Source: an uncultured Verrucomicrobiales bacterium (GTDB lineage Bacteria > Verrucomicrobiota > Verrucomicrobiia > Verrucomicrobiales > Akkermansiaceae). From it: a stretch of 45,154 nucleotides of DNA. This document shows positions 1-45,154 of the stretch, in pieces (the first letter of the stretch is position 1; each line of letters opens with the position of its first letter). The stretch is from contig CALGLJ010000090.1 in the NCBI GenBank assembly GCA_937930235.1, forward strand, positions 1 to 45,154. Direction: 5' to 3'. Under the pieces are notes generated by a model. That model was given only the letters and a program-made list of their open reading frames with translations, was not told the origin of the DNA and ran no database searches. Position numbers and translations under genes: made by a program.

Positions 1-711
1 GCTCAACTGCGTCACTGCTGCTCGGCTTGCTCCTAAGAGGGGGACGATGCGATACCATAATGCGTATCCAAGCCCCGAGGTCACTCCGCCTGAGATGATT
101 GCGAGAAGAATCCCGAGGCCCGTCCACTGCATGTCGCTCAGCAGCAGCAGCGGTGTCAGAGCAGGTAAGCAAAATAAAAAATTAGAGGCGGTCGCCGCTA
201 GCGGAAGGGTCTCCTTTCGCGCTAGGAGGGAATAAACGCCCCACCCAAAACCCGCAGCACTCATGAGCATGATCCCAGAGAGAGGGAGAGCAACGTCACC
301 GGCAGGCCAAATTAATACCGCCAATCCAATCAAGGCGAGACCCGCTCCGGTGAGGCGAAGTTTCCCGACCCATTCACCCGAAATGACAGCCGAGCTAAAC
401 ATCGTGACTTGGGTTATACCGAAAAGAATGAGAGCTCCGACTCCTGAGTTGAGAGTGGTGTAGGCGAGCGAAAATCCTGCCATATAGAGGGTCAGAGCGA
501 GAGCGCCTCCTGTTTTTAGGCGAAATGAACGCTTTGGCCCGAAACCGTTTTTGATGGCCACGAGTAGCGTGAGCACCGTCGCGCCTGCGGCCACTCTCAC
601 CCATGCGAAGACGATAGCATCAGTCCCAAGCTGCGATACTCCGAGACGATTGAGTAATGAATTGGCGGCAAAGGCAGTCATCGCCAGAGCGCAGAGAAAG
701 ATGAGAGGCAT
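1..711 (-). CDS. EamA/DMT-superfamily transporter (partial, cut by window edge)
   Basis: An open frame of 237 codons runs on the minus strand from an ATG at 711 to the first base of the window without a stop, so the C-terminal end is missing. The translation is a chain of hydrophobic helices typical of the drug/metabolite transporter superfamily. The second EamA repeat is recognisable near the cut end from GYALWYRIVPLLGASRAAV, which matches the family pattern of a Gly-Tyr-x-x-Trp-Tyr motif followed by a small helix and a Gln-Leu. Such proteins sit in the inner membrane and export or import metabolites; the substrate cannot be told from sequence. The gene is divergent from pyrR with about 145 bases between the two starts. 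Confidence 0.85.
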   Translation of the reverse strand, partial: MPLIFLCALAMTAFAANSLLNRLGVSQLGTDAIVFAWVRVAAGATVLTLLVAIKNGFGPKRSFRLKTGGALALTLYMAGFSLAYTTLNSGVGALILFGITQVTMFSSAVISGEWVGKLRLTGAGLALIGLAVLIWPAGDVALPLSGIMLMSAAGFGWGVYSLLARKETLPLAATASNFLFCLPALTPLLLLSDMQWTGLGILLAIISGGVTSGLGYALWYRIVPLLGASRAAVTQLS

Positions 712-856
712 AGGCTGATGTCGAAAGCGAGGCGGTGATCCAATGGAATGTGGGGCACAAATGAATCATGATGATGGGGGATTTTAAATGCGAATCATCT
801 TGGAGTTAGACTACTCTTGCTTTTCTAGGCTGACATTCCTAGGGTCTCCCCAGCAA

Positions 857-1372
857 ATGAGTCTAGCTCTCGATGAATCAGAAATCACAGAGGCCGTAAC
901 GAGTCTTGCTGATCAGATTTTTAAAAAGACGCATGAAGGGCAAGTGGATCTTGTCGGAATTCGGAGCCGAGGCGATGAAGTCGCGGAACGCGTGCGGGAC
1001 TTACTTTCGGAAAAAGGAGTCTCGGTGAATTTTGGAGTTCTCGATATTTCTCTCTATCGTGACGATTACGAACATTTGGTGCAAAATCCAAAGTTGAAGA
1101 GTAGTGCGATTGATTTTCCAATCGATGACGCGCGGGTCATTCTAGTAGACGATGTCATTTTTACCGGGCGGACCGTGCGTTCTGCGCTGGATGCAATTTT
1201 TGATTACGGTCGCCCTACTTCAGTTGAGCTGGCGGTGCTGATTGATCGTGGCCATCGGGAGCTGCCAGTGCAGCCGACCTATGTTGGAAAATTTCTGGAA
1301 ACAAAACGTCTGGACCAGGTGGTGGTCCGGCTGAAAAATACCGATGGTGAAGATGCCGTCGAACTGACTTAA
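857..1372 (+). CDS. pyrR: PyrR: bifunctional pyrimidine regulator / uracil phosphoribosyltransferase
   Basis: A 171-residue phosphoribosyltransferase-fold protein. The PRPP-binding loop is at about residues 94-110 (VILVDDVIFTGRTVRSA), and the opening LDESEI block matches the usual PyrR N-terminus (LDExxI). It heads an operon with pyrB 12 bases downstream and pyrC overlapping pyrB, which is the classic setting of PyrR. The family makes UMP from uracil and PRPP and, in many bacteria, binds pyr mRNA to cause attenuation. The start at 857 is chosen because it gives the family length; an upstream in-frame ATG at 788, preceded by a GGGGGA Shine-Dalgarno-like run, would add 23 residues unlike the family. 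No canonical PyrR-binding loop was recognised upstream, so RNA-level regulation here is unproven. Confidence 0.88.
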   Translation: MSLALDESEITEAVTSLADQIFKKTHEGQVDLVGIRSRGDEVAERVRDLLSEKGVSVNFGVLDISLYRDDYEHLVQNPKLKSSAIDFPIDDARVILVDDVIFTGRTVRSALDAIFDYGRPTSVELAVLIDRGHRELPVQPTYVGKFLETKRLDQVVVRLKNTDGEDAVELT

Positions 1373-1384
1373 ACGTAAGAACTC

Positions 1385-2299
1385 ATGATGGCACGCAAAG
1401 ATTTCCTAGATATCGAATCTCTTGATAGTGAGGAAATCATTCCTTTGTTAGATCAAGCCGTGCCTTTCAAAGATCTCTTTACGCGTTCGGTAAAGAAGGT
1501 TCCTGCTCTGAAAGGGAAGACGGTGTTGATGTTATTTTACGAGCCGAGCACGCGCACTCTGTCCTCTTTTGAAGTCGCGGCCAAGCGCCTCTCGGCTGAT
1601 GTGATAATCTTTGATGTGCCTCATTCATCTGTCACCAAAGGTGAATCGGTGAGAGATACCATCGATACCCTCCAGGCCATGCGTGCGGACTACATCGTCG
1701 TGCGACATCGCCTTTCGGGACAACCAGCCGCGATTGCTCGTCAGACCGGTGCCTCCGTGATCAATGCAGGCGATGGAGCGCATGCTCATCCGACTCAGGC
1801 GCTGTTAGATGCGTTCACTTTTCGGGAAGTCTTTCCAGAGATGGAGAGAAAAAAAGTACTCATCATGGGGGATATTCTACACAGTCGGGTCGCTCGTTCC
1901 ACGAGTCTGATTTTAAAAAAACTCGGGGTAGAGGTCGCCTTTTGTGGTCCTGGAAGCTTGTTGCCTCAAACTCAGTTCCGCCGCTTCACGAATTATGAGG
2001 AAGCGATGGCTTGGGGGCCAGATGTGGTTTACCTTCTACGAGTTCAGAAGGAGCGTCAGGACGCTCCCTTTTTCCCAAGTGATCGGGAATATCATCAGGT
2101 GTATGGACTGACCGACGAGCGCCTCGCAAGAATCGCGGGGGAAGGAATCTATGTCATGCACCCGGGACCCATCAATCGGGGAGTGGAGCTTTGCGATGCC
2201 GTGTTGGATTACGAACGCTGCCTAATTTCTCAACAAGTTGAAAATGGCATCGCGACGCGTATGGCTGTTCTCTTCGGCTTGAAACCTACAAAATCATGA
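1385..2299 (+). CDS. pyrB: Aspartate carbamoyltransferase catalytic subunit
   Basis: At 304 residues this is the usual length of the catalytic chain. It condenses carbamoyl phosphate and aspartate in the second step of UMP synthesis in the cytoplasm. Visible motifs are the carbamoyl-phosphate loop EPSTRT (residues 53-58), the mobile loop lysine in SSVTKGES (about 81-88), HPTQ (135-138), and HPGPINRG near residue 258. The residue after STRT is Leu rather than the common Arg or Lys, a mild deviation. It lies 12 bases after pyrR and shares a 4-base ATGA overlap with pyrC, so translational coupling is likely. No pyrI regulatory subunit is seen in the window, which suggests an unregulated enzyme or one regulated elsewhere. 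Confidence 0.96.
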   Translation: MMARKDFLDIESLDSEEIIPLLDQAVPFKDLFTRSVKKVPALKGKTVLMLFYEPSTRTLSSFEVAAKRLSADVIIFDVPHSSVTKGESVRDTIDTLQAMRADYIVVRHRLSGQPAAIARQTGASVINAGDGAHAHPTQALLDAFTFREVFPEMERKKVLIMGDILHSRVARSTSLILKKLGVEVAFCGPGSLLPQTQFRRFTNYEEAMAWGPDVVYLLRVQKERQDAPFFPSDREYHQVYGLTDERLARIAGEGIYVMHPGPINRGVELCDAVLDYERCLISQQVENGIATRMAVLFGLKPTKS

Positions 2300-3570
2300 A
2301 TCTTTTTTTAAAAGGCGGCGAAGTCGCATCTGAGGAAGGGGCCCCTGAGTCCGCTGATGTTTGGATCGAAGATGGAATCATCAAAGCGGTCGGCCATCTT
2401 GCCGTGGAACCTGAGGGGGCACGGGTCATTGACTGTACCGGCAAAGTCATCATGCCGGGCATGTTTGATGCACATGTCCACTTCCGAGAGCCTGGGCAGG
2501 AGGCGAAGGAGACGATAAAAGACGGGACGGAAGCCGCGATTAATGGCGGAATTACGGGAGTCGTGATGATGCCAAATACGAGTCCAGCGATTGATTCACC
2601 TACGGTGGTGAATCGAGTTCTGGAGCAGGGAAGGAAGTGTCGTATTCCGGTTTATACCTCTGGTTGTATTACTGTTGGGAGAGAGGGGCATGAGATGGCT
2701 CCTATTGCAGGCCTGAAAGAGGCTGGCGTGCTCATGTTGACGGACGATGGTGACGCTGTTCCAAATGCGGCGCTTCTTAGGCGTGCGATGGAATATGCTA
2801 GTGATTTTGAAATGTTCTTTGCGAGCCATTGTGAAGATCCACAACTTGCCGGACTACGTGCCCTGAACGAAGGGGAGGTGAGTTATCGACTCGGGATTCA
2901 AGGCACTCCCGCACTAGCTGAAGAGATTTGTATGGACCGTGACATTCGCATTGCTCACGCCACAAGTACCTACCTCCATATTCAGCATGTCAGCTCTGCT
3001 CTTGGAATGGAAACGATCCGATGGTGGAGAGATGAGAGGGGCGCGAAGGTCTCCGGAGAAGTTTCTCCTCATCACCTCATGTTTGCGGACGAAGATATTG
3101 GTGACTATGACACGCATTATAAGATGAATCCTCCGCTGCGAACCAGGGAAGATAATGCGAAGCTCCTTCAGGGGCTCAAAGATGGAGTGTTTCGCATCAT
3201 TGCGACCGATCATGCGCCTCATACGGAATTCGAAAAATCACAAGCCTTTGTCGATGCTCCCAATGGCATTACTGGTCTCGATACCGCCGTGGTTTCCCTG
3301 TTTGATCGCTTTATCAGTCAGGGTGAATTTGGCTGGGATCTTCTCGTGAAACGTTATTCCGCTGAACCCCGTCGCATGATGAATCTTGAGGTGGCCGAGG
3401 TGGTGGAAGGAAAAACGGCAGATTTAATTGTTTTCGACCCCCAAGGCGAAACCACTTTTACGAAAGAGTTTATGAAATCAAAGAGCTCGAATACTCCCTT
3501 CCTGAATCAAACCCTCAAGGGATCTGTGGATCTGGTTATCTTAAAAGACGAGCTGCTTTTAGAACGATAA
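2296..3570 (+). CDS. pyrC: Dihydroorotase
   Basis: A 424-residue amidohydrolase that cyclises N-carbamoyl-aspartate to dihydroorotate, the third step of UMP synthesis. The metal-binding DAHVHFREPG motif lies near residue 58, ASHCED near 175, a histidine pair in STYLHIQHVSS, and the family signature ATDHAPH near residue 303. These features and the length fit the class I, PyrC-type enzyme rather than the inactive PyrX homologues, because the catalytic histidines are retained. The ATG overlaps the pyrB stop (ATGA). It is the last gene of the pyr operon; the next gene, dusB, converges on it from the other strand 57 bases away, and I saw no clear terminator between them. Confidence 0.95.
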   Translation: MNLFLKGGEVASEEGAPESADVWIEDGIIKAVGHLAVEPEGARVIDCTGKVIMPGMFDAHVHFREPGQEAKETIKDGTEAAINGGITGVVMMPNTSPAIDSPTVVNRVLEQGRKCRIPVYTSGCITVGREGHEMAPIAGLKEAGVLMLTDDGDAVPNAALLRRAMEYASDFEMFFASHCEDPQLAGLRALNEGEVSYRLGIQGTPALAEEICMDRDIRIAHATSTYLHIQHVSSALGMETIRWWRDERGAKVSGEVSPHHLMFADEDIGDYDTHYKMNPPLRTREDNAKLLQGLKDGVFRIIATDHAPHTEFEKSQAFVDAPNGITGLDTAVVSLFDRFISQGEFGWDLLVKRYSAEPRRMMNLEVAEVVEGKTADLIVFDPQGETTFTKEFMKSKSSNTPFLNQTLKGSVDLVILKDELLLER

Positions 3571-3627
3571 GGCGAGGAATCATTACGTAGAGAGCTAATC
3601 CCGGATCCCAGCTTTTCGGAGATGTCC

Positions 3628-4608
3628 TTAAGGAGAAAGTTTATGAGATCCTGCGGCGATTTCTTCTACGTCGGCGATCGATTTAACCTGTGAGAGTGCC
3701 TGGCGAAGAGGTTTCGCTCCGGGAAACCCTTTGCAATAGGTCATGAGGCGAGAGCGCATGGCCATCAGGGTATGTTTTTCATCACCATAGCGATCGGATG
3801 CGACCGCGAGACGGCAATGGCGAATGACAAAGCGCCAGCGTTCCTGCACGGAGGGTTTGGGCGGGACTTCTCCGTGAGTGAGGAAGTGTTTTGCTTCGGC
3901 GAAAATCCATGGATTTTGCATCGCCGCTCGGCCAATCATGACTCCATTGACTGCCGTGGATTCTTTCCGATGTTGGAGTGTTTCGGCGGAGTCGATATCA
4001 CCATTTCCAATGACTGGGATTTTCACGGTTTGAGCGCAGGCATCGATGACCTCCCAATCGGCTTCTCCCCGATAGCCTTGAGAACGCGTGCGACCATGGA
4101 TGGCGACGGCTTGAATGCCGCAATTTTCTAAAAGAGTACAAACTTCGGGTCCATTAACGGAATTGGTATCCCAACCAATGCGGATTTTACCTGTCACCGG
4201 AACTTGGTCCCCGACTGCTTGGACGATTTTTTCCGCAGTGTCGGCCAGAAGAGGACAGTCTCTTAAAAGGGAGGAGCCACCGTTTTTGGAGACGACCTTG
4301 TTGACGGGGCAACCGAAGTTGAGATCGATGAAATCGGGTTGTTTCCAATCGATGATTTTCTTGGCGGCCTCACCCATGCGAGTGCCATCGGCTCCGAAGA
4401 GTTGGATTCCCAGAGGGCGCTGTTCATCATGAAAAGTGGTGTATTTACGGGTGCGATGATCTGCCTGTAAGATCCCTTCAGCAGAGACAAATTCAGTCAC
4501 CATGACATCTGCCCCCAATTCTTTGCAGAGGGTTCGAAAGGTGACATCAGTCACTCCTGCCATGGGGGCGAGGTAAATAGGAAATTGGTTTTCAAACCAA
4601 GGAAGCAT
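3628..4608 (-). CDS. dusB: tRNA-dihydrouridine synthase (DusB type)
   Basis: A 326-residue flavoenzyme that reduces uridines in tRNA D-loops with NADPH and FMN. The opening LAPMAGVTD, the DLNFGCP motif with the catalytic cysteine at residue 100, KIRIGW, AIHGRTR and GNGDI, and the FMN-phosphate-binding MIGRAAMQNPW all follow the Dus TIM-barrel order, with a short helical RNA-binding C-terminus. It is the last gene of a minus-strand set after the LptF/G-like permease and an acidic hypothetical protein, starting 34 bases after the latter's stop. It could be named dusB or simply dus; the subtype is inferred from overall length and motifs. Confidence 0.93.
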   Translation of the reverse strand: MLPWFENQFPIYLAPMAGVTDVTFRTLCKELGADVMVTEFVSAEGILQADHRTRKYTTFHDEQRPLGIQLFGADGTRMGEAAKKIIDWKQPDFIDLNFGCPVNKVVSKNGGSSLLRDCPLLADTAEKIVQAVGDQVPVTGKIRIGWDTNSVNGPEVCTLLENCGIQAVAIHGRTRSQGYRGEADWEVIDACAQTVKIPVIGNGDIDSAETLQHRKESTAVNGVMIGRAAMQNPWIFAEAKHFLTHGEVPPKPSVQERWRFVIRHCRLAVASDRYGDEKHTLMAMRSRLMTYCKGFPGAKPLRQALSQVKSIADVEEIAAGSHKLSP

Positions 4609-4642
4609 GAGCAGTGGATGTCAAAAATTTGCGATGTCGGGG

Positions 4643-5263
4643 CTATTCTTCCTCATCCGTTCCATTTTCTGAAACTTCAGAATTGTCTGAGGAAGTATCG
4701 TTCTCGCTTTCAGCAGGTGTTTCTTCAGCGGCGGGTTCGGCGGGTTCTGTTTCGGGAATGGGTTTCGGATCAAGAAGTTCTTGGATTTCTTGTTGGACGT
4801 TTTCGACTTCACTCAGGGGGATTTGTGGGTCTTTGATGATATAGACGTCACCAGTCTTCCGATGTTCATAAACGCGTAAAATTCCGGTTGGGAGCTGTTG
4901 CGTATCAGTTTCTCGAAGGAGTTTTTGGCGTTCGAGCATGACGGCCAGAATGTAGCGGGCATTCTCAGTGTGTTCTTCTTCCTCTTCTACTAAGCGACGT
5001 AACAAGGTTTCGGGATCTTCTTGGACGACCGTTTCCGCTTTGTCTTCCGCGGTAGGTTTTTTGTAAACGGTTTTCCATTGTGAAAAGGGTGGGTTTTCTT
5101 CACTGCGTTGAAGCCACGCTTCTTCGGAATAATCCTGACGGAGGTAGCCAGAAGATTCAGGATCGGGGAAGATGGCTGCATAAATGGTCTGGCCATCCTC
5201 GAATGGAATTTCGGTTCCGGCACAGCTCCGGGAACGAGTCTTAATACTCCAGGGTTCTTTCAT
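4643..5263 (-). CDS. Conserved acidic hypothetical protein
   Basis: A 206-residue protein of unknown function. The ATG at 5263 is chosen because it lies 10 bases after the stop of the upstream permease gene; a longer frame reaching 5368 would run back into that gene. The N-terminal part has a Cys-containing segment SRSCAGTEIPFEDGQTIYAA, then a DPES/SGYLRQDY block and an EEAW block, and then a helix LLRRLVEEEEEHTENARYILAVML. The last 45 or so residues are strongly acidic, low-complexity and probably disordered (Glu, Ser, Asp, Thr). I recall similar uncharacterised proteins from Verrucomicrobia and Planctomycetes, but can name no function. There is no signal peptide or membrane helix, so it is probably cytoplasmic. 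Confidence 0.75.
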   Translation of the reverse strand: MKEPWSIKTRSRSCAGTEIPFEDGQTIYAAIFPDPESSGYLRQDYSEEAWLQRSEENPPFSQWKTVYKKPTAEDKAETVVQEDPETLLRRLVEEEEEHTENARYILAVMLERQKLLRETDTQQLPTGILRVYEHRKTGDVYIIKDPQIPLSEVENVQQEIQELLDPKPIPETEPAEPAAEETPAESENDTSSDNSEVSENGTDEEE

Positions 5264-5273
5264 TGGATGAGTT

Positions 5274-6764
5274 TTAGAAGGGAAGGATTTTTTTAAAAGT
5301 TTGATAAATCGGACGCCCGACAAGCCGGCGCTGAATGAGAATGAGAGCAAGCACCGCTGCGGTGACATTCGTTCCCCAGGCCGCCCACGCGGGGGGGAGG
5401 TAGCCAGATTCTCCCAGCGAGAGAAAGACGGCGGAGAAGAACATCAGGCCTGCACAGAGGAAAATGGAAATGGCAATTCCTCCTGCGGCTCCACGTCGGG
5501 TGAACACAATTCCTAGAGGTGCGGCGAGGATTACGATGGCGAGACAGATGCCCGGTTGCGCCCAGCGGTAGTGCCATTGCGTGAGGAAGCGACGTTTGTT
5601 GACCCAGGTTTCATTTCGGTTCACTTTGAGCCAACTGTAGAGTCCCGGGATGCCGAGATTTTCTGCTTTGAGACCGGGTTTGATTAATTTCCACGGGGTC
5701 TCGGGCCAGTTTTTTTTGCGAAGCTCTCCGGGGTGTTTTTCGAACTCAGGCATGATCTCTCCGGTTGATTCAAGAGTGCGATTGAGATGCCAAATTTCAG
5801 GGTCTTGAAAAACCCAATCACCGGTTTCCCGCTCCCAGGTGGCGGTCCCTGCGTTGATGATCGAGAGGGGTTCGTCATTCTCGTCCAGCGTCCGAATGAC
5901 GACATTGCGAAGCGGGGCTCCTTGATGGTATTGGTAGGGGAAGCTGCCAATGAGCCACAGCCGGCGTTCGTCTTGTTCGAAATAGAGAACGTGACGTCCA
6001 AGGCTCGTCGAGCCATTCTTGGACTCTTCCAGAATCGCTTTTTTGTAGCCTACGGCCCAAGGTGCCCAATGATAATTGAATCCGAGACAGAGCAGGCTGG
6101 CGAGAAATCCAATCACGGCAAGAGGGGTGATGATGCGAATCACGCCGCGTCCGGTCTGAATCATGGAAACAATTTCCTGAGAGGCTGAAAGTTTACCCAG
6201 ACAAAACAGGAGGCCGAGGAGAAGTCCAAAGGGGGCCAGTTCGACAAAGACAAAGGGGAGTTGCGTGCCGTAATATTTTCCCATGAGAAGAAGCCAGTCT
6301 TCACTTTGACGGAAGTCACCGAGTTTGTCCGCAAGATCAATAATGAGCCAGATGGCGTAAATCCCAGAAAAGCAAAGTGCGAAGGCTACCAAAAATTGGC
6401 GAATGAGATACTGATCGAGCGCTCGGGTGGTGGCGTAGTATAGTGCGCCAATGGCAGGGATCATGCATAAGAAACCGAGAATCCAGGGTCTGAGTTCATG
6501 AGCTCGCGCATGAGAATCGGGGAAGCCGGCGAGGTGGTCCGAGACTTCTTGATGTTCAAGTGGGCCGAGCCACGCCGCCAGCGCCGCACCGATTACGGTG
6601 AGGATGAGGACAGGGAGAAAGCGGCGTAAGATAGTGAGCAAGATCGTAATCTTAACGCCAATTGGCGAGGAAGCCAACCGCAAGGGGATAAAAACTCGGC
6701 TGAGTGAAAGTCGCTTCCGGGCAGGGGCGTATTGGAGGTGAATGAGCAAAGTGGCCCATCGCAT
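5274..6764 (-). CDS. LptF/LptG (YjgP/YjgQ) family permease with N-terminal extension
   Basis: A membrane protein of about 496 residues. The family core begins around residue 115 with LDQYLIRQFLVAFALCFSG, the usual first helix of LptF/LptG, followed by paired helices, a large periplasmic domain (about 250-400) and three C-terminal helices. In the LptBFGC complex these subunits extract lipopolysaccharide from the inner membrane. Unusually, about 110 residues precede the core and hold two further hydrophobic helices. The only ATG codons upstream of the core are at 6764 and far inside at about residue 100; 6764 overlaps the divergent gene start at 6742, and a TTG at 6641 is an alternative. The gene heads an operon with the acidic hypothetical and dusB. 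Confidence 0.87.
   Translation of the reverse strand: MRWATLLIHLQYAPARKRLSLSRVFIPLRLASSPIGVKITILLTILRRFLPVLILTVIGAALAAWLGPLEHQEVSDHLAGFPDSHARAHELRPWILGFLCMIPAIGALYYATTRALDQYLIRQFLVAFALCFSGIYAIWLIIDLADKLGDFRQSEDWLLLMGKYYGTQLPFVFVELAPFGLLLGLLFCLGKLSASQEIVSMIQTGRGVIRIITPLAVIGFLASLLCLGFNYHWAPWAVGYKKAILEESKNGSTSLGRHVLYFEQDERRLWLIGSFPYQYHQGAPLRNVVIRTLDENDEPLSIINAGTATWERETGDWVFQDPEIWHLNRTLESTGEIMPEFEKHPGELRKKNWPETPWKLIKPGLKAENLGIPGLYSWLKVNRNETWVNKRRFLTQWHYRWAQPGICLAIVILAAPLGIVFTRRGAAGGIAISIFLCAGLMFFSAVFLSLGESGYLPPAWAAWGTNVTAAVLALILIQRRLVGRPIYQTFKKILPF
6734..6738 (+). promoter_or_regulatory. Shine-Dalgarno site GGAGG fixing the start at 6742
   Basis: GGAGG followed by TGA directly precedes ATG 6742; together GGAGGTGA is a full anti-Shine-Dalgarno match. 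It is one of very few strong ribosome binding sites in the window and supports the start of the helical-repeat protein. Confidence 0.6.
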
Positions 6765-8613
6765 CAACGATTTGAAATTCCAAGGGGGAGTGGTTCTCCT
6801 CGTGGTTTCAGGAATGATGTTTTTGAGTCAAATGCCGGGGGTCGTGAAGAATTCGAGTTCGCAATGGAGCGAACGATCAATGGGGAAGAGAGGGGGAGGT
6901 GGTTCCGAACTTCCTCTGCAATCGCTTGACGATGAGAAAAATCCTTCGACTAAGAATTCCCCTTCGTCAGTAAAAGAGGGGGCAGCTTCAGGGAAAGAAG
7001 GTATTTCCACGCGTCTAGGAAAAGCTCCTGGGAAAGATCACTTAGGTTTTGGCTCTGAACTTTCCGAAGAGCTTTCAAAAAAACAAGTCGCGGTCGGTTT
7101 AAGATTTCGTTTTTTAGCAGATGCGGCGCAACGCGCGCTTCGCTCTGAAACGGCTTGGGCTGATGTGGCAGAGGTTGCGAAAGCTTATCATCAGTCCGGT
7201 GATCGAGAAACGGCCAATTATTGGTTGAGACGTGCGACGAGGCTGGCAAAGGTTCCTAGTAATCCCATTCTTTCTAGTCGTCGACTCCGAGCAGTCATTA
7301 AAGTCATGGGATCATTGGGAGAGTTTCATATGGCGAAGAATTACCTTTCCGCAATGGCTCACGCCCCGGAAAGAGAGATGGCGTCTGTTGATCTGGTGAA
7401 GGTGGTCTCGCAACGAAAACGTTTTGAGGAAGCACACGAATTAATTCAATCGATTCACTCGCCAAAACTCCTTGCCAACGCGCTTCAATTGGTGGCGGAG
7501 CAGGAAGCCCGTCATGTGAATTTAGATGTCGCTTTGTTGAGTTTGGGTATGATTCCAGAAGAGTCAGCCCGTAGTGCTGCATATGGTAAAGTTTCTCAGA
7601 CCCTGGCCAAACAAGGTCGCTTGGACTCAGCCTTTTTTCTCGCTCGTAAAATTCAAGATACCAAAAAAAGGGATCAAACTCTGGCTCAAATTGCAGAGAT
7701 TCAGTCGGGAAAGCAGAAAGGGGCCGATGCCGCCCTCGCCTTGATTCACGATCCATTTTTACGTGATAGCGCCCTTCGAGGAATCATCGAGTCCGAGGCA
7801 GACCGGAGAAGAATCAATTTCGCAGATGAAGCAGCTCGCAAGATCAAATCTCCTCGGGAACAAGCAAGGGCGCAAGAGGCACTTGTGAATCTCCAGGTGC
7901 GGCATGGGGAATTGGCAAGTGCTCTTGATCGAGCTCAGACGATTTCCTCCGAGGCTGCTCGGCATCGTGCGATCCAGTCCGTCGCGGTCGCTGAGGTGAA
8001 AGAAAATGGCTTGAAAGCGGCTCACCACACCGCGTCTTTGATTCGTTCTGAACAAGTACGAGAAGTTACGTTTCGAAAAATCGCTCAGCGGGCAGCCGTT
8101 GTGGGTAAGCAGGGGGAAGCGGTGGCCACGATTCATTTGATCCGGAGTTCCTCGGAAAAAGCGAAAGCGCTCGCCAGCGTGGCGTTGACCAATGCCCGCT
8201 ATGGAGATGAATCTCAGGCGCGTCACTTAGCGCGCAATGCGAGCTTAGAGCTGGAGCAGGTGACCAGCCGAAAAGTCGAGTCCCAAGCAACGGGAGTCTT
8301 GGCCGAGGTCTATGCCGAAACAGGGGAGCCGGAGACCGCCTTAAATTATGCCGCGTTGATCAAAGATGTAAAACTACGTGATCAAACGTATGCTCGCCTT
8401 GCGGTTCGCTTTGCTAAATCGAAAGAAACAGATTTCGCAGAACAAAGTGCTTATCGCATTGAACGGCATGCTTCCCGGGAAAAGACCCTCGATTCGGTCG
8501 CTCGCACTTTGGCTTCACAAACGGCTTTTTCTGATGCTTATAAAGTAGCAAACGCCCTGAACGCTCGCCGTCAGCAGGTGCGATTCCTTGTTGCTTTGGC
8601 CTCTCGGAGTTAA
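6742..8613 (+). CDS. Membrane-anchored helical-repeat (TPR-like) protein, function unknown
   Basis: A 623-residue protein with one hydrophobic helix near the N-terminus (about residues 15-32, GGVVLLVVSGMMFLSQMPG), then a polar Ser/Gly/Lys-rich linker to about residue 100, then degenerate alpha-helical repeats to the end. The repeats of about 30-35 residues carry patterns such as LRDQTYARLAVRFAK and KRDQTLAQIAEI, with alternating Ala and Leu, as in TPR- or SEL1-like solenoids. It is probably anchored in the inner membrane with the solenoid as a protein-binding surface. It is divergent from the LptF/G-like permease, with start regions overlapping by up to 23 bases. No enzyme motif is present; the family is not recognised. 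Confidence 0.82.
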   Translation: MSKVAHRINDLKFQGGVVLLVVSGMMFLSQMPGVVKNSSSQWSERSMGKRGGGGSELPLQSLDDEKNPSTKNSPSSVKEGAASGKEGISTRLGKAPGKDHLGFGSELSEELSKKQVAVGLRFRFLADAAQRALRSETAWADVAEVAKAYHQSGDRETANYWLRRATRLAKVPSNPILSSRRLRAVIKVMGSLGEFHMAKNYLSAMAHAPEREMASVDLVKVVSQRKRFEEAHELIQSIHSPKLLANALQLVAEQEARHVNLDVALLSLGMIPEESARSAAYGKVSQTLAKQGRLDSAFFLARKIQDTKKRDQTLAQIAEIQSGKQKGADAALALIHDPFLRDSALRGIIESEADRRRINFADEAARKIKSPREQARAQEALVNLQVRHGELASALDRAQTISSEAARHRAIQSVAVAEVKENGLKAAHHTASLIRSEQVREVTFRKIAQRAAVVGKQGEAVATIHLIRSSSEKAKALASVALTNARYGDESQARHLARNASLELEQVTSRKVESQATGVLAEVYAETGEPETALNYAALIKDVKLRDQTYARLAVRFAKSKETDFAEQSAYRIERHASREKTLDSVARTLASQTAFSDAYKVANALNARRQQVRFLVALASRS

Positions 8614-8636
8614 GGTACCGTCGAGAGGGGAAAAGA

Positions 8637-9098
8637 TTAATCGAGAGGGACGATTTTTATCCCTCCGCTTTTGGGCTTGAGCTGAGCGGCAAGAGTGTCT
8701 GCGACTGGCTCGACCGCTTGATCTTGGTCAGGTCCATCGAGAGCACTTTTGAGAGCTTGTTCTACCAGTTGTCCACAGTGAATCTTCATAGGAGGAAGTG
8801 CGCCGAGATCTCCGGAGAGGTCATCTGGTTTGAGAGCGCGAGCTTCATCTGGAGTTTTTCCTTTGAGAAGCTCGGTTGCCATGGAAGCGACGGCAATCGC
8901 AGTTTGGCAGCCGAATGCTTGGAATGAAGCTCGATCAATGACCTTCTTCCCATCTTTTTCTTCGAACTTTAGCCACATCCGCAGCATGTCCCCGCAGTCG
9001 GGTGAGCCGACCGTGCCGACGCGATCGGCATCGTTCATTTCTCCCACGTTTTTGGGTTGAGCGAGAGCTTCACGTGCACGTTCTTCGAAATCGGACAT
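8637..9098 (-). CDS. IscU/NifU-like iron-sulfur cluster assembly scaffold
   Basis: A 153-residue protein with the three conserved scaffold cysteines: C35 in GSPDCGDM, C64 in FGCQTAIA and C108 in KIHCGQL, plus the conserved Asp at 37 next to the first cysteine. These ligate a transient Fe-S cluster that is handed on to apo-proteins. The family-typical LKGKTPDEA segment lies between the second and third cysteines. About 30 residues of C-terminal tail are extra compared with minimal IscU. No iscS, sufB or other assembly genes are adjacent. It follows transaldolase on the minus strand but is separated from it by a terminator-like hairpin (9121-9150), so it is probably transcribed alone. Confidence 0.92.
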   Translation of the reverse strand: MSDFEERAREALAQPKNVGEMNDADRVGTVGSPDCGDMLRMWLKFEEKDGKKVIDRASFQAFGCQTAIAVASMATELLKGKTPDEARALKPDDLSGDLGALPPMKIHCGQLVEQALKSALDGPDQDQAVEPVADTLAAQLKPKSGGIKIVPLD

Positions 9099-9120
9099 AG
9101 TTTACCTTACACTATAAATA

Positions 9121-9150
9121 GAAAAGAGGCCAGTCATACGACTCGCCTCT
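9121..9150 (-). terminator. Rho-independent terminator after transaldolase
   Basis: On the minus strand AGAGGC and GCCTCT form an outer stem and AGTC/GACT an inner stem around a GTAT loop, with one G-G mismatch, followed by TTTTC. It lies 26 bases after the tal stop codon and upstream of the iscU-like gene. Confidence 0.75.
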
Positions 9151-9176
9151 GAAGGTGCTTGATCAGAAAAAATCGC

Positions 9177-10127
9177 TTAAATGAGAGATTTGATCAGGTC
9201 TTCCAGTTTGACAATGTCAGCGGAGAAAGCGCGGATTCCCTGCGCTGTTTTTTCCGTCGCCATGGCGTCTTCATTGAACTCGAAGCGGAATGCTTTCTCG
9301 TCGAGCGAGATTTTTTCTAAATCACAATCTGGGGCATCAGAATTGAGTTTTTTCTCAAGGTCACCTTCGGTATTCTGAAGCTCTTCCAGAAGTCCGGGAG
9401 AGATGGTGAGGAGGTCACATCCTGCGAGAGAGGTGATCTGGCCGGTATTCCGGAAAGAGGCTCCCATGACCTCGGTCTTATAACCGTGCTTCTTGTAGTA
9501 GTTAAAAATTTTCGTGACAGAAATGACGCCGGGATCGTTGTCTCCAGAATACTCCTCGCCAGTCTCTTTCTTAAACCAATCATAGATCCGGCCGACAAAG
9601 GGAGAGATGAGTTGGACTCCGGCTTCCGCGCAGGCGACCGCTTGGGAAAAGGCGAAGAGAAGAGTGAGATTGCAGTGGATGCCTTCTTTTTCGAGTTCCT
9701 CTGCCGCCTTGATGCCTTCCCAGGTTGATGCGATTTTGATGAGAATGCGATCCTTGGAAATGCCTTCAGCATCATAAGCCGCGATTAACTCTTTCGCTTT
9801 TGCGATGGTGGCATCCTTGTCGAAGGAGAGACGAGCATCGACTTCGGTAGAAACGCGGCCTGGAACGATTTTGAGAATTTCGATCCCGAAGAGGATCAGC
9901 ACGCGATCCATGATCTTTTCAACCAAGGCATCTCCAGTGAGACCGGAATCCTTATTTTCAGCAACAGCCTTTTCGACAATAGATTTGTATTCGGGTTTAC
10001 TAGCGGCCTGGAGAATGAGGGATGGATTTGTGGTGGCGTCCTGCGGCTGATATTCCTGCATGGAAGCAAAGTCGCCGGTATCAGCAACCACGGTGGTAAA
10101 TTCTTTCAGACTTGAGAGATGTGACAT
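9177..10127 (-). CDS. tal: Transaldolase
   Basis: A 316-residue TalB-type enzyme of the non-oxidative pentose phosphate pathway, moving a dihydroxyacetone unit between sedoheptulose 7-phosphate and glyceraldehyde 3-phosphate. The first signature [10 protein letters not shown] is at residues 30-39 and the Schiff-base lysine is K131 in [18 protein letters not shown]. The [12 protein letters not shown] segment and the [11 protein letters not shown] segment also match. The length equals that of the classical subfamily. It is followed by a clear terminator (9121-9150) and preceded by an intergenic hairpin (10203-10224), so it is likely a single-gene transcript. Confidence 0.96.
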
Positions 10128-10202
10128 AACAGTGCCTTCATTGCCGTGGAATGCTTACGGAAGCAAGACATTCTTAGGGAGAACACAGAGCGCCTTTGTT
10201 CG

Positions 10203-10231
10203 AAATGCTGAATAAACAGCATTTTTTCTTT
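10203..10231. terminator. Hairpin with T-run, possibly bidirectional terminator
   Basis: AAATGCTG (10203-10210) and CAGCATTT (10217-10224) form a perfect 8-base-pair stem with a 6-base loop. On the plus strand it is followed by TTTCTTT. On the minus strand it lies between the SDR oxidoreductase and tal, where the run after the stem is short. No plus-strand gene lies close upstream, so its main use may be in the minus direction. Confidence 0.6.
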
Positions 10232-10305
10232 AGGCCGCGTTCATCTAAGGAACCTCCGTGCAGTCAATGACCAGACGATCGGAAATGGAGGTGTCCCCAG
10301 TTTGC

Positions 10306-11094
10306 TTAGATTGTCATGGCATTGAAACCACCGTCCACAATAATCTCAGTGCCGGTTACAAACCCTCCCGCTTTGTTCGAAGCGAGCAGGAGAGTGGCTC
10401 CGATGAGTTCTTCTGGGGCTCCGAAGCGAGATGCGGGAGTGTGACGGAGGATTTCTGCGATGCGAGATTCATCCAGAACTTTCCGGTTTTGCTCGGCAGG
10501 AAAGAAACCGGGAACGAGAGTATTCACCCGGATATCACGATCTGCCCATTCACGGGCTAGGTTGCGAGTCAGGTTGTGAACGGCAGCTTTTGAAGCGGAG
10601 TAGGTGAAGACACGTGACAGGGGATTCATTCCAGAAATAGAGCCGAGATTGATGATCGAGGCTTGGACGTCACGGCTCAGGAAATAGTTTCCAAAGACCT
10701 GACAAGCGCGCATCACTCCGACAAGATTGATATCTAGGATATTGAGCGCTTCTTCATCCGTAATCTCAACAAATGGGCTGGGGGAGTTGATTCCAGCGCC
10801 GTTGATGAGGATGTCTACCTTGCCGGACTGTTCGATCACACTGTCCAGAAGCTCATTCAGAGAGGGGCGATTGCCTGCATCGGCTGCGGCAAAGTATCCT
10901 TCCCCTCCTGCTTCCCGAATTTCTTTGAGGCGAGCATTTGCTTTTTCTTCATTACGTCCGACGAGGACGACTTCTGCGCCAGCTTGCGCGAGGCCCTTCG
11001 CCATGGTGGAGCAAAGCTCGCCAGTGCCACCAATGATAACGGCGGTCTTGCCTTCAAGACCGAATAGATTTTTCAAAAACTGATCGGGTTTCAT
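10306..11094 (-). CDS. SDR-family oxidoreductase, D-mannonate/fructuronate reductase-like
   Basis: A 262-residue Rossmann-fold dehydrogenase. The nucleotide-binding turn is [13 protein letters not shown] (about residues 20-32), NGAG is at about 98-101, and the catalytic set is S152 with Y165 and K169 in the YSASK motif. The C-terminal part has [17 protein letters not shown], which I associate with the SDR branch reported as D-mannonate oxidoreductase or similar sugar-acid dehydrogenases; that subfamily call is an inference. The ATG at 11094 is preferred over a TTG 12 codons upstream because it gives the usual family N-terminus. It is divergent from exbD. No other hexuronate genes are adjacent. 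Confidence 0.88.
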
Positions 11095-11175
11095 CTGGCG
11101 CGAGACTAGAGCTTCGCTCCTCGCAGGCAAGAATGGATCTAAGAACTTTTTCGTTCGGTTCGTTCCACCCTACGT

Positions 11176-11634
11176 ATGAAAAGAAAAAATGTGCGCCATC
11201 GTCAGAGAAATGAAGAAGATGATCCCGGGGTTGATATCTCTTCACTAGTTGATGTGAGTTTTCTTCTCCTGATTTACTTTCTGGTGGTGGCGACCATTCA
11301 GAAGAAAGAGCAAGATTTGGATATGACCTTACCTGAACCGAGTAGGTCTAAGGTCAAGGGAGCTCCGCTGGTCGTGAAGTTGGAAGAAGATGGGGAAATT
11401 ATTGCAAATCCTATTGATTATCCTGAGCTGATTTCACCGGCGGGAGGATCATCCGCATTAGAGCCTTTGGCGGAGAGGCTTCGACTTCTCAAGGCGGCAC
11501 AGGGTGGTGCGGCATCTGTGGTGCTCCATGTTTCTCAAAAGGTAGATTATCAGCGCTTTATCGATGTGATTAACTGTCTTGCGGGAGAAGAGATCCAGCA
11601 GCTTGCTTTGGTCGATCTTCTGGATCACCAATGA
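11176..11634 (+). CDS. ExbD/TolR-family biopolymer transport protein
   Basis: A 152-residue protein with a short basic cytoplasmic N-terminus, one membrane helix (about residues 24-40) and a periplasmic domain. The conserved proton-path aspartate is D26 in SSLVDVSFLLLIYFLV. Such proteins work with an ExbB/TolQ channel and a TonB- or TolA-like partner to use the proton gradient for work at the outer membrane. No ExbB/TolQ or TonB gene is adjacent, so this copy is an orphan in the window. The gene starts 81 bases from the divergent SDR gene and ends 81 bases before the thuA-like gene. Confidence 0.88.
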   Translation: MKRKNVRHRQRNEEDDPGVDISSLVDVSFLLLIYFLVVATIQKKEQDLDMTLPEPSRSKVKGAPLVVKLEEDGEIIANPIDYPELISPAGGSSALEPLAERLRLLKAAQGGAASVVLHVSQKVDYQRFIDVINCLAGEEIQQLALVDLLDHQ

Positions 11635-11715
11635 TAGGATCTCCTCGTCTTTGCGCGGGAGTCCCTATATTGCTTGAAATGTTCCCCGTTCTGAGCAAGT
11701 AGATAATGTCATTCT

Positions 11716-12498
11716 ATGAATCGATCTTTTCTTCCGACTCTTGTTTCTCTGGCTGCGGTCGCGGTGTGTTTTGTTTCTTACGCGGAGTCACCGGAGAATC
11801 CCCCTGAAGCCGAATCTCAAAAATTACGAGGCCTTCACCTGACGGGAGGATGTTGCCATGATTATAAGATGCAGAAGGAAATTCTGACGAGTGGCTTGGG
11901 AGAACGGTTGGCGATCGATTGGACGGTGGTTCATGAACCAGACCGGAAGAAAGCACATGCGCATCAGTTTGAGATGCTAAAGAAGGATGATTGGGGGAAG
12001 GACTACGATTTTGTGCTCTACAATATCTGCTTTGCTAAGGAGGAGGATGAAGAATACATCGAAGGGATTACCCAGGCTCACAAAGATGGACTCCCGGCAG
12101 TAGCGCTCCATTGTACGATGCATTCACATCACTGGAATACTGAGAAGAAAGAATGGACTCGGTTTCTTGGGGTAAGTTCTCGAGGGCATGGGCCGAAAAA
12201 GGCGTATCAGGTCACTCCCATTGCAAAGCATCCAATTTTAGAAGGTTTTCCAGAAAGTTGGCAAACCCCAGCAGGGGAGCTCTATAATGTGCAGAAAGTC
12301 CTCGAGGGGACGGTCGTAATCGCGGAAGGAGATAATGGCATTAAGAAGCAGCCCGTGATGTGGGTCAACGAGTATGGGAAGGCCCGTGTCTTCTGCTCTA
12401 CGATCGGGCATCACAATGAGACGATGGCCGAGCCTGTCTATCTCGACACCCTAGCCCGCGGAGTGCGCTGGGTCACGGAGAAGAATCGGAAGGAGTAA
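11716..12498 (+). CDS. Secreted ThuA-domain protein
   Basis: A 260-residue protein with a signal peptide (hydrophobic residues about 6-22, likely cleaved after SYA) and a ThuA-like, glutamine-amidotransferase-type fold. Family marks are LHLTGGCCHDY near residue 42, a central ALHCTMHSHHW block around residue 128, TPIAKHPILEGFP and the C-terminal RVFCSTIGHHNETM. ThuA proteins are linked to trehalose and 3-keto-sugar metabolism and are very abundant in Verrucomicrobia and Planctomycetes, often exported. It converges on a DUF1080 protein with 7 bases between the stops, and the two probably act on related sugars. The exact reaction is unknown. Confidence 0.88.
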   Translation: MNRSFLPTLVSLAAVAVCFVSYAESPENPPEAESQKLRGLHLTGGCCHDYKMQKEILTSGLGERLAIDWTVVHEPDRKKAHAHQFEMLKKDDWGKDYDFVLYNICFAKEEDEEYIEGITQAHKDGLPAVALHCTMHSHHWNTEKKEWTRFLGVSSRGHGPKKAYQVTPIAKHPILEGFPESWQTPAGELYNVQKVLEGTVVIAEGDNGIKKQPVMWVNEYGKARVFCSTIGHHNETMAEPVYLDTLARGVRWVTEKNRKE

Positions 12499-12505
12499 GC
12501 TTAAA

Positions 12506-13261
12506 TCACTTCTTCGAGTCAGGATTGGGAAGAGGAAGGAGTTCGATTTTCTTAAATTCGCACGGACCTGATTCGGCTTGAATTGAGATGTATCCTTTGT
12601 TGACTGGCTCGCCGTTATCGAGCTGGACTTGAGAGTATTCGCAGAGGACTTTGCCATCGATGAGATGCTTGATCTTGTCGCCTCGGACTTCAACTTCTAC
12701 CGTGACCCATTGATCTCCGTGAAAGGTGGGGCCACCGGCATTGAGGACGTGGCGTTTTTGGAGTTCGCCTTTCCAGAACACATGAGTGCCTGGTGTGACG
12801 ATGTTTAAGGTGGGGCGATCATCTTTCCCATTTCCTCCGAGGAGTTGGACTTCGACGCAGTTCGGAAATTGTTGTTCGAGATCGAGTGTCTTGGGGTCCT
12901 GACAGTGGATCATGAGCCCGTTATTACGAACCGCCCACTCAGGAGCACCTTTGAGCTGTTTTCCTACGAAGCGGTAGGTCGCCCGGATTTTATAATGAGA
13001 ATAGGGGGTGTTGTAGTAGAGATGGCCGAACTCACCTTTGAATTCGTCCCACTGAGAATAGTCCACTTTGAGGATCCCATTCTTTACCTGAAAGGTATCG
13101 CGGAAATTTTCTCCTAGAGGGCGTCCCGTGAATTTGGGAGTCCACTGACTCAAATCTTTCCCGTTAAAAAGAGGGATCCATTGTTCGTCAGTTTTTGATT
13201 CTTCTGCATGGCTCATCGGGGAAAGGGCCAGCGTTGCTAAAAGGAAGTATTTACGGATCAT
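12506..13261 (-). CDS. Secreted DUF1080 / 3-keto-disaccharide hydrolase-domain protein
   Basis: A 251-residue protein with a signal peptide (MIRKYFLLATLALSPMSHA) followed by a single concanavalin-like DUF1080 domain. The opening WIPLFNGKDLSQW is diagnostic, followed by EFGHLYYNTPYSHY, NNGLMIHCQDP, the NCVEVQLLGG segment and a C-terminal GYISIQAESGPCEFKKIEL. Members have been described as 3-keto-glycoside hydrolases or lyases, and many are exported in PVC bacteria. The ATG at 13261 gives a clean signal peptide; the longer frame from 13288 would put a polar tail before it. It is convergent with the ThuA-domain gene, and divergent from hisC. Confidence 0.9.
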   Translation of the reverse strand: MIRKYFLLATLALSPMSHAEESKTDEQWIPLFNGKDLSQWTPKFTGRPLGENFRDTFQVKNGILKVDYSQWDEFKGEFGHLYYNTPYSHYKIRATYRFVGKQLKGAPEWAVRNNGLMIHCQDPKTLDLEQQFPNCVEVQLLGGNGKDDRPTLNIVTPGTHVFWKGELQKRHVLNAGGPTFHGDQWVTVEVEVRGDKIKHLIDGKVLCEYSQVQLDNGEPVNKGYISIQAESGPCEFKKIELLPLPNPDSKK

Positions 13262-13391
13262 ATTAGCAGTTAATCTAGGAGGAGTCATCAGGGTTGTCGA
13301 GAGGCATGATCAGGCTCGGAAAGGAAATTTTTCCTTCATGGAAGATGGTACAGAGATTGCCTTGCGCGTCAGTGGAGTTAGCCTTTGGCAA

Positions 13392-14483
13392 ATGTCAAAT
13401 CTGGGTGCTGCTAATCAATGGGTCTGTGATCTCGTGCCATACGAGCCGGGGAAACCAATCGAAGAGACTGCGCGTGAGCTGGGGTTGGAGCCAAGTGAGA
13501 TCATCAAACTCGCAAGTAATGAAAATCCGCTCGGCCCTTCTCCGAAAGCGAAGGAGGCGATGCGCAAGGAGATCGAACAAGCGCATCTGTATCCTGATGG
13601 GGGAGGTTATAAGTTACGGACCGCTCTTGCGAAAAAATATGACGTAGCCTACGAAAATGTGGTCCTCGGAAATGGATCGAATGAAATCATCGAGCTTCTG
13701 TGTCATTCCTTCATGAAGCCTGGAGTGGCTCTGATTGCGGCGGAGCATGCCTTTGTGGTTTACAAATTGATGGCCACGCTTTTTGGCTCCGATTATATCG
13801 AAGTGCCGGATCCCGGGTATGTCCATGATCTTGAGGCGATGGCAAAGGCGATCACACCTGAGACTCGTCTGGTCTTTATTGCGAATCCCAATAATCCGAC
13901 GGGAACTCTGGTGGGGCAAGAGGAGATAGATCGCTTTGTAGAAGCTCTACCGGATCACGTGATTGCAGTGTTTGATGAGGCGTATTACGAATTTTTACCA
14001 GAGCCTCCCGACACCCTGAAGCATGTGCGAGCGGGGAAGAATGTCGTCGTCATGCGGACTTTTTCGAAAGCACAAGGTCTCTCCGCGCTTCGCATCGGTT
14101 ATGGGATTACGACTTCCGCGATTGCAGGCTTATTGAATCGCTCCCGCCAGCCGTTTAATGCCAATGCCATCGCACAAGCCGCAGCATTGGCCGCAATTCA
14201 AGATGAAGAACACATTGCGGCAACGGTGGCGAATAATGCGCTCGGTTTGAAATTTTTTGAAAACGCCTTTGCTGAAAGAGGCTGGGAATATGTTCCAAGT
14301 TTTGCGAATTTCACGCTCGTGAATGTGGGGGATGGAGATCGAGTGTTCAGTGAACTCTTGAAAAAAGGGGTCATCGTTCGTGCGATGAGAGGATATAAAC
14401 TTCCCGAGTGGGTGCGCATTTCGATCGGAACTCCCGCGCAAAATGCTCGCTGCCTTGAGGAGCTGGATCTTCTCTTAAAATAG
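13392..14483 (+). CDS. hisC: Histidinol-phosphate aminotransferase
   Basis: A 363-residue PLP-dependent class I/II aminotransferase. The substrate-binding opening LVPYEPGKPIEE, LASNENPLGPSPKA (about 40-53), LGNGSNEII, ANPNNPTGT (164-172), FDEAYYEF and the PLP lysine K226 in TFSKAQGLSALRIGYG are all present. It converts imidazole-acetol phosphate to histidinol phosphate in histidine synthesis and may also accept aromatic substrates. The start at 13392 matches the family N-terminus; an upstream in-frame ATG at 13338 would add 18 residues and is preceded by a near-palindromic AAGGAAATTTTTCCTT. mnmE begins 3 bases after the stop. No other his genes are nearby. Confidence 0.92.
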   Translation: MSNLGAANQWVCDLVPYEPGKPIEETARELGLEPSEIIKLASNENPLGPSPKAKEAMRKEIEQAHLYPDGGGYKLRTALAKKYDVAYENVVLGNGSNEIIELLCHSFMKPGVALIAAEHAFVVYKLMATLFGSDYIEVPDPGYVHDLEAMAKAITPETRLVFIANPNNPTGTLVGQEEIDRFVEALPDHVIAVFDEAYYEFLPEPPDTLKHVRAGKNVVVMRTFSKAQGLSALRIGYGITTSAIAGLLNRSRQPFNANAIAQAAALAAIQDEEHIAATVANNALGLKFFENAFAERGWEYVPSFANFTLVNVGDGDRVFSELLKKGVIVRAMRGYKLPEWVRISIGTPAQNARCLEELDLLLK

Positions 14484-14486
14484 GAT

Positions 14487-15806
14487 ATGGACACGATTGC
14501 TGCCATCGCCAGTCCTCCGGGGACGGGTGCGGTCTCGCTGATCCGCATCTCAGGATCCCGTGCTTTTCAAATCATGGAGCAGGCCGCGCGCTCGTTGCCT
14601 GAACCGCGTCGCGTTGTTTTACGCAAAGTGCGGGATGCCGAGGGCCGGGTTCTGGACGAAGGGGTGGTCACAGTCTTCGCGGGACCGGCAAGTTATACTG
14701 GGGAAGATACGGTGGAATTTTGCGGTCACGGAGGGGTCGTGGTGACGCGAAAAGTATTAGCACGTTTCATTGAGCTAGGTGCTCGCCCCGCAGAACCGGG
14801 CGAGTTTACGCAACGTGCTTTTTTAAATGGAAAAATGGATCTGACTCAGGCGGAAGCGGTCATGGATCTCATTTCCGCTCAGACCGATTTGGCCCTCCGC
14901 TCCGCGCATGAACAACTGGAAGGGCGCTTGGGGAAGCAATGCGAAGACATCAGAGCGGCCCTTCTGGGAGCGACGGCTCATTTGGAAGCTTACATCGATT
15001 TCCCAGAAGAGGATATCGATCCTGCGGTGGGGGAATCCTTACGAAGAGGATTGGTGGAGCAGCAAGAACGCATCGAGCAACTTTTAGCGACTGCTGATCA
15101 GGGCCGAATCCTAAGAGAGGGGGTCCGAACCGTGATCTATGGCAAACCCAATGTGGGGAAATCGAGCTTGTTAAATCGACTCTTAGGTTATCAACGAGCG
15201 ATCGTGAATGAACGTGAGGGAACGACGCGTGATGTGATCGAGGAAGTGTTAAATATTCAGGGGATTCCCCTACGCATGATCGATACGGCGGGAGTGCGTC
15301 AGTCTGATGACGCGATTGAGCAGGAAGGGATCGCCATGACCAAGACCCAATTAGAACGGGCCGATCTCATCCTGCAGCTCGATGATCTCAGCCGACCTCA
15401 GCTTGACCAGTCTCTTGAGGTGCCTACGGGGATTCATTGTCTTCGTATTTTAAATAAAATGGATGAAGAAGATCCTTCCTGGCAAGATTGCAAAGGGCTG
15501 CGAATTTCCTGCAAAACAGGGGAAGGGTTTTCTGCACTGGAGGAAGAATTGGCGCGTGTGCTTTCACTCGACGGGCAACACTGGGGAGATCATTCCGTTG
15601 CGGTCAATGCGCGACATCAAGCTTGCTTGACGCGAGCGAGAGCAGCTTTGAAAAGCGCGATTGCCTCAATCCAGCATGGGGAAGAATCCGAGCTGACTGC
15701 TTTGAGCTTACGGGAGTCTCTCACCGCGATTGGGGAAATATCTGGAGTGGTTGATGCCGAAGAGATTTTAGGCGAAATTTTTGGAAATTTCTGCATCGGA
15801 AAGTAA
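14487..15806 (+). CDS. mnmE: tRNA uridine-5-carboxymethylaminomethyl modification GTPase MnmE
   Basis: A 439-residue protein with the full MnmE layout. It has an N-terminal folate-binding domain (DTIAAIASPPGTGAVSLIRI), a helical domain containing FLNGKMDLTQAEAVMDLI, and an inserted G domain with the G1 loop GKPNVGKS (219-226), a GTTRD switch and the DTAG G3 motif. It ends in the conserved C-terminal CIGK (436-439), whose cysteine is the hallmark of the family. With MnmG it modifies the wobble uridine of several tRNAs. It follows hisC by 3 bases, so the two genes are probably co-transcribed. mnmG is not in the window. Confidence 0.97.
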   Translation: MDTIAAIASPPGTGAVSLIRISGSRAFQIMEQAARSLPEPRRVVLRKVRDAEGRVLDEGVVTVFAGPASYTGEDTVEFCGHGGVVVTRKVLARFIELGARPAEPGEFTQRAFLNGKMDLTQAEAVMDLISAQTDLALRSAHEQLEGRLGKQCEDIRAALLGATAHLEAYIDFPEEDIDPAVGESLRRGLVEQQERIEQLLATADQGRILREGVRTVIYGKPNVGKSSLLNRLLGYQRAIVNEREGTTRDVIEEVLNIQGIPLRMIDTAGVRQSDDAIEQEGIAMTKTQLERADLILQLDDLSRPQLDQSLEVPTGIHCLRILNKMDEEDPSWQDCKGLRISCKTGEGFSALEEELARVLSLDGQHWGDHSVAVNARHQACLTRARAALKSAIASIQHGEESELTALSLRESLTAIGEISGVVDAEEILGEIFGNFCIGK

Positions 15807-15857
15807 CGTTCGACATCTTGCGCTTGAGATGAGTCCTGCTAGCTTCTGAGGAGTAAT

Positions 15858-16577
15858 ATGAAACATCCTGGCATTGTCATCTTAACGGGCGCTGGAATTT
15901 CCGCCGAGTCCGGGATTCAGACCTTTCGGGGAGACGGTGGATTGTGGGAAGGGCATCGCGTTGAAGATGTGGCGACTCCAGAGGGATTTGCACGTGACCC
16001 CGAGCTCGTGCAGAAATTTTATAACGAAAGAAGAGCGAAACTTCTGAGCGGAATTGCGCCCAATGCTGGGCATGAGGCTTTGGCTCGTTTACAAAAGGAA
16101 TATTCAGGAAAGATCACCCTAGTGACTCAGAATATTGATGATCTTCACGAGCGAGCCGGTTCGGAAAACGTTCTGCATATGCACGGAGAATTGCTCAAAG
16201 CGCGTTGCTTAGATTGCGGCGAGGTCAGCGAGATCCGGGAACAGATCACGGCTCAGAGTCCATGTCGTCTCTGTGACACCAAAGGTCGTCTGAGGCCAGA
16301 TATTGTCTGGTTTGGAGAAATGCCGTATTTTTTGTCTGAAATTGAATCTTCTTTAGAAAATGCTTCGTTGTTTATCGCCGTGGGGACATCAGGAAAGGTT
16401 TATCCCGCTGCAGGGTTTGTCGAAATTGCAAAATACGCGGGAGCAACTACCATCGAGGTCAATCTTGAAAAAACAGACGGAAGTCACGTTTTTCATCGCT
16501 GTGAGTTTGGTCCAGCTGGAAAAACTCTTCCCCGCCTCGTCTCACAAATTCTCACTGATCCAACTGCGCTCTCATGA
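15858..16577 (+). CDS. cobB: NAD-dependent protein deacylase (sirtuin, CobB/SIRT5-like)
   Basis: A 239-residue class III sirtuin. NAD-binding motifs are GAGISAESGI (11-20), TQNIDDLHE (90-98) and the GTSG segment. H109 in LHMHGELL is the catalytic base, and a zinc site is formed by C117, C120, C136 and C139. The Y55-x-x-R58 pair in FYNERRAKL is the pair that recognises succinyl and malonyl groups in SIRT5 and CobB, so desuccinylase activity is expected as well as deacetylation. Its stop overlaps the ATG of the next gene (ATGA), indicating translational coupling with the HEAT/TPR protein. A weak TTGCGC/TAGCTT promoter-like pair lies upstream. Confidence 0.95.
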   Translation: MKHPGIVILTGAGISAESGIQTFRGDGGLWEGHRVEDVATPEGFARDPELVQKFYNERRAKLLSGIAPNAGHEALARLQKEYSGKITLVTQNIDDLHERAGSENVLHMHGELLKARCLDCGEVSEIREQITAQSPCRLCDTKGRLRPDIVWFGEMPYFLSEIESSLENASLFIAVGTSGKVYPAAGFVEIAKYAGATTIEVNLEKTDGSHVFHRCEFGPAGKTLPRLVSQILTDPTALS

Positions 16578-19177
16578 AAAAACTCATTCTCGTTTTACTC
16601 AGCTCCTCCTTAGCGTTGGCAGAGGAGCCACCAGTCGATGATCTCTTTAAGCAATTACGGTCTCCTGATTTTCAGAAACGAGAGGAGGCCATGGAAAAGA
16701 TCTGGGAATTAGGAGATCAAACATTGCCCTATCTCAGCAAGCTGACGGGTGACCAAAATCCTGAACTGGCAGCACGAGCGGCCAGTGTGCGGCGAAAAAT
16801 TCAATCGGGTTTGAGGCCGGATACCCCCAAGGAAATTAGCGATCAAATTGAAAAATATTTTTCATCAGAGCGACGAGGGAAGCTGCAAGTGATTCGTAAA
16901 TTGACCGAACTCAATGCCATCCCCTACCTCATGCGCCTGCTCCAAATAGAAGATGATGCAGACCTTAAACCCTTTTTAAGAGATACCGTTGCACGGGGAC
17001 TTCCAAGGATGTTACTGAGCGCACTGGAGGAAGAGAGACTCGATGACGTCCGCGAACTGTTGCATGTCGGGAGAGACTATCGGAGTTACCTCCGCTGTGG
17101 GACCTTCTTCCTGCACCAAGGTGAGCTCGAAGCTGAGATTGCACGTTTGAAAGAGCTGGATGATGAAGCGTCACGTCAACGATATCTTGCTTACTTACGG
17201 GTGAAAGGAGATGTGCCCCTACTGGTAAGAGAATCTCAGCGGCTGGGCGATCGCGTCAGCGAAGCTACCGGAGAGCTGATGCTGGGAAATCTGGCCCCGA
17301 CCTTTCAATTGGTGAAAGCCAGTGAGAGGGTGAAGGGAGTGGATCGATTCTATCTGAACTGGGCGATCGCGCGGAACGGTGGTGATGAAAAGGAAATAGA
17401 ATCGGCTCGCGCAAGCATCATCGCGGAGGCGAAAAAAGACCCTCAAAATACTCGTTCGATATTGAACTTGATGCGTATTGGAGAGCCAAAAATCGTGGAA
17501 GAGATCATCGAAACAAGTGAACGATGGGATCTTAAATTCGACTATCTTTTGAGCCAGGACCGAACCCTTGAAATTCCTAAAGTGCTAGGGGTAGATTTGC
17601 ACGAGGCTTCTGATGATTGGTTAAAAGAAAAATCTGATATCATCACGCAATCTCTGGATCTCGCTAAGACGGAATCAACCATCAATCTCATGGCGGTGAC
17701 GGCTCGTTTTTTTGGAGATAGGGGACTGCCGGTGCAAGAAGCTCGAGTTCTGGAAGCGTTATTTGATGCGCTGAGAAAAAATCCGAATAAAACGACCATT
17801 AGCTGGCTCCAAGATTACATTTATCCGACCAGTCTTCTCTCGCGAGGTGGGGCTCAGGCCTTCGCCCGAGAGGTGGATGATTTTGATCTCCCGATGGATG
17901 AGCTTCTGGCTCACCTTCCATATAGCAGTGAACCCACTTTATGGCTCAAGGAAGAATTGAAACAGATGGCTCCCGATTTAAAATCGGAAGATTTTCTCAA
18001 GCTAGTCTTTTCATTTTTGGGATCACTTTGTCTGGATGAGAAGGAGTATGAAACTTGGTTTCAGAAAGTCGAAACACGTGTTCGAAAAGAATACCAAGAA
18101 GATGGCGATGATCATGGATTAAGGCATCTGGTCCACCTCTGCGTCATTGCGGGAAGAGCTGAGGAAGCCTTAAATTTGCATCTGGAGAGAGGCGAGCCGG
18201 CAGCGCAAAAACCAAGAGAAATCACGCAGCGTGCTCGCTTTGCTTATTATTTGGAAAATTGGAAAGAATCGAGCATTTCATATGAAGCCAATATTGGAAG
18301 AGGGCCAGAGACCTATAGTGAACAATTTCCATATTCTCTTGTGATTGAAAAATTGGGCGAAAAAGAGAAATCAAAGGCTCTTTTTCAGAAAGCTCTGCGT
18401 TTTGCGAATTGTGGCTGGGGCGGGCCAGATGGAGCGTATTATTCGGCCGCATACTATCAGATCGACTTTCGGAAATATCAAGAGGCGAGAGCTTCGTTAA
18501 AGCAGTCCTATTTATGTTCTTGGGATCTTGTTTCGCAGTCTTCCGTTGCGGCTGGCAATCTGCGAGTCATCAATTTGCTTGCGCGTGAGGCGGTGCGTGC
18601 TCGAGATTGGAAGGCGGCTCTGGCTTTTCAGGAATTCTTCCTCTGGGCCGTGGGTGAACTGGGGCAGCAAGGGTACCTGAATGCCCGTTTTAAATCTGAA
18701 TTTGCACGCGGGATGCTACGCTTTGAGGAGGGGCATCGTGAGGAGGCCGAAAAGATTCTGACTCAGGCTCATGCTCTCATTCCTGCGAGTGGACTTTTGG
18801 CAGACGATTTTTTCCCCGTGTTAAGAGAAGCGGGACTGACGGAGTTACACGATACTCTCTGTGAGAAGTCTCTCGCGCATGCGCGCAAAATCATCGAAGT
18901 CTACCCCAATGACGCCAATGTCCGGAATGTCTTTGGTTGGATCGCTTCGCGGGCAAGTCGAAACCTCCCTGAAGCGGAAGAGCACATGAAGGTTGCGGTG
19001 AAAATCGAACCGCGATCGGAAGCATATCTAGATACTTTGGCTGAAGTTTACTTTGCGATGAGAAATCGAGAAGAGGCGATCAAGTGGAGTGAGAAATCAT
19101 TTGCAAATAGCGCTGTTGATCCTCAGCTCCGTGAACAATATTACCGCTTTCGCTTCGAAGATTTTCCAGTTCCGTAA
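16574..19177 (+). CDS. Exported HEAT/TPR-repeat protein, function unknown
   Basis: An 867-residue protein beginning with a signal peptide (MKKLILVLLSSSLALA, cleavage near residue 16). Residues about 20-75 look like a HEAT repeat (LRSPDFQKREEAMEKIWELGDQ), and the rest is alpha-helical. Clear TPR-like hairpins occur at the C-terminus (about 770-860), for example NLPEAEEHMKVAVKIEPRSEAYL and FAMRNREEAIKWSEKSF. It probably works in the periplasm as a protein-binding solenoid; no catalytic motif is visible. Its start codon overlaps the stop of the sirtuin gene. Large exported solenoid proteins of this kind are common in PVC bacteria and remain mostly uncharacterised. Confidence 0.85.
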   Translation: MKKLILVLLSSSLALAEEPPVDDLFKQLRSPDFQKREEAMEKIWELGDQTLPYLSKLTGDQNPELAARAASVRRKIQSGLRPDTPKEISDQIEKYFSSERRGKLQVIRKLTELNAIPYLMRLLQIEDDADLKPFLRDTVARGLPRMLLSALEEERLDDVRELLHVGRDYRSYLRCGTFFLHQGELEAEIARLKELDDEASRQRYLAYLRVKGDVPLLVRESQRLGDRVSEATGELMLGNLAPTFQLVKASERVKGVDRFYLNWAIARNGGDEKEIESARASIIAEAKKDPQNTRSILNLMRIGEPKIVEEIIETSERWDLKFDYLLSQDRTLEIPKVLGVDLHEASDDWLKEKSDIITQSLDLAKTESTINLMAVTARFFGDRGLPVQEARVLEALFDALRKNPNKTTISWLQDYIYPTSLLSRGGAQAFAREVDDFDLPMDELLAHLPYSSEPTLWLKEELKQMAPDLKSEDFLKLVFSFLGSLCLDEKEYETWFQKVETRVRKEYQEDGDDHGLRHLVHLCVIAGRAEEALNLHLERGEPAAQKPREITQRARFAYYLENWKESSISYEANIGRGPETYSEQFPYSLVIEKLGEKEKSKALFQKALRFANCGWGGPDGAYYSAAYYQIDFRKYQEARASLKQSYLCSWDLVSQSSVAAGNLRVINLLAREAVRARDWKAALAFQEFFLWAVGELGQQGYLNARFKSEFARGMLRFEEGHREEAEKILTQAHALIPASGLLADDFFPVLREAGLTELHDTLCEKSLAHARKIIEVYPNDANVRNVFGWIASRASRNLPEAEEHMKVAVKIEPRSEAYLDTLAEVYFAMRNREEAIKWSEKSFANSAVDPQLREQYYRFRFEDFPVP

Positions 19178-19227
19178 AATTTGTGGCGTGCTATCAAGGG
19201 AAAATTGATTAAGAACATCTAAGCTTT

Positions 19228-20808
19228 ATGGATGTTCATACAGATTTCACTTGGATCGATTGGTCGGTCATTGTCCTGTACATGGTTTTCACCACTTGGC
19301 TGGGCCACCGTTTATCCGGGAAGCAAGCCACGATTAAAGACTTCTTTCTCGGGGGGAAGCGCCTCCCTTGGTGGGCCGTTTCGGGGTCCATGATTGCGAC
19401 CGAAATCAGCGCACTGACTTTTATCGGAGTGCCTGGAGGAGTTTATGCCATGAATGGAGATTGGACTTACCTCCAGTGGGGTGTGGGATCGATCATTGCG
19501 CGTTTTGCAGTAGGATATTGGCTGGTGCCTCTGTATTATGAGAAGGAAATTTACAGTCCCTACGACTTTATGGGAAGTCGCTTGGGGGAAGGGGTTCGCC
19601 GTTTAGTAACAGGCTTATTTTCACTTGGAGCAGTGCTTGGGCAAGGAGTGCGGGTGGTCGTGACTGCCGTTATTCTCCAAGTGATGACCGGGATGGATGC
19701 GAATCTTTGCATTGTGATTATCTGCCTCTTTGCGGTGGCCTGGACTTTTCTAGGAGGGATGCAGACCGTCATTTGGACCGATGTGATTCAATTTTGCCTC
19801 TTCATTGCCGGAGGGCTTCTTGCGCTCGTGGTCTTACTTCAAGCGATGGGGTGGAGCCAAATTCATGATCTCAATCAGATTTTCGTGGACGGTAAGCCTT
19901 TCGACAAAACGCGGATCATGGATTTCCGCACTCCCTTCGAGCATCCTATGGCGAGCTATACCATTTGGGTGGGAATTTTTGCGATGCCTTTTCAGAACTT
20001 TGCCGCGTTTGGAGTGGATCAACTCAATACTCAGAGGATGTTTTGCTGTGGGAGTGCGAAAGAGGCTCGGAAGGCGATCTGCTGGAGCTCGGTTTCTCTT
20101 TTGATTACCTTACTTATGTTAGCTGTGGGAGCGGGACTGTATGCTTGGTATCAGGTGAATACTCCTACGGAAGCAGAAGCGGCCTTGTTTACGGAGAATT
20201 CAAATTTCGTCTTCCCTACTTGGATCATTCGGGAACTTCCAGTTGGGGTCTCGGGCTTGATCCTTGCGGGGGCTTTTGCGGCGGCGATCTCAAGTCTCGA
20301 CTCTATTCTGGCCGCCCTTTCTCAAACGAGCCTCTCGATTCTCTACGGACGAGAGCGTCTTGAAAATGATGCAGATGGTCAGAAGATGGTGTTCCATTCC
20401 CGCGTGGCCGTATCGATCTGGGGTGCGATTCTGTGCTTATTCTCGATCGGGATGTATTTCGTCTACAGTAGCAATAAGGACAGTGATCTCATTAAATTAG
20501 CCTTTGGAATCGTGTCTTACACCTTTGGTCCTCTGTTAGGGATTTTGTTGGCTGCGATTTTCCCCAAACACATCAATGTCGGGGCTCTCGTTCTGGGGGC
20601 GATAGTGTCGGTCCTCGTGGTATTTTATTCTCGCCCCGAGCTGCCCCTCATTCTGGATGCCCTAGGAATGAAAGAGGTGAATCAATGGCTGGAAAATAAC
20701 CAACCTGGTTTCATCTCGGTCTGGTTTTTTCCGATCAATTGTGCATTGACATTTGGGATGGGCTGGCTTGGTGGATTTTTCCAAAAAAGCGATCGATCTT
20801 CCGTTTGA
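19228..20808 (+). CDS. Sodium:solute symporter (SSS family)
   Basis: A 526-residue inner-membrane protein with about 13-14 predicted helices. SSS features include an early WIDWSVIVLYMVFTTWLG helix, the DFFLGGKRLPWWAVSGSMIATEISALTFIG block, a GGMQTVIWTDVIQFCLF segment near residue 175 and the AGAFAAAISSLDSILAALSQ sodium-site region near residue 350. Such carriers import sugars, inositol, sialic acids, amino acids or other organic solutes with Na+; the substrate here is undetermined, although a sugar is likely given the genome's other genes. It stands alone upstream of the putative origin region and is followed by a short hairpin at 20866-20880. Confidence 0.94.
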   Translation: MDVHTDFTWIDWSVIVLYMVFTTWLGHRLSGKQATIKDFFLGGKRLPWWAVSGSMIATEISALTFIGVPGGVYAMNGDWTYLQWGVGSIIARFAVGYWLVPLYYEKEIYSPYDFMGSRLGEGVRRLVTGLFSLGAVLGQGVRVVVTAVILQVMTGMDANLCIVIICLFAVAWTFLGGMQTVIWTDVIQFCLFIAGGLLALVVLLQAMGWSQIHDLNQIFVDGKPFDKTRIMDFRTPFEHPMASYTIWVGIFAMPFQNFAAFGVDQLNTQRMFCCGSAKEARKAICWSSVSLLITLLMLAVGAGLYAWYQVNTPTEAEAALFTENSNFVFPTWIIRELPVGVSGLILAGAFAAAISSLDSILAALSQTSLSILYGRERLENDADGQKMVFHSRVAVSIWGAILCLFSIGMYFVYSSNKDSDLIKLAFGIVSYTFGPLLGILLAAIFPKHINVGALVLGAIVSVLVVFYSRPELPLILDALGMKEVNQWLENNQPGFISVWFFPINCALTFGMGWLGGFFQKSDRSSV

Positions 20809-20822
20809 TTTATTTGAATTAA

Positions 20823-20836
20823 AAGCGAGAGGCGCG
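20823..20836 (+). repeat. Direct repeat copy 1 (AAGCGAGAGGCGCG)
   Basis: An exact 14-base match to the copy at 21035-21048, 212 bases apart. Both copies are followed by a homopolymeric A or T run. The core GAGAGGCG recurs in inverted form at 21089-21096. Confidence 0.75.
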
Positions 20837-20865
20837 GATTTTTTTGAGAATAATTTCGCGCAAAG

Positions 20866-20880
20866 CCCTCATTTTGAGGG
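20866..20880. other. Short hairpin after the symporter gene
   Basis: CCCTCA and TGAGGG form a 6-base-pair stem with a 3-base loop. There is no T-run after it on the plus strand, so it is a weak terminator candidate at best. Confidence 0.4.
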
Positions 20881-21034
20881 GTGAGTTGTTGCATGGAAGA
20901 AACGGATTCGATCGCGTGAAATTCTTCTAATTCATTGTTCTATCAATGTTTATTGGTGCTTCAAGGGGTTGCGGGATGATGCTGAAAATCATCAAATTTG
21001 GAGAGATACTTGAGCTTGCTTAATTTTCAGGCTG

Positions 21035-21048
21035 AAGCGAGAGGCGCG
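21035..21048 (+). repeat. Direct repeat copy 2 (AAGCGAGAGGCGCG)
   Basis: The second exact copy of the 14-mer seen at 20823. Its GAGAGGCG core (21039-21046) can pair with CGCCTCTC at 21089-21096, enclosing a 42-base loop that contains the DnaA box. Confidence 0.75.
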
Positions 21049-21077
21049 AAAAAAATTTTAAAAATACGTGGAACACT

Positions 21078-21086
21078 TGTGGAAAA
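21078..21086 (-). promoter_or_regulatory. DnaA box (TTTTCCACA on the minus strand)
   Basis: TGTGGAAAA on the plus strand is an exact match to the TTWTNCACA consensus read on the minus strand. It sits about 160 bases before the dnaA start, either as part of the origin or as an autoregulatory site. Confidence 0.55.
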
Positions 21087-21089
21087 GAC

Positions 21090-21114
21090 GCCTCTCACTA
21101 TGAGGCATTTTTTT
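21090..21114 (+). terminator. Terminator-like hairpin upstream of dnaA
   Basis: GCCTC (21090-21094) pairs with GAGGC (21102-21106) around a 7-base loop, followed by A and seven T. It lies 130 bases before dnaA, so it could end transcription from upstream, end a small RNA, or act as an attenuator. Its 5' arm overlaps the inverted copy of the 14-mer core. Confidence 0.55.
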
Positions 21115-21243
21115 GGTCGATTTTGGTTTTCTTAGACCATCGGCATATGCTCATCTTCTGCCTGCTAGGTCATCCCTTCGGGGGCTGGAATTCGTTCCGA
21201 TCAGCACACATATTTTTAATGATTGATTAGTTAAATTACAAAA

Positions 21244-22734
21244 ATGAACTCAGCATCGGAAGCCCCCACAAATGAATTTATTGAAAAAAATTCTACGCTC
21301 ACAGAAAGAACCGAGAGCCTATTTCAAGACCTTCCCAAAATATGGAAGAACGTGCAGAAAAAACTGCAAAACTACCTCAGTGAAGATGCTTACCTTCGTT
21401 GGTTTCAAAATGCCGAGCTGGTGCAGGTTGATGGCCAGCAAGGAGTGATCGGCGTGAATTCCGATATGCAGCAAATCTGGGTAGAAACGAATTACCTCGA
21501 TGAGCTCCGAGCGGCCTTTGCGGAAGGAGCAGGAATCCACTGTAGTCCGTCGGTAGTGGTCATGGGGCAAGAGGAGACGTTCGCGCGATCTGCCACGCCT
21601 GAGCATACCCAGTCAGATCGAGGAAGTAGCCCATCAGCGGAGCCTCAGAAAAAGGTGATCCCAGATCAGTCCGGGACGGCGATGCCGATTGCGGTGGAGC
21701 GGAAGCTGAAACGCATGGGGGTGAATCCAGAGTTTAGTTTTGAAAGCTTTGTCGTGGGACAGAATAGCCAGTTCGCTCATGCGGCTTGCTCCGCAGTGGC
21801 TTCAAGAGAAGGACGCAGTTTTAATCCATTATTTATCCATGGCCGGCCCGGTCTTGGGAAAACCCACTTAATGTCTGCCATCGCGCAGCAATTGATGGTG
21901 ATGGATCCCAAGGTGAAGGTGGTCTTTCTCACTGCCGAACAGTTTGCCAATGAATTCATCGATGCGGTGAGAAAGGGGAGTTTGGATGTCTTCCGTAAAG
22001 CTTACCGAACCGCAGATTTCATGCTGATCGATGACATTCAATTTCTTGGAGGCAAGGAGCGCACGCAGGATGAATTTTTCCATACCTTCAGTAAGCTGCT
22101 CAATATGCAGACTCAGATCGTTTTGACCTCGGACCGCCCTGCACATGAGATCCAAACTCTGGAGCCACGTTTGGTGAGTCGTTTCGAGAGTGGTCTCACG
22201 GTAGAGTTAGACCCGCCAGGCTTGGAGACCCGCATCGCAATTCTCCGTCGTAAGATGGAGCTCTGGAACGTCGAGCTGAGCAATGATGTCGTTTACCATA
22301 TTGCAAATCTCATTAAAAGTAATGTCCGCCGTTTGGAGGGTGCGCTTACCCGGGTTGCGAGCTTTAGTTTTCTCTCAAGTGAAGCCATGACAATCGCGAA
22401 AGTGGATGATCTTTTGAAAGATCTCGTCCGAGATGAGAACTCCCGCCTCACGACGATTGATGATGTGCAGCGCGCGGTTTGTAGTCATTATGATCTGACG
22501 CTCGGCGATATGACGAGTAAGCGGCGACCTGCAAGCATTGCCTTTCCAAGGCAGGTCGCGATGTTTCTCTGCCGACAGCTCACTAAGCATTCCTTAGTAG
22601 AAATTGGCGAAGCCTTTGGCCGACGTGACCATGGAACTGTCATTCACGCTTGTAAAAAGGTGAAGGAAACAAGTGAAGATGACCCCTCTGTCGCTTCCGC
22701 CGTAGAGATCATTCGAACAAGTCTTCAACGCTGA
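21244..22734 (+). CDS. dnaA: Chromosomal replication initiator protein DnaA
   Basis: A 496-residue protein with the four DnaA domains. Domain I is at about residues 30-105 (WKNVQKKLQNYLSEDAYLRWF), a variable Ser/Gln-rich linker follows to about 160, then the AAA+ ATPase with Walker A GRPGLGKT (200-207), Walker B LIDDIQFLGGKERT and the sensor region. The C-terminal DNA-binding domain carries the signature EIGEAFGRRDHGTVIHACKKV. It opens the origin by binding DnaA boxes. It lies directly downstream of the putative origin region and 96 bases upstream of dnaN; the intergenic hairpins suggest that the two genes may be separately controlled. Confidence 0.98.
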   Translation: MNSASEAPTNEFIEKNSTLTERTESLFQDLPKIWKNVQKKLQNYLSEDAYLRWFQNAELVQVDGQQGVIGVNSDMQQIWVETNYLDELRAAFAEGAGIHCSPSVVVMGQEETFARSATPEHTQSDRGSSPSAEPQKKVIPDQSGTAMPIAVERKLKRMGVNPEFSFESFVVGQNSQFAHAACSAVASREGRSFNPLFIHGRPGLGKTHLMSAIAQQLMVMDPKVKVVFLTAEQFANEFIDAVRKGSLDVFRKAYRTADFMLIDDIQFLGGKERTQDEFFHTFSKLLNMQTQIVLTSDRPAHEIQTLEPRLVSRFESGLTVELDPPGLETRIAILRRKMELWNVELSNDVVYHIANLIKSNVRRLEGALTRVASFSFLSSEAMTIAKVDDLLKDLVRDENSRLTTIDDVQRAVCSHYDLTLGDMTSKRRPASIAFPRQVAMFLCRQLTKHSLVEIGEAFGRRDHGTVIHACKKVKETSEDDPSVASAVEIIRTSLQR

Positions 22735-22806
22735 AGCGCTAAAAATCATAAAGATGGCTTAAATGAAGCCTTGCCAAGGAATCAGTCGGAAGGCAGTTTC
22801 CTTAGT

Positions 22807-22822
22807 ATTCCCTAGAGGGAAT
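22807..22822. repeat. Inverted repeat just before dnaN
   Basis: ATTCCCT and AGGGAAT are perfect 7-base arms around a 2-base centre, ending 8 bases before the dnaN start codon. It could be an operator or an mRNA hairpin covering the ribosome binding region. Confidence 0.55.
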
Positions 22823-22830
22823 CTAGCGCG

Positions 22831-23928
22831 ATGAAATTTCTGATCACTAAGGAGGCATTTTTGGATGGGTTGCAGCAGGTGCAGCATGTGGTGAGTAGCC
22901 GAACAACACTCCCGATTCTCTCGAACGTGCTCATCGAGGCTAATGACGAAGGTCTACGGCTCACGACGACAGATCTTGATGTTGGCGTCAGTGGCGTGGC
23001 CAAAGCCGAGGTGTCGAAGGGTGGTTCCACCACTCTCCCGGTGCGCCGCCTCTTTAGTATCATTCGCGAGCTTCCATCGGAGGAGATCGAGGTATCTGTT
23101 GATGCGAAGAATGTGGCCAGCATTAAGAGTGGGCCAAGTTTTTTCAAAATCATCGGATTAGCGGACAACGAATTTCCACCTCTCGCTGATTTTGCAAATG
23201 CCAAGGAATATAAAATTCCCCAAGCCATCCTGCAAGAGGGGCTTAAAAAAACATCCTATGCCATTTCGAGTGATGAGACGCGCTACGTGCTGAACGGGAT
23301 CTTTGTCTCTTTCAAGGAAGGTAAGCTCACCTTAGTGGCCACAGATGGTCGCCGTCTCGCGATGGTCGAGAACGATCTTGAATTCCCCTCGAGCCATGAG
23401 ACCGATTTCATTGTGCCCACGAAAGCGGTGCAGGAGTTACAGCGATTACTCACGGGGGAAGGTGAGGTTCTCGTCTCCTTGAGTGATAATCAAATCTGCT
23501 TCGAAGTGGGAACCAGCATTATCGTGAGCAAACTCATTGAGGGGAATTACCCAAATTACCGCCAGGTGATTCCGGGAGAATCGAAAGAACGTCTGACCCT
23601 CAATCGTGAAGCGCTCTTTGAAACGGTGCGTCGAGTTTCTCTCTTATCCTCCGATAAATCTAACTCGATCAAACTCAGCTTCAATCTGAATGAACTCGGA
23701 GTCACTGCCAACAGTCCAGATATTGGAGAAGCAAATGAATCGGTAGATGTGAAATATGAAGGGAAGGAATTTGCCATCGCATTTAATCCCGAGTTTTTAC
23801 AGGCCCCATTGAAAGCGCTTTCGGAAAAAGAAATTCACCTCGATCTCATTGATGAAATGAGTCCTGGGGTTCTTCGTACGGATGATGCATTTCTCTATGT
23901 GCTCATGCCGATGCGGGTGAATTCCTAA
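22831..23928 (+). CDS. dnaN: DNA polymerase III beta sliding clamp
   Basis: A 365-residue protein with the three repeated clamp domains. It opens with the usual MKFLITKEAFLDGLQQVQHVVSSRTTLPILSNVLIEA type sequence, has YVLNGIFVSF and LVATDGRRLA in the middle domain, and ends with a clamp-typical AFLYVLMPMRVNS, where the M-P-M-R end is highly conserved. It encircles DNA and tethers polymerase III and other factors. It follows dnaA as in most bacteria. A well-formed terminator lies directly after it (23944-23968), so the next gene is transcribed separately. Confidence 0.98.
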   Translation: MKFLITKEAFLDGLQQVQHVVSSRTTLPILSNVLIEANDEGLRLTTTDLDVGVSGVAKAEVSKGGSTTLPVRRLFSIIRELPSEEIEVSVDAKNVASIKSGPSFFKIIGLADNEFPPLADFANAKEYKIPQAILQEGLKKTSYAISSDETRYVLNGIFVSFKEGKLTLVATDGRRLAMVENDLEFPSSHETDFIVPTKAVQELQRLLTGEGEVLVSLSDNQICFEVGTSIIVSKLIEGNYPNYRQVIPGESKERLTLNREALFETVRRVSLLSSDKSNSIKLSFNLNELGVTANSPDIGEANESVDVKYEGKEFAIAFNPEFLQAPLKALSEKEIHLDLIDEMSPGVLRTDDAFLYVLMPMRVNS

Positions 23929-23943
23929 CAGTTCACTGAACCG

Positions 23944-23968
23944 AGACCTCGGAGCGAGAGGTCTTCTT
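23944..23968 (+). terminator. Rho-independent terminator after dnaN
   Basis: AGACCTC (23944-23950) and GAGGTCT (23958-23964) form a 7-base-pair stem with a 7-base loop, followed by TCTT. It begins 16 bases after the dnaN stop codon. Confidence 0.65.
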
Positions 23969-24048
23969 GATTTCAGGTGGTGATTTCCGCCGTCTTTTTA
24001 AAGTACGGTTGCTCTTCTCTGAGAAAGGCATAAGATCTACTCAATCGG

Positions 24049-24906
24049 GTGAGTTTGATCGAGATACAAGAATTTACAAAATTGCACTGGCGCGCTGGGG
24101 CCGAAATTTTGGTGCTCTGGATTTTCATCTACCAGATTTACCGAGTCTTTCGTGCCACTCGGGGAGCGCGTATCTTGGTCGGCTTGGCGGCGGTGATGAT
24201 CCTCCTGACTCTGACTTCTCAGCTTCTCATGCTCGAGGTCATCGGGTGGATTATTAAGAGTATGGCTGCGATTCTGGCATTTGCGCTTCTCATTATTTTT
24301 CAACCAGAGCTGCGAAGTGCTCTGGCTCGGCTTGGGAGTACTCGGCTTTTTCGGTTTTCGAGTTCCGAACAGCATGCCTTCTTAGACTTACTGGCAGACG
24401 CCGTGGTTCAGCTTTCCAAAAAACGATTTGGAGCTCTTTTCGCGGTTGAGAGAACAATCGAGCTCAAGGATTATGCCGAAACCGGAGTGAAGCTGGATGC
24501 GGTTCTCAGTAAAGAACTGACGGCGACAATTTTTCATCACAAGACGGCTCTACATGATGGCGGAATGATTATCGCGACGGAACGCGTGCAGACGGCCGCT
24601 TGTGTTTTTCCGGTCAGCCAGAAGCAGCTCACAGACCGTTCACTTGGGCTGCGCCATCGCGCAGGTTTGGGGATTTCCGAAGAAAGTGATGCCGTGGCAA
24701 TCGTTGTCAGCGAAGAAACAGGAACGATCTCGATCTGCATCGATGGTAAGATGCAGCGGGATCTTTCTGAGCAAGATTTCCGAGACCGACTCAAAGAAAT
24801 TTTCTTATCACCTCATGCAAAATTTACTGAAGAAATGGCTAGTGAGACACTGGGCCGCGAAGATCGCAGCTCTCGCTCTCGCGATCGCAATCTGGTATCT
24901 GATTAA
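24049..24906 (+). CDS. cdaA: Diadenylate cyclase (CdaA-type, c-di-AMP synthase)
   Basis: A 285-residue membrane enzyme that makes cyclic di-AMP from two ATP. Three N-terminal helices (about residues 18-85) are followed by a DisA_N/DAC domain with LHDGGMII (168-175) and the conserved GLRHRAGLG (200-208) ATP-binding motif, then AIVVSEETGTI. The usual DGA of the first motif is DGG here, an Ala-to-Gly change in the catalytic motif. The start is a GTG at 24049, and the helices begin soon after it. The 3' end overlaps a small out-of-frame membrane-protein gene (24815-24931), and bioD follows. In Firmicutes cdaA is followed by cdaR; here only a CdaR-like helix is found. Confidence 0.93.
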   Translation: MSLIEIQEFTKLHWRAGAEILVLWIFIYQIYRVFRATRGARILVGLAAVMILLTLTSQLLMLEVIGWIIKSMAAILAFALLIIFQPELRSALARLGSTRLFRFSSSEQHAFLDLLADAVVQLSKKRFGALFAVERTIELKDYAETGVKLDAVLSKELTATIFHHKTALHDGGMIIATERVQTAACVFPVSQKQLTDRSLGLRHRAGLGISEESDAVAIVVSEETGTISICIDGKMQRDLSEQDFRDRLKEIFLSPHAKFTEEMASETLGREDRSSRSRDRNLVSD

Positions 24907-24931
24907 GCTCCATTTAGCGGGAACTTTATGA
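24815..24931 (+). CDS. 38-residue membrane microprotein, CdaR/YbbR N-terminal-helix-like
   Basis: A 38-codon frame begins at ATG 24815, overlaps the last 92 bases of cdaA in another frame, and ends with TGA overlapping the bioD start (ATGA). The product has a basic start (LLKKWLVRHW), one hydrophobic helix (residues about 13-31, AKIAALALAIAIWYLI) and a short tail. This pattern, a basic/aromatic lead followed by LK-like, LALAIAIW and a charged stop, is how CdaR/YbbR proteins begin, but the YbbR domains are missing. No Shine-Dalgarno site is visible, so it would depend on translation of cdaA. The two tight overlaps and the family-like helix support a real gene, but this is inference. Confidence 0.5.
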   Translation: MQNLLKKWLVRHWAAKIAALALAIAIWYLIKLHLAGTL

Positions 24932-25563
24932 TTCTGGATCAAGAAAAAGCGGTCTTTCTCACCGGAACAGATACCGGAGTGGGAAAGACTTACGTTTCTG
25001 CCTTGATCGTAGAGGAGATGCGAAAAAGGGGAAGCGATGCCGTCGGCTTGAAGCCTGTCTGTAGTGGAGATCGTGATGATGCCGAGCGCCTGTGGCAAGC
25101 GGCAGGGGGGACGGTGGATATCGACACGATCAATCCGTATTGGTATCGCACTCCTATTGCACCTCTCCCTGCGGGAAGGATTGAACGGCATTCCTTGGAT
25201 CTCTCCGAGATGGTGGAGAATGTATCAAGAGTGCGCGCGGAAGTTGATTTTACCTTAGTAGAAGGAGCGGGCGGCTGGGAAGTGCCACTGGGAGAAGGGT
25301 TTGGCATTCCAGAATTTGCGCAAGCTCTTACGATGCCGGTGATCGTGGTCGCCGATAATCGTTTGGGGGCGATCAATCATACCCTTCTCACGGTGAAAGC
25401 GATTCTCGGAACTGGCCTGCCTTGCTTAGGGATTATTTTGAATCATATCGAAGCGGAACGGAATGTTGCGGCGGTGACGAATCGAGCGATGTTAGCAGAG
25501 CTTTCCCCTGTGCCAGTGATTGCCGAGGTCCTCACTGATGGAGGAGAGATTGATTGGGCCTAG
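24928..25563 (+). CDS. bioD: Dethiobiotin synthetase
   Basis: A 211-residue ATP-dependent carboxylase-type P-loop enzyme that closes the ureido ring of dethiobiotin in biotin synthesis. The P-loop GTDTGVGKT is at residues 13-21, GLKPVCSG follows, then EGAGGWEVPLG and VVADNRLGAINHTLLT near residues 140-155. Its start overlaps the TGA of the upstream microprotein frame, so it may be translationally coupled to the cdaA unit. No bioA, bioB or bioF genes are in the window, so it is separated from the rest of the pathway. A 7-base-pair hairpin (25595-25619) follows it but lacks a strong T-run. Confidence 0.95.
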   Translation: MILDQEKAVFLTGTDTGVGKTYVSALIVEEMRKRGSDAVGLKPVCSGDRDDAERLWQAAGGTVDIDTINPYWYRTPIAPLPAGRIERHSLDLSEMVENVSRVRAEVDFTLVEGAGGWEVPLGEGFGIPEFAQALTMPVIVVADNRLGAINHTLLTVKAILGTGLPCLGIILNHIEAERNVAAVTNRAMLAELSPVPVIAEVLTDGGEIDWA

Positions 25564-25594
25564 TGCTCCGCCTTGCCAGATTTCCGATATCCTT

Positions 25595-25619
25595 TGGACT
25601 AACCTAAAATCATAGTCCA
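25595..25619. other. Hairpin after bioD
   Basis: TGGACTA and TAGTCCA form a perfect 7-base-pair stem with an 11-base loop, 31 bases after the bioD stop. No T-run follows, so it is a weak terminator or an RNA 3' end. Confidence 0.45.
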
Positions 25620-25658
25620 GTCTTGCGAAGCTCTAACAAATAGTTCACCTTCCTCCTT

Positions 25659-25853
25659 ATGAAGGTTTTTTCACTTTTTGGAGCGAGCGCTCTCTTCTTG
25701 GCGACTCTGGTATCTTGCGGAGAGTCCACCGATAGCCGCAAGGCAGGTGGAGCAGCATTCAGTGATTCTGAATTGGGGCGTAAACTTGATGCCAATGCTC
25801 CTCTGGAAAGTCAGCGTGATTCTTCTTTTGAACAATGGCGTGACGGGCGCTAG
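25659..25853 (+). CDS. Small putative lipoprotein
   Basis: A 64-residue protein with a lipoprotein signal peptide: a basic start, a hydrophobic stretch (FSLFGASALFLATL) and a lipobox LVSC with the cysteine at residue 20. The mature part is about 45 residues, polar and rich in Ser, Asp, Arg and Gly (SDSELGRKLDANAPLESQRD), probably unstructured or partner-bound. It is likely anchored in the inner face of the outer membrane or in the inner membrane. No family is recognised. It stands alone between bioD and the M29 aminopeptidase gene. The lipobox makes a chance frame less likely, but expression is unproven. Confidence 0.6.
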   Translation: MKVFSLFGASALFLATLVSCGESTDSRKAGGAAFSDSELGRKLDANAPLESQRDSSFEQWRDGR

Positions 25854-25946
25854 TCACTGCGCTTGAAAGGCCACTCTCTCATGAAATGTGGCATGGCTCG
25901 TGATTTGAGGATTGAGCAATGAGTTCTCTATGACACCTTCGTTGGC

Positions 25947-27047
25947 ATGGATCCACGTTACATCCAGCTTGCACAACAGCTCATTCGATATTCAACTTCT
26001 CTCAAAAAGGGGGAGAAGATCCTGCTCGATCTTGTCGATACTCCTGAACCGATGGCTCTAGAGCTCATCCGAGAGGTGCGAGCGCGGAAAGCCGAACCTT
26101 TCGTGAGGCTGGGGACGAATAAGATTTCTCGTGAGCTCATGCTCGGGGCCACGGACGTGCAGTATCAGACGACGGCAAAACATCTCCTCACAGAGATGAA
26201 GGATATGGACGCGTATATCGCGATCCGAGGATCACACAATATTACGGAAAATAGTGATGTTCCTGCAGCGAAGATGGGACTTGCGATGAAACATTTGCGC
26301 AAGGTGATGGACCACCGGGTGAAGAAAACAAAATGGTGTGTCTTACGCTGGCCTCATCCGGCGATGGCTCAGCAGGCAGGGATGAGCACGGAAGCATTCG
26401 AGGATTTTTACTTCGAAGTCTGTCTCCTGAATTACAAAGCACTCCTCCCAGCCATGAAAAATTTGAAAAAACTCATGGATGCGACGGATGAAGTTCACAT
26501 TCAGAGTCAGGGGACAGATTTGCGTTTTTCAATTCAGGATATCCCATCCATTATTTGTGGAGGGAATTACAATATCCCTGATGGAGAAGTCTTCACTGCT
26601 CCGGTGAAAGATTCAGTAGAAGGAGTGATTTCTTATAATGCGCCGACCATTTATCGAGGCATCGCGTTTGATGGGATCCAGCTCACATTTGAAAAAGGAA
26701 AGATCGTCAAAGCCGAAGCTTCGGGAGGGAAAACCAAAGAACTCAATAAGATCTTTAATAGTGATGCTGGAGCTCGTTACGTAGGGGAATTCGCTCTCGG
26801 CTTTAATCCAGTGATCCGTGAGCCTATGCGCGACATTCTTTTTGATGAGAAGATTGCCGGGAGTTTTCACTTCACTCCGGGGCAAGCGTATGAAGAAGCG
26901 GACAATGGTAACCGCTCAACGGTCCACTGGGATTTGGTCTCCATTCAGCGTCGAGATTGGGGAGGAGGAGAAATCTACTTTGATGGCAAGCTGATCCGTA
27001 AGGATGGCATCTTCCTTCCGAAAAATCTCGCGAAGCTCAATGGGTGA
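25947..27047 (+). CDS. M29-family aminopeptidase
   Basis: A 366-residue thermophilic-type metallo-aminopeptidase of the M29 (AmpS/AmpT) family, cytoplasmic and using two metal ions. The conserved C-terminal segments are clear: [18 protein letters not shown] (about residues 210-228), [13 protein letters not shown] with the metal-binding Glu, and the long [13 protein letters not shown] motif near residue 315. Length is close to the usual 360-410 residues. It probably releases N-terminal amino acids from peptides during turnover. It starts 93 bases after the small lipoprotein gene and converges with polA, leaving 15 bases between the stops. Confidence 0.92.
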
Positions 27048-27062
27048 AGAAGGTGAGGCTCC

Positions 27063-29828
27063 TCAGTGAGCCTGAAGCCAGTTCAACCCAAATCCGGTAT
27101 CAATTCGCACGGGAACCCCATTGGGAAGGGGAAGGGCTGTTTCCATGGCTTGGGTGATCAGGGGGACGAGTTCCTCTTTTTCCTCTAGGTGAAGGTCAAA
27201 GAGAAGTTCGTCATGAACTTGCAGGATCATCTTGCTCTTTCGGCCTGCCAGTAATTTCTGCACCTTGATCATAGCGAGTTTGATCATGTCGGCAGCGGTT
27301 CCTTGAATTGGGCTGTTGATGGCGGCCCGCTCAGCATTGGCTCGAATGGTAGCATTACTCGAAGTGATGTCTTTGAAATAACGTCTCCGCCCCCCCAGGG
27401 TTTCTGCGTAGCCTACTTCACGAACACTTTCGATGACGGTGTCCATGAACTCTTTGATGGCAGGGTATTTTTCAAGATAGGTGTCGATGATTTCGGCGGC
27501 CTCTCCTCGAGGAATCTGAAGGCGTTGGGAAAGGCCAAATGCGGAGATGCCATAAATGATGCCGAAATTGACCATTTTAGAAGTACGTCGCATGTCCGAG
27601 GTGACTTCCGATTGGGGAACTCCAAAGACCTTCGCTGCAGTGGTGGTGTGAATGTCTTCTTCGTCACAAAATGCATCAATCATAGCGGGGTCACCAGAGA
27701 GCGCGGCCATGACGCGCAGTTCCACTTGCGAGTAATCCACCGCCATCAGAGTGAATTCTTTTCCTCGGGGGACAAATGCGCGGCGAAGTTCTCTCCCGAG
27801 ATCTGAGCGGATTGGGATGTTTTGTAGGTTTGGCTCGCTGGATGCGAGTCGCCCGGTGGCGGCGATGAGCTGATGGAGGTGAGTGTGGATTCGTCCTGAG
27901 TGCACCGCCCGATGGTCGGGGAGGGCGTCCACGTAGGTTGATTTGAGTTTGGTGGCCTCACGATAACTTAAGATATTAGCAATGATCGGGTGCTCGCCAG
28001 CAAGAGAAGAAAGGGTTTGCTCATCGGTTTTAAACTGGCCCGTTTTTGTTTTCTTTGGTTTCTCGACCAGCTTCATTTCGCCAAAGAGAATTTCGCCAAG
28101 CTGTTTTGGAGACTTGAGATTAAATGAACGCCCTGCCGCAGATTCGATGTCTGCACTGAGTTGAGAAATTCTTTGAGAGAGTTCGCTTCCGACTTCATCG
28201 AGGATTTTTTGATCTACCGTGATGCCTTCCGCTTCCATTTCAACGAGAACTGGTAACAGGGGGGACTCAATGTTTTCAAAGACTGAAACCATGAGCTGTT
28301 CTTTGAGAGAGGGGAGAAGGGTTTGGTAAAGCTGAAAGGTGACATCGGCATCTTCTGCGGCGTATTCCGCCAGTTTGTCTTCGGGGATTCGGGAGGGATC
28401 GAGTTCACCTTTTTTTGCCTTCTTTTTCTCCGCCGCCGAGAAGAGATCGTCATCGTCTTGGCTTTCCTCGAAGAGATCGACCAGTTGAATCGGAGAATAC
28501 CCTAAGAGATTCTCGGAGAGCGCATCCATGGTGTGTTTCTGATCTGGGGCAATCAGGATGTGAGCTAACATGGTGTCGAAAAAAGGACCGGAGACTTCGG
28601 TGCCGTGGCTTTTGAGGATATGAAGGTCGTATTTGAGATTGTGGCCGATTTTGAGTTTTGCGGATGAAAAAATCGCGCTGAGTTGCTCAAGGTATTTCGC
28701 GGGAACGTACCACCCGGTGTGAGCTTTGACAGAAAATGCGATTCCTAAGAGCTTGGCCTGGAAGCGATCAAGAGAAGTGGTTTCGACATCAAAGCAAAAA
28801 CTCTCTGCTGCTGAGAGTTCCTTGAGAAGTTGATCTAAGTCTGTCTCGGTTTTGATCAATCGGTACTGATGTTCCGTTTCCGAGAGAGTGCGGAGATTTT
28901 GAAAGACGGGGGCGTTTTCTTCTTTTCCGGAAGTGGTAGAGGAAGAGCTGGAGTCTGGAAAGAGACGCTTGGTGAGGGTTCGGAATTCCCAACGTGTGAA
29001 GAGCTCTTTGAGAAGTTCGTCGTTTCGCTCTTGCAGGGCGAGTTCTTCGACCGATTTTGGAACTGGGACATCGAGGATGATCGTCGCAAGTTTCTTGGAG
29101 AGGAGACCTTGCTTGCCAAATTCGATGACGTTTTCTTTTTGTTTCCCTTTCAATTGATCCGTGCTCTCGACCAATTTTTCGACAGAGCCAAACTGCTTCA
29201 TCAATTTTTTAGCGGTCTTTTCTCCAATGCCGGGAATGCCGGGAATATTATCGGAAGCATCCCCCCAGAGTCCGAGAATATCGATGACCTGTTGAGGGTT
29301 TTCAATTTCCCACTTTGCAAGAACCTCGGGAACCCCAATGACTTCGTGATCGGAGCCTTGTCGTCCCGGCTTCCACATGAAGGTGCGCGGTGCGACGAGT
29401 TGGGCGAAGTCTTTGTCGGGAGTGACCATGAAGGTGTCGATGCCTCCTTGCTGTTCGGCCTGATGTGCGAGCGTTCCGATGATGTCGTCGGCCTCATAGC
29501 CGTCTATTTCGATCACGGGAATATTGAAGGCCTGACACATGTTTTTCACTTCTGGGATGGCTAAGGCGAGTTCCTCTGGCATGGCTTCCCGCTGGGCCTT
29601 ATATTGAGGATAGAGCGTGTGTCGGGGGGTCGGAGCCGAAGTGTCAAAGGCGACGGCGAGATGAGTGGGGTTCTCTTTTTCGAGTATCTGCAGCAGAGTA
29701 TTGGTGAATCCGTAGATGGCTGAGGTATTCATTCCCTCGGAGTTAGTAATGGGGCTCCGAATGAGCGCAAAATGTGCGCGGTAGACCAAAGCCATGCCAT
29801 CGAGGAGAAAAAGTCGGGAATTCGCCAT
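27063..29828 (-). CDS. polA: DNA polymerase I
   Basis: A 921-residue protein with all three activities of the family. Residues 1-290 are the 5'-3' exonuclease (FLLDGMALVYRAHFA, YEADDIIGTLA, GDASDNIPGIPGIGEKTA). About 330-510 is a 3'-5' exonuclease with its catalytic acids retained (FDVETTSLD, the HNLKYDLHIL segment and YAAEDADVTF), so proofreading is expected. The polymerase domain follows, with DYSQVELRVMA (motif A), RRTSKMVNFGIIYG (motif B) and QVHDELLF (motif C). It fills gaps and removes RNA primers. The ATG at 29828 is preferred over a TTG 16 codons upstream because the nuclease domain begins at once. Confidence 0.97.
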   Translation of the reverse strand: MANSRLFLLDGMALVYRAHFALIRSPITNSEGMNTSAIYGFTNTLLQILEKENPTHLAVAFDTSAPTPRHTLYPQYKAQREAMPEELALAIPEVKNMCQAFNIPVIEIDGYEADDIIGTLAHQAEQQGGIDTFMVTPDKDFAQLVAPRTFMWKPGRQGSDHEVIGVPEVLAKWEIENPQQVIDILGLWGDASDNIPGIPGIGEKTAKKLMKQFGSVEKLVESTDQLKGKQKENVIEFGKQGLLSKKLATIILDVPVPKSVEELALQERNDELLKELFTRWEFRTLTKRLFPDSSSSSTTSGKEENAPVFQNLRTLSETEHQYRLIKTETDLDQLLKELSAAESFCFDVETTSLDRFQAKLLGIAFSVKAHTGWYVPAKYLEQLSAIFSSAKLKIGHNLKYDLHILKSHGTEVSGPFFDTMLAHILIAPDQKHTMDALSENLLGYSPIQLVDLFEESQDDDDLFSAAEKKKAKKGELDPSRIPEDKLAEYAAEDADVTFQLYQTLLPSLKEQLMVSVFENIESPLLPVLVEMEAEGITVDQKILDEVGSELSQRISQLSADIESAAGRSFNLKSPKQLGEILFGEMKLVEKPKKTKTGQFKTDEQTLSSLAGEHPIIANILSYREATKLKSTYVDALPDHRAVHSGRIHTHLHQLIAATGRLASSEPNLQNIPIRSDLGRELRRAFVPRGKEFTLMAVDYSQVELRVMAALSGDPAMIDAFCDEEDIHTTTAAKVFGVPQSEVTSDMRRTSKMVNFGIIYGISAFGLSQRLQIPRGEAAEIIDTYLEKYPAIKEFMDTVIESVREVGYAETLGGRRRYFKDITSSNATIRANAERAAINSPIQGTAADMIKLAMIKVQKLLAGRKSKMILQVHDELLFDLHLEEKEELVPLITQAMETALPLPNGVPVRIDTGFGLNWLQAH

Positions 29829-29958
29829 GGCGCAGCTTCTTTGAAGAGCAAGAAAGGTCAATTTTTGTTTAGCCAAAAGGTTGGTACTTTGGAGGATGAC
29901 AAGGCTTCAAGATCTGCCTAGAATCCGTCTTACACCTACATCATTCGCATCGTATTTT

Positions 29959-30825
29959 ATGAAATATCTTATTTTTCTCGGCGTCCTATTGGGACTTTAT
30001 TTCTTTGGCCGTATCGTGGGTCCGCATATCACTCCAATCTTAGTTTCTGAGGCGAAGCCATCCGAGAAGCTGAACCGGAACGTGAGAGTGACTCCGAGTG
30101 GGGTGATTATTGAGGTGAATCTGGCCGAAATGAGAGACTCGGAGCTTCCCGTGAAAATCAAAATGCTGGAAACAACCGAATTGCCGCTTGTGGCAGGAGA
30201 TGGGCATAAACTTATCGGGAAAGATGAGGCGGTGACGCTGAAGAACCGAAATGGCGACCTCTTGATTATTGAGACCATTGATCAGATGGCCAAAGGCGAG
30301 GTGCCGATTGAATCGACGAATCTGTTCAATGTGATCGCGGAGTCGAAATTTATCGCAGCCGCAAAAGAGAAATTTGCGGCGATGGGAGGAGGTGAGACAC
30401 CTCCAGTGACCTCACCTGTGGCACCGCAACCTCCCGCACCGAAGCCTCCAACAAAGGAGACCCCCAAGATTGCAGAAGTGACAAAGAAAGAGCCGATGGT
30501 GGAACCGGTCGCAGTCACTCCAGAGGAACCGAAAGAAGCTCCTCCTGAACCTGAGAAGTCATCTCGCTTGAGCCCTGAACAAATCATCGAAGCGATGAAA
30601 AAGAGTGTGCAGAGCGGCGCGGTGAAAGAGTTTAAATTTGAGCAGGTGAAAGGCTGGAAGGCTTCAGATGATGAGGAAATCGATGGTGTGACGTATCAAA
30701 TTGGTTTCATTATTTATGAAGCTCAGACGATCTTCGGAAATAAAGATGTGAAGGCAAAAGCGCTCTTTTTGAATGGAGAACTCAATAAGTGGATCTATGC
30801 AAAAACAGGAATGCAAATTCGTTAA
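29959..30825 (+). CDS. Membrane-anchored protein with Pro/Glu-rich linker, function unknown
   Basis: About 288 residues if started at ATG 29959, where a hydrophobic helix (KYLIFLGVLLGLYFFGRIVG) begins; ATG 29896 with GGAGG directly before it is a possible longer start. After the helix lie a beta-rich segment (NVRVTPSGVIIEVNLAEM) and a region to about residue 150. Then comes a long Pro/Lys/Glu-rich linker with repeated PP, PK and PE pairs, and a C-terminal domain of about 75 residues starting LSPEQIIEAMKKSVQSG. The layout, an inner-membrane anchor with a Pro-rich arm, resembles TonB-like spacers but the end domain is not recognised. It is divergent from polA. Confidence 0.78.
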   Translation: MKYLIFLGVLLGLYFFGRIVGPHITPILVSEAKPSEKLNRNVRVTPSGVIIEVNLAEMRDSELPVKIKMLETTELPLVAGDGHKLIGKDEAVTLKNRNGDLLIIETIDQMAKGEVPIESTNLFNVIAESKFIAAAKEKFAAMGGGETPPVTSPVAPQPPAPKPPTKETPKIAEVTKKEPMVEPVAVTPEEPKEAPPEPEKSSRLSPEQIIEAMKKSVQSGAVKEFKFEQVKGWKASDDEEIDGVTYQIGFIIYEAQTIFGNKDVKAKALFLNGELNKWIYAKTGMQIR

Positions 30826-30872
30826 AAGCTCGCCTGAGTTGATGGAGTAAACCGCTAAAGACGTCAGTGAAG

Positions 30873-32471
30873 ATGTTCCGAAAAATTTCTCTCTCTCTCC
30901 TTGTCGGTGGGCTCTTCCATTCTTCGGCCTCGGCTCAGGCCAAAGAGAACTTAACTTGGGAAGAGCTGCGAGAGCAGTATCAATGTCCGGCATGGTTTGC
31001 GGAGGCAAAGTTTGGCATTTGGGCTCACTGGGGCGCGCAATCAGTCCCCGAGTGGGGGGGCGGTTGGTATGCTAAGCACATGTACATGAAGGATGTGGGG
31101 CGAGAGACCTTTGGGAAACGTGCTTACGAACATCATCTTAAAACTTACGGACATCCCTCGGAAAAAGGCTTTAAGGATGTGATTCATACTTGGAAAGCCG
31201 AGAAGTTCGATTCCGATCACTTGGTCTCGTACTTTAAGAGCCTAGGAGCACGATATTTCGTCGCCTTGGCGAATCACCATGACCATTTTGACAATTTTGA
31301 TTCGACGCATCAGGAATGGAATTCTGTGAGAGTCGGGCCGAAGCGCGATATTATTGGGGAATTTCAAAAATCAGCAAAAAAGTTCGGCCTTCCGTTCGGA
31401 GTGAGCTCCCATGATGATCGATTTTTGAAGTGGTGGTTGGGGGCGTTTGAGTCTGATCAAGAAGGACCGAAAAAAGGGATTCCGTATGACGGCCGCCTCA
31501 CCAAAGAAGATGGAAAAGGGACTTGGTGGGAGGGGATGGATCCGGCAAACCTTTACGGCTTACCACCGGAAAAACGCACCCCGGAGTGGATCGATTCTGT
31601 GGGAAAAAATTTTGCGGACCGGCACCTTGAGCTAGTGACCAAGTATGAACCAGATTTTCTATGGTTTGATGGTTATGGGTTCCCGTATGAGAAATACGGA
31701 AAGCAAGTCTGCACGGAATTTTACAATCAAAGCCTGCGGAAGCATGGAAAGATCAACGCCGTCGTTTCCGGGAAATTTACCGATGAACCCTCCACGATCA
31801 AAGACATCGAGCGGGGAGTTGCCGATAAGATTTTGGCACAGCCATGGCAAGGGACCACCACTTTCACTTCGTGGTTTTTAAAGAAAGATAAGCCCATCAA
31901 GCACAGCGCGCGCTCTCTCGTGGAAGTGCTCTGCGATATCATCAGTAAGAATGGCAATTTTCTTCTGAATGTTGAGATGTATCCTGACGGATCGATCCCA
32001 CCAGATCATAAAGCAGTGCTCGATGGCCTCGGGGCCTGGGTGAATCAGCATGCCGATGCGATATATGCCACCAAGCCCTGGAAAATTCATGGCGATAACT
32101 TGAATTCCATTCAACGTCGTCTTGAAGCAGAATCGATTGGTGAAGCTGATATCGATGCAGCCAAAAAGAACACAGGCGGGCACTTCAATGAGCGGATTAA
32201 AACGAGTCCTCCGTATGGTCATGACGAAGTAAGATTTACCACTAAAGGAGACATTCTTTACATATTTGTCCTCAATCCTAAATCTGGGGACATTTCCTTA
32301 CCAGCGCTCGGATTAGGGTCGGTTCATCAAGCTAAAGAAATAGCTCAAATCCAGATGCTGAAAGGGGGCGCTCCGGCTGCGTTTACTCAAACACAGGAGA
32401 CTCTTTCTTTGACGATCCCTGAAAGCAGTCCCAAGGATTTGACGATGGTGTTTCAGGTTCGCTTCAAATAG
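30873..32471 (+). CDS. Secreted alpha-L-fucosidase (GH29)
   Basis: A 532-residue glycoside hydrolase with a signal peptide (FRKISLSLLVGGLFHSSASAQA, cleavage near residue 20-22). GH29 features are PAWFAEAKFGIWAHWG near residue 45, the substrate-binding ANHHDHFDNFDS (133-144) and the catalytic nucleophile D266 in FLWFDGYG. The C-terminal 140 residues form the usual beta-sandwich. It removes L-fucose from glycans such as fucoidan fragments or host-type glycans in the periplasm or outside the cell. A GTG two codons upstream (30867) is an alternative start. No other fucose genes are adjacent, though the sugar theme recurs (ThuA, DUF1080, symporter). Confidence 0.93.
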   Translation: MFRKISLSLLVGGLFHSSASAQAKENLTWEELREQYQCPAWFAEAKFGIWAHWGAQSVPEWGGGWYAKHMYMKDVGRETFGKRAYEHHLKTYGHPSEKGFKDVIHTWKAEKFDSDHLVSYFKSLGARYFVALANHHDHFDNFDSTHQEWNSVRVGPKRDIIGEFQKSAKKFGLPFGVSSHDDRFLKWWLGAFESDQEGPKKGIPYDGRLTKEDGKGTWWEGMDPANLYGLPPEKRTPEWIDSVGKNFADRHLELVTKYEPDFLWFDGYGFPYEKYGKQVCTEFYNQSLRKHGKINAVVSGKFTDEPSTIKDIERGVADKILAQPWQGTTTFTSWFLKKDKPIKHSARSLVEVLCDIISKNGNFLLNVEMYPDGSIPPDHKAVLDGLGAWVNQHADAIYATKPWKIHGDNLNSIQRRLEAESIGEADIDAAKKNTGGHFNERIKTSPPYGHDEVRFTTKGDILYIFVLNPKSGDISLPALGLGSVHQAKEIAQIQMLKGGAPAAFTQTQETLSLTIPESSPKDLTMVFQVRFK

Positions 32472-32516
32472 TGATTGAATGATCTCGCTTCTTGGTGACG
32501 TTATAGAGGTAGCGCG

Positions 32517-33758
32517 ATGAAACATGAATACTCCTGGGAACAATCCTCCAGCTATGAAGCCCCGAAGGGTGATGGCCTTGGATGGGCGATTCTTGTGGCC
32601 GTTGTTTTGGCTCTCTTGATTCATGTCGCGTTTTTTATCTGGGGTGTGGGGAAGTTTATTGAAGTAGAGATCGCAGAGTCGACGGAGTGGGTTTCTGAAC
32701 CCTTGCAACTTACCGCGAAGGATATGGAGATCGAGCCGATCTCGGAGGCTCCTCCTGAAGAGGAAATCGAGCGCCCGGAAGATGATGCTGATCTTATCGC
32801 CTCGGTAGAAGATATTCTGCCTGATCTCTCCGAAACGGAAATCGATGTTTCCCCTTTGGCTGAAGATGCGCTTCCGGATCTTAAGATTGAAAAACCTCTT
32901 CTTGATGGAGCGGAGGATGGTGATCTCATTCGAGCGACGGTGGGGCCAAGAGTGGCCACCAAGACTCCGGAGCCAGGTCAGGTTGAAAATTTATTTCCAG
33001 AAGCGAAGACGGGGCAGATTATTGTCGATCAAGGGAAGCCTCTGAGTGATGTGTTTGATCCCAATGCGCTCGCAACAGAGCTGGGCCGCAAAAAAGGAGC
33101 AGGCGGTTTGAGTGAACAAGGGGCCATCAAGGGGTATACGGGACTCAGCGCATATGCCAAAATGTCTCCGGGTGATCTTCAGCGCAATAAAGCTTCCATT
33201 GGAAGTGATTTACTCTTCGAATTTGGATCCTCGACTCTTCGGGATGACGCACGTTTGACTCTGATGACGGTGGCGATGTTGATTGATCGGAATCCGGATA
33301 TGTATTGTTGGGTGGAAGGTCATACTGATTTAATCGGCAGTGATGCGTCGAACCGAATCCTATCTCGCAAGCGTGCGGATGCCGTCAAGAATTGGCTCGT
33401 TCGCGCCCTGAAAATTTCGACTCACCGCATTATCGTGCGAGCATTTGGTGAAGATCAACCAGTGGTTTTAGAAGGAACGGTGGAAGAGCAGGCACCAAAC
33501 CGGAGGGTTGATATTAAGATGCGCAAGGCGAAACCTGAACCGATTGTTCCGAAAGTGACTCCAAAAGTTGTCCCGAAAGTTATTCCGGTAGAGCCTGAAC
33601 CGGCTCTCGTGATTCCAAAAGCGGAAGTGATTGAAGAAGAAATTCCTGCCCCAGCTGAACCCGTTGAACCAGAGATTCCAAAAGCAGAAGTGATCGAAGA
33701 GGTGCCAGAGCCTGAAATTCCACGTGCCATTCCGGTGGAAGAATCTCCTACGGAGTGA
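32517..33758 (+). CDS. Membrane-anchored OmpA-domain protein with Pro/Glu-rich C-terminal repeats
   Basis: A 413-residue protein with a short cytoplasmic N-terminus, one membrane helix (about 22-46, LGWAILVAVVLALLIHVAFF, TonB-like) and an acidic, Pro-rich stalk (about 55-130). After a linker comes an OmpA-type peptidoglycan-binding domain (about 231-337) with LLFEFGSSTLRDDA, EGHTD (267-271), ILSRKRADAV and NRRVDIKM. After that, about 75 residues of Pro, Glu, Val and Ile form degenerate repeats built on IPKAEVIEE. The anchor, stalk and cell-wall-binding domain suggest a tether of the inner membrane to peptidoglycan, MotB-like in plan. Its stop overlaps the GTG start of the HAD gene. Confidence 0.88.
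   Translation: MKHEYSWEQSSSYEAPKGDGLGWAILVAVVLALLIHVAFFIWGVGKFIEVEIAESTEWVSEPLQLTAKDMEIEPISEAPPEEEIERPEDDADLIASVEDILPDLSETEIDVSPLAEDALPDLKIEKPLLDGAEDGDLIRATVGPRVATKTPEPGQVENLFPEAKTGQIIVDQGKPLSDVFDPNALATELGRKKGAGGLSEQGAIKGYTGLSAYAKMSPGDLQRNKASIGSDLLFEFGSSTLRDDARLTLMTVAMLIDRNPDMYCWVEGHTDLIGSDASNRILSRKRADAVKNWLVRALKISTHRIIVRAFGEDQPVVLEGTVEEQAPNRRVDIKMRKAKPEPIVPKVTPKVVPKVIPVEPEPALVIPKAEVIEEEIPAPAEPVEPEIPKAEVIEEVPEPEIPRAIPVEESPTE
33611..33702 (+). repeat. Two imperfect 63-base-period repeats in the OmpA-like gene
   Basis: The 29-base blocks at 33611-33639 and 33674-33702 differ at three positions and encode IPKAEVIEE twice, 21 codons apart. The similarity at DNA level points to a fairly recent duplication in the Pro/Glu-rich tail. 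Confidence 0.7.
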
Positions 33759-34570
33759 ATCAATTCATGCCTCCTCTCACCGTCCTCCCACAACCTGAAA
33801 ATTGGAATGCCGTGTTAGGCTTCGATTTTGATGATACTTTAGTGGGTCATGATCAAGTGCCGCTCATTGCCTCGGACTTTTTTGATTGTATCAAATGGAT
33901 TCGCGCCAACTACGGGGCCGCTTGGGGAATCTGCACCGGCCGTTCCCTGTATCAATTGATCGAAGGTTTTAATGAAGCGAAATTTCCCTTTCTTCCTGAT
34001 TATGTCGTGGTGCGTGAACGTGAAATTTTCACACCGGGGGATTTCGGACGTTGGACTCCAGATGAGGCGTGGAATACTTCTTGTGAGAAGGAACATCATA
34101 AACTCTTTCGGAAAGCAAAGCGTCCGCTAAAGAAAATCCAAAAATTTGTAGAAACTGAAACGCAAGGCCGTTGGGTTTCGGTTGAAGGTGATGCCGCTGG
34201 CATTGTCGCATCCACGGTTGAAGAAATGGATGGAATTTTGACATTCGTGAAAGAGGTGAAAACTCCTCCTAATCTCACCTATGAACGGAACGGCATTTAC
34301 TTACGCTTTAGCCATCATGAATTCAGTAAAGGGACTTGTCTGGTCGAGGTGGCAAAACGCTGGGGACAAACTCCTGAGACGATTCTCGCGATTGGAGATA
34401 ATTTTAATGACCTCAGCATGCTGCAGCCGGAAGTTTGCGCTTCTTGTGGCTGTCCTGCAAATGCGGTGCAAGCCGTACGAGATTGGGTGAGGGAGAGAGG
34501 GGGAAAGGTGGCCTCTAAGAATACCAGTCATGGGGTCATGGAGGTGTTAGGCCATTATTTTGAGAAATGA
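33755..34570 (+). CDS. HAD-superfamily hydrolase (class IIB, Cof-like phosphatase)
   Basis: A 271-residue Mg-dependent phosphatase-like protein. Motif I is DFDDTL (about 24-29), motif II is in CTGRSL (about 56-61), and motif IV is the GDNFNDLSML segment near residue 212. A long cap domain lies between them, with a conserved-looking REREIFTPGDFG, as in class IIB enzymes that dephosphorylate small phosphosugars. The substrate cannot be told. It starts with GTG 33755, which overlaps the TGA of the OmpA-like gene; ATG 33767 is an alternative. Its stop overlaps the ATG of the LysE gene (ATGA). The three genes are thus one translationally coupled unit. Confidence 0.88.
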   Translation: MNQFMPPLTVLPQPENWNAVLGFDFDDTLVGHDQVPLIASDFFDCIKWIRANYGAAWGICTGRSLYQLIEGFNEAKFPFLPDYVVVREREIFTPGDFGRWTPDEAWNTSCEKEHHKLFRKAKRPLKKIQKFVETETQGRWVSVEGDAAGIVASTVEEMDGILTFVKEVKTPPNLTYERNGIYLRFSHHEFSKGTCLVEVAKRWGQTPETILAIGDNFNDLSMLQPEVCASCGCPANAVQAVRDWVRERGGKVASKNTSHGVMEVLGHYFEK

Positions 34571-35178
34571 TTTCTTTGGTTAGCGAACTGGGAGCCTTTA
34601 TTTTGATCATGGCTCTGGGGCAGTTTAGCCCAGGGCCTGACATGATTTTGCTCACCCGCACGGCTCTGGCAGAAGGTCTAAAGGCGGGGATTTTGACCGT
34701 GTTTGGGATTGTGACTGGTCTCGCGGTTCATGCTTGTGCGGCCCTATTCGGGATGGCGGCTATTATCGCGGCTGGCGGTTGGTTTGCCGTCCTGATCAAG
34801 GTGGCGGCGGCATGTTATTTAATCTGGTTGGCGATTCAGCTTCTACGTGCACGAGGGGATGCAGGTGAGGTGAAGTTGTCCCGTCACTCGCCTTACTATC
34901 GAGGACTGCTTTGCAATTTACTGAACCCGAAGGTCGTCATTTTTTTCGCAGGCGCGGTGGCTCCCTTTTTAGCTCATTCCTCTCCAGTTCTCCTCGGACT
35001 TGTGATCGTGGGGGAGGGACTCCTGCTGTGGTCACTCTGGGTGGTCCTTCTTCAGCAAGAAAAGATCAGGGGGATGTATCAAAAAGCGAGCCGCTGGATC
35101 GACCGAGGCTTCGCTTTGGGCTTGATTGGATTAGCGTGGTTTACGCTTTATTCTTTGGTTTCTGGGACGACTTCATAG
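34567..35178 (+). CDS. LysE/RhtB-family amino-acid exporter
   Basis: A 203-residue membrane protein with about six helices. The family signature GQFSPGPDMILLTRTALAEG lies near residues 18-37, LLNPKVVIFFAG near 118-129 is the second signature, and the last helix is near the end. It exports amino acids or related metabolites by proton exchange, and the substrate is unknown. It is the last gene of the OmpA-like/HAD/LysE set. Its last 31 bases overlap, tail to tail, with the M16 peptidase gene on the other strand, so the two stop codons lie within each other's coding sequence. Confidence 0.92.
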   Translation: MISLVSELGAFILIMALGQFSPGPDMILLTRTALAEGLKAGILTVFGIVTGLAVHACAALFGMAAIIAAGGWFAVLIKVAAACYLIWLAIQLLRARGDAGEVKLSRHSPYYRGLLCNLLNPKVVIFFAGAVAPFLAHSSPVLLGLVIVGEGLLLWSLWVVLLQQEKIRGMYQKASRWIDRGFALGLIGLAWFTLYSLVSGTTS

Positions 35179-37937
35179 AGAAGTGAATTCTCTTTTTTGA
35201 GGTGAGTTGCCGCGAGCTGGCTGAGCTCTTCCAGGGTGATGCTAGCGTAATCGGCCTCACGATTGCGAGCGAGCTCAAGTGCGTTTGGATTTGATTGCGA
35301 GCTGGAGAGGACGTTTTGAAGCCAGTAGCTATTCTGGCGTTTTGATTGCTTGAGATTGGATTCGATGGGTTTCCGGGCTCGTTCTAACTCATCGGCAGTG
35401 ACGCCATTCTGGGCTATTTGATGAGCAAGCTGAATCATCAGTTCTCCGTATTTTTTGGTCTCACCGGGTTTGACCTGAGCGACGGCCTGGAGGTATCCGT
35501 AGTCCAATTGGGTGTTTGGATTCGCGGAGGCGCTTGGGCTGTATGAACCTCCAAGTTTTTCTCTGATTTCTTCCCGGAGTTTGTCGCTGAGAATTGCGGC
35601 TAGAAGATTGAATCGGCGGATTTGTTTTTCATTTTGATAAGCCCCTGGGATACTCCAGGCTGCAATGGCCATGGCATTGGGGATTTTCGATTCAAAGGTG
35701 AATTTTTTCTGCGCTGGGCGTGCGGGAATCTGGATTTTACGGAGGGCGCTAAAGTCGCGCGGCTCGTTCGTTCTTTTTGGTAAAGACCCAAAGGTTTTTA
35801 GAATGAGGGCGGTGGCTTTTTCGATGTCAAAATCGCCCACAAGTGAAAGCTCGATGGGGCTGTTTTTAAGTTCAGGATTCAGCCAATCTTGGACCATTTG
35901 AGTGCTGTAAGATGAGAGCGCTTCTTGGGTGGGGAATAGTGAGCGGAAGTCTCCTCCGGTCATGTCCTTTTCCATTTCGAGGGAGGCTCCCATCATGCTG
36001 TGCTTGATCTGATTGTAGATCATGGGGATTTGCATTTTGAATTGGCGTTCTCCTTCTGCGCGGTAGCCAGGGTCAGTGAGGTGAGCGCACATGAGTTGAA
36101 GCTGAAGTTCTAAGTCATCAGGAGTGGTGCGCCCGAGGAGCCGGAGATCGGATTCGGTAATTTGAAAGCCGACTCCCACGTTTTTGCCAGCGAGGACGCG
36201 CTGGAGGTCGTCGACCGAGTGTTTCCCTAGGCCGCCGCCCTGATATACTGCCGAGGCAAATTGATGAAGGCCTGGTTTGTCCTGCGGCATCTTGAAGGTG
36301 CCGGAGCCAAAACGAGCGACAAGACTGATCGAGTTTTTTTCGAAATCTGTCTTCTTCAGGTTCACTCGAATATTGTTATCGAGGGTAAGTTGAGTGATGG
36401 CGAGGTCTTCGATTTGTTTCTTCTCAGTCACGGTTCCGGGAGTGCCAGACTCGTGGTATGCGAATGCCGCGACGGTGGCATTTTCTGGCGCTGTGACTGG
36501 AGTTTTGGCACTGGCGAGATAAAGGTCTTTGAGTTTGTCTTTCGTATCTTCGGCGGCCTCATTTGTGACAAGAATCAGGGAAAGGTCAGGGGTATCCCAA
36601 AAGGTTTTAAATGCCTCGTGTAGTCGAGCTGGAGTTAAGGTCGCGAGGCCTTCTTTTGTGAGGCTGAGTTGATCTTCTGGTGTCAGGACAATCGCTTTTC
36701 GATTCACTGCACTGACATAGCTCATGGCGATGCCTTGCGAGTCACGGGTATCGGCTCGTTTGACGGCTTGTTCTGCGGCATTCATCCACTGAGCGCTGAT
36801 TTCATCGATTTCGGCTTGGGTGAAGCCGTGCTCGAAGGCCCGTCGGAATTCTTGCTCCATGACAGGGAGCGCTTTTTCCCACTGATCCTCCGCCGGAGAA
36901 ACGGTGATTGATCCGGCTTCAACCATGTTGAAATAAGTCGAGCGGCTTCCTCCTCCAGAGAGGATGGGGGAGTTTTCTTTCTTTGCTAAAATATCAAAGC
37001 GACGGCTCAAAATGGCATGTGCGGCATTGAGCGGATAAAAGGCGAGACGTTCCGCTTTGGTGTCTGGCTTTCGCGTGAAGGGGCGGATCGAATGAAGAGT
37101 GAGGTTGTCGGTGGTGATTTCCTTGTCAGTGAAGACGGCGGTGCGGAACCCGAAGCCAGTGGGAGGAATATCTTTTTTAGGATTTTTACCCGCAGTGGCA
37201 GGATTTGTGAGGGAAATGAAAGAATCACGGACTCGCTTTTCCATCTCTTCGACCTTGAAGTCCCCCGTGACGATAAAGGTCATGCGCTCAGGGGTGTAAA
37301 AGTTTTTGTAAAAATGGACGAAACGTTCGCGCGGAGCTGACCGAATGACCTCTTCCGTCCCGATGGGAAGTCTCTTCATTAAGTGAGAGTCAGGGAGGAG
37401 GTAGTCGAACTGTTTGATAAACATGCGGAAGCTCACCGAATCTCGGGAGGTTTTTTCTGAAATGATGACTCCGCGTTCTTTATCGATCTCATCCAGTTTG
37501 AGAAGAGCTCCATCCGCGAAGTCACGCATCACGGTGAAGGTGAGATCGACTGTTTCATCCGTCATGTTCGGGAGGTCGAGCATGTAGACTGTTTCATCGA
37601 ACGATGTGTATGCATTGGCATGAGCCCCGAAGGAGATTCCGAGGCGTTGCATTTTGGGAATGATTTCTGCCGCCGTGAAATTTTTTGTCCCATTGAAGAC
37701 CATGTGCTCTAAAAAATGGGCAATGCCACGTTGGTCATCGGCTTCATGGAGTGAGCCAGCCGCGATATGAAGACGGACTGAAAAACGTCCGGGAGGTTCT
37801 GCGTTGGGACGGATGATATACTGAAGTCCGTTGTCCAGAGTTCCGAAGACGGTCTTGGGATCAGGTTTGAGTTCCGAGATCTGGGCGAGCGCGGGAATGG
37901 TCAATGCGATCAGGGAAGAGAGAATGGAGAACTTCAT
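35148..37937 (-). CDS. Exported M16-family zinc peptidase (insulinase/pitrilysin-like)
   Basis: A 929-residue protein with a signal peptide (MKFSILSSLIALTIPALA). The inverted zinc motif H74-F-L-E-H78 in AHFLEHMVFNGTKNF lies in the first M16 domain, followed by an ANAYTSFDETVYMLDLP segment and a downstream Glu-containing helix (the third ligand). A second, inactive M16-like half follows, with a C-terminal copy near residue 700. It probably degrades peptides in the periplasm. Its start lies 20 bases after the stop of the Rrf2 regulator gene, so the two form a likely operon and the peptidase may be controlled by that regulator. Confidence 0.93.
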   Translation of the reverse strand: MKFSILSSLIALTIPALAQISELKPDPKTVFGTLDNGLQYIIRPNAEPPGRFSVRLHIAAGSLHEADDQRGIAHFLEHMVFNGTKNFTAAEIIPKMQRLGISFGAHANAYTSFDETVYMLDLPNMTDETVDLTFTVMRDFADGALLKLDEIDKERGVIISEKTSRDSVSFRMFIKQFDYLLPDSHLMKRLPIGTEEVIRSAPRERFVHFYKNFYTPERMTFIVTGDFKVEEMEKRVRDSFISLTNPATAGKNPKKDIPPTGFGFRTAVFTDKEITTDNLTLHSIRPFTRKPDTKAERLAFYPLNAAHAILSRRFDILAKKENSPILSGGGSRSTYFNMVEAGSITVSPAEDQWEKALPVMEQEFRRAFEHGFTQAEIDEISAQWMNAAEQAVKRADTRDSQGIAMSYVSAVNRKAIVLTPEDQLSLTKEGLATLTPARLHEAFKTFWDTPDLSLILVTNEAAEDTKDKLKDLYLASAKTPVTAPENATVAAFAYHESGTPGTVTEKKQIEDLAITQLTLDNNIRVNLKKTDFEKNSISLVARFGSGTFKMPQDKPGLHQFASAVYQGGGLGKHSVDDLQRVLAGKNVGVGFQITESDLRLLGRTTPDDLELQLQLMCAHLTDPGYRAEGERQFKMQIPMIYNQIKHSMMGASLEMEKDMTGGDFRSLFPTQEALSSYSTQMVQDWLNPELKNSPIELSLVGDFDIEKATALILKTFGSLPKRTNEPRDFSALRKIQIPARPAQKKFTFESKIPNAMAIAAWSIPGAYQNEKQIRRFNLLAAILSDKLREEIREKLGGSYSPSASANPNTQLDYGYLQAVAQVKPGETKKYGELMIQLAHQIAQNGVTADELERARKPIESNLKQSKRQNSYWLQNVLSSSQSNPNALELARNREADYASITLEELSQLAATHLKKENSLLYEVVPETKE

Positions 37938-37957
37938 AAGGTGATGTTGTGAGTGGG

Positions 37958-38362
37958 TTAAATATAGAACATAGGCTCTGAGTCTGAAGCGAGAGACTCC
38001 AGATTTGCTGAATCGAGGATATTGCGAGTCGCTTGCTGAATCTCTTCCCAGATGGGGGAGATGGGATTGTTATGATTCTCGGAGGTCGATTCGCTCAGGC
38101 TTTCAGGTTCCAGTGCTTCTACAACTTGTAGGAGCGTGATTTTGTCGGGGCTTTCGGTCAGCTTCCAGCCTCCTGTTTTTCCACGGCGGCTCGTAATCAT
38201 GCCCGTCCGTTTTAGCTCATTCAGTATCTGAGCTAAAAAACTAGATGGTATCGATTCGTTCTCTGCAATATCATCTGCACGAACAACCGACTGTCCATCG
38301 TGCTGCTTGGCCAAATGAACCAAAGCCCTGCTTGCGTAATCCAGCTTTTGCGTAACCCTCAC
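37958..38362 (-). CDS. Rrf2-family transcriptional regulator lacking the Fe-S cysteines
   Basis: A 134-residue winged-helix regulator when started at GTG 38362, which gives the family-typical opening RVTQKLDYASRALVHLA. The recognition region is SIPSSFLAQILNELKRTG with the wing GKTGGWKL. No cysteine is present; the region of IscR/NsrR that holds three cluster cysteines reads NHNNPISPIWEEI here, so an iron-sulfur cluster is unlikely. Cys-free members include CymR, a cysteine-metabolism repressor, and the divergent neighbour here is cysE. The regulator gene is followed by the M16 peptidase in the same direction. A longer frame to 38461 would overlap cysE antisense and is rejected. Confidence 0.88.
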   Translation of the reverse strand: MRVTQKLDYASRALVHLAKQHDGQSVVRADDIAENESIPSSFLAQILNELKRTGMITSRRGKTGGWKLTESPDKITLLQVVEALEPESLSESTSENHNNPISPIWEEIQQATRNILDSANLESLASDSEPMFYI

Positions 38363-38367
38363 TGATG

Positions 38368-38374
38368 AAAGGAG
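38368..38374 (+). promoter_or_regulatory. Shine-Dalgarno site of cysE
   Basis: AAAGGAG lies 11 bases before ATG 38386 and supports that start over the in-frame ATG at 38365, which overlaps the site itself. Confidence 0.55.
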
Positions 38375-38385
38375 AACACACCGAG

Positions 38386-39261
38386 ATGACGAGCGCCAGC
38401 ACTTATGAGCCGCTTTTATGCGCAGAAGGGAAACCTGATTTAGAAAAGATATGGGCCGCAATCAGCCAAGAGGCCGCACTGATTGCAAAAAATGAGCAGC
38501 GTCTCACGCCTTTAATCTCTGATATTTTCTTAAAAAGAAACAGTCTTGGAGCTGCGGTGGCGGCACGATTATCTCGCAAATTGGCACGGGAAGATATGAC
38601 CCGTGACGAACTTTTACCTCTTTTGGAGGAAATTCTTACCGATCATAAAACGCTCGTAGACAGTATGGCGGCTGATCTTTTGGCGATTGCTGAACGTGAT
38701 CCAGCCTGCACCTCGATCATTCAGCCTCTCTTGTATTATAAGGGATTCCTGGCGATTTCGACTTATCGCGTGAGCCATCAGTTGTGGCAGAATGAGCGAC
38801 ATGATCTAGCGCTCTACTTTCAGGGGCTTTCTTCGGAGGTCTTTGGGGTGGATATTCATCCAGCCGCTCGTCTTGGATGCGGCCTTTTTCTCGATCACGC
38901 GACCAGCGTAGTGATGGGGGAGACGACGATTGTAGAAGACCATGTTTCGATTCTTCATGAGGTGACTCTGGGAGGGACTGGAAAGATTTCAGGTGCTCGA
39001 CACCCCATTATCCGTTCAGGAGTCTTGATTGGAGCGGGGGCGAAAATTCTCGGTCGAGTGGAGATTGGAGCGGGTGCAAAAATCGGTGCGGGCAGTGTGG
39101 TATTGAATGATGTGGAGCCTCGCAAAACCGTCGCTGGAGTTCCGGCCGTGGTAGTGGGAGAGAGCTCGTCTTCGAATCCCGCGCAAGCGATGGATCAGAG
39201 CTTATTCTGTTCTGAATCTCAGAAAGCAGGGGATGATAGCTTGAAGGGTTCTGGACTCTAA
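38386..39261 (+). CDS. cysE: Serine O-acetyltransferase
   Basis: A 291-residue enzyme that acetylates serine with acetyl-CoA, the first step of cysteine synthesis. The N-terminal alpha-helical domain (about 1-150) leads into a left-handed beta-helix of hexapeptide repeats (about 150-260) with IHPAARLGCGLFLDHATSVV, MGETTIVEDHVSILHEVTLGG and VLIGAGAKILGRVEIGAGAKIG. The C-terminal tail of about 35 residues is Ser/Gln-rich; CysE tails often bind CysK. The start at 38386 follows an AAAGGAG. It is divergent from the Rrf2-type regulator with 23 bases between the starts. No cysK is in the window. Confidence 0.95.
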   Translation: MTSASTYEPLLCAEGKPDLEKIWAAISQEAALIAKNEQRLTPLISDIFLKRNSLGAAVAARLSRKLAREDMTRDELLPLLEEILTDHKTLVDSMAADLLAIAERDPACTSIIQPLLYYKGFLAISTYRVSHQLWQNERHDLALYFQGLSSEVFGVDIHPAARLGCGLFLDHATSVVMGETTIVEDHVSILHEVTLGGTGKISGARHPIIRSGVLIGAGAKILGRVEIGAGAKIGAGSVVLNDVEPRKTVAGVPAVVVGESSSSNPAQAMDQSLFCSESQKAGDDSLKGSGL

Positions 39262-39340
39262 TGCGGGGGCATTGTTAAGCAATCTGGGGAGTAATTTCCT
39301 CTGAGAGAAAGATCGATATTTTGTAATGGCACCTTGTTAG

Positions 39341-39982
39341 ATGATGAACGATAATCTCGGCGTTATGATTACCATTTTCGCTTCTTTCACTGGCATCATA
39401 GGCATCCTCATCGGTGGCTTGATTGTTCTCGCTGTGATTTTAGGACTGTTCCTTGTGTTGCAATACAACGGTCTGGTGAAACATCGAAATCGCTACCGCA
39501 ATGCCTTTGCGCAGATCGACGTGCAGCTCAAGCGTCGCCATGATTTGATTCCTAATTTGATCGAAACAGCCAAGGCCTATCTCTCTCATGAGCGTGAAAC
39601 CCTTGAAGCTGTCATCCAGGCTCGTAATGCAGCGGAATCAGCCCGGACCGATGTGAATGTTGATAATAAAGCGGGCATGGAAAAGCTCATGAAAGCTGAA
39701 AGCGGACTGGGTTCTGTTTTGGGGCGCCTTTTCGCTCTGTCCGAGGCGTATCCAGATTTGCGTTCGAATGAAAATATGAAGCAGCTGAGCGAAGAGCTCA
39801 CAAGCACCGAGAACAAAGTGTCTTTTGCACGTCAGAGCTACAATGATTCGGTGATGAACTACAATAATAAGCGGGAAGCGTTCCCGAGTAATATTGTGGC
39901 GAATTCCTTTAATTTTACGCCCGCCGTGCTCTTTGAGGTCGCAGATGAGTCGGAGCGTGATGCGATTAAAGTCAGTTTCTAA
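39341..39982 (+). CDS. LemA-family protein
   Basis: A 213-residue protein with one N-terminal membrane helix (about 18-44, TGIIGILIGGLIVLAVILGLFLVLQ) followed by the LemA helical bundle: YNGLVKHRNRYRNAFAQIDVQLKRRHDLIPNLIET, ARNAAESA and FARQSYNDSVMNYNNKREAFPSNI. LemA proteins are of unclear function but are often paired with M48 membrane peptidases or with TPM-type proteins, as here, where an M48 gene starts 10 bases downstream. The two are very likely co-transcribed. The usual C-terminal Phe-Asn-Phe-Thr segment near residue 192 is present. Confidence 0.93.
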   Translation: MMNDNLGVMITIFASFTGIIGILIGGLIVLAVILGLFLVLQYNGLVKHRNRYRNAFAQIDVQLKRRHDLIPNLIETAKAYLSHERETLEAVIQARNAAESARTDVNVDNKAGMEKLMKAESGLGSVLGRLFALSEAYPDLRSNENMKQLSEELTSTENKVSFARQSYNDSVMNYNNKREAFPSNIVANSFNFTPAVLFEVADESERDAIKVSF

Positions 39983-39992
39983 ATTCTGACTG

Positions 39993-41894
39993 ATGGATTT
40001 CTTTGAGGCTCAGGATCACGCCCGTCGCCGCACCAAATGGCTGGTCCTTTGGTTTTTACTGGCGGTGCTTGGGGTGGTGATTGCCGTCAATGCACTGGTG
40101 TTTTTGATCTTCCAGGGGCAGGGGATGGGGGAGCAAATTTCGTTTGGATTTATCCTCCCGGTGAGTGTCATTACGGGTGGACTGATCCTGGGGGCGAGTG
40201 GATTTAAGTCCCTCCAGCTCAATGCAGGCGGGGCGGTGGTTGCGGAAGATCTCGGGGGGCGCTTGGTCATGCCGGGAAGCACCGATTTTGAAGAACGTAA
40301 GCTTTTGAATATCGTCGAAGAAATGGCGATCGCATCAGGCATGCCCGTGCCGCAGGTCTACCTGATGGATCAGGAAGAGGGGATCAATGCCTTTGCGGCA
40401 GGCACGGAACCATCGAATGCAGTTATTGGAGTCACACGTGGATGTGTGCAGCGACTCTCTCGTGACGAGTTAGAAGGGGTCGTGGCACACGAATTTAGCC
40501 ATATTCTCAATGGAGACATGAGCTTAAACATGCGTCTCATTGGATTGATTTTTGGTTTGATGGCCATTTCCATTGTCGGGCGCAGCCTTTTTGAGGTGAT
40601 GCGTTTTTCCAGCTACTCTTCCCGTAGGAATGATCGTGAAGGGGGGGGGATTGGCATTGCACTTTTTATTTTGGGAATTGGCTTACTCGCGGTGGGATCG
40701 ATTGGAGTCTTTTTTGGTCGGATGATTCAGGCCGCCATTTCCCGTCAGCGGGAATACCTTGCAGATGCTTCGGCGGTCCAGTTTACGCGGAATCCAGACG
40801 GGATTGCCAATGCTTTGAAGAAAATTGGTGGACTATCGATGGATAATAAGATGGTGAATGCGAAGGCTGCGGAGGCCAGTCACATGATGTTTTCTGACGC
40901 CGGTCTCTTTAGTTTTGGCTTGGCCACGCATCCCCCGCTTGAGGTGCGAATTCAGGCACTTCAGAAAAGCTGGGACGGGAAATTTTCTGATTCAGACCTC
41001 CCACCGGTGGCCCGTGATCATGCGCGGCCCAAGCAGAAGTCTCGCTCACCATTGGATCTTCCCGTGATTTCAGGGCTCGGTGCTCTTGATGAAATGGGGA
41101 ATGAAGAACGATTGCGCATCGAGAACGGGCACAAAATCCATGAAGGTCTAAGAGACAATTGGAAGCGAGCAGCGCATGATCGAGAAGAAGCTCAGGCTCT
41201 CGTATTTGGTCTCCTACTTGCTGAAGATGGAAAATTGCGAGATGGGGAGATGCGTTTTCTTGAGAAAGCTGCCGGTGAAGAAGCGGCTCAGTTAGCACAA
41301 CAATGGCAGGGTGAGGTGCGCGATTTACACTCAGCTCGTAAGATTGCCCTGATTGATTTAGCTCTTCCCACTCTACGAGGCTTGAGCCCGCTGGAGTATG
41401 AGCGTTTTTTGAAGGTAACGCAGTGGCTCATTGCCAGTGATGCTCAGGTGGATCTCTTTGAATTTATGCTTCAGCGAGTAGTGGAGCGTCATTTGGTCAG
41501 TCATTTTGAAAAACGCGGATTTAGAAAAATTCGTTACACGAAATTTTCCCAATTATCCGAAGAGGCAAATGTCTTAATTTCGACGATGGCTGGAGTAGGT
41601 GCGAGTAGCGAGCAGGAGGTGCGTAAGGCGTATGCGGAAGCGGTGACATCATTGCCTGGTTGGAATCAGTCTCTCGTAGGAGGGTCAGCTCTGAGTGAGC
41701 TGACGCAAATTCTGACACGCTTTGATCAAGCGTCACCTTTGGTTAAGAAGAAGCTTCTCTTAGCATGCGGTCGCGCGGCTGCTGCTGATGGGGATCTCGC
41801 AAATCGTGAAGCGGAGATGATCCGTGCCATTGCCGACTCCATCGGATGTCCGGTGCCACCTTTTGTCGAGGCACTTGAAGAAACAGCTGCGTAA
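39993..41894 (+). CDS. M48-family (HtpX-like) membrane metalloprotease with TerB-like C-terminal region
   Basis: A 633-residue protein. Two helices lie near residues 15-70, the zinc motif is H166-E-F-S-H170 in VVAHEFSHILNGD, two further helices follow (about 180-240), and the third zinc ligand lies in SRQREYLADASAV near residue 253. The peptidase part ends near residue 340. About 290 extra residues follow. These include acidic-loop helical segments LVFGLLLAEDGKLRDGEMRFLEKA and LLACGRAAAADGDLANREAEMIRAIAD that look like TerB-type modules. It is likely an inner-membrane quality-control protease, and the TerB-like tail may bind metal or partners. It is paired with LemA upstream. Confidence 0.9.
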   Translation: MDFFEAQDHARRRTKWLVLWFLLAVLGVVIAVNALVFLIFQGQGMGEQISFGFILPVSVITGGLILGASGFKSLQLNAGGAVVAEDLGGRLVMPGSTDFEERKLLNIVEEMAIASGMPVPQVYLMDQEEGINAFAAGTEPSNAVIGVTRGCVQRLSRDELEGVVAHEFSHILNGDMSLNMRLIGLIFGLMAISIVGRSLFEVMRFSSYSSRRNDREGGGIGIALFILGIGLLAVGSIGVFFGRMIQAAISRQREYLADASAVQFTRNPDGIANALKKIGGLSMDNKMVNAKAAEASHMMFSDAGLFSFGLATHPPLEVRIQALQKSWDGKFSDSDLPPVARDHARPKQKSRSPLDLPVISGLGALDEMGNEERLRIENGHKIHEGLRDNWKRAAHDREEAQALVFGLLLAEDGKLRDGEMRFLEKAAGEEAAQLAQQWQGEVRDLHSARKIALIDLALPTLRGLSPLEYERFLKVTQWLIASDAQVDLFEFMLQRVVERHLVSHFEKRGFRKIRYTKFSQLSEEANVLISTMAGVGASSEQEVRKAYAEAVTSLPGWNQSLVGGSALSELTQILTRFDQASPLVKKKLLLACGRAAAADGDLANREAEMIRAIADSIGCPVPPFVEALEETAA

Positions 41895-42540
41895 GCTCAG
41901 GAAGAAATTAAAGACAGGCGGTGGGCGTCAAAAAAATTCAGAAATACGCCCTAGTAGAATGCCTAACCGAAGAACTTTTTATTGTTTCAAAATTCGCATT
42001 AGCGATCCTTTTTCAGAACCTCTTCGTGTTCAAGGAAAAGTGCTCCTGTTATTCTCTCTGAGAGAGAGAATAGTTGGTGTGAATGATTTTAGAACCTCTA
42101 GTAATAATCTCTCAGGAGGAATGTTATTAGGAAAAGTGAAAACGTAACAAAGTAATCAAAGCTTAATTTTTTTTTTGAATGAACACGCATCAACTGTAAT
42201 ATTGATTCAGTAAATAAAATTTTTTTAACATTAGTTCTGCAGAGCGATGTTGAAATTTAACTGAGCTAAATTAGGTGTCACCTTTTGAAGAGATGTGATT
42301 TGGACTCGTAAAGCCGATGTGACAAAGAGTTTCGGAGCTTTTCTGCGCATCGCATTAAATATCCTTTAATTAGACGCTTCACTGAAAAACAGTCTGCCAA
42401 AGAAAAGGCGCTGTATCGGAAATGATATACAATTTCTCGAGTGGATTTTGTAAGTTTCCTGGTTTTGATTATCACGAAAACAAGAATTGAGACATCCTCT
42501 TGCATTGTGAATTTTTTTTTACTATTACGTAATTCGAACG
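41895..42540. other. AT-rich intergenic region without a supported gene
   Basis: These 646 bases between the M48 gene and the secreted metalloprotease have no coding frame I can support; the frames that exist are short, start inside M48 or lack any family pattern. It holds a 6-base-pair hairpin (41923-41951) with a 17-base loop, which may end M48 transcription, a 9-base-pair hairpin (42050-42072) and long A/T runs. A 10-base palindrome ATTACGTAAT (42524-42533) and a weak TTGCAT/TATTAC promoter-like pair lie just before the next gene. Confidence 0.5.
42050..42072. other. 9-base-pair hairpin in the gap before the metalloprotease gene
   Basis: TATTCTCTC and GAGAGAATA form a perfect 9-base-pair stem around TGAGA. 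No T-run follows. It could be an RNA structure or a protein-binding inverted repeat. Confidence 0.5.
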
Positions 42541-45126
42541 ATGAATATTTTTTACCGATTTCTTCTGATTAATTCGACAATTTGTTCATTCGCATGGGCT
42601 CAAGATCACGACCACCAAGATCACGATCATCACGATCATTCGCATGGAGAGCCGGTCGATGAAGCCACACTCAAAGCGAATCTTGAGAAATGGGAAAAAT
42701 GTCTTAAAGAAAGAAATTTGAACGAAAAACAGCTCGCGGTGATGGGAGCTGTTTCGAAAAGACTCGATCCTGAAGTTTTCTTAAAATTATCGAAGGCAAG
42801 ACAAGATCTGCTCATTCAATACTCCGAAGATTTATCAACTGACCGGGGGGTTCCTCGTTTGTGTTGGGCTCCCGATACTCCAGACGAAGTTTTTGAAGCA
42901 TTTCACGTCGCGGAGGAAGTGGCGAATGAAATCAATGGGATGCTGCCCCAGGATCCACAAGAAGCGCGACAGATCTCTGATACGAATCGATGGAGCCAAA
43001 CTGCGGTGAATGGTTCAAATCAAAATGTGCAGGGCAGACCCGTCACTCTGACTTGGAGTATTGTCCCAGATGGAACCACGGTCCCAGCGTTCTCAATTGG
43101 AAATCAGGAACCCAGTAACTTGAGAGCTCGCCTTGCGGACATCTTTGGTGGATCTGCCACCGCACCAGCAGAAGATCAGAGCTGGTTTTCCCTTTTTGAT
43201 GATACCTTTCAGAATATCGCAGCAAACAGCGGGCTTTCTTATCAATATGAGCCCAATGATGATGGAGCGACTATTTCAAACTCCTCATTCACAAACCGTG
43301 GTGTTCTCGGAGTGCGAGGAGACATCCGTATTTGTGGTCGACGAATTGATGGCAATGGAAGTGTTCTGGCCTTCAATTTTTTTCCAAGCTCGGGGGATAT
43401 GGTGTTGGATACGGCCGATAACTTTTTCGCTACAACTAGTGCCAGAGGGTTTCGTAATGTGATCGAACACGAACATGGGCATGGATTGGGACTGCCTCAT
43501 GTTTGTCCAAGGAATCAAACGAAGCTGATGGAGCCTTTTATTAGCACTCGTTTCGATGGCATTCAGTTTGACGAGATTTATTCATTGAACCGTTTGTATG
43601 GGGATTTTTTCGAGAAACACAACGAGAGCCGAAATAATGATTCTGTCGCTAATGCAACTCCTCTTTCGGTAACGCTCGATCAGGATTTTGCAGGGCCAGT
43701 TTTTTTAAGTATTGATGATAATAGCGATACAGATTTTTATTTACTCCCAAATCTCTCGGAGAATATCGGCATCACTTTCACGGTAAATCCTAGTGATGAT
43801 ATTTATCTCGAAGGCGGGCAAAATCGGGATGGGAGCTGCTCTGCGGGGACAACTTTTAATTCCAACGAAATTCACGACCTTGATATCGCGATCATCGGGC
43901 CTGATCAAAGCACGGTCCTGCGAAGCGCTTCCAGTAACCCACGGGGAGAAGGAGAATCCATCGTTTCCTTTACCACCCCAAGTGCTGGAAACTACTATCT
44001 CCGGGTCAGGGGTGAAAATGTCAACCGGTGCCAGCTTTACCGCATGGAAGTGTCCCTAGATCAGGATAGCGGGCCCACAATTCCTAATTCTCCGAGCAAT
44101 CTGGTGGCCATTACTTCTGGGAACAATGGCATCAGATTACAATGGGCTGATAACTCTAACAATGAAACTGCCTTTAATGTAGAGCGGCGGGCGGAAGATG
44201 AAGAAGATTTCACCTCACTAGCGATCACTGCGAGCAATGAAGACTCATTCACTGATACAACGGGAATTGCTGGCGTGAATTACTTTTACCAAGTCAACGC
44301 CATCAATGACACCCGAGTGTCTCCAAGCTCAAATCAAATCAATGCCATCGCAGTTGATCTTTCGGCAAGCTCGTATAGCTATGATCTCGGTTTATTGAAC
44401 TCACCCAAAAGCGCTGGCACGGATTTGATTTTTCCAGACACTCGAGGTGATATTTCATGGAATGGCGAGGTGATCGGCCGAGACCGTGGGGGTTCTAGTA
44501 GCGTGGATTCCTTGGACCGAGATTTTGTCTTTAGTAGTTCTGCCCGCGTCCTGGAGCATGAAATTACCAATGGCCTCTGGCTTGTGACGGTCAGATCAGG
44601 GGATGCGAATTTTGCCCATGATAATATTGCAATCCGAGCAGAGGGAGAAGAAGTGATTTCGCAGATTTCTACCATGGCAGGCTCCTTCGTAGAGAGATAC
44701 TTTCTCGTTAATGTAAATGATGGAGGACTCACGTTACGTTTTTCAGATGAAGGGGGGAGTGGCCCAAATTGGGTTTTAAACGGGCTGTCTTTTGAAAGAG
44801 TCGAAAATACCGACAGTGATGATGATGGAGATGGGTTGAATATTCTTAGCGAATTATTTTTTGGCACTGATCCTGGAGAAAATACATCTCGTAGCAGTAT
44901 CTTCAGTTTAGTCGATCTGGATGGACGCCTGAGCTATACTCGGAGTACCACGTCAAATATTGATTTCACGTATGAGTCTTCGACGAATTTGATCGATTGG
45001 TCTCCTTTTACTCCTACGCAGGGAGAAAACATTTCACCTTTAAGTAATGGGCAGGAGCAAGTGGAAATCGTCTTACCCCTTCAGCAAAATCAAACCTTCA
45101 TTCGCCTTCGCTTAACTGCTCCCTAG
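42541..45126 (+). CDS. Secreted metzincin-type metalloprotease with PPC, FN3 and carbohydrate-binding-like modules
   Basis: An 861-residue protein with a signal peptide (cleavage likely after A20 in AWA-QD) and a histidine/aspartate-rich stretch at 22-35 that could bind metal. The catalytic motif is H310-E-H-G-H314-G-L-G-L-P-H320, the long metzincin form HExxHxxGxxH, with a probable Met-turn at M330. Then come a PPC-like beta domain (about 368-505), a fibronectin type III domain (about 512-605), a galactose-binding-like module (about 610-750) and a calcium-binding-type DSDDDGDG (758-765). The C-terminal beta domain of about 90 residues resembles those of many verrucomicrobial secreted proteins. 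It likely acts outside the cell on glycoproteins or biofilm, by inference. Confidence 0.85.
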   Translation: MNIFYRFLLINSTICSFAWAQDHDHQDHDHHDHSHGEPVDEATLKANLEKWEKCLKERNLNEKQLAVMGAVSKRLDPEVFLKLSKARQDLLIQYSEDLSTDRGVPRLCWAPDTPDEVFEAFHVAEEVANEINGMLPQDPQEARQISDTNRWSQTAVNGSNQNVQGRPVTLTWSIVPDGTTVPAFSIGNQEPSNLRARLADIFGGSATAPAEDQSWFSLFDDTFQNIAANSGLSYQYEPNDDGATISNSSFTNRGVLGVRGDIRICGRRIDGNGSVLAFNFFPSSGDMVLDTADNFFATTSARGFRNVIEHEHGHGLGLPHVCPRNQTKLMEPFISTRFDGIQFDEIYSLNRLYGDFFEKHNESRNNDSVANATPLSVTLDQDFAGPVFLSIDDNSDTDFYLLPNLSENIGITFTVNPSDDIYLEGGQNRDGSCSAGTTFNSNEIHDLDIAIIGPDQSTVLRSASSNPRGEGESIVSFTTPSAGNYYLRVRGENVNRCQLYRMEVSLDQDSGPTIPNSPSNLVAITSGNNGIRLQWADNSNNETAFNVERRAEDEEDFTSLAITASNEDSFTDTTGIAGVNYFYQVNAINDTRVSPSSNQINAIAVDLSASSYSYDLGLLNSPKSAGTDLIFPDTRGDISWNGEVIGRDRGGSSSVDSLDRDFVFSSSARVLEHEITNGLWLVTVRSGDANFAHDNIAIRAEGEEVISQISTMAGSFVERYFLVNVNDGGLTLRFSDEGGSGPNWVLNGLSFERVENTDSDDDGDGLNILSELFFGTDPGENTSRSSIFSLVDLDGRLSYTRSTTSNIDFTYESSTNLIDWSPFTPTQGENISPLSNGQEQVEIVLPLQQNQTFIRLRLTAP

Positions 45127-45154
45127 GGGTAAGCGAAGTAGATGTCCCCTCTGT

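Follow-up and report, generated by a model that had tools for sequence, protein, structure and literature searches.

Which gene follows cdaA in Verrucomicrobiales, at the position that cdaR holds in the operon order cdaA-cdaR-glmM described for Firmicutes (PMC8573169)? We addressed this question in an uncultured member of Akkermansiaceae, within a 45,154-nucleotide stretch of contig CALGLJ010000090.1 (the window), for which an earlier note had described a tiny out-of-frame open reading frame (ORF) between cdaA and bioD as a possible reduced CdaR. CdaR, its position after cdaA, and CdaA-CdaR fusions are already known, while its regulation of CdaA is described as unclear (PMC8573169). In the literature searched, whose coverage leaves most subscription journals outside, we found no description of a CdaR that lacks YbbR and is cut to one helix, and papers retrieved for Verrucomicrobi- together with CdaR/c-di-AMP or YbbR were, by title and abstract, on other subjects. 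Our sequence comparisons suggest that the microprotein is likely to be CdaR reduced to its N-terminal membrane segment, serving as a fixed structural subunit of CdaA.

A small frame under selection at the end of cdaA

The microprotein frame opens with an ATG at 24815, closes with a TGA at 24929-24931, and comprises 38 codons plus the stop, with the translation MQNLLKKWLVRHWAAKIAALALAIAIWYLIKLHLAGTL (38 aa). It overlaps cdaA by 92 bases and bioD by 4 bases, so that both the coordinates and the translation agree with those given previously. The upstream gene encodes a CdaA-type cyclase, with CdaA_N and DAC domains and a TIGR00159 score of 232.5 bits against a cut-off of 188.8, and the downstream gene encodes dethiobiotin synthase by its TIGR00347 match. 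dnaA and the DNA polymerase III beta-clamp gene lie directly upstream of cdaA (21244-24931, + strand). Further downstream, a 64-codon frame (25659-25853, + strand) matches no Pfam model and perhaps encodes a small lipoprotein; its LVSC is presumably a lipobox-like motif.

Features at the cdaA locus of the window
Feature	Position	Strand	Evidence
cdaA, membrane-linked diadenylate cyclase	24049..24906	+	GTG start; CdaA_N and DAC; TIGR00159
CdaA_N membrane domain (PF19293), residues 18-87; putative docking site	24100..24309	+	Pfam; columns changed without helix
DAC cyclase domain of CdaA	24397..24753	+	Domain match
Microprotein gene, putative CdaR-derived single-helix protein	24815..24931	+	Translation, conservation, frame selection, profile comparisons
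Hydrophobic helix, codons K16 to I30; one-face stripe W13, K16, L20, A23, W27, I30	24860..24904	+	Conservation among helix-only ORFs
bioD, next gene; 4-base overlap with microprotein	24928..25563	+	ATG 24928; TIGR00347

We compared constraint in the two overlapping frames across 11 genomes of the genus, using pN/pS as uncorrected proportions. Within the overlap, pN/pS is 0.37 in the microprotein frame and 1.26 in the cdaA frame, and differences by microprotein codon position number 308, 213, and 591, third positions varying most. Upstream of the overlap the relation is reversed, with values of 0.50 and 0.25 in the cdaA frame and of 1.09 and 1.69 in the same +1 frame, which there contains stop codons. 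Thus, in all 11 congeners, the start of the microprotein marks a change in which frame is constrained, cdaA before it and the microprotein after it, and the last 92 bases of cdaA show no constraint in the cdaA frame. This switch indicates that the end of cdaA is here a tail overwritten by the microprotein. The listed ORF runs further upstream, to a GTG at 24602 (109 aa); the selection test gives no support for this start and points instead to a start at 24815 or close to it. We found no Shine-Dalgarno-like site upstream of the microprotein start in the window, and such a site is present in just 47 of 161 relatives.

The earlier note had asked whether relatives retain the helix under constraint in its own frame or instead break the frame with stops. 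Retention is what we found: the helix frame is open in all 11 genomes of the genus (own genome included), and an ATG stands at -92 in 10 of them, G168 being the exception. The frame ends at 34 codons in G162 and G157, past the helix, which appears as an internal TAG in the 38-aa alignment. Total length within the genus ranges from 34 to 51 codons, with a variable tail beyond the helix.

The microprotein lies outside the models of Pfam, none of which matches the 38 aa over its cut-off. NCBIfam likewise gave no match, a result that is little informative since NCBIfam also missed a full-length CdaR that we tried. Family scans of the microprotein and its relatives returned merely weak matches to unrelated families (best E 0.0059), and a plasmid collection gave no match. 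A match to the 38 aa at E<=1 is present in 91 of 97 family genomes, the weakest rows lying partly away from cdaA, and profile A3 matched the microprotein in its own genome at E 9.6e-16, the next best match there having an E of 0.18.

Presence was also counted on genomes picked by CdaA alone, which avoids selection by the microprotein itself. In the order, the 3' end of cdaA bears the helix in 91 of 103 genomes (87 as a separate ORF and 4 fused to CdaA); these 103 are the genomes, out of 133 with a CdaA match, in which the cdaA 3' end was read, near-identical genomes and contig ends having been thinned. The 12 without it are seven genomes of lineage f3, three of f2, L145, where the contig ends, and L170, where the helix is recovered by the family's own profile (which matched 60 of 60 family genomes, 59 of them in its training set). 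Among other genomes of the class, from which those with a weak DAC match were omitted and 37 of these searched separately, the helix was present in 61 of 65; of the four missed, G244 and G456 carry it elsewhere, G442 has a hydrophobic CdaA end, and G431 has none. The helix ORF of G244 (L184, L325) lies ~750 bases downstream of cdaA and that of G456 (L225, L326) on another contig, and both genomes retain the CdaA membrane consensus.

A set of named loci gave a similar result, with the helix in 77 of 78 loci with a readable cdaA stop; these come from the best 80 of at least 581 CdaA-alignment matches and hence are near the query. Loci with the helix include Akkermansia muciniphila, Prosthecobacter, Verrucomicrobium, Roseibacillus, Chthoniobacterales, Candidatus Udaeobacter, and Opitutus, while the cdaA stop was unreadable in L273 and L319, and L058 and L176 had no CdaA match. 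Presence counts exclude the second CdaA of G054 (L163), a divergent copy without helix; the frame adjoining it resembles what we take to be an M50-type membrane protease. Taken together, the microprotein appears from its sequence to be a real conserved gene, beyond chance.

Relation to CdaR and loss of the YbbR domains

The microprotein had been likened to a reduced CdaR, a likeness that profile search and hhalign now bear out. A profile built from 16 N-terminal helices of YbbR-bearing CdaR proteins outside the class, all of which had been recognised by iterated profile, matches the helix at the cdaA end in 51 of 60 family genomes, a count that, like the lengths given below, includes family genomes picked by the 38 aa and is therefore biased upwards. 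The same profile matches there in 16 of 24 f2, 31 of 31 f4 (fusions included), 2 of 9 f3, and 54 of 67 class genomes. Its single off-site match in 13,824 six-frame segments is L184, the helix that lies downstream of cdaA in G244. The profile recovers just 17 of 30 CdaR loci of the phylum, which indicates that the CdaR helix is variable.

For hhalign we used 23 CdaR N-termini chosen by YbbR match and hydrophobicity, which avoids dependence on recognition by the iterated profile; seven of 30 were dropped because of wrong strand or frame. The microprotein family aligned to these N-termini at 96% (E 2.5e-9), against 42% (E 2.6e-4) for the control alignment to the first transmembrane helix (TM1) of CdaA. 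As judged from these alignments, generic hydrophobic likeness accounts for only part of the score. The membrane helix of the microprotein is thus a homologue of the N-terminal CdaR helix, and the microprotein further resembles the CdaR of the cdaA-cdaR-glmM operon in its place at the cdaA 3' end and its basic N-terminus.

The microprotein differs from CdaR in having no YbbR domain (PF07949). YbbR was found neither in the 38 aa nor in the window's own genome, which is 86.6% complete, and a full-length cdaR elsewhere in that genome, which the earlier note had named as a possible counterexample, was thus looked for without a match. Across the overlapping sets, PF07949 is present in 0 of 141 order genomes, 25 of 188 class genomes, and 109 of 194 phylum genomes, so the proposed loss of the YbbR domains holds throughout the sampled order. 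YbbR is present in the control genomes, which are from Bacillus, Deinobacterium, Bacteroides, and Lactococcus, so loss is the more parsimonious direction of change.

The microprotein is also far shorter, with 38 aa against a median distance from helix to stop of 316 aa outside the class (16 of 30 phylum loci with a recognised helix). In the class this median is 130 aa, with 29 ORFs below 110 aa and 34 above, and it falls to 52 aa in f1 (the window's family), 81 aa in f2, and 58 aa in f4. Of ten long-tailed proteins scanned for YbbR, six are from the class, where two match over the cut-off, one matches below it, and three give none; none of the four from the order matches. The tails beyond the helix vary with lineage, being proline-rich in f4, FPVPGT-like in f2, and glutamine- or glutamate-rich in part of f1, while Akkermansia-like genomes carry EIRRSHP (L106, L126, L009, L127, and relatives provide tail examples). 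These may be lineage-specific outer tails.

The gene order shows both the likeness to the CdaR operon and a difference from it. As in that operon, glmM is next in most sampled class genomes (58 of 67), and it follows the helix in 17 of 23 f2 and 17 of 31 f4 genomes. In f1, bioD follows in 48 of 60 genomes, and it does so in the window, where the microprotein also differs from CdaR in its 92-base overlap with cdaA. Own glmM sits on another contig. In the stretch read, neither glmM nor bioD follows the helix in the remaining genomes, nor does either in the 30 phylum loci.

Fusions, the helix face, and the CdaA membrane domain

We found that the helix forms the C-terminal end of CdaA itself in four genomes, three of one genus (G021, G049, and G139) and one of another genus with a different linker (G108). 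Where two proteins that other genomes encode separately are joined in one chain, this is good evidence of a joint function. A further fusion, independent and worn, may be present in G442 (L217), whose CdaA has a degenerate hydrophobic segment at its end. Since the helix is fused C-terminally to CdaA, its N-terminal end should lie on the cyclase side, and charge agrees with this: 132 of 139 helix-only ORFs fit an anchor pattern, and net charge averages +2.9 on the N-terminal side of the helix and about 0 on the other. In the same 139 ORFs, W, K, L, A, W, and I recur every 3 or 4 positions, and conservation lies on one side of the helix, its helical moment at 100 degrees being significant (p 0.0001 for columns 16-33, 0.001 for 15-34, and 0.001 for 19-33).

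The AlphaFold model of a natural fusion places the helix at a pLDDT of about 85, only around 291-310, and Foldseek returned the cyclase domain for it among the top 50 matches listed. Among solved structures, 17 sequences matched CdaA, the only near full-length chain being 9g69, with GlmM; a CdaR query matched just two YbbR fragments (E 0.046 and 0.68). Some other membrane proteins have small accessory subunits that consist of a single helix, KdpF being one. The microprotein resembles KdpF-like subunits in being one short membrane helix, and it differs in that its helix is traceable, through intermediates, to a large parent regulator. The CdaA-CdaR fusions of some streptococci, as described in PMC10243994, likewise hold cyclase and CdaR helix in one chain, whereas the four verrucomicrobial fusions consist of CdaA with the helix and a short tail only.

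Using 29 class genomes with a short helix ORF, we defined two sets of CdaA columns, 14 in the membrane domain and 43 in the cyclase domain, and then read them in other genomes, counting gaps as mismatches. The membrane consensus is kept at 0.79 in order genomes with the helix (112 genomes), 0.86 in fusions (4), 0.82 where the helix has moved (2), 0.84 with longer CdaR (34), and 0.77 in the phylum (30), against 0.39 (seven f3) and 0.38 (three f2) in genomes that lack the helix. The cyclase columns are kept at 0.82-0.91 in all groups (0.84-0.86 in the with-helix, fused, and helix-less f3 and f2 groups). Hence, loss of the helix goes with decay of the CdaA membrane domain and not of the cyclase domain. 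There are exceptions: two f3 genomes with the helix keep 0.61 of the membrane columns, and G431 and L296, counted as helix-less, keep 0.64. Residues of CdaA_N such as I20, L23, Y28, R38, and I42 are mostly changed in helix-less genomes, many of the changed residues lying on TM1 and the loop after it.

The helix has been lost in 7 of 9 f3 genomes and three f2 genomes, all of which have CdaA, and it is therefore not indispensable. The losses amount to five changes on a tree of the cyclase domain, possibly fewer as one key clade has a support of 0.5. We also searched the whole genomes of the 37 class members with a weak DAC match, and the helix was present at E<=0.01 in none, while the same query does match in G000 and G010. 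The DAC of these genomes lies, in most rows, in open frames of ~450-500 aa, and CdaA_N was not found over its cut-off in any of them, with one weak match elsewhere. Within the phylum, the longer DAC protein of these genomes (G217, G225, G241, and 34 others) represents a cyclase type of its own. That genomes without a CdaA-type cyclase also have no helix is as expected of a CdaA subunit; shared ancestry of the 37 genomes could also explain it.

Alternative readings and a proposed role

The short and variable tail (the window copy is among the three shortest in the genus) and the loss of the helix in some lineages would suit a functionless, decaying cdaR remnant that is recognisable by chance. 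Purifying selection in the microprotein's own frame, together with its wide retention, its fusion to CdaA, and its conserved helix face, leaves this reading almost no credence. The product might instead be mainly an extension of CdaA, made by ribosomal frameshifting into the +1 frame, since natural in-frame fusions exist and in all 70 overlaps of at least 30 bases the ORF lies in the same frame, +1, relative to cdaA. We regard such an extension as improbable because the ATG at -92 falls, in 10 of 11 congeners, where the selected frame changes, and because, of 175 genomes of the order and class, 32 have a helix segment that begins only after the cdaA stop. It is very improbable that the helix serves the following gene (bioD here, glmM elsewhere) as a translation-coupling leader or membrane anchor and has no part in CdaA. 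The 4-base overlap with bioD, and an ORF end at NTGA in 20 of 59 family genomes, would fit such coupling, but the following gene varies by family while cdaA stays, and the likeness to CdaR, the fusion to CdaA, and the decay of the CdaA membrane domain on helix loss all point to CdaA.

The main rival accepts binding to CdaA and reverses its sense, the helix being an inhibitor or brake and not an assembly subunit. It holds this rank because published reports disagree on the direction in which CdaR affects CdaA: cdaR deletion raises c-di-AMP about 2.5-fold in Porphyromonas, as given in PMC9259658, and CdaR is called negative in some Gram-positives in PMC12974146, whereas co-expressed Bacillus subtilis CdaR raised c-di-AMP in Escherichia coli according to PMC8316131. 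Neither this last result nor the permanent fusion of the helix to CdaA in some relatives is decisive, and we consider a brake unlikely on balance.

We therefore return to a structural subunit of CdaA as the preferred reading. Contact between CdaR and CdaA is described as running through their membrane domains, and AlphaFold models of streptococcal fusions suggest TM1 as the site on CdaA (PMC10243994). The short basic N-terminus of the microprotein, if translated, would be cytoplasmic and its one helix would span the membrane, with the W-K-L-A-W-I face packing on the CdaA membrane domain, probably on TM1. Suppressors of ybbR loss in Staphylococcus aureus map to the third CdaA membrane helix and not to TM1, as stated in PMC5207132, which is a point against contact with TM1. 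The microprotein would have a positive structural role, holding the CdaA membrane bundle in its working arrangement, and would thereby help the cyclase to form the oligomers that it needs and influence c-di-AMP. CdaA is thought to need higher oligomers for activity (PMC8573169). Of the outer YbbR part, some relatives would have kept one or two domains, and Verrucomicrobiales and several related lineages would have lost it altogether. Since a protein without YbbR exposes little outside the membrane that could act as a sensor, the single-helix version is probably constitutive.

We propose more tentatively, and at somewhat less than even confidence, that, across bacteria, the only essential part of CdaR is its membrane helix, which would serve structurally as a subunit in the CdaA membrane bundle, with YbbR as a dispensable addition for sensing. 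Many Verrucomicrobia would then have kept this core and nothing else, be it in a microprotein of its own or in an additional helix of CdaA. The proteins described here would be natural minimal CdaRs of one helix, among them that of Akkermansia muciniphila, some fused to CdaA and some lost along with the matching CdaA surface. They would offer a clear case of a regulator worn to a single helix and still under selection, and they would make the key part of CdaR and its contact surface open to simple deletion, swap, and co-purification tests.
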